From assembly GCA_015501585.1 (NCBI GenBank), contig JADNRY010000140.1, positions 62,001 through 126,000 on the forward strand: a stretch of DNA of 64,000 nucleotides, given 5' to 3'. This DNA comes from Rhodocollybia butyracea. Its lineage: Eukaryota > Basidiomycota > Agaricomycetes > Agaricales > Omphalotaceae. The translations under genes were made by a program, and so were the position numbers. The notes under the pieces are model-generated. The model worked only from the letters and a program-made list of their open reading frames with translations, was not told the origin of the DNA and did not search any database. Below, piece by piece: positions 1 through 64,000 of this stretch (positions are counted from its first letter, which is position 1; every line of letters begins with the position of its first letter).

Positions 1-1418
1 CAGTAAGTTTCTGGTTCTCCCTCAGTCTAGAACACCAAATATCTTGCATGAGAGCCTTTCAGCTTTTTTCAGATGCCTTTTGTCAAGTACTTGAGGTATT
101 TGGGAGGCATGAGACGGAAGTGTAAGGCAAGTGCTGGAAATGATCGACACGTTTCTCCTGGACGAACCAACACAAATTTCAAAAAGAAAAAAATAGCTCG
201 TTATTCATGGAAAGTCAACGAAGATTTCTAGCTACTTCATAAGGTTGTACGATGAGTTTGGAAACACTATGAATCGAGAATAATGGCCAAGTCCAAAGAA
301 GCACGTGATTTAAATCCGACCCGCTAAAACAGCCGGATTAAGTTCCAGTCCCTCTGCGAGGTGTGATTTCACATCACAACTCTACAGCAGGGACTGGTTC
401 GAGTCTATGAAGAGACGACAAGTCGAGTGCCAGTTCGGAGTAGTTTTCTCTAAATTTGAGTTTCTCTTGTAAATGGTGACGATGAAAGGTGTTCGTCAAG
501 GAGTATCTCGAGGGACGAATTTGTTGACAGAAGGACCAATGGCGGGATACGATGCTCTCTAGGTTATCGTCGAAAGAAAAAGCACAACGTTTCGCGTCCC
601 TGTTCCGACAGCGTTACAAAGATACAGCCGCTGCAACGGCAGGTTTCGAAAACTCGAAGGACATGGAGTTGTCGTTGACAAAAAAGCTAGTAGCATCTTG
701 GCCTCTGGCACTTCCTCCGGTATTTCACCAGAACGCACTTTCGAACTAGCGATGTTTTGTCCAATCCACCCACCAGCCAAAAAAAAGCTTCGGTAAGACA
801 TCGAAACAAAATCATGGACGTCTCTACTAAGACTTGTAACCCAAACCGCCACCTGGATCATAGTTTTTCGTCTGGAGAAGCTATGTCTTTGTGAAAACGA
901 CGGAATGTCCATTGCATGCCAGGTCCAAGGAACAGAACACAAGTAGAAGTAGCGCACTGAAATTCGGCCGATATATCAAACTTCAATGGCCTGGTCCTGG
1001 ACAATGAGACACAGGCGAGGAAAACTAAATGCTATAGCTTTTTGAGCATAAGAGATCTTGGCAGTGAATGCCAAACACACACCTATAACCGCCTACAAAT
1101 TCGGTAAAGCGAAGCTGGCGCCGTCAAAAAAGTCAATTCAACATCAAGCTCGGTTCTCTTGCTCTGAATTTCACCAGCGTTTCGTGAATAGAAAATAAGC
1201 TTGGGTGCACATACAGTGCAAAAGGTCATCAACCTCGTGAGAGCGGGAAGAGAAAATATCATTTGTCGAAGCGCCGAACAGCTTACTCAGTGTGACTGGA
1301 GTGGTACCCCTGCGGTACTCATGTCCCAATTTGGCAGCGATTGGGCATAGCACCGCGAAGGTACTTCCTGCCGTTTCGGCTTACGGACCATTTTGGAAAG
1401 CTAACGATCGGCAACAGG
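1..1418. other. No gene recognised
   Basis: Several reading frames of 60-130 codons occur here on both strands, but none has a recognisable domain, a convincing intron pattern or biased composition. The right end is the upstream region of the methyltransferase gene. Nothing repeat-like was seen. Confidence 0.5.
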
Positions 1419-1426
1419 TATAAAAG
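1419..1426 (+). promoter_or_regulatory. TATA box of the methyltransferase gene
   Basis: TATAAAAG lies 59 bp before the start codon at 1485, a normal spacing for a fungal TATA box. It is the only such motif close to this gene. Confidence 0.55.
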
Positions 1427-1484
1427 CCCGTAAGTTGCTCAACGGTTTTCATTCCCTTCCTCAACTAGCTAAGTATCTCAAACA

Positions 1485-2378
1485 ATGTTCAACGCTCACC
1501 AACATCATCATCACAGTCCTCACGACCATGGTCACGATTCAAATGTCGAGGCTAACAGGACGCATTTCGACGAATCTGCGGCAAAGTACGAAGACGACCC
1601 CGTCTTCATCGAATTTGCCGAAAAGTCAGCTAGTTTTCCTAGCCTACACAATTACTGGTTTAATCTGACATTAATACTTACAGGGTTGGCATCGCCATCC
1701 GCGAGGTATATCCATTTGATCCAAACAGCACGACCGCTCTTGATTTCGCGTGTGGTACCGGTATGTTTGGAAGCCGATTCGCGCAGTGTATCTTATGCCT
1801 TATGATCACCTCGTAGGGCTTACCACCCGCTCCTACGCTCCCTATGTTAAGTCCGTACTTGGAGTTGACATCAGCCAGAAAATGCTGGACAAATTTATGA
1901 AGCAGGCTGAAGAGAAAGGCTTCGCCGACAAGGTGACATGTGTATGCACTGAACTCAAAGGTGCTGAAGGTGAACTCGACGGTCTCAAATTCGACATCAT
2001 CACCGTAAGTTGGTTTTCCTGGGTTGATACACTTATTGAGGCTTTGATTTCCAGTGTTCTATGGCCTATCATCACTTCCACTCTATCAAGGACATTACTA
2101 CCATACTTTGCAACTACCTTAAACCCAACGGAATGTTGCTCGTGATCGATATCGAAGCCCCCGAGGTCGAAGCCGGGTCGGAGAATCCAATCTTTGAGAA
2201 GATGAAGGACCATGACTCCGTAGCTCACAAGCATGGATTTGGTGTTGAGGAGATGAAGACAGTGTTCGAAGGCGCAGGACTTGTTTCCTTTGATATGAAA
2301 CATGTCACTCATGCCAGTCTTGTCGGAAAATTCGACTTTGATGCGTTTTTAGCTAAAGGAGTCAAACCCGCCAATTAA
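1485..2378 (+). CDS. SAM-dependent class I methyltransferase
   Basis: Four exons can be placed: 1485-1624, 1684-1760, 1817-2004 and 2055-2378. They join in frame to 242 residues, with introns of 59, 56 and 50 bp and GT-AG borders. The N-terminus is histidine-rich (HQHHHHSPHDHGHD). Motif I of class I SAM methyltransferases, LDFACGTGLTTR, spans the second intron and is followed by the acidic motif GVDISQKM. After the third intron come a motif IV-like segment and motif V (LLVIDIEAPE). Such proteins move a methyl group from S-adenosylmethionine to a small molecule or protein; the substrate cannot be told. Length fits the small UbiE/type-11-like group. No neighbour suggests a pathway. The call of methyltransferase is firm, the subfamily is not. 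Confidence 0.9.
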
Positions 2379-2488
2379 GCAATGTACTTATCTTTGAATT
2401 CATGTACATATGCAACTACCTCTTGCAGATACTAATTATTCAAAAACCTGTTGCAAACCTATTGCAAACTCAGCTTTGATATTCCCTG

Positions 2489-4120
2489 TCATACTTGTAC
2501 TCCATTCGTTCCAGCGACAACCACTCTCAAGCCCTCCGCATCCAAATTCCGTAGTGGTTGGTAAACCTCTGCGTCAACCTCTCGCCAAGAAAATGTGAGA
2601 ACGACAGATCGTATACAGGCTTTGCCTATTGACAACATAGATGCAGACAGGTCTGAGCCAGGCTTAAACCAGCGCGATTCAACCATACTAATAAAAGTAA
2701 GATCATCAAATGGCACTTGGCGTTTGGAAAGTAGACGAAGACAGTGTAGTTTGGGAGCGAGCGGGATGGACGTGGATTGGTCTCGTAGGCTTGACATGAG
2801 ATGTGAAGTGATTGGACTCTGTAAAGAGTCCGGCGCGTAACGGCTGTTGCTGTCATCGATTTCGAGATAAGATATGGACGGCATGACTCGAAGCGCTGCA
2901 CACAGATTCACATCCGAGACATAGAGGCCACAGAGGGTGAATGTAGTAACCATACAGGATGAAGTGGTTATAAAGGAAATCAAACTATCTGTTGTGTAGG
3001 TCCTTCGTACGTGACCTCCGTTTACCACAAGCTCATTCAAGGAAGGAAATTGGAGGGAAGAGAACACCATGTCCAAGCGTGATTCAGTGAATGATTCCTC
3101 GACAGCAAGAAAAGTGATGTTATGCCATTTTCCCTGCGGCATTATATCTGCTTCACCATAGAGCTCAAGTGAAAGAGATTTCAGAGATGGGTAGCGGTGC
3201 AGAATGTCAGCCAATTCTGTTGGCGATACTGAATCAACATCCATCGAAATATAGAGAGCATTTAGTTCATTGAAAGAGACTCTGGGTGGAAGTTCGTCAA
3301 TAGTGGCAAGCGTATGGAGTCTCGGGGTATGCTCGAAAAGCTCCAAGTCACCGTTATCTGGGACTAAATCGTCAATCGTGATATCCAGATCTAGAAGCAA
3401 AGGAAAGTGCAGTTGGGAGGGCAACTGGTAGAGTGTCAATGACTCTTCTCCCCAGAATTTGAAGGTTTTCCAACGGTGGGCATGCTGGAGAAGGAGATCC
3501 AAGAAAGGTAACGGCAACTCCTCCTTGGGAACGTAACATTCGATTGACAATGAGAGCCTCAATGGCCACTCAGCCGATCTCTCCAAATATAGAGCGACCA
3601 TGAACCTAAACTCGTCCAGTTTCCCATCCAAATTGTGTATCTCCACGGTCAAATTTGCCCACAAACTGGGCGACGACAGTGCAAGTTTACGCCAACGAGA
3701 ACATACGGAGCTGACTACCATCGCAGGGAGATAAGTGATGCAAGGAGACGTATATGAACTCTTCGGGGCATAGCCATAGAGATTATTACTATCACAGACG
3801 TGCTGGAGGATACATAATAAAACCTCGTTAGGCAGCTTCCGTATCAGTGACAGCAAAGAGCATAGCCTGGCTCTCTGGGCCTTGAGTTGCTGTTTTTGTT
3901 CTTCAATAACCAGAATTTGGTCATGAAGGCGTGCAATTTCGGTATCATGATCCTCGATGTCTTTATCTGCGAGAGCCAGCATCTGCTTAATTTCTTCTGC
4001 TCGTTCTGGGGGAATGACGAATGGACCAAAATCGGAACGAAGATCATTTTCTATTTTGGATATTTCTGCGGAGCTGAGGTTCACGTGTATTTGCGGAGAT
4101 CTTGCGCAAAGCGAGGTCAT
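2489..4120 (-). CDS. Coiled-coil/F-box-like protein, array copy 1
   Basis: This is a single-exon frame of 543 residues. The ATG at 4120 is chosen because the start MTSLCAR is shared by the paralogues; the frame itself stays open to 4198. Order: a short Cys-containing N-terminus (here CARS, so the second Cys of the family's CARC is lost), a conserved block ending DKDIEDHD, a Glu/Gln/Lys-rich coiled coil at about residues 50-85, an F-box-like motif (RKLPNEVLLCIL, then VSSVCSRWRKLALSSPSLWANL) at about 90-175, and a Leu-rich C-terminal half resembling degenerate leucine-rich repeats. F-box proteins usually tether substrates to SCF ubiquitin ligases, but that role is only inferred. It is the leftmost member of the array. 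The 3' end GTNGVQV is shared with the other copies. Confidence 0.85.
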   Translation of the reverse strand: MTSLCARSPQIHVNLSSAEISKIENDLRSDFGPFVIPPERAEEIKQMLALADKDIEDHDTEIARLHDQILVIEEQKQQLKAQRARLCSLLSLIRKLPNEVLLCILQHVCDSNNLYGYAPKSSYTSPCITYLPAMVVSSVCSRWRKLALSSPSLWANLTVEIHNLDGKLDEFRFMVALYLERSAEWPLRLSLSIECYVPKEELPLPFLDLLLQHAHRWKTFKFWGEESLTLYQLPSQLHFPLLLDLDITIDDLVPDNGDLELFEHTPRLHTLATIDELPPRVSFNELNALYISMDVDSVSPTELADILHRYPSLKSLSLELYGEADIMPQGKWHNITFLAVEESFTESRLDMVFSSLQFPSLNELVVNGGHVRRTYTTDSLISFITTSSCMVTTFTLCGLYVSDVNLCAALRVMPSISYLEIDDSNSRYAPDSLQSPITSHLMSSLRDQSTSIPLAPKLHCLRLLSKRQVPFDDLTFISMVESRWFKPGSDLSASMLSIGKACIRSVVLTFSWREVDAEVYQPLRNLDAEGLRVVVAGTNGVQV

Positions 4121-4181
4121 CTGGATGTGGATGAAAGAAAGAGTAACCGTTTTTCGGTTTAAGTAATCATTGCACTTTAAT

Positions 4182-4189
4182 AAGCGCCC
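4182..4189 (-). promoter_or_regulatory. Shared array motif AAGCGCCC (copy 1)
   Basis: The motif sits 62 bp before the start codon at 4120 and recurs at similar distances before most array members. Confidence 0.4.
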
Positions 4190-4362
4190 AATCCCCAACC
4201 AACGTCCCAGAATTAGCGAACAGGAACTGCGATTGTAGTCAAGAACTTTACAATTCGAAACAAGTAGGTACCTATTATAGTCTATTGGCTGGACTTTGAC
4301 TAAGGAAATTTACGCGCGCGATACCAGATCACAGAATACGCTGATATAAGTACACGGATTAT

Positions 4363-6003
4363 TTATACCTGCACTCCATTTGTTCCAGCGACTACCACTC
4401 TCAACCCCTCTGCATCCAGATTCCGTAGCGGTTGGTATACCTCTGCGTCAACTTCTCGCCAAGAAATTTTGAGAACAACGGACCGTATACAAGTTTTGCC
4501 CACTGAAAACATAGCCGCATCCAAATCTGAGCCGGGCTTGATCCAGCGCGATTCAACCATGCTTATAAAAGCGGCATCATCGAATGACTCCTCGTGTTCG
4601 GAAATTAGATGAAGACTCTGTAGTTTAGGAGCGAGCGAGACGGAAGTGGATCGGTGTTGAAGGCTCTGCATGAAATGCGACGTGATTGGACTCTGCCAGT
4701 AATACCCAGCTCGATCGTTGATCTCTAGATGGAGTATAGAAGGCATGACTTGAAGTAGTGTAATAAGTTCTGAATCTGAGATAGAGAGACCATGGAGGGT
4801 GAATGTAGTGATCATACAGGATGAATTGGTTATAAAGGAGATAATGGTATCTGCTGGGTGGATGTCACCTTCTACCACAAGCTCTTTCAAGGAAGGAAAG
4901 CGGAGGGAAGAGAGCACCATTTCCGTGCATGATCCAGCGAATGAACCGAATCGCGGAAAGTGTTCTCTAATACTAATAGCAAGAGAAGTAATGTTATGCC
5001 ATGTGCCCTGCTCCATTGGTTCCCAGACCTCTTGATCGAGACGCTTGAGCGCAAGCGAAAGAGATTTCAGAGAAGAACAGCTGTTCAGGACGTCTGCCAA
5101 TTCCGTTGGCGATGATAACCTCATGTTTATAAGATAATGGAGGGATTCTAGTTGATTGAAAGGGGCTTTGAGTGGAGGTGCACCGTTAGTGGCAAGTGCG
5201 CAGAGTCTCGGGGCATGCTCGAAAAGATCCAAGGCACTGCTCTCTTTGTCTGAAAAGCGCCTGACATCCAGCTCTAGAAGTGAAGGGAAGTGCAGTTGGG
5301 AGGGCATATTGGAGAATGACAATGGTTGGTGTACCCGGTATGTGAAGCTTTCCCAACGGTGGACGTGCGGGAGAAGGAGATCCAAACAAGGGTACTCTTC
5401 GTCGGAATCGGGATCCTCTTCTTCATGATCAAAATTGAATGAGAGCCTCAATGGCCACTCACCCGATCTCTCCAAATATAAAGCAACCATGGAACTAAGC
5501 TCGTCCGATTCCCCATAACAACTGACAGCCAAGTTTGCCCACAAACTGGGTGATGACAGTGCAAGTTGACGCCAGCGAGAGCATACGGAGCTGACTGCCA
5601 TCGCAGGGAAATATTCATAAGTGATGGCAGAAAATCTAGGTGGTGCATAGAACAGACGGTTTGTCTCACACGCTTGGAAGATACGAAATAAGATTTCGTT
5701 TGGCAGCTTTCGCATTGGCCCGGACAACAAAGAGCATAGCTTGGCTCTCTGTGCCTTGAGCCGCTGTTTTTGTTCTTCAATTATCATGATTTGGTTGTGA
5801 AGGTGTGCAATTTCGGAATCATGATCTTCAATGTCTTTATCTGCGAGAGCCACCATCTGTTTAACCTCTTCTGCTCGTTCTGGGGGAATGACGAATGGAC
5901 CAAACTCGGAGTGAAGATCATTTTCTATTTTGGATATTTCTGCAGAGCTGAGGTTTACACGTATCTGCAGAGTTCTTGAGCATCTCGCGCAAAGTGAGGT
6001 CAT
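4363..6003 (-). CDS. Coiled-coil/F-box-like protein, array copy 2
   Basis: An intact single-exon frame of 546 residues starts at the family MTSLCARC (ATG at 6003; an upstream in-frame ATG lies at 6012). The CxxC near the N-terminus, the coiled coil (EIAHLHNQIMIIEEQKQRL) and the F-box-like segment (RKLPNEILFRIF, VSSVCSRWRQLALSSPSLW) precede the Leu-rich C-terminal half. It is a tandem paralogue of copy 1. The LTR retrotransposon at 6035 is inserted only 31 bp before the ATG, so the ordinary upstream region, including the AAGCGCCC motif, now lies 4.2 kb away at about 10204-10260. Expression may therefore depend on the LTR. Function is inferred only from the F-box-like motif. Confidence 0.85.
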   Translation of the reverse strand: MTSLCARCSRTLQIRVNLSSAEISKIENDLHSEFGPFVIPPERAEEVKQMVALADKDIEDHDSEIAHLHNQIMIIEEQKQRLKAQRAKLCSLLSGPMRKLPNEILFRIFQACETNRLFYAPPRFSAITYEYFPAMAVSSVCSRWRQLALSSPSLWANLAVSCYGESDELSSMVALYLERSGEWPLRLSFNFDHEEEDPDSDEEYPCLDLLLPHVHRWESFTYRVHQPLSFSNMPSQLHFPSLLELDVRRFSDKESSALDLFEHAPRLCALATNGAPPLKAPFNQLESLHYLINMRLSSPTELADVLNSCSSLKSLSLALKRLDQEVWEPMEQGTWHNITSLAISIREHFPRFGSFAGSCTEMVLSSLRFPSLKELVVEGDIHPADTIISFITNSSCMITTFTLHGLSISDSELITLLQVMPSILHLEINDRAGYYWQSPITSHFMQSLQHRSTSVSLAPKLQSLHLISEHEESFDDAAFISMVESRWIKPGSDLDAAMFSVGKTCIRSVVLKISWREVDAEVYQPLRNLDAEGLRVVVAGTNGVQV

Positions 6004-6034
6004 AGTGTGCAAGATGTGTGCAAGAGAGAATCTG

Positions 6035-6326
6035 TGTAACGGAGTCGTGACTTGTTACTTTGGTCACTAACACTTTCCTTAATTGTTTTGTTTACTCATC
6101 GAACTTTAGTAGATAATTCGCTCTTTACTTACTCGTTTCGTATTTATATAATATCTACTTATAGTAATAGGTCTCAAGAAAGGTATATAAGGTAGAGTAC
6201 TTTGCTGTAGGTAGATAGGTCCTGGTGAATCGAAATCCCCCCGGTTTACAACGGTTCTCTCGAGACCACCTCTTCTCTCACACTTCCCGTGTTGCGCTAC
6301 GGTGACTCTGTCACTCTAGCGTTACA
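6035..6326 (+). repeat. Left LTR of the gag-only element
   Basis: It is 292 bp, begins TGTAACGG and ends CGTTACA, and contains a TATATAAG-like stretch near 6183. It matches 9906-10198 throughout except for one T. Confidence 0.93.
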
Positions 6327-6435
6327 TATTTTGAACCCCCAACAACCGCGCTTTTCTTCATCGTCCTCGACGGCCAACTCTTCGTCTGATCAACGCGGAT
6401 TCCGACCTGGACAACAAAAAACTCACTTCTTTACC

Positions 6436-8814
6436 ATGTCGAACTATTTGACAAACCAAAACCGCGACACTAGTCGCTACAATCTCCGAAGTGGCCCTGA
6501 TCGATACCAGAGACGGGAACTTACCACTGTTCGAGATGATGATCAGACTGTTGAACACAGACTGAGTCCCCGAGTGGGAGATGAATCTGCCTCGAGCTCT
6601 GAGGGAGATGGCGCTGCTGCTTTGAAACGCAGTCAGCAGAACTCTGTTGAGGATGTTAACCACAACCTCATTGATGACGAGGGGAACCCAAACGAATGGG
6701 TGACCGTCCGATATGGCTCTCGTCGAAGGGCAATTAGTCTAGACAGCTGTGGAAATAATATTAGTAAATTTCCTTCGCGCCCTGTGATAGATTTGAAACG
6801 CGTTAGTAGACAGGGTCGGGCCAAGAAACCCGCACCATTGTCAGTTGCTCAAGGAGTTATTCGGGAAGCCGAGAGTAGGCATCCTCAATCTCACCGTATC
6901 GGCCTTCATAGACGTATGGACGCCATTGAGCAGAACACTGCTGCCGACATCCGGAGCAGTGAGGAATCGGTTTCCCCAGTGAAAAAACTCTTCATTCACA
7001 AGGGACCTGACCCGAGTAATTTTGAAGTGGCGGACATCTCTGATGATGGCCACAACCTCGATGTTTACAAGGCTTTCCGTGACATTCCGAAAGGAGAAAA
7101 CGAGCCTGGAATAAATAAAATCAGGCCAAAGAAAGTAAAGAAACGGCTGAAACACCGCGCCGGCTCAGAAGCCTTGACGGATTTAGTTGAAGCTCACATA
7201 AGAAATATTGTCGAGCACAGGCCGAGAAAGCCATGTAATAAATATTCGGTTCCGAATATTGAGCGTGTTGTGCGCCCTAACGAGCTTCTAGCTCCAACAA
7301 ATCAGTTATCAAAATTACTGACTCTGGCCAAGGGCAAAAGGCAAGCCGGGAAGCAAAAGAACAAGGGTCGAGGCTATCCTTCCGACTCCTCTTCTGACTC
7401 TTCCAGCTCTGATTTGAGCTCTTCGTCAACGTCAGATTCAGATTCCGACACTTCGAGTTCGGACAGCACCGATTCGGGATATAGACGCCGTGACAAGCGC
7501 CGGCGGAAACATCACAAGAGAAAGAGCAGGATGTTGCTCAAGCCCGATCCCCCCGAGTTATATGACGGCTCTGTGGAAATTCGAGCGTTCATTAAGTTTG
7601 TGACTGAAGGAACGGCATATGTACGTGATGGGCGTGTCCCTAAAAATCGCCGTGTAATGAAATTGTCGAAGTACCTAACGGGAAAGGCATATCAGTTTTA
7701 TTTGACTATGATTGCAGACTCTCCGTTTGACTGGAGATTGAACGAATTCTTTACTGGATTGTACCGCATGGATCAACGTCGTAAACTCAAACGAGCTTCC
7801 CAGGATGATAAGTCGGTTCGAGACTTTCTTGCTGAATTGAATGACCTATTTGACACTGTTGGCATTCTCGATGAACGAGAGAGGGTCCACAAATTGTGGT
7901 CAAGCCTAAATGGAGATATTCAAAAAGGGCTCTGGAGGCAAAAGCTGAACCCAGAAATTTCAACCTACAGAGACGTTGCCATAGCCGCAGAACTCGTTGA
8001 AATTATTGAACATGCCTTGGACAGTAGTGATTACTCGACGGAGCAGGAAAATGGCCCATCCGAGTCTAACTCAGAACGTGATGACTCCCGCCAAAATTGG
8101 CATTCTAAGAATGAATCCTCGTGTGGTGATTCCGAGTCTAACTCAGAACCCGAGGACTCCCACCAACGTCGGCATTTCGAGAGTGAATCCTCGCACAGTG
8201 ATTCCGGATCTGAAGGCAATAGCTTCGGCTCAAATCAGTCTGTTGCCGAGGAAGCTTTGAATGGATTTTCGAGTAGTGGGTTCGAGTCTGAAGGCAACGA
8301 CTCTGGACATTACCAGTACTCTGACGGTGAATTCAGTGGCAATGAATCAAGTCAGCACGAACACGAGAACAGATCAGATAGTTCTGCTCACCAACAGAAC
8401 TCCATACATGGACATTACAAGAATGGACCGGAATTGCATGGGAGACGCTCTATACGTCGAAATCAGCGACGTAAGCTTTCAGAAAAAGAAAGAAATGAAT
8501 ACCTTGCGACTGGTCGGTGTTTCCGATGCGGCGAGTATGGACATATAAGCCGCCACTGCCCCGATAGGCAACCAGTGCGCCGTAATATTTATACCTCTTC
8601 TGACATTGAAGATGGAGATCAAATTTCCGAACTTGACTTTGGGATGGTGAGTTTTGGCCTCCCCAGTTTAGATACAGATTTTGAAGTGAACAGCCGACCT
8701 CCGGCGAATCGTCGTAGAGACTCACATCTTTGCCCGAACTTTGTCAGTAGGGCCAACATAGTGAATGCCTATCGATGGGAGAGTCTGGATGTCCCACTCG
8801 GTTCACGAAAATGA
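6436..8814 (+). CDS. Retrotransposon Gag polyprotein with CCHC zinc knuckle
   Basis: The first ATG of the long frame is at 6436 and gives 792 residues; the frame is open upstream into the LTR without an ATG. The N-terminal half is charged and low in complexity, with a Ser/Asp-rich run at about residues 315-350. The middle (about 375-520, from PELYDGSVEIRAFIKF to DVAIAAELVEIIEHA) resembles the retrotransposon gag capsid domain. A Ser/Glu/Asp-rich linker follows with three repeats of a unit near SESNSE. A CX2CX4HX4C zinc knuckle (CFRCGEYGHISRHC) starts at 8518. Gag packages element RNA into particles. No aspartic protease DSG/DTG motif follows in frame. Confidence 0.9.
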   Translation: MSNYLTNQNRDTSRYNLRSGPDRYQRRELTTVRDDDQTVEHRLSPRVGDESASSSEGDGAAALKRSQQNSVEDVNHNLIDDEGNPNEWVTVRYGSRRRAISLDSCGNNISKFPSRPVIDLKRVSRQGRAKKPAPLSVAQGVIREAESRHPQSHRIGLHRRMDAIEQNTAADIRSSEESVSPVKKLFIHKGPDPSNFEVADISDDGHNLDVYKAFRDIPKGENEPGINKIRPKKVKKRLKHRAGSEALTDLVEAHIRNIVEHRPRKPCNKYSVPNIERVVRPNELLAPTNQLSKLLTLAKGKRQAGKQKNKGRGYPSDSSSDSSSSDLSSSSTSDSDSDTSSSDSTDSGYRRRDKRRRKHHKRKSRMLLKPDPPELYDGSVEIRAFIKFVTEGTAYVRDGRVPKNRRVMKLSKYLTGKAYQFYLTMIADSPFDWRLNEFFTGLYRMDQRRKLKRASQDDKSVRDFLAELNDLFDTVGILDERERVHKLWSSLNGDIQKGLWRQKLNPEISTYRDVAIAAELVEIIEHALDSSDYSTEQENGPSESNSERDDSRQNWHSKNESSCGDSESNSEPEDSHQRRHFESESSHSDSGSEGNSFGSNQSVAEEALNGFSSSGFESEGNDSGHYQYSDGEFSGNESSQHEHENRSDSSAHQQNSIHGHYKNGPELHGRRSIRRNQRRKLSEKERNEYLATGRCFRCGEYGHISRHCPDRQPVRRNIYTSSDIEDGDQISELDFGMVSFGLPSLDTDFEVNSRPPANRRRDSHLCPNFVSRANIVNAYRWESLDVPLGSRK

Positions 8815-9042
8815 AATCTGCACACCGGTGCGAGTTTAGCATTGCAAATGTTGCGAGTACCAAGAAGACTCGCCGAAAGAAGAAGAAAAATTCCATTTTG
8901 CACGATTCCCGTGAAAAACGAAAGGAGGGCGGGAGTACAGATATTACTCTACCCTGTCCAGATGCTCGAACACAAACATTACGAGTAACTGAAATGATGA
9001 ATGGAGGGCGGGTCCATCCTCGACCTAGGAAAATTGAAAGAC

Positions 9043-9852
9043 TAACGAAAAAAACGTGATAAATTCATTTCTACTATTCAGATTCCTCTCCCCTGGCTTC
9101 AACAATCCCGAAACGGCAAGATCCTCATTTCTTCTCCCATCGGACACACACATTTCATATCCCTTCCCGACGTTCATGCTTGCATTAAATTCGACCGCAT
9201 TCTACGAAGAAAGAATGTCGACTTACGCTCGGTTGATATCCCTGCAATCTACCCATTCTTTGCTGAGCAAGTCAATCACGACCCATTTATTCGACCCCAC
9301 GGACTTGCCACCTTTGATCTCAACACTGGAGAAGTATTTGCAGGGACGCGAATCATCGATTGGCAGCGCTTTGAGCGCATCGTGCATAGAAATGGTGTGC
9401 AAATTGATGGATTGACTACAGACAATCATAACCTACATGAAGGATTGAAGGGAAAATCGAGAAAGGAAAGGAAGAGAGGGCGGAAGGGACAGAAGGATAG
9501 GCACCAGAAGATTGGTTTGAAGTGCCATAGAGCTTCCGGCGGTCCTCGAATTCTTTCACCAGCATCCGGCGTTGCCCCGACTGGTTTGACCGGAGGTCAT
9601 CCCGCTGATACCTCACCAACTCGCAAAAATCCACACTCCCCTCACTCATGCCTCAATGCCTCGCTGAACATCTCTTGTTGCCGCTCTACTGCGCCGGCTA
9701 CACATATTCTTCCTCTGAATCCCCTTCCCGATGCACTGAAACCCGAAACGCAGTCCAGTGACTGTTTAGAAACTGATTTTACGCGTTCTGTTGATGATAG
9801 TCAGTACCATCATGGGAAAAGAAACTCACGCCGACGATATTCCGTGGTGTGA
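9043..9852 (+). CDS. Unassigned open frame in the 3' part of the gag-only element
   Basis: This frame is open for about 270 codons after a TAA at 9040-9042. It lacks an early ATG and is preceded by a good 3' splice site (CTAAC branch-like motif, then TACTATTCAG, near 9082). It may therefore be a spliced downstream exon of the element. The first part (QIPLPWLQQS ... FDLNTGEVF) looks like ordinary protein; the second part is basic and low in complexity. I recognise no protease, polymerase or integrase motif. It could be a degraded pol segment or an element-specific accessory protein. Confidence 0.35.
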
Positions 9853-9905
9853 TGCGTTAGACGAAGAAGAGAGATCCTCAGTCGTGATGGATCTCTGGAG
9901 GGCGT

Positions 9906-10198
9906 ATGTAACGGAGTCGTGACTTGTTACTTTGGTCACTAACACTTTCCTTAATTGTTTTGTTTACTCATCGAACTTTAGTAGATAATTCGCTCTTTAC
10001 TTACTCGTTTCGTATTTATATAATATCTACTTATAGTAATAGGTCTCAAGAAAGGTATATAAGGTAGAGTACTTTGCTGTAGGTAGATAGGTCCTGGTGA
10101 ATCGAAATCCCCCCGGTTTACAACGGTTCTCTCGAGACCACCTCTTCTCTCACACTTCCCGTGTTGCGCTACGGTGACTCTGTCACTCTAGCGTTACA
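9906..10198 (+). repeat. Right LTR of the gag-only element
   Basis: It is 293 bp and matches the left LTR apart from one additional T in a T-run near 9957-9961. The target duplication ATCTG follows directly. Confidence 0.93.
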
Positions 10199-10203
10199 AT
10201 CTG

Positions 10204-10691
10204 AGAAACGCTTTCTGAAGTAATCATGTGCCCAAGTTGGGCTAAGCGCCCAGTCCTGTCCAGCGCCGCTGCCTCCACCGGGCCTCCACCGGGCCTCCAC
10301 TGACCTGGAGAGACGTGTTCTTTCAACTTATCACAGTATAACTCCCTCTGTATGACATGAACCCTGCTCACAATGTCTCCATAGTCACCAGATTGTAAAT
10401 TGAGAACAGTCCGACTCGGAGTCATAGTAAGTAAGTAGCACCTAGTTCTTACTACAACTCGTATAATTGGCCAGACTAAATTTGATCAAAGGATTGTGCG
10501 CACCAGACACAATATGCTAAGTACTGACGCAGCGCCGGAAACCTGCTATGGAGATCAACTCACGAACACCCACAGCGAATATACCAAGGAATATATACAA
10601 CTTGTCATATCGAGGTAATAGCTACTGAGATAAAGGAAAAGACGACTATCTAGAGGTGACGTTACAGACGAAAGTGTCAGCCTCCGTACAC
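10204..10691. other. Displaced upstream region of F-box copy 2 and 3' flank of copy 3
   Basis: The left part continues the 5' flank of F-box copy 2 and holds its AAGCGCCC motif (10244-10251) plus a short GGGCCTCCACC direct repeat near 10280. The rest resembles the spacer found between the other array copies. No gene is seen. Confidence 0.55.
10244..10251 (-). promoter_or_regulatory. Shared array motif AAGCGCCC (copy 2, displaced)
   Basis: The motif belongs to F-box copy 2 by position, but is now on the far side of the LTR element. Confidence 0.4.
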
Positions 10692-12344
10692 TCATACTAC
10701 CTGCACTCTATTCTTTCCAACAACTACCACTCTCAAGCCCTCCGCATCCAAATTCCGTAGCGGCTGGTAAACCTCTCTGTCCACTTCTCGCCAACAAAAT
10801 TTAAGAACAATGGACCGTATACAAGCCTTACCCGCTGAAAACATAGCTGCAGACAAGTCTGAGCCGGGCTTGAACCAGCGTGATTCGACCATGCCAATAA
10901 AAGTGGCATCATCGAATGGCTCTTTGTATTTGGAAATTAGACAAAGACTGTGTAGTTTAGGAGCAAGCGAGTCAGATGTGGATTGGTGTCGTAGACTCGA
11001 CATGAGATGCGAACTAATTGGACTCTGCTGGTAGGAATAAAAGTCAAATTTGTCATCAATCTCAAGATGAAGTATGGAAGGCATGACTTGAAGTGCTGCA
11101 ATCAGATCCACGTCTGAGACAGAGAGACCATAGATGGTGAACGTAGTGATGATACAGGATGAAGTGGTTATAAAGGAAATCAAAGGATCTGTTGCATAGG
11201 TCCTTTGCGGTCTGCCTTTTACCACAAGCTCAGTCAAGGAAGGAAAGCGGAGGGAAGAGAACACCATTTCCGAGCATGATCCAGTCAATGAACCGTATTC
11301 TGCAGATTGTTCCATGATAGCAAGAGAAGTGATGTTATGCCATGTGCCCTGCGCCGTTGGATCCCTGACCTCTTGATCGATCCGCTTGAGCTCTAGCGAA
11401 AGAGTTTTCAGAGAAGGACAATTGTTCAGAATATTTGCCAATTCCGCTGGCGATGATAACTCCATGACCATAAGAAAATGGAGAGATTTCAGTTGATTGA
11501 AAGGGGCTTTGGGTGAAGGTACCTCAGTAGTGGCAAGTGTATGGAGTCTCGGCGCATGCTCGAACAGATCCAAGGCACTGCTCTCTCGGCCTGAAAAGTG
11601 ACTGGTATCCAATTCCAGAAGTGAAGGAAAGGGCAGTTGAGAGAGCTTATTGGAGAATGACACTGAGTAGGGTGCCCGATATGTGAAACTTTCCCAACGG
11701 TGGGTGTGTTGGAGAAGGAGACCCAAGGAGCATAACTCGTCTGCGCGCTCGAGATACACCGAGAGCTTCAATGGCCACGCACCCGATCTCTCCATATATA
11801 GAGCAACCATGGAACCAAGCTCGTCCGGTTCCCTATCATAAGTGATGATCACCACGGTCAAGTTTGCCCACAAACTGGGGGATGACAGTGCAAGGTTACG
11901 CCAACGAGAGCATACAGAGCTGACTACCATCGAAGGGAGATAAGGAATTGGGGGAGAATCTATGCCGGCCTCCTCATCGATGTCAAACAGACGATTCCCC
12001 ACAGAGTCACATACATGATGGAGGATACGAAGTAAGATTTCATTTGGCAGCTTCCGCATTGGGGATACCAAAGCGCGTAGCTTGGCTCTCTGAGCCTCGA
12101 GCTGCTCTTTTTGTGCTTCAATAATCATAATTTGGTCGTGAAGGCGTGCAATCTCGGAATAATGATCCTCGATGTCTTTATCTGCAAGAGCCACCATCTG
12201 CTTAACCTCTTCTACTCGTTCTGGGGGAATGACGAATGGTCCAAAATCGGAACGAAGATCGTTGTATATTTTGGATATTTCTGCAGGGCTGAGGTTTATG
12301 CGTATCTGTGGAGTTCTCGCGCATTGTGCGCAAAGCGAGGTCAT
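10692..12344 (-). CDS. Coiled-coil/F-box-like protein, array copy 3
   Basis: An intact single-exon frame of 550 residues starts at the family MTSLCAQC (ATG 12344; an in-frame ATG at 12374 is less likely). It has the N-terminal CxxC, the DKDIEDHY block, the coiled coil (EIARLHDQIMIIEAQKEQL), the F-box-like motif (RKLPNEILLRILHHVCD, VSSVCSRWRNLALSSPSLW) and the Leu-rich C-terminal half. The last residues read VVVGKNRVQVV, slightly altered from the family GTNGVQV. It is most like copy 4. A role as a substrate receptor of an SCF ubiquitin ligase is inferred from the F-box only. Confidence 0.86.
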   Translation of the reverse strand: MTSLCAQCARTPQIRINLSPAEISKIYNDLRSDFGPFVIPPERVEEVKQMVALADKDIEDHYSEIARLHDQIMIIEAQKEQLEAQRAKLRALVSPMRKLPNEILLRILHHVCDSVGNRLFDIDEEAGIDSPPIPYLPSMVVSSVCSRWRNLALSSPSLWANLTVVIITYDREPDELGSMVALYMERSGAWPLKLSVYLERADELCSLGLLLQHTHRWESFTYRAPYSVSFSNKLSQLPFPSLLELDTSHFSGRESSALDLFEHAPRLHTLATTEVPSPKAPFNQLKSLHFLMVMELSSPAELANILNNCPSLKTLSLELKRIDQEVRDPTAQGTWHNITSLAIMEQSAEYGSLTGSCSEMVFSSLRFPSLTELVVKGRPQRTYATDPLISFITTSSCIITTFTIYGLSVSDVDLIAALQVMPSILHLEIDDKFDFYSYQQSPISSHLMSSLRHQSTSDSLAPKLHSLCLISKYKEPFDDATFIGMVESRWFKPGSDLSAAMFSAGKACIRSIVLKFCWREVDREVYQPLRNLDAEGLRVVVVGKNRVQVV

Positions 12345-12817
12345 CTGGAGGTTCTGGATGTGCTGGATGTGCAAGAGAAATGAACAAGAACATGAAGCGC
12401 TTCTTGGTTTAGTTTTAAGCGCCCACTACAAGTATATTTACAGTAATACTTTATTGTGCCTCCACTGACCTGGAAAAATGTGTTATTACAGTACAAGTCT
12501 CTCATTACGGAATGAACCTTCCTCCCAATCACAAGAAGCCGAGATCGCAGCCTGATAGTGGCCGTAGTAGTACGAAAACTATATAACTGGCCAGACCTCG
12601 ATGAAAGGATTGTCCATACACAGTTCTGGCGCAGCGCCGGAAACTTGTACAGAACTCGTGAGGTAATAGCTATTGAGATGGCTGAAGTCAAGAAAGAAAG
12701 ACGATTATCTGGAAAGGCATACACATATATAGTCGGTCGACATGACGCAAGAATGCATAGGTATCATGTATTCAACAGGATGGAGGATGTGGTGACGTGA
12801 CGGAGGAATATGTACAC
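12345..12817. other. Array spacer between copies 3 and 4
   Basis: No gene is seen. It holds the AAGCGCCC motif of copy 3 (12417-12424) and spacer sequence shared with the other intervals, for example the stretch around a CAGCGCCGGAAAC word also present near 10530. Confidence 0.5.
12417..12424 (-). promoter_or_regulatory. Shared array motif AAGCGCCC (copy 3)
   Basis: It lies 73 bp before the start codon at 12344. Confidence 0.4.
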
Positions 12818-14461
12818 TCATACCTGCACTCCATTCGTTCCAGTGACTACCACTCTCAAGCCCTCTGCATCCAAATTCTGTAGCGGTTGGTAAACCTCTG
12901 CGTCAACCTCTCGCCAAGAAAATGTGAGAACAATGGACCGTATACAGGCCTTACCCACTGAAAACATAGCCGCAGACAAATCTGAGCCGGGCTTGAACCA
13001 GCGCGATTCGACCATACTAATAAAAGTGGCATCATCGAACGGCTCCTTGTGTTCGGAAATTAGACGAAGGCTATGTAGTTTAGGAGCGAGTGAGATGGAT
13101 GTGGATTGGTGTCGTAGACTCGACATGAGGTGCGAACTGATTGGACTCCGCTGGTGAGAATAATAGTCAACTTGGTCATCAATCTCTAGATGAAGTATGG
13201 AAGGCATGGCTTGAAGTACTGCAATCAGATCCACGTCTGAGACAGAGAGGCCATGGAGGGTGAACGTAGTGATGGTACAGGATGAAGTGGTTATAAAGGA
13301 AATCAAAGTATTTGTTGCATAGGTCCTTTGCGTGCTGCCTTTTACCACAAGCTCAGTCAAGGAAGGCAAGCGAAGGGAAGAGAACACCATTTCTGAGCAT
13401 GATCCGGTCAACGAGCCGTATTCTACAGATTGTTCCATGATGGTAAGAGCAGTGATGTTATGCCATGTACCCTGCACTGGTGGATCCTGGACCTCTTGAT
13501 TGATACGCTTCAGCTCTAGCGAAAGAGATTTCAGAGAAGGACAATTGTTCAGAATGTTCGCCAATTGCGTTGGCGATGATAGCCCCATGTCCATCAGAAA
13601 ATGAAGAGATTTTAGTTGGTTGAAGGGGGCATTAGGTGGAGGTACCACAGTAGTGGAAAGTGTACGGAGTTTCGGGGCATGCTCGAAAACATCCAAAACA
13701 CTGCTCTCTTGGTCTGAAAAGCGCCTTACATCCAATTCTAGAAGTTCAGGAAAGTGCAGTTGAGAGAGTTTATTGGAGAATGAATATAGGTGGTATGCCC
13801 GATACGTGAAGCTTTTCCAACGGTCGGCGTGTTGGAGAAGGAGATCCAGAGATGGTAACTCGTCTTTACGTTCGAGATCCAGTGAGAGCTTTAATTTCCA
13901 CTTGCGCGATCTCTCCAGATATAGAGCAACCATGGAACTAAGCTCGTCCGGTTCCCCATCCCAACTGAGAAGTACCACGGCCAAGTTTGCCCACAAACCA
14001 GATGACTTCAGTGCAAGGTCACGCCAACGAGCGCATACGGAACTGACTGTCATCGCAGGGAGATAAGGGATGGCCTCCATGCCTTCCTCGTCATTGAAGT
14101 CATAAAGACGATTCCCCACAGAGTCACATACAAGCTGGAGGATACGAAATAAGACTTCGTTCGGCAGCTTCCGCATTGGGGACAACAAAGAGCATAGTTT
14201 GGCTCTCTGAGTCTTAAGTTGCCGTTTTTGCGCTTCAATAATCATGATTTGGTCGTGAAGACGCGCAATTTCGGAATCATGATCCTCAATGTCTTTATCT
14301 GCCACAGCTAGGATCCGCTTAACCCCTTCCGCTTGTTCCGGGGTAATGACGGATGGACCAAAATCGAAACGAAGATAGTGGTGTAATTGGGATATTTCCG
14401 CAGGGCTGAGGTTTACGCGTATCTGCAGAGTTCTCGCGCATCGTGCACAAAGCGAGGTCAT
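12818..14461 (-). CDS. Coiled-coil/F-box-like protein, array copy 4
   Basis: An intact single-exon frame of 547 residues starts at MTSLCARC (ATG 14461). Order: CxxC N-terminus, coiled coil (EIARLHDQIMIIEAQKRQL), F-box-like motif (RKLPNEVLFRILQLVCD, then VSSVCARWRDLALKSSGLW) and the Leu-rich C-terminal half ending GTNGVQV. Along most of its length it is close to copy 3, so the two probably arose by a late tandem duplication. A remnant of the NOSIP-like gene lies about 300 bp upstream, matching the arrangement at 24.1-24.4 kb. Function is inferred only from the F-box-like motif. Confidence 0.86.
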   Translation of the reverse strand: MTSLCARCARTLQIRVNLSPAEISQLHHYLRFDFGPSVITPEQAEGVKRILAVADKDIEDHDSEIARLHDQIMIIEAQKRQLKTQRAKLCSLLSPMRKLPNEVLFRILQLVCDSVGNRLYDFNDEEGMEAIPYLPAMTVSSVCARWRDLALKSSGLWANLAVVLLSWDGEPDELSSMVALYLERSRKWKLKLSLDLERKDELPSLDLLLQHADRWKSFTYRAYHLYSFSNKLSQLHFPELLELDVRRFSDQESSVLDVFEHAPKLRTLSTTVVPPPNAPFNQLKSLHFLMDMGLSSPTQLANILNNCPSLKSLSLELKRINQEVQDPPVQGTWHNITALTIMEQSVEYGSLTGSCSEMVFSSLRLPSLTELVVKGSTQRTYATNTLISFITTSSCTITTFTLHGLSVSDVDLIAVLQAMPSILHLEIDDQVDYYSHQRSPISSHLMSSLRHQSTSISLAPKLHSLRLISEHKEPFDDATFISMVESRWFKPGSDLSAAMFSVGKACIRSIVLTFSWREVDAEVYQPLQNLDAEGLRVVVTGTNGVQV

Positions 14462-14520
14462 CTGGATGTGCAAGAGAAAATAAGAAGTTTTTTTTTTCCT
14501 TTAGCGCTTGAATGAGGAGT

Positions 14521-14528
14521 AAGCGCCC
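14521..14528 (-). promoter_or_regulatory. Shared array motif AAGCGCCC (copy 4)
   Basis: It lies 60 bp before the start codon at 14461. A second shared word, TTAGCGCTTG, lies 18 bp closer to the gene. Confidence 0.42.
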
Positions 14529-14750
14529 GTTCCAAATTCGTATGTTAGATTCTTAACTTACTTCTACCGCTTCTACCATCTACCAACAAATGAGCCAGTG
14601 ATAATTCCAGGAGAAGTACTGAAAGAGGTGTACTCTTTATTACAGTATAATTCATCAATCCGAGGTTCAAATCGATAAACCCTGGTCCTGGACCAGGCAT
14701 AATACAGCCTCAAGGATAGTAGTTCGAACACTGTTTATCCATTGTTCCGA

Positions 14751-14870
14751 GTCCCTGGAATGCCACTCCAGCCTTGGATGTTTCTGCAATTTCTCCCCCT
14801 GCAAAAACGGTACCTAAGTAACCTAGAAGGATTGAGATAAGAACGAAGAGAATAAGGAAACGAACCACAA
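14751..14870 (-). pseudogene. Duplicated 3' fragment of the NOSIP-like gene
   Basis: This segment matches 24322-24430, the last exon and part of the last intron of the NOSIP-like gene. The minus strand still reads an altered FAGG.IAETSKAGVAFQG with the family's closing residues, preceded by recognisable intron sequence. The rest of NOSIP is absent. It sits upstream of F-box copy 4 exactly as NOSIP itself sits upstream of F-box copy 8, so it was carried along by segmental duplication. Confidence 0.85.
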
Positions 14871-15332
14871 GAGAGGTTGTTAGTGTCATATCTCCTTTAC
14901 TAATTGGTGCACTGACTTTGATCAAAGGATTGCGCACTCAATTTCCAAGTACGATATCCTCATGATAGCGGTACAGTGTACAAACAACTCGTATTGAATA
15001 AATAAACTACCTTGATATGTATGTGCAAGAATCAGCGCCCAGTCACAGGTATAAATACGGTACATGAGCGCACAAACGAGGCGATTCGGAGGTCAGGTAT
15101 CAAGCAATAGAAAAAAGATAGGTAGTGTCCTCGGGGCGGAAACTCAGGAAAATAAGGAAGGATAAACAAAATAAGAGAGGGAAGATTACCCAGTAGTAAG
15201 CATTTAGAAGAACATATAGGGATCAGAAAAATATACAACTTGGTCCCGTATCAAATCACGTCCTAGTCAGACCCATAGGCGAGACTCCTCCGCTGCCTCA
15301 ACTGTTCGACGCCATGCGAAGTGCACGGATAT
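14871..15332. other. Array spacer between copies 4 and 5
   Basis: No gene is seen. It contains a further variant of the spacer found between other copies and a CAGCGCCCAG word near 15036. Confidence 0.45.
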
Positions 15333-16999
15333 TCATACCTGCACTCCATTAGTTCCAACAACTACCACTCTCAAACCCTCCGCATCCAGTTTCCGTAGTG
15401 GTTGATAAACTTCTGCCTCAACTTCTCGCCAAGAAAATTTAACAACAACAGACCGCAGACAAGCCTTGCCCAATGAGAACATTACCGCAGACAAGTCTGA
15501 GCCGGGCTTGAACCAGCGTGATTCGACCATGCTAATAAAAGTGGCATCATCAAATAGCTCCTCGTGTTCGGAAATTAGACGAAGACTATGTAGTTTGGGA
15601 GCAAGCGGGAAGACGTGGATTGGTGTCGTAGGCTCTGCATGAAACGTGAAGTGATTGGACTCTGCGACGAGTGCCTTAAGTCGTCGATTTCGAGATACGA
15701 TATGGACGGCGTCGCTCGAAGTACTGCAATAAGATCCAAGTCTGAGATAGAGAGGCCACAGAGGGTGAGTGTAGTGATTACACAGGATGAACTGGTTATA
15801 AAGGAGATAAAAGCATCTGTTGGCCAGGTATGGCTTGATTCCTCTTTTAGCACAACCTCATTCAAGGAAGGAAAGCGGAAGGAGGAGAAGAACATGTTAA
15901 ACAGCCATGGCTCCCAACAGGTGTTGATAACAAGAGAAGTGATGTTACGCCATGTGCACACCATTGAATCTCTGATTATATATAAATCCTCTTCGTCGAA
16001 AGTCTCGAGATATAGCGAAAGAGATTTCAGAGAAGGGTAGTTATGTAGAATTTTTGCGAGCACTGATGGCGATGTTACCCCTACGTTCATCGAAAGATGG
16101 AGAGATTCTAGTTGATAGAAAGGGGCTGCGAGTAGAGGGGTCTCGGTCGTGGAAAATGTACGGAGCCTTGGAGCAAGCTTGAAAAGACCCAAGTCAGGTA
16201 ACCGAGGACCCTCTGTGTCTATCTCCAAGCTGTTGATATCCAGTTCTAGAAGTGAAGGAAAAGACGGTTGGGAGAGTAACTGGTAGACTATGAATGAGTT
16301 TTCTGCCCGAAATCTGACGCTGAAGGTTTCCCAACGGTGGACATACTGGAGAAGGATACCCAAGAAAGATAATGGCAAATGTTGCTCTTTGGGAAGGTGA
16401 TAACGGAAATCCAATGAGAGCCTCAATGGCCACTCGCCCGATCTCTCCATATACTGGGTGACCATGGAATTAAGTTCTTCTGCTTCGTACATCAGTACAT
16501 CCGTACTGTGTAGCTTCACGGTCAAGTTCGCCCACAAACCGGGTGACGACAGTGCAAGTTCACGCCAGCGAGAGCATACGGAACTGACTGCCATCGCAGG
16601 GAGATAAGTGATGGAAGGAGTCAGTGAGCTGTCCTCGTCGTAAATCTTGTAGTCATAGATACGATTCCTCTCACAGACGTGCTGGAAGATACGTAATAAG
16701 ATTTCGTTTGGCAATGTTCGCACTGCAGACAACAAAGCGCATAGCTTGGCTCTCTGGGCCTCGAGCTGCTGTTTTCGTTATTCAATTATCATGATTTGGT
16801 CGCGGAGGCGTGCAATTTCGAAGTCATGATCCTCGATGTCTTTATCTGCCAGAGGCAGCATCTCCTTGACGTGTTCGGGGCGATTCACGAATGGTCCAAA
16901 TTCGAAACGAAGATCGTTCTCCGTTTTGGATATTTCTGTAGAGCTGAGGTTTACGCGGATCTGCAAATTCCGTGCGCATCTTGCGCAAAGCGAGGTCAT
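15333..16999 (-). pseudogene. F-box-like array copy 5, broken
   Basis: The whole length of the family is present, from MTSLCARC at 16999 to GTNGVQV at 15333, but it has two lesions. In the coiled coil a Gln codon has become TAA (codon near 16783-16785, after MIIE). Near 15607 a run of four G on the plus strand in copies 6 and 7 is three here, shifting the frame about 80 codons before the end. The first lesion is a true nonsense change. The second is a homopolymer difference and could be a base-calling error. It is otherwise most like copies 6 and 7. Confidence 0.85.
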
Positions 17000-17054
17000 C
17001 GTGCAAGAGAGAGAAGCAAGAAGCGTTATATTGCCGGTTTAGCGCTTGTTGAAT

Positions 17055-17062
17055 CAGCGCCC
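17055..17062 (-). promoter_or_regulatory. Shared array motif, CAGCGCCC variant (copy 5)
   Basis: It lies 56 bp before the start codon at 16999, with TTAGCGCTTG nearby at 17039. Confidence 0.35.
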
Positions 17063-17425
17063 ACATATGTAAATTCTTGGTAAATTCAGATAATCCTGGG
17101 ATATGGAAAGAGAGGCGTTCTCTATTACAGTATAACTCTTCATTCCGACATTCGAAAATGATTAAACTCTGGTCACAGTGTCCCAGTATAGTACATAATC
17201 TATAAGAAAAGTAGAACATTGAGCCATTCCTCGTCCTCTTATAAACGACCAATAAATTGATAGTAGTAGCAGCTGGCTCAGCTTTGACTGAAAGTTTTCA
17301 CGCTCGACACCAAACAAAACATGCTCGGTCTTTGATTTGACATACCATGCACACAATACTTCCTGCAGATACAAATTACCCAAAAATTGGTTGCAAAACT
17401 CAGCTTTTATATTCTCGACAAACAT
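17063..17425. other. Array spacer between copies 5 and 6
   Basis: No gene is seen. The sequence is the usual spacer: a GGTCACAGTGTCCCAGT word also found near 19260, and a GACTTTGACTRAAGG-like word recurring near 4295, 19370 and 21355. Confidence 0.5.
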
Positions 17426-19096
17426 TTATACCTGTACTCCATTCGTTCCAGCAACTACCACCCTCAAACCCTCCGCATCCAAATTCCGTAGTGGTTGATA
17501 AACTTCTGCATCAACTTCTCGCCAAGAAAATTTAAGAACAACGGACCGTATGCAAGCGTTACCCATGGAAAACATAGCTGCGGACAAGTCTGAGCCGGGC
17601 TTAAACCAGCGCGATTCGACCATGCTAATGAAAGTAGCATCATCGAATAGCTGCTCGTGTTTGGAAATTAGACGAAGACTACGTAGTTTGGGAGCAAGCG
17701 GGGAAGACGTGGATTGGTGTTGTAGGCTCTGCATGAAATGCGAAGTGATTGGACTCTCCGAGGAGTGCTCAAAGTCATCGATTTCGAGATATGATATGGA
17801 TGGTATGACTCGAAGTACCGCAATAAGATCCAAATCTGAGATAGAGAGGCCACGGAGGGTGAGTGTAGTGATTATACAGGATGAATTGGTTACAAATGAG
17901 ATAAAATCATCTGCTGGCCAGGTCTCAGTTGATTCATCTTTTAGCACAACCTCATTCAAGGAAGGAAAGCGGAAGGAAGAGAATAACATCTTCAACCACG
18001 ATGGCTCCCAAAAGGTCCTGATAACAAGACAAGTGATGTTACGCCAGGTGTCCTGCACCATTGGATCCCTGACCTCTGAATCTAAATCCTCTACGTCAAA
18101 AGGTTCGATCTCTAGCGAAAGAGAACACAGAGAAGGGTAGTTGTGCAGAATTTTTGTGAGCAGTGGCACTGGTGGCGATGCTAACTCTTCGCCTATCCAA
18201 AGATGGATAGTTCGTAGTTGATGGAAAGGGGCTTTGACCGGAGGGGACTCGGTAGTGGCAAGTGTACGGAGTCTTGGGGCAAGCTCGAGAAGATCTAACT
18301 CGGGTAACTGAGCACCCTCTGTGTCTATCTCAAAGTTCCTGATATCCAATTCTAGAAGTGAAGGAAACTGCATTCGGGAGAGCATATTGTAGAATGTCAA
18401 TGAGTCGTTTGCTCGAAATTTGAAGGTTTCCCAACGGTGCGCATGCTGGAGAAGGAGACTGAAGAAAGTCATCGATGAAAGCTCCTCTTCAGGTCGAAGG
18501 TGATAACGAAAATTCAGTGAGAGCCTCAATGGCCACTCGCCCGATCTCTCCACATATTGTGTGACCACGAAACTAAGTTTTGCTTCGTACATGAGCACGT
18601 CCATACCATGTATCTCCACGGTCAAGCTTGCCCACAAGCTGGGTGACGATAGTGCAAGTTGACGCCACCGAGAGCATACAGAGCTTACTACCATCGCAGA
18701 GAAAAGGGTGATGGAAGGAGTATGTGGGCCGTCCCCGTCGTCATCGTAGTCATAGATACGATTCCTCTCACAGACGTGCTGGAGGATACGAGATAAAATC
18801 TCGTTTGGCAGCGTCCGCACTGGAGACAACAAAGCGCGTAGCTTTGCTCTCTGGGCTTCGAGTTGCTGTTTTTGTTGTTCTATAATGATAATTTGGTCGC
18901 GGAGGCGTGCAATTTCGGAGTCATGATCCTCGATGTCTTTATCTGCTAGAGCCAGCAGTTCCTCGACCTGTTTGGGACGATTCACAAATGGTCCAAACTC
19001 GAAACGCAGATCGTTGTCTATTTTGGATATTTCTGTAGAGTTGAGGTTTACGCGGATCTGCAAATTTTGTGCGCATCTTGCGCAAAGCGAGGTCAT
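17426..19096 (-). CDS. Coiled-coil/F-box-like protein, array copy 6
   Basis: An intact single-exon frame of 556 residues starts at MTSLCARC (ATG 19096). It has the CxxC N-terminus, the block EISKIDNDLRFEFGPF, the coiled coil (EIARLRDQIIIIEQQKQQL), the F-box-like motif (RTLPNEILSRILQHVCE, VSSVCSRWRQLALSSPSLW) and a long Leu-rich C-terminal half ending GTNGVQV. With copies 5 and 7 it forms a subgroup marked by RTLPNE in place of RKLPNE. It is the only intact member of that subgroup. Role inferred from the F-box only. Confidence 0.86.
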   Translation of the reverse strand: MTSLCARCAQNLQIRVNLNSTEISKIDNDLRFEFGPFVNRPKQVEELLALADKDIEDHDSEIARLRDQIIIIEQQKQQLEAQRAKLRALLSPVRTLPNEILSRILQHVCERNRIYDYDDDGDGPHTPSITLFSAMVVSSVCSRWRQLALSSPSLWASLTVEIHGMDVLMYEAKLSFVVTQYVERSGEWPLRLSLNFRYHLRPEEELSSMTFFSLLLQHAHRWETFKFRANDSLTFYNMLSRMQFPSLLELDIRNFEIDTEGAQLPELDLLELAPRLRTLATTESPPVKAPFHQLRTIHLWIGEELASPPVPLLTKILHNYPSLCSLSLEIEPFDVEDLDSEVRDPMVQDTWRNITCLVIRTFWEPSWLKMLFSSFRFPSLNEVVLKDESTETWPADDFISFVTNSSCIITTLTLRGLSISDLDLIAVLRVIPSISYLEIDDFEHSSESPITSHFMQSLQHQSTSSPLAPKLRSLRLISKHEQLFDDATFISMVESRWFKPGSDLSAAMFSMGNACIRSVVLKFSWREVDAEVYQPLRNLDAEGLRVVVAGTNGVQV

Positions 19097-19134
19097 CGTG
19101 GAAAAAAAAGCGAAAAAAAGTTTTATCGACGGAT

Positions 19135-19142
19135 TAGCGCCC
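19135..19142 (-). promoter_or_regulatory. Shared array motif, TAGCGCCC variant (copy 6)
   Basis: It lies 39 bp before the start codon at 19096. Confidence 0.35.
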
Positions 19143-19439
19143 ATTTCGAATTGCCCGAATTCTCGTAAACAAATTCTTGCCTTCTACCAGATAATTCCAG
19201 GATACTGAAAGAGGTGTGTTGTTGATTACAGCATAATTCATCACTCCAACGTTTGTAAACCCTGGTCACAGTGTCCCAGTTCAGTACAAGATCTATAAAT
19301 TCAAAACAAGTGGAACATTGAGCCATTCCTCCTACTAGGTCGTATGATAATTGTAACTGGCTCGACCTTTGACTACATAAAGGATTTCACCCTAGATGCC
19401 AAACAGAACATGCGATGTACAGTCGCAGCGCACAAATAT

Positions 19440-21094
19440 TCATACCTGCACTCCATTTGTTCCAGCAACTACCACTCTCAAACCCTCCGCATCCAACTTT
19501 CGTAGTGGTTGGTAAACCTCTGCGTCAACCTCTCGCCAAGAAAATTTAAGAACAACAGACCGCAGACAAGCCTTGCCCAATGAGAACATAGCCGCAGACA
19601 AGTCTGAGCCAGGCTTAAACCAACGCGATTCGACCATGCTAATGAAAGTGACATCATCGAATAGCTCTTCGCGTTCGGAAATTAGACGAAGACTATGTAG
19701 TTTTGGAGCAAGCGGGGAAGACGTGGATTGGTGTCGTAGGCTCTGCATGAAATGCGAAGTGATTGGACTCTCCGAGGAGTACTCCAAGTCATCGATTTCG
19801 AGATACGATATGGATGGCATGACTCGAAGTACTGCAATAAGATCCAGATCTGAGATAGAGAGCCACGGAGGGTGAGTGTAGTGATTATACAGGATGAACT
19901 GGTTACAAAGGAGATAAAATCGTCTGTTGGCCAGGTCTCAGTTGACTCATCTTTTAGCACAACCTCATTCAAGGAAGGAAAGCGGAAGGAAGAGAACAAC
20001 ATCTTCAACCACGATGGCTCCCAAAAGGTCCTGATAACAAGACAAGTGATGTTACACCAGGTGCCCTGCACCATTGGATCCTCGACCTCTGAATCTAAAT
20101 CCTCTACGTCAAAAGGTTCGATCTCTAGCGAAAGAGATTTCAGAGAAGGGTAGTTGTGTAGAATCTTTGCGAGCAGTGGCACTGGTGGCGATGCTAACTC
20201 TTCGCCTATACAAAGATGGATAGTTTGTAGTGGATGGAAAGGGACTTTGGTCGGAGGGGACTCGATAGTCGCAAGTGCACAGAGTCTTGGGGCAATCTCG
20301 AGAAGATCTAACTCAGGAAACTGATCACCATCTGTGTCTATCGCAGGGCTCCTGATATCCAATTCTAGAAGTGAAGGAAGCTGCATTCGAGAGAGCATAT
20401 TGTAGAATGACATTGAGTTGTTTGCTTGAAATTTGAAGGTTTCCCAACGGTGCGCATGCCGAAGAAGGAGACGGAAGAAAGCCAGCGACGAAGGCTCCTC
20501 ATCAGGTCCAAGGTGATAACGAAAATTCAATGAGAGCTTCAATGGACACTCGCCCGATCTCTCCACATATTGCGTGACTATGAAACTCAATTCGTATATG
20601 AGCACGTCTATGTCCTGTATGTCCACGGTCAAGCTTGCCCACAAGCTGGGTGACGACAGTGCAAGTTGACGCCACCGAGAGCACACAGAGCTGAGTACCA
20701 TCGCAGGGAAATGGGCGATGAAAGGAGTGTGTACGCCGTCCTCGTCGTCATCGTAGTCATAGATACAGACGTGCTGGAGGATACGTGATAAAATCTCGTT
20801 TGGCAGTGTCCGCACTGGAGACACCAAAGCGCGTAGCTTAGCTCTCTGAGCCTCGAGTTGCTGTTTTTGTTGTTCAATAATCATGATTTGGTGGCGGAGG
20901 CGTCTAATTTCGAAGTCATGATCCTCGATGTCTTTATCTGCCAAAGGCAACAGCTCCTTGACGTGTTCGGGGCGATTCACGAATGGTCCAAACTCGAAAC
21001 GCAAATCGTTGTCTATTTTGGATATTTCTGTAGAGTTGAGGTTTATGCGGATCTGCAACTTTTGGGCGCATCTTGCGCAAAGCGAGGTGGTCAT
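19440..21094 (-). pseudogene. F-box-like array copy 7, frameshifted
   Basis: This full-length copy runs from MTTSLCARC at 21094 to GTNGVQV at 19440, but the frame breaks near 19860, where GAGAGGCC of the paralogues reads GAGAGCC (one G fewer). Upstream of the break the protein is complete with coiled coil and F-box-like motif (RTLPNEILSRILQHVC). Downstream the last 126 codons are open in another frame. One base at a doubled G could be a real deletion or a sequencing slip. Closest relative is copy 6, with which it shares long stretches of sequence. Confidence 0.82.
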
Positions 21095-21129
21095 CGTGCG
21101 AGAGAGAAGGAAGTGTTTTATCGACGGCT

Positions 21130-21137
21130 TAGCGCCC
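21130..21137 (-). promoter_or_regulatory. Shared array motif, TAGCGCCC variant (copy 7)
   Basis: It lies 36 bp before the start codon at 21094. Confidence 0.35.
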
Positions 21138-21413
21138 ATTCCGAAACAAATTCTTGCACGGCACACATGGCGGGCCCGTTCCTCGACCGCGCCGGTTACT
21201 TCCTTCCTTCCTTTCAGATAATTCTGGGTGTTGTTTATTACAGCGTAATTCCTCATGACGTTTAAAATGATAAGCCCTGGTCAGTGTCCCAGTACAAGAT
21301 CTATAAATTGGAACCTTGAGCCATTCCTCCTACTATGATAATTGTTACTGGCTCGACTTTGACTAAAGGATTTCACGCTGATGCCAAACTGTACAGTCGC
21401 AGTGCACAAGCAT

Positions 21414-24095
21414 TCATACATTTACTCCATTTCTTCCAGCAACTACCACTCTTAAGCCCTCCGCATCCAAATTTCGTAGTGGTTGGTAAACCTCTGCGTT
21501 AACCTCTCGCCAAGAAAACTTGAGAACAACGGACCGTATAGAGGTTTTGTCCATTGAGAACATAAGCGCAGACAGATCTGAACCGGGCTTAAACCAACGC
21601 GATTCGACCATGCTAATAAAAGTGGCGTCATCGAATGGCTCTTCGCGTTCGGAAATTAGACGAAGGCTGTGTAGTTTGGGAGCGAGCGCGATGGACGTGG
21701 ATTGGTGTCGTAAGCTCGACATGAGATGTGAAGTGATTGGACTCCGGGACACGACTGTTCCTAAATGGAACCGCGTCGGTTCTTTCCATAAAGAGTCCGT
21801 GTCAACGCTGTCGCTGCCGCTGTCATCGACTTCGAGATAAGATATAGACGGCATGAGTCGAAGGGCTGCAACAAGGTTCGAGTCCAAGCAGGATAGGCCA
21901 CGGAGGGTGAATCTCGTGATCATAGATGAAGCGGTTATGAAAGGAATGAAGATATCTTCTATGTCCACACCATTATGCATTACCTTTTACCACAAGCTCA
22001 TTCAAGGAGGGAAAGCGGAAGGAAGAGAATATCATGTTCGAGGATGGTGTGAATGAATCATCCACAGTGGATGAACCATCTACAGATGATGTACCATCTG
22101 GAGGCAATGAACGATCCACAATAGCAAGAGAAGTGATGTTGTGCCATGTGCCCTGCATCACTGAATCATAGACCACGTTATCCTTGAGCTCAACTGAAAG
22201 AGATCTCAGAGAAGGGCAGCTGTGCAGCATTTCAACCAAGTCTGTTTGCGATGCTGAGAACTTACCCACAAGAAAATGGAGACCATCTAGTTGGTTAAGA
22301 GAGGCGTTGGATAGAGGTGCTTTGCCAGTAGCAAGCGTACGGAGTCTCGGGGCATGTTCGACCAAGTGAGACAGCTGCTGAACACTCTCCAAATCACGGG
22401 CATTATCCCTGGCAATATCCAATTCTAACAGTAAAGGAAAGTGTACACGGCCAGACGCTCAGATGCACTACGTTTATCCGACCGCCGCAGTGCCGGGGAC
22501 CAATTTTATTTTGGACTGATCTTCATAAATTTTAAACTGGGCCCGAAATTCCTAGATAGCCCCAAAATGTAATTTATAATTGCTTTTCCGCTTCAGCGGC
22601 ATCCGACTTACACCTGGGGCCAGCCTTTATTGAACCAAAGTGAACCTGCCATCCATCCAAACCAGTATCAAGCTGTGACCGGTATAATTTGTCGGCAAAG
22701 ACGAATCGCGGTCTGCACGTGTTCAGTTGTTTGTTCGTTCAACTTCAACCACTTTGTTCCCCGCGAAGTCAAGACTCAAGCCATCCGAATCGAAACTCTT
22801 CTCAGGCTGTGCTCAACGTTCTCAAGTACTCAAACGCTCAAGATCGGTGCAAGGACAAGAGCTCTGGCAGGTCTTCAACGTTCAACATGGCTTCATGAAA
22901 CAACGCTCAAGAATCTCCTTCAAGAATCTCAAGTCCTTTTTTAAAAGGGCCATTACTAACATCGAGCAGTTTACAGGTTTGTTACGGGTGCACAGCGAGG
23001 TAAGTTCTTCAGTATTATTGTTTGACATGCTCTAGTATGGTAGCTTGATAAGAGTAGCGTATATTACAGCTGAATACGATTATAATAAACGAACTACCAG
23101 CGGGGCACCGGGATAAGAACCGGAAAGGAACGGAATAAAAAATTCTCGGAACAATTACTGCCATGGGGGCCATCAGGCTCGAAGTACTAGGGACAATTTT
23201 TCTGCGCCTTGGGATAACCTTGAACCCCAGTGCAGTCCCTCACTTCTGCCCCTAGTTGCAAAATACTAGCACTAAGTTTCATCGGCTCTGGGTTAAACTT
23301 AGGTTAATAGATTGGTCTGGCTGTGTAGTTGGGAGAGCATCGGGCCCGGGTGTGATCTCGATCTCCATGACCTCGATACTTGAAGGTTTTCCAACGGTAG
23401 GCATACTGGGTAGCGTAGCCTAGAACGCGTATCCCCATTTCGCCCATTTCCACTTCGGCCATTTCGGGAAGGGCATAATTCTGAGGGTTTATATCCAATG
23501 AGAGCGTTAACGGCCACTCGCCCGATCTCTCTAAAAATCGGGTGACCATGTTGCGGAAACGAAGGTTTCGTGCCACGTCTCTAGTAATAGTATGGCCTAC
23601 CCTCATGGTCAAGTTTGCCCACATTTCAGGTGAAGACAGTGCAAGGTCTCGCCAACGAGAGCATACGTAGCTGATTGCCATTGCGGGGAGATGAGTGATC
23701 ATGAACCAGGAACGACGGAAAGGATTATATCGCTCCATACGCTCGTCGTCGAGACAATTCGTCTCACACGCCTGCTGGAAGATGCGAAATAAAATCTCGT
23801 TCGGCAGCTTCCGCATTGGAGATAACAAAGCGCGTAGCTCGGCTCTCTGGGCCTCGAGCTGTTGTTTCTGTTCTTCAATAATCATGATTTGGTCGTGGAG
23901 GCGTGCAATTTCGGAATCATGGTCCTCAATGTCTTTATCTGCCAGAGCCAGCATCTCCTTGACCCGTTCCGGGGGTGTCACAGATGGCCCAAACTCGGAA
24001 CGAAGATCGTTGTGTATTTTGGATATTTCTGCAGGGCTGAGATTTACGCGGATCTGCGTTTTTTGTGCGCATCTTGCGCAAAGCGAGGTGGTCAT
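21414..24095 (-). pseudogene. F-box-like array copy 8, split by an insertion
   Basis: The N-terminal half (24095 down to about 23328: MTTSLCARC, coiled coil, RKLPNEILFRIFQQACE, VCSRWRDLALSS) and the C-terminal half (22440 down to 21414, ending GRNGVNV) are one family member. They are separated by an 877-bp insertion at 22446-23322 with a 5-bp target duplication. The coding sequence joins exactly at ...QLH|FPLLLELD across the insertion. The C-terminal half has a further one-base shift near 21975. It sits directly downstream of the NOSIP-like gene and marks the right edge of the first array block. A degenerate TTAGCGCTTG motif is at 24134. Confidence 0.86.
22446..23322. mobile_element. 877-bp insertion of uncertain class in F-box copy 8
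   Basis: The insertion is flanked by the direct repeat GTGTA (22441-22445 and 23323-23327), and the interrupted gene is continuous once insert and one repeat are ignored. The ends are weak inverted repeats (GGCCAGAC near the left end, GTCTGGC at the right). There are no TG..CA ends, so it is unlikely to be a solo LTR. No reading frame inside has a recognisable transposase; the longest, at 22630-22944, looks random. A small non-autonomous DNA transposon is the best guess. Confidence 0.7.
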
Positions 24096-24321
24096 CGTGC
24101 AAGAGAGAGAAGCAAAGCGTCTTATCGCCGGTTTAGCGCTTGACTCAATGGAACAAATTCTTGCCTTCTACCCTTCTACCAGATAATTCCGACTGAAAGA
24201 GGCGTTTACATTATGATAACTTAATTCCTCATTCCGACGTTCAAAAATGGACAAACCCTCCATAATCAGTTTGATCCAGTCTCAAAGAATACAGTACAAG
24301 AACTCCGAACAAGTAGAACAT

Positions 24322-25654
24322 TTATCCCTGGAATGCCACACCAGCCTTCGATGTTTCGGCCATTCCTCCACCTGCGAAACCGGTACCTAGAAGGATTGAA
24401 ATAAGGACGAAGAAAATAACGAAATGAGCAGCAAAATCAAACTCACCCTCCCTCTTCAATTCGATAATATCTCCAGATCCCCTCCCGTTCTTGTCGCCCT
24501 TTTCCTTCTTTACTTTATCGCCCTTTCCGTTCGTTTCTGGTACCTCGTCACCGAGCTTGAGCGTAGTATCACACACGACACATTGCTTTGCTGGTCTGAC
24601 GAGAGTATCAGTACAGGTTTTGCAAGTTACATGGGCGCAGGGCTTTGCAACTAAGATAATGGGAAGATGTAAATGCAGGTAGATGAGCACGAAAGCGGTA
24701 TGAAAGACATACGATATATCAACGTATTATTCGACAGGATTTTCTTGCACGAAGGACACATAGCTTGCTGTGAGTCGGGATTACTAGACGTCTCGTATGT
24801 GAATTTGACAGGAATGAGGTTCTTCATTCTGAGAATGATGGTCAATACACGATGAAGCGACACAGAGATAAACTCACGCTAACGGATGAGCTGGATTTCC
24901 TCCTCTACATGTGGTTTGTAACTTCACGTCCTCTAAACTCTTCGGGTCACCGGACGAGGTATACGTTGGTGTCAACGAAGGTAACCAAAAGTCGGGGAGC
25001 TTTGCTTTGAGCCCTTCTATCTGCTCGAGCTCGATCTTTCGAAGCGCAGCTTCTTCAGCTTCCAAAGCAAGAGTTTCGACAGTGGAAGCGTCAAAGTTGA
25101 ATTTCCGTTTGAGAGGATTAACGGCCGATGATTCCGAAGTAGAGCCAGAAGTTGTCGTAGTATTCGACGCAGCAGCCAGGCCTAGTTGGCCTTTCTCAAA
25201 CTCCGAGAGAACTCTGTCTCTTGCAGCTTGCCTAGCCCGCTTTTTGTCCTCCTCTGCTTCACGCTTCAGGGCTTCAAGGCGTTCTTTCTGCCGTTTAATG
25301 TCCTTTTTCTGTGTTACTGGGACGGTTAGGAAAAATTTGCTCCAGTTAACACATAACTACTCACGGAGATCTGTATAAACACATTCCTTGCAGAACAGAT
25401 GTCCCTCGTTGCAAGCCAGTGGCTCTCTAGCTCTGTTTAAGCAGAGTGCACAGGCGTCAAAGCGACGCATGGATTCATTTCCTAGGCGTTGCTGTTTAGT
25501 AACAAGAATGTAGAAAAAGCGAGTGAATCGATGAATTATCAGGATCTTCAATGAGTGCAGGATCACGAACCTTTTTCGTTCCATAATCCAGCTTTTTATA
25601 TTCTGCATATGAGAATATTGACGACGCAGTGTTGTTTTTACTGTGTTTTGTCAT
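24322..25654 (-). CDS. NOSIP-like RING/U-box ubiquitin ligase
   Basis: Six exons can be placed on the minus strand: 25654-25571, 25491-25365, 25316-24878, 24828-24713, 24650-24447 and 24386-24322. They join in frame to 344 residues with GT-AG introns. The N-terminus (MTKHSKNNTASSIFSYAE) is the NOSIP signature. Then come the first split RING half (FDACALCLNRAREPLACNEG, then CKECVYTDL), a long Lys/Glu-rich helix (QKKDIKRQKERLEALKREA), and the second RING with CPSCKKIL and KPCAHVTCKTC. The C-terminus FAGGGMAETSKAGVAFQG is typical of the family. NOSIP homologues are nuclear E3 ubiquitin ligases associated with spliceosomal complexes; here that is by family only. Its last exon is duplicated at 14751-14870. 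Confidence 0.93.
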
Positions 25655-26340
25655 TGGGCGACGTAAAGCGAGATGAGAGAGCTAGGTCACGGCCCGGGCT
25701 GCTCCTTCAAGTTACTTTCCGCAACCATGAACTCACTTTTCAGTGTAACAATTTCTGTGCTTCTGTCTACAAACCCTCCTCTATATCAAGATCATCAATA
25801 TGGAAGAAATACTTGTACGCTACTAATTGATTCTGTTCAGTGCCAGGTGTTGCTCGATTTCAGATATAGGTAATCATCTTCGCAACCTAGGCATTCCATT
25901 GTCTCCCCTAGGCAGACTCTATACGTTTGTTCACAGGCGAGCAGTGCAAACTTGTATAGAGGCATTCCATAGCTATGCCCTTTTTGTGGCCGTTATACGA
26001 AGAAGTATCTAGTTGCCACAAATTAGAACCTGGCCCCGGCGAGAGAGACGACGCGTGTCATCACGATGATTCCAATGGGGCCAACGCTGGAATCCTTCAT
26101 ACGTTAGCCTCAATTCTCTTTGAATTGCTCAACACAAGAACAACGCTACCGATGTTTTCGTTCGACTACGATTTTATCGATTTCCGAAAATCGAGCCAAC
26201 ATGTACATAAACCACGCAGATTCAACTAGCTGCATGTGCTTCTTCCAAAAAGGTTAGTAACTTTCTTGGTAACAACGTGAATAAAGCTTGATATTATACA
26301 CTATCAAGGGATATCTTGATTCTACGAGTCAACAGTGTGA
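25655..26340. other. Intergenic, nothing recognised
   Basis: This is the upstream region of the NOSIP-like gene and the 3' flank of the dehydrogenase gene. Short frames here carry no recognisable domain. Confidence 0.5.
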
Positions 26341-27311
26341 CTAACGCAATCGTTCCGTGATTTCCAGCGTATGTTTCCATACGATATCCACTGTTTCCTC
26401 GTCCGCTGGCGCGTATGACATAAGCTGGCCTTTTGGATCGTAGCTATTGAACCCCGGTGATGACTTCATGAGAGCATCAAGGTGGATATCACCAGCTTCC
26501 TGGACAAAAGTGAGCGGTGTATTACTCGCGTGGGTTACTGAACCTTACCTCTGGTGTTTTAGACATCAGCGAGAACACAGGGTACACAACATAGTACGGA
26601 ACTTTCCAATAGCATTTCGAAGAAGTGAACATCGGAGAACGAACAATGCCTGGATAGGCGTGGTTGAAAGCGATTGTGGGCTCTTCCTTGGCGAGTTTCT
26701 ATGAAGATGTCAATACGTCTTCAGCAGTTCGTTACTGATATACCCACCTGGAATGCAACATTAGTATACGTAGTGAAGGATGCAAGCATCTTGCCCAACG
26801 TATGACTTTTCTTCAAATCCAAGTTATCTCTCTCAATCGGGGCGTTTGCCCCAGCTCCAAACGCCCCGGCTCCCAAAATCGTGTAAACTTTTGCACCCCG
26901 TTCGGAATTCCTCAGCAGAGGCAACAAGTCATGAATGAACGTCCATCGAGAGTAGTAGCTTAGCACCATTTTCTCGTCTAGGCCTTCGCTGGTTTCCTTT
27001 CTTCCTGCGAAAACTAGGATTCCTGAAGAAAGGACGAGACAGTCTATTCGCGGTAAGCGCTCTAAGAGTGCACTAGCGGTTCTGTGGACGTTAGAAACCA
27101 GGGAAACGTCGGTGGATAAGAATTCGTGGATAGCGTCGGTGTTCTGAGATTCGGGGAAGGAAGCAATCATCTGGTCTGCAGCAGCTTTGTTACGTCCGAT
27201 GATAACGATGTGTGCGTTTCCATCGGTGCGCTGGGCAAACGCCTCCGCCATAGATCGTCCTATTCCAGATGTACCTCCGACGAACACTGCGATTGGAACT
27301 TGGCTGGACAT
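26341..27311 (-). CDS. Short-chain dehydrogenase/reductase
   Basis: Three exons, 27311-26748, 26698-26549 and 26499-26341, give 290 residues; the introns are 49 bp each. The N-terminus has the Rossmann dinucleotide-binding motif GGTSGIG (residues 12-18) with an acidic/basic second strand (IVIIGRNK), favouring NADP(H) by the basic residue. LVLSSGIL corresponds to the central NNAG-like region. The catalytic region reads VLSYYSRWTFI, so the usual YxxxK is not obvious; a divergent fungal subgroup with YxR is likely. Substrate is unknown. The gene is preceded by a divergent spacer and the tRNA gene, so no pathway context is visible. Confidence 0.88.
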
Positions 27312-28143
27312 GTTTTGCGTTTGTGTGGTGGGTAGTGGGATGTCTGTGGTCGTTGCACTTGAACTTTATACATATGGGCGTACGCGTCAGGGTTAACTCC
27401 GATAGCTCAAACCAGGCTCAAACATCGCTAAGCACCTCGAGTTTCAGCATCACGACACAGCGCAACACCTCACAACGCAACACTCATACATGTCAGACGG
27501 GGTGCGGTCACAGGTCTGGTAGTGGTCTAGTGAAGTGTGGACCGTTATGGAATTGTGGTAGCAATCAATTAGCTCGGTTCGTTTCCTCGAAGGAAGGAAG
27601 TGAAATACTCGGCACGGTCCAAGGCGAACGCCGGGGCAGCCGATGCTCCCATGGTGCTTGATTTCAGTTTGGGTGAAGGGTTGTGGCCTGTTGAGGTGTG
27701 AGTCAGACTGAGAATGAGACAAGCTGGATTGGGGTACTGTTGGGACCAAGTGGACCAAGTATTAACACGCCGGATCCGAGAGGCTACCGGATGCGTCTTT
27801 GTACATCATCGTCTCCCCGGTCTGGACGAGCTCACTATAGCGGTACTTAGATCCGTGAGCCGAAAGAGAGGCCAAGACCTCCGAGTTCTCCTTCGAGATC
27901 TTATTCACCCCGAAAATAATGTCTATCTGCCCCCAGGAAGTGATTGCACTAGTCCGGTTCACTTCGTCAACCGTTTTAAAACATGCTCCTCCTCGTACTT
28001 CCGCTGCATCTTCCGATCACTTTGGTGGTTTATGAATGCTCTAAACATGGTCTCACAACAGGCAGTTTTGATCCGTTTTCGACCGTTACCATTCCCTTCT
28101 GCGACTTTAGAAACTTGTACTGGTCATCCGTTGTCTAGGTATC
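27312..28143. other. Intergenic, nothing recognised
   Basis: Long frames here (for example plus-strand 27714-28298, which runs through the tRNA gene) have no recognisable domain and are judged chance frames. Confidence 0.5.
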
Positions 28144-28244
28144 GCCCGCTTAGCTCAGTGGTAGAGCATTGTACTTATGAGGTCACGTGGAGTCCTGCGC
28201 ATGAGATTATGCAAGGGTCGGCAGTTCGACCCTGCCAGTGGGCA
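28144..28244 (+). tRNA. tRNA-Ile (anticodon UAU) with intron
   Basis: The acceptor stem GCCCGCT pairs with AGTGGGC (one G-U), the D arm is GCTC/GAGC, the anticodon stem TTGTA pairs with TGCAA, and the T arm GGCAG/CTGCC carries the loop TTCGACC. The loop CTTATGA puts anticodon TAT at 28176-28178. A 29-bp intron follows position 37 (28180-28208), the standard place; nuclear tRNA-Ile(UAU) genes usually have an intron. The discriminator base is A at 28244. Confidence 0.95.
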
Positions 28245-28269
28245 TCAACACATTCAGTGTTTCATTTAC

Positions 28270-28279
28270 TTTTCTTTTT
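28270..28279 (+). terminator. Pol III T-run terminator of the tRNA gene
   Basis: TTTTCTTTTT begins 25 bp after the tRNA end, as expected for RNA polymerase III termination. Confidence 0.7.
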
Positions 28280-28583
28280 GTGTTTACCATTAATGTAATG
28301 CGTTGGAAAGTACTTTTCACTACTTACGGTAAAGAGTTCTTTTCATGCGATCAGTTATGTTTTCTAAAATTGCTGTTTCACAAATGATATTCACTCAATA
28401 CAGCCTTTGAAAAGCATTATCTTCATATATACATAGTCTCAAAACTTAAACTACTGTGTGGACTCAAGATCCATTGGCCACGCAATGTTCCCATCCCACT
28501 AGTAGTTAGGTCCCAAAATCAGTAGGAGACATATAAGTACACACATCCTCAAAAAGATTGCTTAGGTCTCCTCCCAGTTGCTC
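28280..28583. other. Intergenic, nothing recognised
   Basis: AT-rich spacer between the tRNA gene and the LTR element; no gene or repeat was recognised. Confidence 0.5.
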
Positions 28584-28588
28584 CTTCC

Positions 28589-28859
28589 TGTAACGCCTCC
28601 ACTTCTGCCTACCCCCCTCACCATTCTGATAACAGCCGGCCACGCCCTACGCGCGCGGCCCAATTCCTTTGGTGTTGTACGCCAATTACCTTATCTTATC
28701 AATTGATAAGATATTATTTCTATTCCTATTCAGTTTGTCTACTTAAGTACCGTACAATTAGCTAATTACGCTAGTTCTTTCGCACCTTGAGTACACAATC
28801 GCATAGCTTTTGTAGTGTTCACGCGTGCGACCTAAGGACTCTGGCCACCGGCCCTTACA
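28589..28859 (+). repeat. Left LTR of the hairpin-rich element
   Basis: It is 271 bp and contains a 22-bp perfect palindrome (28692-28713, centred on CAATTG) and a 12-bp one (AATTAGCTAATT near 28757). Confidence 0.94.
28692..28713. repeat. 22-bp perfect palindrome in the LTR
   Basis: The two 11-bp halves (TATCTTATCAA and its complement) are perfectly complementary with no loop. The same palindrome occurs in the right LTR at 30924-30945. Confidence 0.9.
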
Positions 28860-29024
28860 CTTTTTGAACACCAATCCTGCTATACAGATTGGGTGATCAA
28901 GTTAAAACTTAAGTAAAAAAAAAAAACTACTTGAATAACTATACTACTACCACGTATATCCAACCAAACTCGTTCGTCTAACTCTGCATCAAACGCGCCA
29001 AGCAAAATCAAAACCATCGATCAT

Positions 29025-29513
29025 ATGGACCCTTTTAGGTACTTAGAAAAGTCCCAGAGAACTGCGAGTTATCGCAATTCGTTCAGTGGTGATGCCACGT
29101 CACCAGCAAATTCTCACGACGAGAATATGCCTCGAATACCATCCCGAAAGGATGGTAATATGGGCACAAGTGAATTTACTGATGCCATGTATGCTATAAA
29201 GCAGACACTTCATCATAGCATGCAAATGCTAGAAAGTGTTAACACTATGGTGGAAAACTGGGGAAGACCTGTTAGGTCATCCAATATGAGATGTCCGTCT
29301 ATCGCTGATGGTGCATGGGACCCGCACAGGCCCCGATTATCACCACCATTGCCTACTAACAGTAGGCAAAGCAAAGATCTGATTCAACAAATCAGATCTT
29401 CACATGAGGTGATTCGAACAGATACACAATCTGTTCAAGATGTACAAATGGTCATTGGAATGCCAAGAACCCGCCCATTGTCTTCAACGGTTGACAACAA
29501 CTCAGTACATTGA
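29025..29513 (+). CDS. Gag-like protein of the hairpin-rich element
   Basis: This 162-residue frame starts at the first ATG after the LTR (MDPFRYLEKSQRTASYRNS) and ends at TGA 29511-29513. The central part, TSEFTDAMYAIKQTLHHSMQ, is helical and the rest is Ser/Asn/Pro-rich. It has no zinc knuckle and I do not recognise a capsid domain; the name follows from its place behind the left LTR. The following frame (29517-30551) is in the same phase, so the TGA is the only interruption. At least twelve short perfect hairpins lie within this coding stretch. Confidence 0.6.
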   Translation: MDPFRYLEKSQRTASYRNSFSGDATSPANSHDENMPRIPSRKDGNMGTSEFTDAMYAIKQTLHHSMQMLESVNTMVENWGRPVRSSNMRCPSIADGAWDPHRPRLSPPLPTNSRQSKDLIQQIRSSHEVIRTDTQSVQDVQMVIGMPRTRPLSSTVDNNSVH

Positions 29514-30807
29514 GTATTGAGTGGGAATAACAACCCAACAGGGTTGCTACCATGTTCGCCGGTAACGGCGCAGATGTTACCACATCAGAATACAGTGGTA
29601 AAAGTTGAAAATACAGGGGATGAATCACATCCCAGTGATCCCGTTGAGAGACAGGAGGTATCTTGTGAACAACACGGGCAACCCTGTACGTATGCCATCC
29701 AAGAAGAGGATGAACAAGAGGAGATAGAATCTCCGAACATAACTGATCCTAATGACGAGGAATCGTCCGAAGGAGAATACACCCTCGAACCATACGAGGA
29801 TGAATATGTCAGTCGACTATATGACGACGACAATGACTTTAGCGACTACTATGGTCGCATAATGGAACCGGTTCAGACCGATCCTGAGGATTTTGAAGAT
29901 CCATTAGATGATTGCGGACCACCAGTCTGCATTGAAGAGGACATGGATAATAATTTATTCTTGTCCATAGACCCTCATCATCATTCATTTATAATGAATG
30001 AAGATCGGTTGACTGCTATCAGTCACCATGAAGATGAAGAACCTAAACCTGAACAAGGTAAAGGATTCCAAACTCTAAGCAAACAAATGCCACGCCCTCA
30101 TAGAGGCCCAGCTATAAATTGTTCAATTGAACAACTATCAAAGTCAATGGTTGAAGCCGACCAAAAAGACTGGGTAGAAAGGTACCTAACAGCACAGCAG
30201 GCCATGTGGCCTCTAGATCCAAATACGGATGAACCCATATGGGTCATCTGCGACACGTCGGTATCCGGCGTCGAATGTATGTATGGTCAAGGACCTACAT
30301 GGCAGACCTGTAGGCCTACCAGATTTATGTCCAAAAGGTTTACTGCAGCGCATCATAACTATAGAGTCCTTGTGTTAGAGACTTTATTAAATTCCATTAT
30401 CAAGGAGAGCACAGGGTATGCTCCCTTTGAGGTAGATAGAGGGTACATGTGCCCAATGATGGAGTTTACAATAAATTCCAGTATAAACGAGAGCACCAGG
30501 TTTGCTCCTTTTGAAGTAAAATGGAGAGTACATGCTTTCCATGGTTCGTGAATACCCAAGTGATGCACAAGTGTTGCTGGGTGTATGCAAATGAAACCCC
30601 AGCTATCGATGTATCAAACTTGATAATGGGTAAATCATATGAACCCCAGAATAACGTCTTCACAGGAAGATTGTCTCCGGCCCCAAGAGGACCGAGATTG
30701 TTACCTACTCTGTCTACAATTAGTAGACTGACAACTAGACCCAGTAATATGACTTACTGGTATCTATTAATGTCACATTGTTTCGATTAGTGCCCCTGGC
30801 ACTAATC
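29063..30807. repeat. Array of short perfect inverted repeats (hairpins)
   Basis: Examples with stem/loop lengths: 29137-29157 (8/5), 29349-29369 (8/5), 29374-29400 (11/5), 29416-29436 (8/5), 29531-29546 (6/4), 29617-29633 (6/5), 29981-30001 (9/3), 30119-30134 (16-bp palindrome), 30199-30212 (6/2), 30712-30728 (6/5), 30741-30760 (7/6), 30785-30807 (10/3). Many 5-bp stems lie between them, for example 29063-29076, 29754-29767 and 29783-29799. They run through both coding frames and the 3' untranslated part. Confidence 0.85.
29517..30551 (+). CDS. Pol remnant: RNase H and integrase pieces
   Basis: The frame has 344 codons after the TGA at 29511 and no ATG of its own at the front, so translation would need readthrough or an internal start. 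The first 200 residues are acidic and unassigned. From about residue 235, VICDTSVSGVECM ... RPTRFMSKRFTAAHHNYRV resembles the start of the gypsy RNase H domain (TDAS-type Asp, then SRKF..A..NYP). It then jumps directly to two tandem versions of an integrase-end motif (STGYAPFEV and STRFAPFEV, preceded by NSIIKE and NSSINE). Reverse transcriptase and the integrase core are missing. The frame has stayed open despite the deletion. Confidence 0.72.
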   Translation: MSGNNNPTGLLPCSPVTAQMLPHQNTVVKVENTGDESHPSDPVERQEVSCEQHGQPCTYAIQEEDEQEEIESPNITDPNDEESSEGEYTLEPYEDEYVSRLYDDDNDFSDYYGRIMEPVQTDPEDFEDPLDDCGPPVCIEEDMDNNLFLSIDPHHHSFIMNEDRLTAISHHEDEEPKPEQGKGFQTLSKQMPRPHRGPAINCSIEQLSKSMVEADQKDWVERYLTAQQAMWPLDPNTDEPIWVICDTSVSGVECMYGQGPTWQTCRPTRFMSKRFTAAHHNYRVLVLETLLNSIIKESTGYAPFEVDRGYMCPMMEFTINSSINESTRFAPFEVKWRVHAFHGS

Positions 30808-30808
30808 T

Positions 30809-30820
30809 AGTGGGGGAGGG
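30809..30820 (+). other. Polypurine tract
   Basis: AGTGGGGGAGGG immediately precedes the right LTR, the expected position of the plus-strand primer in LTR elements. Confidence 0.75.
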
Positions 30821-31091
30821 TGTAACGCCTCCACTTCTGCCTACCCCCCTCACCATTCTGATAACAGCCGGCCACGCCCTACGCGCGCGGCCCAATTCCT
30901 TTGGTGTTGTACGCCAATTACCTTATCTTATCAATTGATAAGATATTATTTCTATTCCTATTCAGTTTGTCTACTTAAGTACCGTACAATTAGCTAATTA
31001 CGCTAGTTCTTTCGCACCTTGAGTACACAATCGCATAGCTTTTGTAGTGTTCACGCGTGCGACCTAAGGACTCTGGCCACCGGCCCTTACA
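30821..31091 (+). repeat. Right LTR of the hairpin-rich element
   Basis: It is 271 bp, matching the left LTR at every position I compared; target duplication CTTCC follows. Confidence 0.94.
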
Positions 31092-31096
31092 CTTCC

Positions 31097-32078
31097 CCCA
31101 TCAGAGATATAGCCAGAAGTGGCATAAGAATTGATCTTTCAATCCCGAAGACCTAAGCAGTAGACGTCCGCATACCCAATGAAGCTCACATGGCACTCCT
31201 GCGAGGACAAGTTAATCAAGAGTCTATGCATGTATCGGACCATAACAGTTATTGACGCCATCCATAGTGCATTAAGTAAACCTTCTACGACAGTATGAGC
31301 AAGCCAGAAAATAAAATGACATACCAGGGACATTGTACAAAGCGAAAGGGCGTTGTCTCATTCAAACGAGCACTGAAGTATAGGCGTGGTTGGCGGGAGG
31401 TGTTCGCGGCTGGTATTCCGTAAATGACTCATAATCTCAACTAGAGTAACTAGACTCGACTGAGATGCAAACAAATAGTCTCCAGGACAGCACTACTTCC
31501 CCGCGGCCGAAGTTGCTCACGTTGCAGTACTAGTAGTAGCTACGTACCTATGCCATCCCCCGAGCGGCCGAAACGCATGGAAGGATGAAAAAGATAAAGT
31601 GAAAATAAAGGTCTAGTAAGAAGATAGAGAGTTTTTATGAGCCGATAAGACCGTATATCAAAGGTAAGTAGGTATGTTTTAAGATTCGAAAAGACGAGGG
31701 CCAAATGGACTCAGGTGGCCAAAACGAAGATTTGAATCAGAGAATTATCACGGCAGAAGAATCAGTTACAGAATGTGGGATGGTCACTGTTTGGAGCCGA
31801 AGCCGCAGTGTACATATCGCCACGACAGCACTGTAGTAGGAAGAGCCCTATGTTCTTGAGTTAGTAGGGTAGAGTGTGGAGAGCTAGCGTCGTCTGCAGC
31901 ATGGGCTTTGGGCGCGACGTTATTCCAAGGCGACAGGTACAATGAACAATGAAAACGTGAGAAAGATTGAGCGCCAGTTACTAGTTATCGGCGCCCGTGT
32001 GAACTTCGATCAAGACCAAATCAATGATTCTCAAAATCATACATATGGACTTTTCTGGACTGTCAGACGTCCTCATGA
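31097..32078. other. Upstream region of the P450 gene, nothing else recognised
   Basis: No reading frame with a recognisable domain was found in this stretch of almost 1 kb. Confidence 0.5.
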
Positions 32079-34128
32079 ATGTTGGACATCCCTTTACGTA
32101 TGCAGTACGCCACTCTAAGTATAAATACAGCGCTGCTCCTCAGTTCTTCACACCGATTCCCATCAATGTATCTCCTCCTCTTTTGCTCTGCGCTGTTCTA
32201 CGTTGGGACAGTGGCCCTTTACAGACTCTTTTTCCATCCCCTTCGCAAATATCCCGGGCCAGTTCTAGCGGCATTCACCGAAGGATATGAAATGTATTAT
32301 AATATCGTCAAGGGAGGAGGTCTGGTCATTCAGATTGAAAAACTGCATAAAATCCACGGTAAGAGTTCATTGCTTGGCTTCGGGTCGACGCGATTCAAGA
32401 GACCTGCTTGCTTCACACAGGTCCGGTAATCAGAATCGGCCCAAATACTGTCAGTCCGAAAGCCTCATTGTTTCTCATGAACTATTCACGAACATATTCG
32501 GCTCCCTCTTGAATACAGCTACACTTCAACTACAAGCAGGCATATCACGATATCTACACATACGGGTCGACGTTGACCAAATCGCCCGAATTCTATCAGA
32601 GCGTGTCTGTTCATAGTCCAGAAGGTTCTTTTGCTTTCTGCGATCCTCACGAATCCAGAAATCGGAGAGCCTTACTAGCACCGCTATTCTCTCGTAGAGG
32701 GGTGGTAGCACTCGAGTATACAATCCAAGAAAAGGTCGGATACTGCACTTTACGGGTCTAGTACTTATCCTGGACTCCAACAGGTTGACAAGCTAATTAC
32801 TTTGCTGGCGGAGAACTATAACTCTCAAAATGCGAGTGTCGATATGCACATCGCCTTCCGTGCAGTTACCATTGACATCATTACCTCTTACTGCTTCGCT
32901 CAATCCGCGAATGCTCTTGAAGTTGCAAATCTATCGCATCCATTCCTCCAAAGTGTTCAAGGCCTCTTCAAAACATTGTGGTTTCAGAGACATTTCCCTT
33001 TCCTCACGAGCTTAGTTGACCTGGTTCCCCTAAAGCTAGTCTTGTGGCTTTTGCCCTTGTATAGTGGCTACTCCGAACTAAGGCTAACTTTCCAACGTCA
33101 GATTGATAGTCTCATTGATGAGCCTAGCAGCCTATCCAGTGCTGATCATGAGATAATTTATCATCACCTTCTAGAGCCAAAAAACCAAGAACGCCCCTCT
33201 AGGTCATCGCTTGTTAATGAAGCATTCACTCTTGTCACCGCCGGGAGCGATACGGTTGCTAATGTGTGCCACATCGGAACGTTCTACGCTCTTACAAATC
33301 CATTGGTTCTACGAAATCTTTCCAAAGAGCTTTGTGATGCATGGCCCGACAAGGATACCCCAATGAGTTATGTCACGCTGGAGAAATTACCATATCTAGT
33401 GCGTAATTGTCTGCCTGTCGTCGAATATCTAACGATTTTTGCATTTCTATTTTGGATAGACTGCATTCATCAAGGAAACACTACGCCTTTCTTTCGGGAT
33501 TGTCCATCCGCTCCCTCGTGTCATTAATACATCTACTTCTACCATAGGTGGTATGAAGGTTCCTGCTGGTGTGAGGATCCAACGTTCTCCGTAATCTTGC
33601 TCTATCTATTTACCGATTTCTCGCAGACTATCGTGGAAATGAGTCACTTGTTTCTACATATGAACCCAGATGTCTTTACAGACCCTCATACGTTCAATCC
33701 GGATCGATGGTTGGTTGAGAACACAAGTGAAATGATGCATGACCTTGCTACATTCAGTAAAGGCCCTCGCATATGGTGAGCTTCATTTGTTTCCAAGAAA
33801 GATATTGGCTGAATCATCTGGATTGACCCCAAGCCCGGGTTTGAAGTAAGTCCTTGAATCATACTGCTTACGCTCTGTGCCATATAATTGAATTACATCC
33901 AGCTTAGCTTGGTGTGAGCTTTACCTCATCTTTGGAAACCTCTTTCGAAAGCTCGATCTGACCCTTCTCCCCGATAACGACTCGTATGTTTCACTGCTTG
34001 GCTTAGTGTAGTCTTCTACTAAATGTTTCCCTGCTAGAATCAAGAGCTTCCGGTGGGAAGATCACGAAGATTATCTGGTTCCAAGATGGTCCAAAGGATA
34101 TCGCGTTTTTGCTCAGAAACTGAAATAA
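32079..34128 (+). CDS. Cytochrome P450 monooxygenase
   Basis: Nine exons join in frame to 527 residues: 32079-32358, 32421-32449, 32519-32734, 32784-33398, 33460-33570, 33627-33775, 33834-33845, 33903-33983 and 34038-34128. An N-terminal membrane anchor (YLLLFCSALFYVGTVALY) is followed by a Pro-rich hinge (HPLRKYPGP). The oxygen-binding I-helix reads LVTAGSDTVA, the ExxR motif is KETLR, and PERF-like NPDRW follows. The heme loop FSKGPRICPGLNLAW appears only when the 12-bp exon is included, and the heme-ligand Cys codon is split by the intron before it. It resembles fungal P450s of the trichodiene/benzoate oxygenase-like groups; substrate unknown. Anchored in the ER membrane by family rule. 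No biosynthetic cluster is evident around it. Confidence 0.92.
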
Positions 34129-34879
34129 GTGGGTATATTTGCTCTTTATGGCATGCTAGCTCTAGAAACATCAGCCAGAGTTACAGTGGAGTGCGCATAT
34201 ATGCACCTCTGATATATGCTACGAATGTTTTTTCTCATATCCCTTGGTCACACCAGCTGGCACTCAGTATCTGTGAAAATGTGGTGAATATTATCACATC
34301 ATGTACAAAATACGACTACGCTGAAATTAGCCATCTCAAACAACATCCCTTGCACCTTGATAATGAGAGAACACAGGAACTACAAGATGTTCTTGAGAAA
34401 AGTCGAGGATTTACCTGACCACCACAATAACCCTTGAATCGGCCTGTCACACCACCGGAGGGACTTCTGCGGACTTCTGCCCTTGCGTCTTTAGTATCCC
34501 GCCATGATCGATGAAAACCTCTCACGACGTTCGTTCGATGGATATGGCGTTATATAACATCAAAAGAGCCAGGACGAAAACAAAGCGGTCATCAAGCACA
34601 CCTCAGCGTATTAAAAGTTTTATTAATTGAATAGATCTTCACCTCGCCCTCCTAAACTCGAGTCTCCTATTTCAAGATCAAATCGTACCCCTGCTTCGAT
34701 TTCGAAAATGGATAGTAGCGAATTACTTGACGGTGTGATAATTGGAAGTAGAAAGAGTTGAGGGCGTGAAGCGCCCTGTGCACATGGATGGGAGGGACCG
34801 GCTATGAAGCTGTCACTCGAGTTAGATAAACGGATACAGATTAAGATCGAGACATTCCAACTCCTTTCTCCTGACTACC
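34129..34879. other. Intergenic, nothing recognised
   Basis: The spacer between the P450 gene and the F-box gene holds no recognisable gene; plus-strand 34053-34418 overlaps the end of the P450 gene out of frame and is a chance frame. Confidence 0.5.
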
Positions 34880-35548
34880 ATGTTCTCCTCCAACGTAGTC
34901 TTCGACATCCCCGAGCTTTTGGACGCCATTTTGTGCCAAGTCGATATACGCACCTTGCTAGTAGATGCTCAGCTCGTCAGTCGCCACTGGCACGACATAA
35001 TCACTCACTCACCCTCGATCCAACAAGTTTTATACTTACACCCAAAGCAGAGCACGGCTTGCGAACCTATAGAAAATCCATTCCTAGCAGAGCTGTTCCC
35101 ATCCGAACCATACGATTCCGGGTTCCATAGAGCAGCAGCCACGAAACCAGACGTCTTTTTGAGGAAATGTGCAACCTGGCGTTCAATGCTGGTAACACAA
35201 CCCCCTGTTCTTCGACTACACGCCTGGAAACATGACTGGGGTACCGGCGCTGGTGACATCAAGTTTGAGGAATTGGAATCTCCAAATGGTCTACGCATTG
35301 GCGAGTTATACGATACTGCGCAAAAATGGCTATCAGTACGTCTTCTTTCTGGGGATGCAACCGATGGTGCTGGGCAGTACAACCGTGGACTGAAAGAGGG
35401 GGATTCAGATATTCTTAGAATCCGCTGTTACTTGTCAAATCGATGTGTCCAGCATAGTGGAATGGACGTCTTTGGCGATCTAGATGGCCTCTATATACAT
35501 CGTCTCCACACTTCACCGTTACCACTGCTATGTAACTGCAGAACTTAG
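34880..35548 (+). CDS. F-box domain protein, not of the array family
   Basis: A single-exon frame of 222 residues. The F-box is at the very N-terminus: VFDIPELLDAILCQVD, then RTLLVDAQLVSRHWHDII and SPSIQQVLYL. The rest (PNPFLAELFP-like segment, CATWRSMLVTQPP) follows the layout of small F-box proteins common in filamentous fungi. It lacks the CxxC and coiled coil of the array family and is on the opposite strand, so it is unrelated to the tandem copies. It probably binds Skp1 through the F-box; the target is unknown. Confidence 0.8.
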   Translation: MFSSNVVFDIPELLDAILCQVDIRTLLVDAQLVSRHWHDIITHSPSIQQVLYLHPKQSTACEPIENPFLAELFPSEPYDSGFHRAAATKPDVFLRKCATWRSMLVTQPPVLRLHAWKHDWGTGAGDIKFEELESPNGLRIGELYDTAQKWLSVRLLSGDATDGAGQYNRGLKEGDSDILRIRCYLSNRCVQHSGMDVFGDLDGLYIHRLHTSPLPLLCNCRT

Positions 35549-35931
35549 CTCCACTGGTACACGATCATATTGAATACTGCAATATTGTGCATACTCTCCT
35601 TTATTTGTCCTGAATTTGTTTCTTGCGGCATTGTTTCTTTGAATTTGTTTCTTATTGCCCAGAAAACAATCAAGTGTCTCGCAGATCCATATGTATGGCG
35701 ATATAAGCCACCTCTGCATATATAATGCCTGTACTTCGCGGTAGCCGCTATCTAGCTGACGAGAAGAAACTATGGATTTTCGAACTCATCTGAAATTTCA
35801 ACAAGACGCAACATCAGGTCTCTTCGTCAACGCCAAATTTATCTACTCTTACGCCAAAAGTGACTAGTCCAAATTGTAGCGAGCCTCGTCGTCCAACAAA
35901 CCCAAGCTTTCTTCGATGGTTAGAGGGATCT
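35549..35931. other. Intergenic between convergent genes
   Basis: The 3' ends of the F-box gene and PRPP synthetase face each other here; nothing else was recognised. Confidence 0.55.
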
Positions 35932-37257
35932 CTATAATACTTCCACATTTCCCAACTCTGCCCATTCGCCAAACAAGAGACTGATACTTTCTCCATTGTG
36001 TGTGCGCCGGATGCCCTCAGCTATGGTTGAGCTGATATCGATTACACAAAGCTTCGAGCATTCATCCTTATGTTTGTCTTGGGGGACCGTGTTCAAGACC
36101 TGGGAAACTAGTATTATGGTACGTGCCGAAGAGAAGATCGACAATCACATACGACAAGATGTTCGAGGGGCAGTCGCTCCACCGTACTTAGGTCGATCGA
36201 AGAGAGCAACCCTGTGAGAGTTTAGCACAAGCGGGAAAAATGAGGCAGTACAAGACACACCGTGTGTGACAAGGGCATGGATCGACTTGGCGCCCTTTTC
36301 ATGCAACGTTTTAGTCGCCAGCGCAAGAGTCGTTCCGGTATCAATTATATCGTCGACCAAGATCACGACCTATTTATCGAAGCCAAAGACTGATGAGGAT
36401 CATGTTAAGCCTGATGTAGAACTGTGGCGCACCTTGTCCTTCACGTCGCCGACCAATATCTCCATTCGTTCTGGTGCATCCAACGCCCTTCCATCCCGCT
36501 TTCGATGGATAAGAGCAAACTCCACCCCAAGCTTGTCAGCGATGGCTGCCACTCTGAAACCCCAGTTGAACGATGATTGCACTCAGATACAAGGCCCGTT
36601 GCTTACCGTTTCGCTCCGCCAGCATGCGGACTGACTATGATCCCATTCTTCCAGCCTTCGATTGACCGCTTCATATACGACAACATCAGAGGTTCCGCGA
36701 AGAGATTGTCCACAGGAATATCGAAAAATCCCTGAATCTGGCTGGCGTGCAGGTCCATTGTGATGACATGGTCGCAGCCGGCAACGACGAGCATATTCGC
36801 TACGAGTTTCGCTGTAATCGGCGCCCTAGGCTTTTGCCTCCTGTCCATTCGAGCGTAGGGAAATGAAGGAATGACTGCGGTTATTCGTCTGGCGGAAGCC
36901 ATTTTACAGGCTGAGATAAGGATGAGGAGTTCCATGAGGTTATCGTTGGCGTCGTTGCAGCTGGATTGGATAATGAAAACATCTTCTTCTCGGACAGATT
37001 CTGAAATTTTGACGTTGAGTTCGCCATTGGAAAACTTCTTAACCGTACAGGGAACCAGTGGAACATTGAGCCTGAGGAATGATAAATAAGGGATTCTCGG
37101 GTGCTGTGCAGCTGCGACGCAACTCACCGCTCAGCAACCGATTGAGCGAGCGCAGGATGACTATTGCCTGTAGGAAAAAGCTGTAACCTAGACAACAAAC
37201 TAGAAAAGGGTTTGTGGGCTCACCGGCCAAGATTCGGATGGAGTTGTTGTGGTGCAT
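35932..37257 (-). CDS. Ribose-phosphate pyrophosphokinase (PRPP synthetase)
   Basis: Seven exons, 37257-37224, 37167-37128, 37071-36607, 36553-36433, 36369-36261, 36211-36153 and 36099-35932, join in frame to 331 residues. The start reads [15 protein letters not shown], the usual beginning of the family. [28 protein letters not shown] and the ATP/Mg loop [19 protein letters not shown] follow. The PRPP-binding motif is [14 protein letters not shown] and the C-terminus is [16 protein letters not shown]. The enzyme makes 5-phosphoribosyl-1-pyrophosphate from ribose-5-phosphate and ATP for nucleotide, histidine and tryptophan synthesis, in the cytosol. Length matches the short fungal paralogues. 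It follows glutamate 5-kinase on the same strand with 176 bp between them. No lesion is seen. Confidence 0.95.
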
Positions 37258-37433
37258 GGTGGAACAAAGAGACGACTTGAACTAGCGCATGAGAAGTGAT
37301 TGAAAAGCCGGTGGCAGGTAACAGCTAAAGCGAGGTGGAGTTTAAGAGCAACTTTGGACTAAGAAAAACTTTTTGATGATGATCGAATCGATTAGGCGTT
37401 CGGCACAGCCACATCCAACAGCAACTAAATATA

Positions 37434-39104
37434 CTATCCTCTAGGAGGTACACGGATAGTGATATTTTCTACGACATATTCCGAGTCAGCGTAGCCCAAA
37501 ATCTGCGTCAAACAAGAACTGGGGATGTCAATCAGCACAAGCCGACATACTATGAACAAAGAGCCAACCTATTCATTCCGCGCACCCTGGATATCTGGGC
37601 ATAGTTGTACATCGCCAAACCTCTTCCCACCTCAATAACCTCGTCGTCGTTGAATTGTTCCGATGTTAGTGGCGCATCGGTTGCTGCGTCCTCAGACATT
37701 GATCGAGAAAGAGATTCTGAGGCAAGCAAGGCGGAAAGTGGACTAGGAGACGGCGCTCGACTCGACTGGGCACTGGACATTTCTGATATATTCGACGCAT
37801 CTTCAGAAACCCGAATGACTATCCGAACAGCCTGACCAGAAGCAAAAAGCTCCCATGACGCCGACTACGCCTGCTGCGAGCAGACGACCACCCGATTGTC
37901 GTCGGGATAACACACGGTGCGCACCAGCATCAATGACTACAGTGCCTGCAGGGAATAACGTATGGCTTGTCCAGGCCTTGAGGTCTCGCATGGGTGTAAG
38001 CGAAGGCATGAAGACGGTATGCGGTGGTCGAGCGCGGGGTTCATTCCGAGTTTGCGATTTGGATTCAGGAGTAGGAGGATCCTTCAAGGTGGTGTGGTAT
38101 TCTAGGATGGAGAACATATTTTCGGGGCGTTTACTCGACGTGATGATTGTAGTTACGCCAGCACCAGTAGCGATCTCGGCGGCGATGATTTTCGTTTCCA
38201 TTCCTCCAGTTCCAAGGCTGGACCCCATTGTAGTGGTGCTAACTGTAGAGGGATTAGGGATGAACCATACGCGTAAGAATGAATCGACCTTGAGATCGGA
38301 TTGCTGATATCGAAGTCACCACTTCAATCTGTTTCGCGCTGGGGTCCTTCCTTGGGTTCGCTGTGTACAGTCCATCCACGTCGGTCAACAGAAAGAGGTA
38401 GTCTGCATGTATCATTGACGATGTGATTGCAGAAAGTGTGTCGTTATCTCCAAATTTGATTTCCTGTTGGAAACATCCGAGTTCAAAAACATTTATCGAG
38501 ATAAATTGCAGGTATACGCACGCTGACAGAGATGGTATCGTTCTCGTTCACAATCGGTACTACGCCCATAGATAAAAGTTCGTTAAGAGTGTTCACTGCG
38601 TTGAGATATCGCGTCCGCTGTGGGACACCATTGTCAGTTCAATCGATGTAAACCGAATAGCAGACTTACATCTGATATGTCTCCACGAGTTAGCAAAACC
38701 TGAGCAATAGGTTGTTCTAGATGGCCAAAAAGCTCATCATACAGAGCAATGAGACGGCCTTGTCCAATCGCTGCTAAAGCCTTCGGGTTTGTCCAGTCAA
38801 CTTTAGATGCAGATCTAAATCGATATGCATACTTGCTTCCCGGATAAGTTTTTCGGTCGGCTTGCTATGTTCATTCTTCGGAGGCCCACACCAATCGCGC
38901 CCGAGCTCACGAGGACGACTTTATGGCCATGTTTTCGTAGTTGTACGACGGTTTCTACTACTGAAGACAAGGTTGAGAGTAGTGGTTGATGAGTTTCTTC
39001 ATGAACAATTGATGAAGTTCCTGTAGTTTGAACAACTAAGTAAACAGATTGAGAATCTTTTGTTATTACAGACCTAGTTTTATGACAATTGTACAGGGTT
39101 TCAT
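37434..39104 (-). CDS. Glutamate 5-kinase (gamma-glutamyl kinase)
   Basis: Seven exons, 39104-39074, 39020-38833, 38780-38670, 38617-38522, 38463-38289, 38242-37569 and 37518-37434, give about 452 residues. The start [14 protein letters not shown] is the amino-acid kinase entry; [24 protein letters not shown] [23 protein letters not shown] and [11 protein letters not shown] follow. A C-terminal PUA domain ends LGYADSEYV. It phosphorylates glutamate in the first step of proline synthesis. One lesion: a run of five T on the coding strand (37844-37848) where four would keep the frame ([11 protein letters not shown]). With a single-copy essential-type gene and a homopolymer, a base-calling error is more likely than a pseudogene. 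Confidence 0.92.
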
Positions 39105-39321
39105 TGAAGAACGGAGAGCAGAGTAAGAGACGATGAGAAAGGCATCGACTGAGTCACAAAAGAGAACAAGCCAAACAACGCGTAAATAAAACTTTTAAGC
39201 GCCTTGTCTCTCCCGTACGTGATAGTGTCTTTCAACAAACGTCGCTTGTTTATATACGTTTATAGCTCGCTGATACCATTATTCCACCGTCTATCAATCC
39301 CAATTCGTCACATCTGTCAGC

Positions 39322-40881
39322 TCATACTATCACACCAGTCCTCTCACTGGCGACCACCACTCTCAAACCTTCAGCATCCAGATTCCGTAAAGGTTTATAG
39401 ATTTCCACGTCCACCTCTCGCATAGAGTTAAACTTGAGAACAATGGAACGTATACAGGCTCTTCCCATCGTTAACATTGCGGTAGACAGCTCTGACCCAG
39501 GTCTAAACCAGCGCGATTCGACCATCCTGACAAAAGCGTGGCCATCGAAATTTTTACGCACATGTTGTAGAGAAAGACTGTGTAGTTTTGGAACTAGGGA
39601 GACGGAAGAGGATTGGTGCTGAGTTAGGCTAGAGAGGAGGCGTGAAGAGAGTGTAGCGTGTTTTTCGGTATAATAGTCGGCAATATCGAGATGAAGTAAG
39701 TCTGGCATGACTTGAAGGGCTTTGATAAGGTCCAAATCAGACAGATATACCACGCGGAGCACTAAACTGGTGGCCAAGTGTGGCAATAATTCACGGCAAG
39801 CTTATTCAAGGATGGGAAGGTGAAGAAGGAAAGCACGTTCTCTAAGGACCCTTTGAAAGTTAGTTCTGTGATGCTGTACCATGTGCCCAGTGCGCCCAGC
39901 TCTAGATCGACACCGTATGTCTCTATTCTGTCTTCGAGTTCAAGAGATTTCAGAGAAGGGCAGTTGTGAAGAGCTTTGGCCAAATCTCTCAGTGGCCAGT
40001 TCCCAAGACATTTGAGATGATCTATTTGATTTCACATGATCCTCGATCTTGGTAACTCGCGAATGGCAAGTGCACGGAGTCTCGGGGAATGCTCGAAGCA
40101 ACTTGAATCCAAGCCATTGAAGGGATCCATGGTTCTGATGTCCAGTTCGGCAAGTAAAGGCAAATGCGGCGTGGGGAACATCTTGCCCTCTAATGAGCGA
40201 TTTAACTCATAGTTGAACGTTTTCCAACGACAAGAGTGTGGTGTTAGACCCTGCATTACGACGAAAAACCTCTGCAAGGCTCGGAGTGTATGGACCGTGT
40301 GCACTCAGCGTAAGCCTCAGCGGCCAATGAGCTGACCTCTCCAAATATTGTGTAACAGTATGGGTCGAAACAACCGGGCCTTCTGACATCTTAACCGTCA
40401 GGTTAGCCCACAAACTGGGGGACGACAGAGCCAGTTCACGCCAACGAGAACATACTGAACTGATTTCCATGGTAGGGAGATCAGTGATGGTAGAAGGATG
40501 CTGGTTCGATTTGTGTGAGTAGGTCTGGAATATATTCTCTTCACAGACGTATTGCAAAATGTGGAATAGGGTTTCGTTGGGTAGCTTCCGCACTGGAGAC
40601 AGTAGAGACCGTAGCTTGGCCCGCTGGGTCTCCATTTGGAGCTTTTGCTCCTCAGTAATCCTGATTTTGTCGTAGAGGCGAGCCACTTCAGAATCGTGAT
40701 CCTCGATATCTTTGTCTGCCTTAGCCAGTATCTCCTTGAGCCCTTCGGCTCTTTCCGAGCTAATCACAGATGCTCCAAAATCTGAGCGAAGAGTTCTTTC
40801 CAATTCAGACAGTTCGCTGGAGCTGAGGTTTACGCGTATTCGCAAAGAGTTCGCGCATTCGGTACAAGGTGGTGAAGTCAT
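39322..40881 (-). pseudogene. F-box-like copy 9, multiply frameshifted
   Basis: The N-terminal 190 residues are good: MTSPPCTECANSLRIRVNLSS, coiled coil, RKLPNETLFHILQYVCE, SSVCSRWRELALSSPSLWANL. The rest is spread over three frames with breaks near 40290, 40030 and 39780, down to the altered end SERTGVIV at 39322. With copies 10 and 13 it forms a second subgroup (NETLFHILQYVCEEN, ELERELR). More than one break makes it a likely true pseudogene even if some breaks are sequencing slips. It starts 218 bp from the glutamate 5-kinase start. Confidence 0.82.
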
Positions 40882-40902
40882 CTGAACAAAGTTATTTTGA
40901 TT

Positions 40903-40910
40903 AAGCGCCC
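40903..40910 (-). promoter_or_regulatory. Shared array motif AAGCGCCC (copy 9)
   Basis: It lies 22 bp before the start codon at 40881, in the second array block. Confidence 0.38.
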
Positions 40911-41443
40911 TATTAGGCCCTATTTCAGCTTATAAACGCCAGTAAAAGCCTCAGTAGTACTAGTATAAATTTTTAAAGGAATTCGCATATTCAAAAGGAA
41001 TATTGAAAGCAGCCAGAACATGTTTACAATTTACAAGTGTATACACATCATACTTGCACACCGTTGCTCCCGGAAACTACCACTCTCAAACCTTCTGCAT
41101 CCAATTTCCGTAGAGGTTTATAAATTTCCGCGTCTACCTCTCGCCTGGAGCCAAAGTCAAGAACAACAGAACGAATGCAGGCTCTACCCGTTGCTAACAT
41201 TGCCATAGACAACTCTGAACCAGGTTTAAACCAGCGCGATTCAACCATCCCGATAGAATCGTCATCATCAAAATCTCCGTGCGTGTTTTTCAGAGAAAGA
41301 CTCTGTAGTTTTGGAACTAGGGAGATAGAACCGGATTGCTGATGAGTTAGGCTCGAGAGGAGTTTTGAAGTGATTGGAGAAACTTTATAGGAGTCGGCAA
41401 TTTCGAGATGAAGTAAGTCTGGCATGACTCGAAGAGTCGTAAT

Positions 41444-42509
41444 CACTGCGCCAGCGTCAAATAATACCGGGCGAAATTTTTTCCGAAATTATTGCTGTAA
41501 TTACTTACCTTTTTCGGTAAAAATTTCGGTCGAAAAACGTTTTCTTTTTCGTGCGAAAAATGAATTGAAAAACAAACAAAAATTTCGCCTGTAAATCTTT
41601 GATAATTTCGGCTGAAAAATGTATTGTAATTGATTATCTTTTTCGATCCGAATTTCGCCGGTAATCTCTTATCTATTTCGTCCGAAAAAGATAATGAAAT
41701 TGCTTATCTATTTCGCTCGTGATTAATTAAAAATTTCGCTCGAAATTTTTACAAGGTAATAACTGGACAATGATTGGACAGGAACTGGCCAAGAACTGGC
41801 CAAGAACTGGGTAGTTCGGTCATGTGACAAATCACTTGTCTTTTGAACGCGATATACGGGCTCATACGGGATAGAATTCCTTCAATCTGTCTTGTGCCGA
41901 GTTCTAGTAACCATTGAATATTGAAATGCTGTTTTATTATAGTTATGAATCAAAACTCGCAGTCATGCACAGAAATCCGCTAGAGATGTATATATGATCT
42001 TCAGCGCTTCTCTCAGTTTCTCCAAGTCCTCTTCTAGGCAGAGCTGCAGCTATATAGTATCCCGTATGAGTTCATATGTCGCGTTCAAAGACAGATGAAG
42101 TTTAGCGGATACACGTCACATGACCAAACTACCCAGTTCTTGGCCAGTTCTTGGCCAGTTCTTGGCCAGTTCCTGTCCAATCATTGTCCAGTTATTACCT
42201 TGTAAAAATTTCGAGCGAAATTTTTAATTAATCACGAGCGAAATAGATAAGCAATTTCATTATCTTTTTCAGACAAAATAGATAAGAGATTACCGGCGAA
42301 ATTCGGATCGAAAAAGATAATCAATTACAATACATTTTTCAGCAGAAATTATCAAAGATTTACAGGCGAAATTTTGTTTGTTTTTCAATTCATTTTTCGC
42401 ACGAAAAAGAAAATGTTTTTCAACCGAAATTTTTACCGAAAAAGGTAAGTAATTACAGCAATAATTTCGGAAAAAATTTCGCCCGGTATTATTTGACGCT
42501 GGCGCAGTG
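41444..42509. mobile_element. CACTA-like foldback transposable element (non-autonomous)
   Basis: The 1066-bp element has very long terminal inverted repeats of roughly 400 bp, starting CACTGCGCCAGCGTC and ending in the complement, GACGCTGGCGCAGTG. It is flanked by the 3-bp duplication AAT (41441-41443 and 42510-42512). CACT(A/G) ends with 3-bp duplications are the pattern of the CACTA/EnSpm superfamily. The arms are rich in TTTCG/CGAAA words. Toward the middle the left arm has two and the right arm three copies of an AACTGGCCAAG-type unit. The central 170-200 bp is not inverted and codes for nothing recognisable. Confidence 0.85.
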
Positions 42510-43175
42510 AATAAGGCCCGAATCGAATAAGCACGAACCGCGGAGCGTGAAACTAGTGATCATGCAAGAAGATCTGGAGACAAAGGAAACAAAGGCCTCT
42601 ACTGGCCAAAAAAGTGTAGTAACCATCCACGACAAACCTATTCAAGGATGGGAAGTTAAAGGAGGAAAACACGTTCTCTAAACCTCCATCCCTCATAGGT
42701 AAAACCAGGGATGTGATGTTGCGCCATGTGCCCAGTGCACCCTGCTCTAGATCAACATCCTGGTTCAGTCCGTGACCAAGTTCAAGAGATTCCAGAGAAT
42801 GGCAGCTGTGAAAAGCTTTGGTCAATTCTTTCAGCAACCAGCCCACATATTCGAGATGGTCTATTTGATCGCACAAGACGTCAAGCATTGATACCTGGCA
42901 AGTGGCAAATGCACGAAGTCTCGGAGAATGCTCAAAGCAATCCAAGCCACTATCCTCGTTTTTGTAATCCAGTTCTTCAAGTAAGGGGAAATGCAGCTTG
43001 GAGAGTATGCTGTGGTTGTGGCTCAGGTGACTATGGCTGAATGGGGAATCTCCCACATACTCGAATGTTTTCCAACAACGAGCATGCTGTGCAAGGTGGA
43101 TTAGGGAAGGGACCAAGTAAGATGAACCTTCCAAGATCATATATGAATCTTGTATGCTCAGTGCAAGCGTTAACG

Positions 43176-43500
43176 CCCAGTAAAAAAGCTGCACTGGGTT
43201 GATCTGTGCTTTTATATTGAAAAGTGGCGGATTTCTGGGCAGCAGCTGTGAAGCGGTTGAGCTCTGTTAATCTCAGTCTATCTCAGCCTATCTCAGCTCT
43301 GCACAGTGTTGGGCTGATGCCCATTTCATTCAATTACGGCTTTCAATACAAAAGCTCAGCATGAGTTTTCACTTCCACGCTGGGCAGGGCTGAGACTGGC
43401 TGAGGTTGGCTGGATTTATATGTTGATCAGCCTGGTGCCCAGAAATCAGCCACTTTTCAATATAAAAGCACAGACAAACCCAGTGTGACTTCTCACTGGG
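43176..43500. mobile_element. Small foldback element A (MITE-like)
   Basis: About 65-bp arms are inverted: the left begins CCCAGTAAAAAAG and holds CTTTTATATTGAAAAGTGG; the right holds the complement and ends CTCACTGGG. The ends resemble those of the neighbouring element B, so both belong to one family. The middle contains several CTCAGC/GCTGAG words. No coding capacity. Confidence 0.72.
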
Positions 43501-43514
43501 GATTGGCCCTTGAG

Positions 43515-44566
43515 CCCAGTCAAAACCCGCACTGGGCTGATCTGGGCATCATGTGCATGTCTGTGAAAGTCCTTGTACATCTGGCCAAATGACAGACAAG
43601 TTTCTGTTCAATTCAATTCATGTTGTTCTCAAATCTATGAGTGGGAAATCTATTCAGAGGGTTTGTCTTTTGCAACTCAAGTGCTCTGAACTTGTCGTGA
43701 ACCCACGGTGTTTACTTTGACACTTGGACTTCAAGTATTTTTTAGGGATGCCGCCCAGCGGCTTAACATGTGACGGTACAAGGTTTCAACATTTTGAAAA
43801 ATTTCTTCTTACATCGCGCTCTTCTTCTCTTCCTATTTGCTATCATCTTCAGGCTCTGTCCAAATTCTCAAGATTCTGTATTCAATAAATCTTCAACCAG
43901 AGATGTAAGGATGGATTTATTGGGCTTGGCTGTTTCCAAGGTGAGCTACTCCAGCCTTTCTTGAATAACTCATTGAACTAGTTTTTTTTGATTAGGCCTG
44001 TTGACGTCGTTGCATCAAGTATACCACACGGCATTATTTTCATTAAAATCTTATGCATTCCAAAGGTGAGCTATCCCAACTTTTTCTTTTGAGCTCGTTA
44101 ATTGAACAATTCTTTTTAGCTGGCTTTCTCAAGTTTCCTATGACTATCGTATCTAGTGCTCGTAACTGCGCCTTCGAAGTTCATACAGGTGTTAATTTAG
44201 ATGTAATCAGTAGTTTGTTTGATGTAGTTTGTATGTAGTTTGTATGTTGTAGTTGATAATAAGAAGATTCCAATATGATTCACTCAGACTATTCCAGATG
44301 AACCCAGATGAGAACAGCCAAGTAATAGTAATATCATGTACAGATCAGGCCAGATGAACTCAGACTATCTCGGAGGAACTCAGTTGTATACAACTTGAGT
44401 GATTTTTCATTCTCTGTGCGGTTCTTGCCAGATAAACACAGACAAGAACAGCCTAGATGGCTGATATCTGGAAATTCTGGGAAAACAGCTAATCTCGTTT
44501 AATCACAGACAGATCACGGCCTCCAACATATCATCTCGGCTCAACCCAGTGTGGGTTTTCACTGGG
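43515..44566. mobile_element. Inverted-repeat element B next to element A
   Basis: The ends are inverted over about 26 bp with few mismatches: CCCAGTCAAAACCCGCACTG at the left, and at the right the complement of CCCAGTGAAAACCCACACTG. The interior is AT-rich with repeats of a CAGAYNAACWCAGA-like word near 44290-44470 and no recognisable transposase. Together with A it interrupts F-box copy 10. I see no clear target duplication: the gene reads continuously if 43176-44566 is removed. Confidence 0.65.
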
Positions 44567-45301
44567 GCCAATCATCTGACCTCTCCAGGTATTGCGTAAT
44601 GGTGCAAATCAAACCATCCAAGCTTGCTCTGGTAACATACAACTCGACCTTCAGGTTAGCCCACAGACTGGGTGATGACAGTGCCAGCTCACGCCAACGG
44701 GAGCATACTGAACTGATTGCCATTGTAGGAAGATAAGTGATGAAAGGGGATGTTATTCTGGTAGGAGGACTTTTGTACGAGTCCCGCGGGTAATCTTGGA
44801 AGAGATTTTCTTCACAGACATACTCAAGATGTGAAATAAAGTTTCGTTGGGCAGCTTCCTTATCGGAGACAGCAGAGAGCGTAGCTTAGTCCGTTGGGTC
44901 TCTAGTTTTAATCTTTTGGGCTCCAACGATCCTAAGTTTGCCGCAGAGGCGATCCACCTCAGATTCATGGTTCTCGATATCTTTATCTGCCAACGCCAGG
45001 ATCTCCTTGAGTTCTTCTGCTCTTCCCGAGCTAATTACAGATGGACCAAACTCTGACCGAAGTTCTCTCTCCAATTGAGCCCAGTTCTGCGGAGTTGAGG
45101 TTTACGCGTAGGGGCTCCATAATGATATTGCAAGAAAGGAAGATTGAATAAGCACTCACAGTGATTTTTTCTCAGCGCTGCGGAGTTCAGCAGATGAAAC
45201 CAGCGGGCAACTGAAGCTGTGATCGGTACTTATAGAGTAATTACCGAATCGCATATAACTTGAAAGCTTGGTTAGACTGCAAGCCTGATAACTTGGCCCA
45301 A

Positions 45302-45873
45302 TCAACCAGCAAGACTAAGCAAGTAGACTGTCTGAAAAAGATATCTCACAGAGTCCTGGGCACTATGTTTGAAAAGATTCAAGTCACTGCTCTCTAAGTC
45401 TGAAGAGCTCATGATATCCAATTCAAGAAGTGAAGGAACTAAGTGCGGTTGGGAAAGCATATGGTAGAATCTTAATGAGTTACCTGCCCGATCGCGATAC
45501 TTTCCAACGGTGGGCATGCTGGGTAAGGAGACTCAGAAAAAGGTAACGCCGTTTCAGGAATGCGACAATTGATATCCAATGAGAGCATTAATGGCCACTC
45601 ACCCGATATAGGTAGCCATGAGACCAAGCTCCCTGCTCTGTCCAAGAGCATGTTCGCATTGTCAAGTCTCTTGGTGCGGGGGTGACAACAGTGCAAGTTT
45701 GTGCCAACGAGAGCCTACAAGGCTAATTCCTAGCACAGGGATAAGTGACGATAGGCGACGTATAGTGTACACGATTCCTGCTATGCGTGCTGGAGGATAT
45801 GTAATAAAACCGCGCTGGGCAGCTACCGCATCGGGGACAGCGCTTGTGGGCATCTTGTGCAAAGCGAGGCCAT
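45302..45873 (-). pseudogene. F-box-like copy 11, truncated remnant
   Basis: A start like the family (MASLCTRCPQAL at 45873) runs directly into LSPMR, so the whole coiled-coil stretch is deleted. Downstream are scattered family pieces in several frames (ISLVGSRWHKLALLSPP, SGEWPLMLSLDINC, LVPSLLELDIMSSSDLESSDL). The sequence ends near 45302 before the C-terminal third of the family. Clearly dead; it lies just left of the copia element. Confidence 0.8.
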
Positions 45874-46060
45874 CGAAAGCAAGAAGCGTTTAAGGTTAAC
45901 CAGATCCACTCAAAACAAGTCATATCGTGCCTCCAATATCAGAAACCCAAAGGTAGTGGAACCTCATCTTGTCCCTATAATCACAGGAGCGAGGATAGTA
46001 GACTAGTTCTGAAGATATAAATTTAAAAAAATAGATAGAACATTCAGTGGGCCATTCTTC

Positions 46061-46408
46061 TGTTGGAACTAAGAGACACGTTAGTACGATGTACAACTAA
46101 GCTCAGCCAGAAGTGATGAAGGCTTAATCATATTACCATACCTAAGAGACATGTTAGTACGATGTACAACTAAGCTATAGGTACAGTATGAGCATAATGG
46201 ACATAGAGCATAAGTATAATAGACATACCTCAGCCAGAAGTGATGAAGGCTGAGGAAAAGAAGGGAACGTCGATATGTACAGTATAAGTAGAAATCCGTA
46301 TCAGTGAAATAAAAGTTAAAACAAATGATAAGAACTCGGGTCTGATATTTACTCGGTATTGGAGCTGTACATACCGGCGGCCATATACCGCGGACCGAAT
46401 ATCCAACA
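46061..46408 (-). repeat. 3' LTR of the copia element
   Basis: It is 348 bp. It contains two copies of a stretch around GTTAGTACGATGTACAACTA and two of CAGCCAGAAGTGATGAAGGC, so the LTR itself grew by internal duplication. Confidence 0.92.
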
Positions 46409-46479
46409 CTCCCCCTCAACGAGAATGCATTGGGACAAGTCCAGTAGTCGAGTTGCCTGTCGATGAGTTTCACCATCAA

Positions 46480-49400
46480 GAGCTTTGGTGAATATGTCGG
46501 CGACATTATCCTAGAAGCAACAACAGCTGTCTGAATATCACCGCAATGAACCGCTTCACGAATCCAGTGGTGGTGAATTTTGATATGTTTGTTTGCATTA
46601 GTGACTTGGTCGGAATTAATGTTCTTCAAAGCCGAAGATGAATCAACAAACATCTGAGTTGGTTCAGGTTGAGTGAAGTCAAGTTCCTGGAGAAGGGAGC
46701 GAAACCAAACAAACTTCCCTACCACAAGATCCAGCTGCATAATATTCGGCTTCACTGGTGGAAGTCGCAACAGCAGTCTGTTTCCTCGTATACCAGGAAA
46801 AACAACCTGTACCGAAAGTGAGGGCGGCGCCAGACACCGAACGACCATGTTCAAGGTGATCAACAAAGTTGGAGTCGTATAGGCAAAGAAAAGGAGTGAC
46901 ATTGCCACCAAGGACGAGGACGAAGTCAACAGTCCCCTTCAAATAGCGAATAATCCGTTTCACTGCTTTCCAGTGGATATGACGGGATTATGCATGAACT
47001 GCGCTACTTGTTGGGTGCTGCGAGTGATGTCCGGGCGCGTTCGAGTGGAGGCGTGCATGAGAGAACCAACACCTTCAGCGTAGGGCACCAAGCGCATCTC
47101 TCTCTGTTCAGGAGAATCATCAGAAGGACAATCAGCTTTGGACAATACCGTCTTTTCCATGGGTGTTCCAACGGGTGAGCATCATCGAGTCGGAAAACGC
47201 GAAATGAGAGACAAGATGTAGGAACGTTGGGAAAAGAAACGGTTTCGAGCAATCTATCACGAGTAACAGTCATACCCAAAAATTGAGAGATCTCCCCCTT
47301 ATCCGAGATATCAAAATGAGTATGGAAACTCATCCTTTGAATTGAATAATCTGTAAGGATGGAGGAACCAAAGAGAGCTAGATCATCGACGTGAGTTGCA
47401 ATGATGATATTCCATCGGAAGAACGAAACGAAAGAAGACACAAGGATCGGAAATGCAACCTGAAAGCCAAGTTCAACCAAAACACTTTTTAGTTTCTCAT
47501 ACCAGAGAAAACCAGACTGCTTAAGTCCATAGAGTGTGTTAAGCTTCAAACCCACGAATCCTTTCCTCTGACTGCAAATCCAGGCGGTTGCTTCACATAC
47601 GTTGGCTGGTCATCAGGGATGGTGCTATTAAGAATAAGCAGATTTCACATCAATGACATGAATTTCCCAATCCTGGATGGCCGCTACGGTTGCAATACAC
47701 GAATGGATTCAATACGAGCAGTCAGAGCGTGGATATCGACAAAGTCAATACCCGGAATTTGGGTAAAACCCTGAGCTACAAGTCGAGCTCGGTAGACCTC
47801 AATGGCCTGAGTGTTGGCATTGCGCTTGATAGCGAAGACCCAGCGTGTACCAATGGCCTTACGGTCAGGAGGTGGTGGAACGAGAGAGTAAGTCCCAGTC
47901 TCCAAGAGCTGGTTAAGCTCGTAATGACAAGCGGCTTCCCACTCTGCATGATCGGGAGAGTTGAGAGCCTGCGAAACATTGAATGGAATTTCACCACTCA
48001 AGATATGAGCCAGTTCGGGCATCTCCCCCTCATCCCCGCTATCATCCATATTAAGCTCAACATGCGGAGGAATATCCTCATCAATCTGTGGCTGGACTTC
48101 TGCTCTCGCACCGAGAGCGAGTCTTAGCAGGTGTAGCATCAGAAGGCATGCGGGGATTAGGACGAGGGGCACGAGGTGGAGGAGTAGCAGGAGGAACAGG
48201 AACAGGAGGGTCAGGTGGGAGAGCGGATGGAGGGTTATAGGGGAAAAACTCATCGTCATCTTTATAAGTAGGATTTTTGAGAGACGAATAATCATAGGAC
48301 TCCCCCGCGGCGCTCAAAAGTCCATCTCCATTAGTGTTGTCATCAAACTTCACAGAGATTGCTGAACGTACACCTTTACCTGGCGTGTACACATAGTATG
48401 CCACCCGAGTCTCGTCAAAACCTAGAAAAATACCAGGAGTACACGAGCGTCAAGTTTATGCTCCTGTGAGTTGTTGTATACCCAAACTTTACATCCAAAA
48501 GAATGCAATTTTCGACCGGTCAGGGTGCTTCTTGTACCAGAGATGATAGGGTGTCTCCCTTTGGGTAGAGGACTAGCATAAGTCCGGGCACGGATATTAA
48601 GAATGTACCAGACAGCGTAGCCCCACATAGAGAGAGGAAGTTGAGAGTGAATAAGGATAGTGCGTACCCGGTCAAAAATTGTACGATTGAGGCGCTCAGA
48701 ACGGCCGTTCTGTTCAGGAGTGTAAGGAGCGGTCCTTTTCCCAGCGGATACCATGCTCCTTCATCCAATCGCGCCACTTGTTGGTTATATATTCCCCACC
48801 ATTGTCCAGTGCGGAAAACCTTCAACTTTTTGCTGGTTACCTTCTCTACTTCAACTAACCACTGCTTAAAAGCAGTAAAAGCATCACTCTTGCGGCGAAG
48901 CAAGTAACCCCAAGCCATACGGGAGCAATCATCAAGAAACGTGATGAGATACCCCATGCCGGTCATGGTCAAGACCGGAGCTGGTCCCCAAAGATCTGAG
49001 TGAACTAGGCCCAGTGGCTCTGAAGCTCTAGAGTTCGATTCAGGAAAGCGCGCACGGGTGAGCTTTCCCTGCGCGCAGGCATCACAGATGGGGGGTTCTG
49101 CAGCCAATTCTGAGGCTGTAAGTTTCACGGTCATCCCCTCAAGCGTACCCGAACGGTACAAGTCACGACAAGCGGGATAGTTCAAATGCCCAAGCTCGTT
49201 ATGAAGCTGAACCAGTTTGGAGTAAAGCGGAGGTTTGTCCGAGGTGGAGGGAGCAGAGTCAAGGTGATAAAGTCGAGAATCGTCCTTCGTTCCAGTGAAA
49301 ACAACATCCTCCTCATCAATAAGGCGCTGGATAAAAGTACCAGCATCATCCTTACTGAATGTTACACATTTCCCTGCGCCAAAGACAGTATAACACTTAG

Positions 49401-50757
49401 CTTCGTCGAGTCGGGAAACGGAAATGAGGGTAGGAGAGAGTCAGGAACGAAAGCAGTGTCCTTCAGATTGAGACGGACAAGTTGACGATGGCGACGACGC
49501 GCAAGAAAAACGGCTATACCTCGACCTGCAATCTTCATAGTACCATGACCAAATCCAGTAACCTTCTGAGAAATGGCCGGATGGTGGAAAGACGTGAAGT
49601 CGGCACGAACAGAATGAATGTGAGACGTAGTACCAGAGTCGATAATGATGGGAGGCCTATCGGCAGTAGTACCAGCTGGATACACTGACTCAGACATAGG
49701 CTGGGAGGAATCCACATTTGTAGAAGTCTCGGTCACCGGGTAAGCAGAGAAATCGATAATATTGGCCCCCGAAGAAGATTCTACGAAATGTGATGAGGTA
49801 GACTGCTCAGTTTCACCTCCTCCCCCACTCTCCACATGGTGGGCTTTCTCTTTGCCCTTCTTCTTATTTTTCCCCTTTCTGTTACCTCCTTAGCCTCCAT
49901 AGCATGTTTCCCACCACCGGGCTTACGGCAAAAAATCCTTGGTGTGACCGGGAGTGTGGCAGTTGACACAATAATAATCTCCACGGGCCGCATAGGAGCG
50001 TTTGAGCACAGCGACGGCGGCTTCTACGTTTGACATGCCGGAATTAGAGTTCTCGTCAGGATGAGCTGAACGGTAAGAACCTAAAATCTGTTGGACAGTC
50101 GACTCAAGAGTAGTGCTGGAGGTGAGAGAGAAACTGCGGATCCAGGTGTGCCAAGACCCGGTTGCACCTTCCTCATTGGGGAGAGTAGTGACAAGAATAG
50201 CAGAGGCAAACCCTTCCTCCACAACGTACCCAGCTTTTCCGGATATCCTGCAGAGCGGATTCGAAACCCTGAAGATGGGCAGACAAAGAATCAAAGCTAT
50301 GCTGGAGCGGAAGTCGGCGGGTGAGTCGGGAGAAGAACGTCATGATGAGACCAGAACCCTGAGGACCATAAGTACCCGAAAGTCGTTTATAGGCAGCGGC
50401 GCTCGTAAGACCTTCTACCATGCTGACCATGCTCTCAGAGATACACTGGAGAAGCATGTTCATCATATAAGAATCCATCCGTTGCCAGATAAGATACTTA
50501 GTGTCGGTATCGGAAGGACAAACAAGCGCGCCTGACAAAATAGACTGACATCCTACTGTGCGAGCACCAGCGAGGAAGACGGCAGACCAAGACGAAAAAT
50601 TCGTTTCACCTTTGAGCTTAGTGTCACGAGGGAAGAGTGAATTTCCACCACTAGGGATGGTCCAATCACTCGGAATAGTCGGCGCGGTCATAGTGGTCTG
50701 TGTACTCGAAGTAGTCTGAGTAGGTTGGGTAGTAGGAGCGGAAGGGGTAGTAGACAT
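46480..50757 (-). pseudogene. copia gag-pol coding region, frameshifted
   Basis: Reading down the minus strand: gag from 50757 (LKGETNFSSWSAVFLAGA, typical of the copia/UBN2 gag); a zinc knuckle near 49985 (CVNCHTPGHTKDF) whose last Cys is moved out of frame by an A-run at 49930-49935; protease with IIIDSGTTSHIHS near 49650; the pre-integrase His/Cys region (PICDACAQGKLTRARF) and integrase core (VHSDLWGPA ... FLDDCSRMAW) at about 49185-48780, continued as TPEQNGRSERLNRT near 48730; reverse transcriptase with WVFAIKRNANT and ATHVDDLALFG at about 47870-47360; RNase H ending SSALKNINSD and HIKIHHHWIREAV. At least six frame changes are needed. It is not a working polyprotein as written. Confidence 0.88.
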
Positions 50758-50844
50758 CGATGGAGACGAGGGTTATGCAGGAAGAGAAGATAAAAGATTC
50801 GATTCCGGTAATCACTATAAGGCTGGCTGTATCAGGCGGACTCG

Positions 50845-50856
50845 GGGCCCATAACC
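50845..50856 (-). other. Primer binding site for a tRNA-iMet half-molecule
   Basis: The plus strand reads GGGCCCATAACC directly next to the 5' LTR, which equals the anticodon-arm sequence of eukaryotic initiator tRNA-Met. Copia-type elements are known to prime from a cleaved 5' half of this tRNA. Confidence 0.75.
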
Positions 50857-51205
50857 TGTTGGAACTAAGAGACACGTTAGTACAATGTACAACTAAGCTC
50901 AGCCAGAAGTGATGAAGGCTTAATCATATTACCATACCTAAGAGACACGTTAGTACGATGTACAACTAAGCTATAGGTACAGTATGAGCATAATGGACAT
51001 AGAGCATAAGTATAATAGACATACCTCAGCCAGAAGTGATGAAGGCTGAGGAAAAGAAGGGAACGTCGATATGTACAGTATAAGTAGAAATCCGTATCAG
51101 TGAAATAAAAAGTTAAAACAAATGATAAGAACTCGGGTCTGATATTTACTCGGTATTGGAGCTGTACATACCGGCGGCCATATACCGCGGACCGAATATC
51201 CAACA
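50857..51205 (-). repeat. 5' LTR of the copia element
   Basis: It is 349 bp and near-identical to the 3' LTR. Confidence 0.92.
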
Positions 51206-51336
51206 TCTTCCTGGTGTGATAATTGGATCGACTTTGAGTAAAGAGTTAGAATTTCACGCTGGCAGATTATGCTAAGTACAGTCGCAGCGCACAAATATTC
51301 ATACCTGTACTCCATTTGTTCCAGCAATGACCACTC

Positions 51337-52968
51337 TCAAACCCTCCGCATCCAAATTCCGCAACGGTTGGTAAACCTCTGCATCAACTTCTCGCCAAGA
51401 AAATACAAGAACGACAGATCGTATACAGGCTTTGCCATTGAGAACATAGCCAAGGATAGATCTGAGCCGGGCTTAAACCAGCGTGATTCAACCATGCTAA
51501 TGAAAGTGAGGTCATCGAATGGCTCCTCAAATTTGGAAATGAGACGAAGACTGTGTAGTTTGGGAGCGAGCAGGAAGGACGTAGATTGGTGTTGTAGGCT
51601 CGACATGAGGTGCGAACTGATTGGACTCCGCCGGGATGAATGATATGCAAATTTGTCGTCGATTTCGAGATAGAGTATGGAAGGCATGAGTTGAAGTGCT
51701 GCAATAAGGTCCAAATCTGAGACTGATAGCCCACGGAGGGTGAAGGTAGTGATCATAGAGGGTGAAGTGGTTATAAAGGAAATAAAAGCGTCTGCTGGCC
51801 AGATTTTGTGCGATTGACTTTCTACCACAAGCTCAGTCAGGGAAGGAAAGCGGAAGGAAGAGAACATCATTTTCGAGCATGGTCCCAATGAACTGAATTG
51901 CGCAAAGGGTTCCATAATAGCAAGGGAAGTGATGTTATGCCACGTGCCCTGTGCATGTAGCGGATCCTCAACCACTTCATCCTCGAGTTTAAGTGAAAGA
52001 GATCTCAGAGAAGGGCAGTTGTGCAGAAATTCTACCAATTCTGTTGGCGATGCCCACACTAATCGAACATAAAGAGAATCTAGCTGATTGAAAGGAGCTT
52101 TGGATGGAGGTGCCTTGTTAGTGCTAAGCAAGCAGAGTCTCGAGGCATGCTCAAAGTTATCCAAGTCAGACAACAAGTATGGAGCACTGTTGATATCCAA
52201 TTCTAGAAGTAAAGGAAAGTCCAATTGTGCGAGTATCTGGAGGTATCTCAACGAGTGATTTCCCTGATATTTGAAGGTTTTCCAACGATGGGCGTGCTCA
52301 GTAAGGTGGTTTAGCAAAGTTAACGCCTGTTCTGGAAGGTAGCAATCGATATCCAATGAGAGCCTCAATGGCGACTCACCCGATCTCTCCAGATATCGGG
52401 TAACCATATTGGTGAGCCAAAGGTTTCCTGCATTGTCCAATTCCATATCCATGCTGTATATCTCCACAGTCATATTTGACCACAAACCGGGTGACGACAG
52501 CGCAAGCTCACGCCAACGAGAGCATACAGAGCTGATTGTCATCGCAGGGAGAGAAGTGGTGGGGGAAGATGTAAGCGCGTCGTCCTTGCCATCCCACCCC
52601 TGGTACAGGCAGTGTCGGATAATATTTCCTTCGCATACTTGCTGGAGGATGCGAAATAAAAGTTCGTTCGGCAGCTTCCGCATTGGAGATAACAAAGCGC
52701 GTAGCTTGGCTCTCTGGACCTCAAGTTGCTGTTTTTGCGCTTCGATAATCATGATTTGGTCACGAAGGCGTACTATGTCGGAATCATGACCGTCGATGTC
52801 TTCATCTACCAGAGCCAGGATTCCTTTCACTTCTTCTGCTCGTTCTGGGCGAATCACGAACGGTCCAAACTCGGAACGAAGATCGCTGTCTATTTCGGAT
52901 AGTTCGGCAGAGCTGAGGTTTACGCGCACCTGCGAAGTTCCCGCGCATCGTGCGCAAAGCGCGGTCAT
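51337..52968 (-). pseudogene. F-box-like copy 12, complete except for a late frameshift
   Basis: From MTALCARC at 52968 the frame is open through the coiled coil (DIVRLRDQIMIIEAQKQQL), F-box-like motif (RKLPNELLFRILQQVCE, VSSVCSRWRELALSSPGLW) and Leu-rich half to MVESRWFKPGSDLSLAMFSM. It then leaves the family frame near 51435, where CC stands for CCC of the paralogues. The C-terminal family residues follow in another frame down to about 51310. The single homopolymer difference affects only the last 40 residues, so the gene may be functional or merely misread. It is closest to the first-block copies rather than to its neighbours 9, 10 and 13. Confidence 0.8.
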
Positions 52969-53369
52969 CTGGAGCTGCAAGAGGGAAGACAGAGAGAGAG
53001 AGATCGGTTTAGCGCTTGAACAAGCGCCTGTCGTTAGCTTTTACAGTATCACTCCTGGGCATGCTCGACAGTCCATCTTCTCAAGACAGACACCTACTTC
53101 GCCTCCTCTGGATAAAGAAACCTCATACTGTCCATTGGACACTCTTCTTAGGGAGATAAAACACGTTCCCACTGGGGAAATTCTCCTCAGGTATATTCCA
53201 CGATTGGTAGTCGGAGTCATCACTGGGAAGAAGGTCAGGGCCTACAAGTATGTATATAGGACGTACAGGTTTGCCAAACTTTGTCGCCACGGCATCCAAC
53301 ACTTGTGCTCGTGCAGAATGCGCGAACGATTAGCTCTCCTCTTTCCCTCACTACCGACTTGCACATGCA
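52969..53369. other. Array spacer between copies 12 and 13
   Basis: It holds TTAGCGCTTG (near 53009) and an AAGCGCCT variant near 53022, the promoter-side words of copy 12. No gene was recognised. Confidence 0.5.
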
Positions 53370-54955
53370 TCATACAACCTGCACACCATTCATCCCAGAA
53401 ATAACCACTCTTAAACCTTCGGCGTCCAGATTCCGTAAAGGTTTATAAGTTTCCGCGTTTAACTCTCGCCAATCACACATGAGAACGACAGAACGTATGC
53501 AGGCTCTGCCCATCGTCAACAGTGCCATAGACAGGTCCGAACCAGGTTTAAACCAGCGCGATTCAACCATCTTGATAAAAGTCTGGTCATCGAAATCTGT
53601 ATCTGCATGTTTTAAAAAAAGACTGTGTAGTTTTGGAACTAGGGAGACGGAAGATTGTTGCTGAGTTAGGCTCGAAATAAGATATGAAGTGATTGGACCG
53701 GGCCATTCGTAATGGCCGTAAACAACTTCGAGATGAAGCAAGTCTGGCATGACTCGAAGCGCCGCGATAAGGTCCGAATCGGACACAGAGAGACATGCCC
53801 CGCGGAGCGTTAGACTGGTGATCATGCAAGATGATCTAGAAACAAATGAAATGAAAGCATCGGCTGGCCAAGAGGAACATCATGTACCACAAGCTTATTC
53901 AAGGATGGGAAGTTGAAGGAGGAAAACACCCATTTTAATGATATCGATCCATCCACAAAAGCCAGCAATGTGATGTTGCGCCATGTACCCAGTGCGCCCT
54001 GCTCTAGATCAACATCGGGTTGGGTCGTTATGTAAGTGAGCTCGAGAGATTTCAAAGAAGGGCATCTGTGAAGAGTTTCTGCCAATTCTGTCATTGACTC
54101 CGGACCCACATGAAATTTGAGATGATCTAGTCGACTGCACAAAATCTTGGATGTTGGTACCGTGCGGGAGGCAAGTGCGCAGAGTCTCGGGGAATGCTCA
54201 AAGCGATCCAGGTCACTTGATGTAGCTGTGTTGCAGATATCTACTCGTGAAAGCAGAGGAAAATGCAGTCGAGAGAGTTTTTTGTATTCCATTAACGATT
54301 GGGAGGACACACACACAAATGTTTTCCACCGAACAGCGTGCCGTATAAAGAGGTCGGGGATTAGGAAAGGAGTCACTGTAGAACACCTATCTTGGACAAT
54401 AATTGCAAGACTTAACGGCCAATCGCCCGACATCTCCAAATATCGGGCAACCATAGATCTCTCTCCAATCCGGGTTTCGTACGAGTCAATGCTTATCACC
54501 ACCTTTATGTTAGCCCACAAACTGGGTGATGACAGTGCAAGTTCACGCCAGCGGGAGCATACAGAGCTGATTTCCATTGTAGGAAGATCCCTAGGATCAG
54601 AAAAATTTCCGTCCGGTGCCGATGAGTGTGTCCGGAGAATATTTTCTTCACAGACGTATTGCAAGATGTGCAATAAAGTTTGGTTGGGCAGTTTTCGTAT
54701 CGGAGACAGTAGAGAGCGTAACTTGGCCCGTTGAGCCTTCAGTATAAGCTTTTGGGTTTTAACAATCATAAGTTCGTGGTGGAGGTGAGCCACCTCAGAT
54801 TCATGGTCCTCGATATCTTTATCTGCCAACGCCAGGATCTCCTTGAGTTCTTCTGCTCTTTCCGAGCTAATCACAGATGGACCAAACTCGAGCCGAAGCT
54901 CTCTTTCCAATTCTTCCAGTTCTACAGAGTTGAGGTTTATGCGTAGGGGCTCGAT
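53370..54955 (-). pseudogene. F-box-like copy 13, start lost and frameshifted
   Basis: The copy belongs to the second subgroup: ELERELRLEFGPSVISSERAEELKEILALADKDIEDHESEV, coiled coil, RKLPNQTLLHILQYVCEEN, SSVCSRWRELALSSPSLW. Where copy 10 begins with ATG GAG CCC, this copy has ATC GAG CCC (54953-54955), so the natural start is gone and no other ATG is near. A one-base shift near 53870 separates the N-terminal 360 codons from the C-terminal 150 (ending ISGMNGVQVV). Confidence 0.8.
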
Positions 54956-54985
54956 GGGCTCGATGTTGAGAAAACAACATTGAAT

Positions 54986-54993
54986 AAGCGCCC
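54986..54993 (-). promoter_or_regulatory. Shared array motif AAGCGCCC (copy 13)
   Basis: It lies 31 bp before the lost start codon of copy 13, so the motif outlived the gene. Confidence 0.38.
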
Positions 54994-55639
54994 ACAGCTA
55001 CCCCTTTCTTCTCAGCGCTCCTTGGAGCAGACGAGCAGAAGGAGAGTTTTACCTAATCTCTAAACAACGAGTCCGGCTCAGTACGCTGTTCGACTATCTC
55101 ATTGAGCATGAATCACCGGCTCTTAGACATGTCAAGAGGATTGACCTTCGAGGTGGTGGACGTAACTTCACGCAATCAATCCAGCAGATGAAAAAATTTC
55201 CTTTTAGTTATACAGATAGAGCTACCGTTTGAGAGTTTCCTTTTGTGATTATGGCAGTATGTGCATCTGTGCATCCCATGTCCAGACCTACTCGACAGCG
55301 AGTCTTAAGAGGGACACCTGCTTCGTATCCTCTGGATGTACTTTATAAAGGCTATTGGATCGCCATTCAGCTATCAGTTGTTTTCTATCTTCGTGCGACC
55401 ATACCAATGAAAGTTGCAAAGTATCTAGTGAAATTGAGCTGGATACTCCGATAGGTGCATGGCAGAATTCCAAAAAGGCAGTAACGATTTGGGGGTTATT
55501 TCGAGCGTTATACAAATTCTGGAACTGCGTGTTGCATTTCGGTATTCAAACCTTTCGAGAGACAGAACTATCATTGGTAGGGTAGGTTACTTACTCGAAT
55601 GAGAATATGGTCAGAGTATGTATATGTTTTCAGCCTATT
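54994..55639. other. Intergenic, nothing recognised
   Basis: The spacer between the F-box array and the 3' end of the transporter gene holds no recognisable gene. Confidence 0.5.
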
Positions 55640-58303
55640 TCAATATAAATAACGGAATCCTTTCCTTCTTTGCATTGCCTGCTCCAAGGTGATACCTTCA
55701 AGACGGGCAGCTTCTTCGACTCGAGTATGGTTCAGTTCACTCAGAGCCACCTTCTCGTCCGCATCAAGTTTCTTGTTATCGCGGATGATCCATTGTCGAA
55801 GGACTAGATTGAAAACACGTTAAATAAAACACATGTCAAATAGAATTCACTCACTTAGAGCGAGAACTGTGGCAAAAACAAGCGAAACAAATGAAATGAT
55901 CATGGATTGGTGATAAGCTGGACCCCACTCGGATTTCCATGTGTACGAGCCCATCCTAGAATAAACGTCAGATCGTTGAAAATCACCATTGCATCTCCAC
56001 AAACAGATTGCCCAAGTTTCCAATGCCATTTACTATAGCTATGATGGCAGCTCGTTTACTATGGGCCTTATGGTCAGCAAGGAATAATAAGTATGAGCCC
56101 AGAAACTGACGCAGGAGGGCGAGGGAAAGTGTTGGATACCCAGACAAGAGTCATCGAAAACGCTGTGTGTTGAATTGATTCGTTCAAACAATACACCCAG
56201 CCTTAGACACACGTACCGACATTTCCACAGGCCATTAGGAACAGGGATACGTATCGCGCCGCAATGTTATTAGTGGAGAGAGAGATGATAAATGCAACAA
56301 GGACTCCCCACCACCACCCACTTTGATGGAAAAATCTCTCCCCGGTTCGATCTGGAGTTACGTTGACCAATGTCCGACGAAGAGGAAAACGTATGCACAC
56401 CTGCATGCCACGCATTGAAGCCACACACAATGGTTGCCAAGATCCATGGGGGTCTAGATAAACTCAACATATTCAGCGAATGAGCAAGACATGATAGAGT
56501 TGCATACGCGGCGAGCAACAGTGTGACTGTAGTGTTGAACCCAAGTGTTGCCGTCAAACTAGTTGATCATGTCAGATACGAGAGGTGCAGTGAGGCGAAT
56601 CATGGACCCACGTAGGAAAGAAACTTATGGAACTCAAACCGAGGAGTTGCGCAGTAGTCATAATTGAGAAGACCCAAACTTTGGATCCTTTACGGCCATG
56701 ATGAGACCTTGGAGAGGGCTTTGATTTTGAATCAGCCAAATACTTGGACGAATCATCAGAGACGTGGCTTACGAATCGCCAATCGTATCTTGATCGGCTT
56801 CACCTGCATCGTCCGCCAGACGTGCTTGAGCCAGCCGACGTTCTTGAGAAGACATCCATCGCGTGTTCACAGGCTATCATTCGACTTCATGGTCAATGAA
56901 AATGGCAAAATTCGAGTAAAGAGGTTCCGCGTACATAGTCTGGTAGTAACCACCTTCCTAGGTGTTAGCACAACATGAAATATGTAGCCGAGGTGTTCCA
57001 CAAACATTGTGTTGAAGCCTATAAACATTGTTATCGAGCCCTATAGGGTTTCAGCGACGGTCAAATCCACCCAAAATATCGCACACCTCGATGAAAAACA
57101 GCCTATCGAGCTGGAATAAGTTCCAAAGTCTAAAAACTCGAAGAAAACATACCATCTCCAAGCGTGGATTCCGAGTACACCTTCCATATTGGCAAGAATA
57201 CCAGCGGCCATGAGCTACGTGAAGGACTAAGTATAACTTGAAGGTAATTCCTGATATGTTTGGTCCTACCGAACCGAACGCGTTCGAGATGAGAAGGCCG
57301 CCAAAAAGGATAGCTGATCTGAAAGCCAGTTCCTAAAGTATATTCCGGGAACAATCAAGCTTAGGTCGTCACTAGATTTCCTGGACCCAAACCTTTTTAG
57401 TGTACCAGCGTGATAAGAGGTATACCGCTAAACCTCGGCATCAGGAGAGGTCCCAGGTCAAGCAGAACTCTGGAAAGCTTACTGCCGGGGTAAAATGCGC
57501 ACTACCGCCGATATTATCAGCGATTTGAAACTGAAAATTGGAAGAGCTACATACTTCTGGTATACCGATCAGGACACGGGTAGTAAGAATACCACCATAC
57601 GATTTTGTTACCTGTGGGTAAATAGGTCAGTCAATGAGGCGTACCGATTGAAACCGGAACGCACTCCGGTCAGAGTACTTAGGAGACCCCAAACTACAAC
57701 ATTCAAACCAATGTATCTTTTTCAGTCAGGAATTAGTACACGCTGGCGTTGCATGAATGCAAATAATCACAAAGAAGGCCTACAAGTGTGATAAATCAAT
57801 GAACGTACAATAAAGAATAAAATGTGCAAACCTTGTTATCCAGTTTAGTATCTGAGAGACGATTGAACTTCGGGTTTTTTTTGGGAGCTTAACGAGAAGT
57901 GGGACTTACCATGTTTGAAGGAATTTGGGCTGGACAGTAAGAGACGTATAGAATCGATAGGACGACATTATATTGCAAGTCTATATACGAATGAGCTCCA
58001 TAGAGGTTTGAAGGTTCAGATATCAACACACCTGTAAGACCAAGATCCTGTTCTAAACCCTTCAATCTCGCTGTTGTCACTGCGTTTCGCTGGAAGAGTG
58101 CAATTGGGTCTGAGATCCATCATCTTGTGCGGCGAGAATTTCACTTACGTCGATATAGTTCATGATGTATATCAAAACAATCGTTGGCATAACTCTCATA
58201 TCAAGTTTTCGAAGCAATCTACGCTCTGCCTGAAAACGTTCTGGGTTCCTTCTACTGGAATGGGGTCTTCTTCAGCTGAAACCGTCCTTATTTTCTCTTC
58301 CAT
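55640..58303 (-). CDS. MFS transporter of the Dal5/allantoate permease type
   Basis: At least a dozen small exons can be followed on the minus strand. Recognisable pieces in order: DMRVMPTIVLIYIMNYIDR, LKGLEQDLGLTD, YNVVLSILYVSYCPAQIPSN, YLLSRWYTKKELAFRSA, GGLLISNAFGS, MAAGILANMEGVLGIHAWRW, LPDYPVNTRWMSSQERRLAQ, ILATIVCGFNAWHADRTGERF, NTFPRPPAS, and the C-terminal tail ARLEGITLEQAMQ ... KGFRYLY typical of the family. These are plasma-membrane anion:H+ symporters for nicotinate, allantoate and similar acids; substrate unknown. The start at 58303 is tentative. The frame needs one-base changes near 58240 and at 56680-56682 (A3 for A4 on the coding strand), and the region near 57420-57470 is unresolved. 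It may be intact with sequencing slips, or a recent pseudogene. Confidence 0.78.
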
Positions 58304-59285
58304 CACAATCTCTCCCTTGTCACTGCTTGGGGCCTGGAGATCATCTCGAAGGAAGGAAGAAAGGGGAAAAAGGAAAAATCAATTCTGGATGCTCCAATTA
58401 TAATACTCCAACCCATGTTCTTCCCTGTGACCTCTCGACGGACGTGTGTGATGTCAAGGAACCGAGACTGAGGAGTGAGGTACAAAGCAAATGAAGGGAT
58501 GAATACAGTTAGTTATCAAATGAGTATCAAATAGAACCGAACAATAGAACTTCTAGAAGAAATATGGGTCACTGGGGTAAAAGACTCGGTGTTGAATGAG
58601 ACGCCGTAAGTACAGCTGGAAGATTTTCCCTTTACTTCACGTCGGACGTCGTTTCGAGGTAACCTTTAGCACAAGGAGAAGATCACATTGCGAAAGACGG
58701 GCAGTGATTCCACTGCTGAGAGACTGAGTACTCCGGAAATGTACAGCGTATATTCGAAAATACAAGGATATATCGCGGGTCAGGATTCTTCAAGAGATAA
58801 AACCATTATGTTTTCTGTGTAGGCGAGTATTGTTCTGTTCCGTAAAGCGAACGGTACCGATGAAGATCTCCACGAAGATGTTAAAGGGCCACTCTGCATG
58901 ATCTCCGAGTCACTGCACGCCGGGCCTGTATCCGTGCCAGGTAGGACTGGAAGGTTGTTCCAGGACAACGGCGAAGGCGTACGAGACAAAAATCGAACGG
59001 AGAGTTGGAGGCACGTCGATAAAAACACTTGAAGTTTCGCAGAAGGAACATGGCTCGTACAGGGCTCTCCGACGGAATTCCGGGGTAACCGATATGGCAC
59101 GATGTATCAAAAAGCAGAACCTTCAAAGCTGCCAGAAAAGAGATATGACGTTCATTTTGAGACTGAAAGGATGTGGCATATTATGAAGTCCGACAAGTCC
59201 AGATAATGGTGGTCAAGTTGAACGCGTTCTAGCGTGAGATTTTGAGAAATGATTTAGCGTCTTTCTACTAAACTTCCACCAAATC
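58304..59285. other. Divergent intergenic region
   Basis: It separates the MFS and dioxygenase-like starts and may hold both promoters. No gene, repeat or clear motif was recognised. Confidence 0.5.
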
Positions 59286-60102
59286 ATGGACGTTGACACA
59301 TATCCAAAGCCGTCGAGCAATCTACAAGAAGTTATGGACTCTGAAGTCAAGTACGCATTCACAAATCAATGATTTAACCTGGTTGAACGGGTCTGTTGGC
59401 TACATCAGAGAATGGCACTTTCGTAAGTCGTTAGATCCAGAGTCATTCTCGTATCTTTTCCGACTACTGACCAGTGATATATTACGATATTTAGATATTT
59501 ACTTTGCCCAAAAAAATGAAGATCAGCACTATGCAGCACTCGAACTTCGAGACGCAATTTTGCGCCTCCGCCGAGATGGAGCATTCGTCGCTGTTCCTCT
59601 TTTCCGCGTCAACACGGAGCCTATGGGCCCACATCCTATTGGTGAGCACTGAGTCTCAGCTCGTTATATAATACACCAACGGTCCTCCTATAAAAAAACT
59701 CGAAGGATCTTATGAAGTGTGGGTTCCTTCAGAAACATTTTCTTCGGTGTTTTCGTACTTGTGTTTGAATCGTGGAAATTTGAGGTTCGTGAAGGTGTTA
59801 CATGTTCGTAAGGCGTTATCATGCTCACATCTTTTCGTAGTATCTTGGTTCATCCTCTGACGAGAGAAGAGGTGAGTTGTATTTTACTATACTCCACATA
59901 TGCTCAATGAATGCTTTTTCCAGCGACGGTGTGTTCACTAATATCCTGATACCCTCTTTCGTAATCAACTTGATCTCTATTTCTCCAGTGACCATGAATA
60001 CGAAGTGCCTGGTTAGGCACACCTCTCCCTCTTGATCTCTCAACCCTTCCAATCACCGGAGAGCTGCCATTGCAGTATCCCAGCCTCAGTAAGTCAATCT
60101 GA
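59286..60102 (+). CDS. DOPA 4,5-dioxygenase-like protein
   Basis: Seven exons can be placed: 59286-59350, 59409-59422 (14 bp), 59495-59641, 59706-59784, 59841-59871, 59924-59928 (5 bp) and 59999-60102, about 137 residues. Family landmarks: EWHFHIYFAQKNEDQ, FVAVPLFRVNTEPMGPHPIGSYEVWV, LNRGNLSILVHPLTREE, then DHEYE and WLGTPLPLDLS. The conserved His residues of this small non-haem iron dioxygenase family (EWHFHIY, MGPHP, VHPLT) are present. In fly agaric the family opens the DOPA ring to make betalain-type pigments; most fungal members have unknown substrates. One base is missing near 60008 (CC for CCC) to keep WLGTPLPL in frame. The 5-bp exon rests on frame logic alone. Confidence 0.82.
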
Positions 60103-60374
60103 ATTCAAGTTCATGCTTGAGTGTCGGTGGTTGACCTCTTCTCTATAGAGCTAGGTTATTCATCCCAGAGTCCCAACCTGGTTTTGGACGATAGGCGGAG
60201 ATTAGGTGCTAATGTCGAAAATCTACTTCGCAGCGAGAAAGGAGCTGCCCGAGCGAGTGACTGATATCTATTGCAACTATACTTTTGTTTTGCACCAATT
60301 TTGGGGTGCACGAGTCGACTACTTTGATCCAAATCTCAAGTGCTGTTCTTGATGCTAATACATATTCAAATGTT
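60103..60374. other. Intergenic, nothing recognised
   Basis: Short spacer between the dioxygenase-like gene and the lectin pseudogene. Confidence 0.5.
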
Positions 60375-60890
60375 CAACAACGGTTCGAAACAGATTCAAT
60401 CGCAGCGTTCATAAAAAATGTTGAGGAGTTCAACGTCAGAACCATCGATATTAGCTGAGATTTCCAGTAACTTGCAGCGCAAACGTGGCAGTTTCTTGGA
60501 AGAGAGAGTGCAGGACAGGCCAGCAGCATTTCCGGGGGTGGCATTAGTTCCGCAACTCTGGAGGACGGTATTTGTAACAGCCAACCAACCCGTGAGTGCC
60601 TCCCACGCGGGTTTGAAATGGGAGACGCGAAGACTACGCCGTCCAACAGGGATGTTTAATCGCGACGCCACTGCTCTGCCTTTCTATGTCTGAAGTGGAA
60701 CTAGCTATACTATCAAGTAGGTTGACTTTAGCACTGCCCACCTTCAGATAAACGATAATCGACCGCTCACCTCTTCACAGAGAAGCTAATAGCGAGCGAC
60801 GGGGTTGGCAGAGACATAAATGCTAGTGAGTGCAAGCGCGACAGAGACGATGGTTGTGTTGGTCGTACCCGGAAGCAGTGGGTAAGGGAG
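60375..60890 (-). pseudogene. Rearranged lectin pseudogene with inverted middle
   Basis: A paralogue of the lectin gene at 61656-62311 in pieces. 60375-60587 matches its 3' part on the minus strand (the segment coding CGTNATPGNAAG). 60780-60890 matches its signal-peptide end, also minus. The block between, about 60588-60755, matches the middle exon and the following splice donor but in the opposite orientation (plus). The reading frame is destroyed. Upstream flank to about 61300 also resembles the flank of the intact gene. Confidence 0.82.
60588..60755 (+). repeat. Inverted internal block of the lectin pseudogene
   Basis: On the plus strand it reads like the coding strand of the other copy: GCGGGTTTGAAATGGGAGAC for its GGCTTGAAATGGGGAGAC, CCACTGCTCTGCC, and later ACTATCAAGTAGGTT for ATTATCAAGTAGGTT, which is the splice donor. 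Flanking blocks on both sides keep the minus orientation. Confidence 0.8.
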
Positions 60891-61655
60891 GTAAGGGGCG
60901 CAAGGCTGCAAAATGGACCTGAGCTGTCCAATGATACCCCTGAGCGTCGGACTCGTTCACTCGCCAAGATGCTTTAACACAACATTGCCTCTCAGTGTCG
61001 AGAAAAGCTTCGCCCAGAGATGTCAAGATTTGTACTAGCGGCGAAAACAGTCCGGCTGACTTGAGTTCGGCTTGAAACAACGATTGCAATTGTGGGCGAT
61101 ATCTACGGATTAGTTGAAATGTCGTGGTTCCGAAAGGAAACGTTGGTCTTAGACCACCGCTGAGCTCGAGGAATTGCGGATTCTTAGATTTTTTTTAGCA
61201 TCAAGATCGACTGAACATACGGGTTTACAGCATAACATCTGCAAGACTAGTTCAACGCAGCCTGACTTTTTAACGAAGAAAAACAGTTGATTTTGATTGG
61301 TTCACCATGTGTCCTACCAACTCATGGACCGTATCCCAAGTGATCAACCACCATACTATTATTGTATATAATGAAAAAGAACACGGCCGAGTGAATGGGC
61401 TGATACTCACCCGACTCAAAAAACGGGTTTCGAGGGAGGAATCTGGGCGCCCAGTTCGGGTTGTACGTGTGGAACTCTTTCAAATCTCAAATGCTACAAT
61501 ATATTTGATGCTAGTACAGTACCAAGTACATATTCAAATATCGAAAGATGGTACATTCGAAACAAAAAGTCCGGTTCAAATACTTATACATAAACACGAA
61601 AAATTAATGAAGCAACTGTTCACTTCAAAGTACTAAAATGATTAAGTGGTAGCGT
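60891..61655. other. Duplicated upstream flank of the lectin pseudogene
   Basis: 60900-61300 resembles 62330-63060, the flank of the intact lectin copy (for example AGACCACCG.TGAGCTC near 61148 and 62879). The 109-codon plus-strand frame at 61307-61636 has no recognisable domain and its composition is AT-rich. Confidence 0.55.
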
Positions 61656-62311
61656 TTAGAAAACGATGTCGAAAAGTTGAGCGTTAGATCCATCACAGCC
61701 GACGACAGTCAAAGGAGTACCGTTGTGGCCGGCCTGAACGCAGGAGTTGCTGTTTCCATGAGGAGAGACAGTGCAAGACGAGCCAGCAGCGTTTCCGGGG
61801 GTGGTGTTAGTTCCGCAAGTCTGGCAGGCGATGTCGAAGAGCTGGTTTCTATACGGGAGAATCAAGATACGTTAGTGCTGGGAATCAGAATGTACGAGGT
61901 AAAGAAACTGACGCTTGGGTACCAGTGTTGGAAGCAGTATCGAGGATGAGCTGGTTACCAGAACTAGTAACAGCCAGACCGTTGTTGTTAGCATCCCTTT
62001 TGAAAAAAAGGATCGTTAGTGATCGGTTGATTGGATGCAAAATGGAACCTACTTGATAATGAAGCTAGTGGGAACTGTCCACTCTGAGAGACGTGGACGG
62101 GCAGAGCAGTGGATGCCGCGATTATAACATCTCCGTTGAACGGCAAAGAGTTCGCGTCTCCCCATTTCAAGCCATGGTGGGCGTCACTCACGATCGATAC
62201 TGCAGCGCCCTGGGCATTGGGAGAGCAGGTAGAGCGAGCGACGGGGGTGGCGTATACACCAACGCTAGTAAGCATGACTGCGGCAGAGACGATGGTGGAG
62301 AAGGAGAACAT
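61656..62311 (-). CDS. Small secreted ricin B-type (beta-trefoil) lectin-like protein
   Basis: Three exons, 62311-62053, 61996-61913 and 61848-61656, give about 178 residues. The start MFSFSTIVSAAVMLTSVGVY gives a secretion signal cleaved near ATPVARS. Repeated units with NQLFDIAC and AQLFDIVF correspond to the QxF/QxW core of beta-trefoil lectins. Cys pairs (CQTCGTNT, SSCTVS, NSCVQAG, VVGCDG) suggest disulfides. It would bind sugars outside the cell; only the carbohydrate-binding fold is suggested and no catalytic partner domain is present. One base must be added near 62099-62101 (G-run) to keep the middle in frame. Confidence 0.78.
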
Positions 62312-62400
62312 GGCTGTAGCTGGGAGTAGATATCTAACGGGGTAAGAAAGCAAAAAGGCTGAAGAAATCGACCTGAGGAAATTCAGCAAGAAAACCCGAG

Positions 62401-62408
62401 TTTTTATA
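62401..62408 (-). promoter_or_regulatory. TATA box of the lectin gene
   Basis: TATAAAAA on the minus strand lies 90 bp before the start codon at 62311. Confidence 0.5.
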
Positions 62409-64000
62409 GTTGTCCAGAGGCGCCCCGGAGCATCGAATTCGTCTACTCCTCAAGATCCTTGACACCCCAAAAACCAAATATGCGAGTCATTGCCTCCTCC
62501 AGTCTCGAAAGAGCCTAGCCCAGAAATTGCACAGTCGTAACGGGAAAAAGACTCCGTTTGACTTGAAAGATTGTAATAGGGCGGGATAACTAGATATTTA
62601 GTTGAAAGTGAAACGTCATACCGGCCCAAGGAAGTACAGTTATTTTGAGTTTTATACTCTGCGGTTCGGGCGGAGAATAGACAAGACTGTTGAATACTGT
62701 ATACCTGAGAATAGTATGACTCTAGCTAGGCCTCGTTAACGATTTCCAGTGAGCTCACTTGTATGGCAGTGGAGGTTACGGAGATGTCGCCAAGGTTTTG
62801 CGTGTCTACTGCGAAAGGGACAGACAAGTTAATGTGCGCCCACCAGAATAAGACTAATCAGCGTGGCCCAAGATCGGAGACCACCGTTGAGCTCAAAGGA
62901 ATTGAAGATTATTCATGGATTTAGATTTCCAGCGTTAAGATTGATTCGAGGTACCGGTTTACAACATAATTTCTGGAAGAGTTTAGCGTTGTCCGTCTTT
63001 CTAACGGAGATTAAAGCCTTTAATTGTTCACCGTATACGGTTCTACTGTACCATGTACGGTATACCGTCCAGTACCAAGTCAGCTGACATAGACGTCTTG
63101 AATTACAGCGAGCTTTAACGAGAAAAGTACGGAGAACTTTGGGCGCGTACTAGATCCCGGCTCTTCAGTGAGCCCGTCAGTAGATGTACAAGGCAAGCAA
63201 AGAGCGGGAGCTTAGGCTATATGGGTGGCGCTACAATATAGCGATGGGTGTAAGGAGGAGAAGAGAGACTTACATAATCAAAGCGGACTGCTTTGACCGC
63301 GCTTTCAATCTTCGTTTTCCGTTCTTTTTCGTTTTCTGTTACATACTTCTTGGAGGCAGCGGATAGAATCCTTATTCTGATTCTTTGGCCATGGTCTCTC
63401 CCTGGACCCTTTAGATTTCAAGACTCGAAGCCGCGGTGTTTTTGTCGGGCCTGCCGCCCAGGAAAAGCTGTGGAACTGGAAGAGACTTTTAGAAGACTTT
63501 TGACTCAAGGCCGTTTACAATTCCTTTGGCCAACCCAAATCCTGCTTGACGATCTGCAGGTCAAAGGACTCCCATTATTGTGACCTTGATAAGCCGAACT
63601 CGCTTGGTGATTGGATTTCTCAGTAACGTCCTCGAGGTCACTGGAAAAGAGCTAGAACTGGAAAAGAGCTACCTTCTGGTCGATCTAAGAACTGGTTTAC
63701 CGTGCCTCATTGCAAATGGTCAGTTGGTCGGGTCCGGATCCCAGATGGAGTAGGGAGGATGGAGTTCGGTGTACTTTCCTTCCGAACCGCTGGAACTCTT
63801 GCTCTATAGTCTGGTTAGTAAAGCTTGAATTCAAGCCGGCTCTTTTTCTCGTTGATACGGGTTGAGTGCTAATAATTGGATTCTTCCAGGTTTGCGCGAC
63901 AGCCTAACGGGCTTGTGGGCATCACGATAGTCTCGGACTCCGAGTCCGGCTTGAGAATAACTAAGAATAGAGGTGCAGGAATGCACGTCCTACTTCATCG
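62409..64000. other. No gene recognised
   Basis: 62409-63060 is the upstream flank of the lectin gene and is duplicated at 60900-61300. From 63060 to the end no frame has a recognisable domain; frames near 63290-63580 on both strands overlap and look like chance. Confidence 0.5.

Follow-up and report, generated by a model that had tools for sequence, protein, structure and literature searches.

Short perfect hairpins saturate an LTR retrotransposon clade assigned to Ty3/gypsy in Rhodocollybia butyracea

In the genome of Rhodocollybia butyracea, one clade of LTR retrotransposons carries short perfect hairpins throughout all of its long parental reading frames. The saturation was confined to this clade among the elements compared, the hairpins persisted between its lineages with compensatory changes, and silent changes were fewer in the stems. 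We somewhat favour the view that selection has acted on the whole genome of the clade to make it fold up as consecutive short perfect hairpins, as the folding predictions suggest, and that the element found in the window (the whole stretch of 64,000 nucleotides analysed here) is a derivative of this clade.

Judging by its sequence, the window element appears to be a recently inserted, non-autonomous and internally scrambled derivative of the Ty3/gypsy clade. The insertion is young: both LTRs are identical, CTTCC stands at both ends, and a polypurine tract lies ahead of the 3' LTR. The features are as follows, hairpins being written as stem/loop.

28584–28588: target-site duplication CTTCC, left copy, read directly; the same 5 bases follow the right LTR
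28589–28859, + strand: 5' LTR, TGTAACG...CCTTACA, 271 bp, identical to the 3' LTR
28692–28713: 22-bp palindrome within the 5' LTR (28589–28859)
28860–29024, + strand: 5' untranslated part; hairpins counted from 28863
29025–30551, + strand: gag-like reading frame, one in-frame stop in the window copy, 13 stems of at least 6 bp
29137–29157: hairpin 8/5
29349–29369: hairpin 9/3
29374–29400: hairpin 11/5, the longest
29416–29436: hairpin 8/5
29662–30112, + strand: end portion of the parental gag-like ORF (92% to L034, 85% to L031)
29720–29734: hairpin 6/3, what is left of a larger double hairpin by comparison with sister copies
29981–30001: hairpin 9/3, pairing the same as in the parent
30115–30180: third parental integrase fragment
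30119–30134: 16-bp palindrome (stem 8, loop 0)
30209–30367, + strand: RNase H fragment (Pfam PF17917), 86% to the parent
30386–30592, + strand: two partly duplicated fragments of the parental integrase ORF, parental order lost
30585–30742, + strand: segment of the parental gag-like ORF, after the integrase pieces
30785–30807: hairpin 10/3 directly before the polypurine tract; one G-C pair is A-T in the parent (compensatory)
30809–30820, + strand: polypurine tract AGTGGGGGAGGG, read directly
30821–31091, + strand: 3' LTR, identical to the 5' LTR
31092–31096: target-site duplication CTTCC, right copy, read directly

The hairpins singled out in the initial annotation were found with the stems and loops given there (11/5, 10/3, 9/3 at 29981–30001, and 8/5 at 29137–29157 and 29416–29436), except that 29349–29369 is 9/3 and not 8/5. 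The 16-bp palindrome and a 22-bp palindrome in each LTR were present as described.

The LTRs belong to a direct repeat of 274 nt (28589–28862 and 30821–31094), which comprises the LTR and three further common bases. The element consists of reshuffled parental pieces in the order 5' end, gag end, integrase, RNase H, integrase twice, gag and 3' end. The stretch 29122–29661, with the longest hairpin, had no match among the parental pieces searched. No reverse transcriptase of its own was found in the window copy: Pfam gave only the RNase H piece, and blastn against the parent returned gag, RNase H and integrase pieces and no piece of the reverse transcriptase (RT) ORF. The in-frame stop of the gag-like frame is absent from five of the six other copies covering that place. 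At the site 29726/29727, four sister copies (L002, L004, L005 and L006) have 38–39 extra bases forming a 10-bp hairpin, L003 has 9 extra bases, and L007, like the window copy, has none; the gap looks like a deletion between short direct repeats. The hairpin before the polypurine tract is kept, with its compensatory pair, in the window family (30785–30807) and in the parent (L039, about 2185–2207), and it may have a role of its own in plus-strand priming. Near the polypurine tracts of L057 and L064 the sequence is different; by eye it is still palindromic-looking, below the cut of 6 bp.

Two further observations concern the surroundings. Rfam places a tRNA gene, longer than the model, at 28144–28244, 345 bp upstream of the window element. 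At 15 other loci no tRNA gene scored above the Rfam cut-off; insertion next to tRNA genes was therefore rejected as a habit, and the closeness here is probably due to chance. A foldback element occupies 41440–42513, with arms at 41569–41810 and 42144–42385 (242 nt) and at 41440–41584 and 42369–42513 (145 nt); its arms are 97% complementary, and 333 nt lie between the inner arms.

The interior of the window element holds far more hairpins than expected by chance. With loops of 3–8 nt, 30, 16, 7 and 6 stems of at least 5, 6, 7 and 8 bp, respectively, were counted in 28863–30820, while 1000 dinucleotide shuffles gave means of 9.3, 2.5, 0.7 and 0.15 and maxima of 21, 9, 5 and 3 (2.5 ± 1.5 for stems of at least 6 bp). 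The reading frame (29025–30549) contained 25, 13, 5 and 5 such stems versus means of 9.2, 3.4, 1.0 and 0.5 and maxima of 17, 10, 6 and 3 in 1000 codon-preserving shuffles (3.4 ± 1.8 for stems of at least 6 bp); stems of at least 7 bp alone (5, shuffle maximum 6) lay within the codon-shuffle range. The previous estimate of about 40 inverted repeats is borne out by 44 stems of at least 5 bp with loops of 0–12 nt, counted per segment: 4 in the 5' untranslated part (0.8 expected), 34 in the ORF and 6 in the 3' untranslated part. No stem of at least 5 bp with a loop of 3–8 nt occurred in the 5' untranslated part. The stretch behind the main frame (30552–30819) had 3 stems versus 0.4 expected, and the LTRs were hardly enriched (1 stem of at least 6 bp versus 0.2). 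In a scan of the 64 kb by 2-kb windows, the element reached 17 stems and non-overlapping windows at most 7; the remaining 60 kb contained 82 stems versus 78.8 expected. Based on the shuffles and window scans, chance and base composition are ruled out as the cause. The stretch previously labelled a gag-only LTR element and described as free of the pattern, taken here as 6035–8000, had 1 stem of at least 6 bp versus 2.5 expected.

A search of the genome from which the window comes (95.6 Mb in 1381 contigs), in which 40 of 263 candidates were scored, gave 44 matches. Among the matches listed, the small family has at least nine copies (the window copy, five other full copies and three partial ones); copy counts are lower bounds, since only 40 of the 263 candidates were scored. 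The other matches listed have only segments in common with the window element (83–93% identity), and these segments lead to a parent element of about 10.9 kb. A parent copy on C605 is bounded by LTRs at L031:1489–1745 and L039:2220–2475, which are 99.6% identical over 257 positions, and has ACTAG flanks on both sides. Besides a gag-like ORF of 1326 aa, it has domains for RT, RNase H and integrase as well as an additional 3' ORF. In the gag-like ORF, the zinc knuckle (zf-CCHC, E 0.004) and aspartic protease (RVP_2, E 0.097) were both below the Pfam cut-offs. PF00078 is found in one ORF, and PF17917/PF17919, PF17921 and PF00665 follow in the next, that is, in the order RT–RNase H–integrase. Domain order is the criterion for the Ty3/gypsy superfamily, and by its domains the parent is assigned to the Ty3/gypsy LTR retrotransposons. 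The ORF of about 700 aa after the integrase (L039:1–2136) is hairpin-saturated too; it is readable over 711 codons from the edge of the stretch taken, and its one domain match, to a coiled coil, is weak. Another locus, L037 (C532), carries inverted copies of the parent family with tandem 463-bp repeats of one segment.

The initial annotation treated the saturation as a property of the window element alone, which does not hold: it reaches larger relatives elsewhere in the genome, a gypsy clade with bigger coding members. Compared with codon-preserving shuffles, the parent had 39 stems of at least 6 bp versus 4.7 in gag, 17 versus 1.8 in RT, 21 versus 3.9 in RNase H–integrase and 24 versus 3.0 in the 3' ORF, and the pol of a sister lineage had 46 versus 5.5. 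The excess in the clade was thus 5–9 times. In 500-nt bins, the parental interior held 4–18 hairpins per kb and the flanks 0–2 per kb; the 653 nt around the parental 5' LTR and leader were weakly enriched (2 stems versus 0.9). The coverage was even, with a mean hairpin spacing of 58–76 nt in five segments, and loop sizes peaked at 3–5 nt and fell to the background level by about 10–12 nt. The parental lineage (A) and the sister lineage (B) differ at 24% of nucleotides (76% identity), and both are saturated at a similar density. For the RT–integrase stretch, 15 further clade copies were taken (L044, L045 and L050–L062), with 15 to 46 stems of at least 6 bp per 2.9 kb. In the three lowest (15, 16 and 16), less than one third of the stretch aligns to the parent; another such stretch has 31.

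Seven stretches from outside the clade, hand-picked to span the range, served as controls: five gypsy (RT identity 36–44%), one copia-type and one Helitron. They had 5–12 stems of at least 6 bp in 2.0–2.9 kb versus 2.5–4.8 in codon shuffles (1.1–2.5 times), and all seven showed a weak excess of 1.4–1.6 times at stems of at least 5 bp. The other gypsy stretches lay far below the excess of the clade, and a trait common to coding DNA or to mobile elements at large in this genome is thereby rejected (1.1–2.5 versus 5–9 times). Two gypsy stretches with 42% RT identity, L048 and L065, had a mild excess at stems of at least 6 bp (12 versus 4.8 and 10 versus 4.3 in codon shuffles), which may be a milder version of this trait. 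Protein relatives occur in other species; the best 120 of 590 were listed, with Peniophora, Phanerochaete, Trametes and Armillaria among the named sources (50–56% protein identity) and others reaching 61%. For clade DNA from other species, no match was found in viral contigs or genome contigs, and plasmids gave 3 records with distant pieces.

Predicted folding energies followed the hairpin counts. In 350-nt pieces, the folding excess was 39.7% in A gag, 45.5% in A pol, 31.1% in the A 3' ORF, 40.6% in B pol and 27.8% in the window interior, as compared with −1.8% in window DNA at 20001–24000 and 7.0% and 7.7% in two other gypsy elements. Against codon shuffles, the four clade segments gave 35.6, 41.0, 29.8 and 36.3% and four other gypsy elements 5.2, 11.5, 7.6 and 9.8%; the local folding energy of the four segments had z from −10 to −19. 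A folding excess over order-shuffled controls, the criterion for genome-scale ordered RNA structure (GORS), is therefore predicted for the four parental coding segments and the window interior. The energies are ambiguous as to strand because perfect stems fold on both.

Comparison of lineages A and B indicated that the hairpins persist beyond expectation. An exact pairing axis was common to both lineages for 20 of 46 hairpins versus 0.4 when one map was rotated; when five pairs in the partner were enough, 23 of 47 and 26 of 49 axes were common. Of the A hairpins, 16 of 47 retained at least six pairs on an unchanged axis in the other lineage, as did 16 of 49 B hairpins, while 4.2 and 4.3 were expected from 400 placements of equal geometry, none of which reached the observed value in either direction. 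About half of the hairpins were replaced between A and B at a similar density in both. Compensatory pairs, which the initial annotation had proposed as a test of stem conservation in elements from other genomes, were over-represented between these two lineages of one host genome: they made up 14 of 84 changed pairs from A to B and 14 of 106 from B to A, where neutral rates give about 5 and 6, and 8 of 26 in each direction in shared-axis hairpins, where about 1.5 are expected. The other changed pairs on shared axes were A-C (7 and 6), G-U (1 and 4) and other (10 and 8). It should be noted that the counts for the two directions overlap in many of the same pairs and are not independent. Between the window element and its parent, 123 of 146 hairpin pairs were the same and 2 were compensatory. 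Copies 93–99% identical within lineages had few changes, mostly transitions, and gave little information.

Silent sites pointed in the same direction. When matched for amino acid, third positions of stem codons had 64 differences versus 90.9 expected (z −4.0), and 67 versus 94.3 (z −4.1) in the other direction, a test with some built-in bias, since any stem counted as perfect has necessarily stayed unbroken on its own branch. In a variant free of this condition, we asked whether columns stemmed in A change less among B lineages, and the mirror of this. Third positions of A-stem columns changed in 25 of 557 cases among B lineages versus 131 of 1566 outside; the pooled p of 0.002 is optimistic because the five comparisons share one sequence, and singly p ranged from 0.06 to 1 in the same direction. 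Positions 1 and 2 showed no reduction (50 of 1078 versus 124 of 3155). In the mirror test of B-stem columns among A lineages, third positions were not significantly different (38 of 910 versus 122 of 2497), and positions 1 and 2 were reduced (42 of 1756 versus 192 of 5014, p 0.004).

The initial annotation offered two explanations, self-templated repair and selection for a folded RNA. Selection for a folded genome fits better, given the roughly fourfold survival of hairpins, the compensation and the constraint on third positions, but it is incomplete, as G-U pairs had no consistent advantage. The selected property would be the general folding of the genomic nucleic acid rather than individual hairpins, given that some half of the positions are replaced at a similar density. 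The benefit would most likely be a compact genomic RNA that is hard to reach for host RNA surveillance or nucleases; such an RNA would also pack well into Gag particles. By keeping its hairpins, the small derivative would remain a substrate for the parental machinery.

Self-templated writing, which we consider unlikely but the strongest of the rivals, supposes that the cDNA strand folds back and copies its own other arm, so that near-palindromes are perfected and hairpins accumulate at silent sites without benefit. Several observations agree with it: the stems are Watson–Crick with no consistent preference for wobble pairs, the effect is confined to one clade among the elements compared and so perhaps tied to its own enzyme, the small family is pieced together from parental segments in non-colinear order, which is a sign of template jumps, and the stretch behind the main frame is enriched as well. 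Template switching has been described for perfect hairpins in RNA genes, according to the available text of PMC8794818. The expected perfect Watson–Crick stems with short loops are indeed present, but clusters of changes in one arm are absent. Two or more broken pairs occurred in 43 hairpin comparisons (23 from A to B, 20 from B to A). At least three occurred in 25 of them, and in those 25 the one-sided changes were all in the left arm in none and all in the right arm in two. Where there were exactly two one-sided changes, they fell in the same arm in 7 of 14 cases, which is the chance level, and changes in the left and right arms were about equal overall (50:64 and 72:57). Moreover, self-templated writing should give a normal or higher silent rate in stems, and the observed rate was lower. 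With changes in both arms and slower stem sites, this earlier idea is less favoured; on the sequence comparisons, constraint on structure appears to be the better reading than template-switch mutation, with about half of the hairpins replaced between lineages.

If the constraint acts on structure, the strand that folds has to be considered. If the sense RNA were folded, G-U should be much better tolerated than A-C. Among changed pairs, G-U:A-C stood at 18:21, 19:23, 18:25 and 18:25 in four comparisons of lineage A with lineages B and C. Hairpins on shared axes gave 1:7 and 4:6, lineage-specific hairpins 22:14 and 14:20, the comparison of the window element with its parent 6:6 and 3:2, and stems with a single mismatch 14:24; within lineages the ratios were mixed. 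As no advantage of G-U over A-C in the sense strand had a consistent sign across all comparisons, ordinary sense-RNA structure with wobble pairs is unsupported, and we make no claim as to whether the folded molecule is RNA or cDNA.

That the folded molecule is the single-stranded cDNA (or an antisense transcript), whose hairpins would compact or protect the minus strand after removal of the RNA template, seems improbable to us. A sense A-C mismatch is G-T in the minus strand, and A-C outnumbered G-T by 21:6 in single-mismatch stems of L031, by 24:14 in a pool of six segments (p 0.08), by 7:1 and 6:4 among shared-axis changes and by 95:34 in stem flanks (58% A-C expected, p 0.0004). However, the flank excess mostly disappeared once the A-rich, G-poor composition of the flanks was fitted (A-C 74 versus 65.9, G-T 29 versus 35.4), so that the strand call from flanks was rejected as mostly composition. 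The window element ran in the opposite direction (1:3), and so did the lineage-specific changes from A to B (A-C 14, G-U 22). Loop composition at first seemed sense-specific and was weak on more data: the loops are rich in A and T and, compared with shuffles, show hardly any strand specificity. A bolder combined statement, that the whole 10.9-kb genome, coding parts included, consists of perfect Watson–Crick hairpins that either work as single-stranded cDNA or arose through fold-back copying by its own reverse transcriptase, is put forward only tentatively. If either were true, a reverse-transcribing element would shape its coding sequence by nucleic-acid structure, for which no description was found among the literature titles searched.

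Least probable of all are dispersed packaging signals, in which Gag would bind many separate hairpins and the small derivative would keep them for packaging in trans: even coverage, A-rich loops (0.38 versus 0.31 in shuffles), a preferred C-G closing pair (0.36 versus 0.23) and the largely unchanged pairs of the derivative agree with this, but no common loop motif stands out, and A..A loops reach only 0.167 versus 0.119.

LARD and TRIM elements are non-autonomous derivatives of LTR retrotransposons. The window element resembles them in its complete LTRs, 5-bp target duplication, polypurine tract and the failure to find a reverse transcriptase, and differs in having retained a gag-like frame with reordered pieces of the parent in it. 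No description of hairpin saturation in an LTR retrotransposon was found among the literature titles searched, and a term search within PMC6475782 gave no hit. According to the available text of PMC11381356, yeast Ty3 RNA is a mosaic of stable and dynamic regions, and stable regions make up to 30% of Ty1 and Ty3 RNAs. Ty3 and the clade share the superfamily (by domain order), an A-rich genome and structured regions spread along the RNA, whereas hairpin saturation is not among the features described in that text. Template switching, as presented in the available part of PMC8794818, originates and maintains RNA hairpins and predicts perfect stems, short loops and multi-base compensation; it is described there for DNA replication of RNA genes, whereas the changes in the clade are not one-armed and the silent sites of its stems are slow.

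The closest likeness is to GORS, in which, as stated in the available text of PMC7642675, stem-loops occur throughout the genome and the system is agnostic about which bases pair. Common to both are stem-loops through the whole coding genome and a strong folding excess. Between GORS relatives pairings are poorly conserved at a steady amount of structure; in the clade about half of the axes were kept and half replaced, at a similar density. The GORS concept further comprises usable G-U pairs in the RNA and a connection with persistence or escape from host RNA sensing. The folding excess given there is 15% for SARS-CoV-2, 7.5–10.7% for HCV and 23.4% for what is stated to be the most structured vertebrate virus. 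The bearer of the trait is an LTR retrotransposon here and an RNA virus there. Furthermore, the clade has very short, local, perfect Watson–Crick hairpins, G-U is not consistently favoured, and compensatory change is detectable. Since the predicted folding of the parents exceeds that of GORS, the hairpins are short and perfect, and wobble tolerance is not clear, we did not file the clade as GORS; the window element is filed as a Ty3/gypsy derivative of a putative new, hairpin-saturated variety. Host silencing, packaging and a mutational habit of the enzyme are candidate causes of globally folded RNA genomes. Saturated and ordinary gypsy clades occur together in one genome, with derivatives sharing the trait, so the cause of global folding can be tested with internal controls. 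With 31–46% in the parents, the predicted folding excess of this reverse-transcribing mobile element is 1.3 to 1.9 times the highest vertebrate RNA virus value in the available text of the GORS paper, the shuffling and step size differing somewhat between the two.
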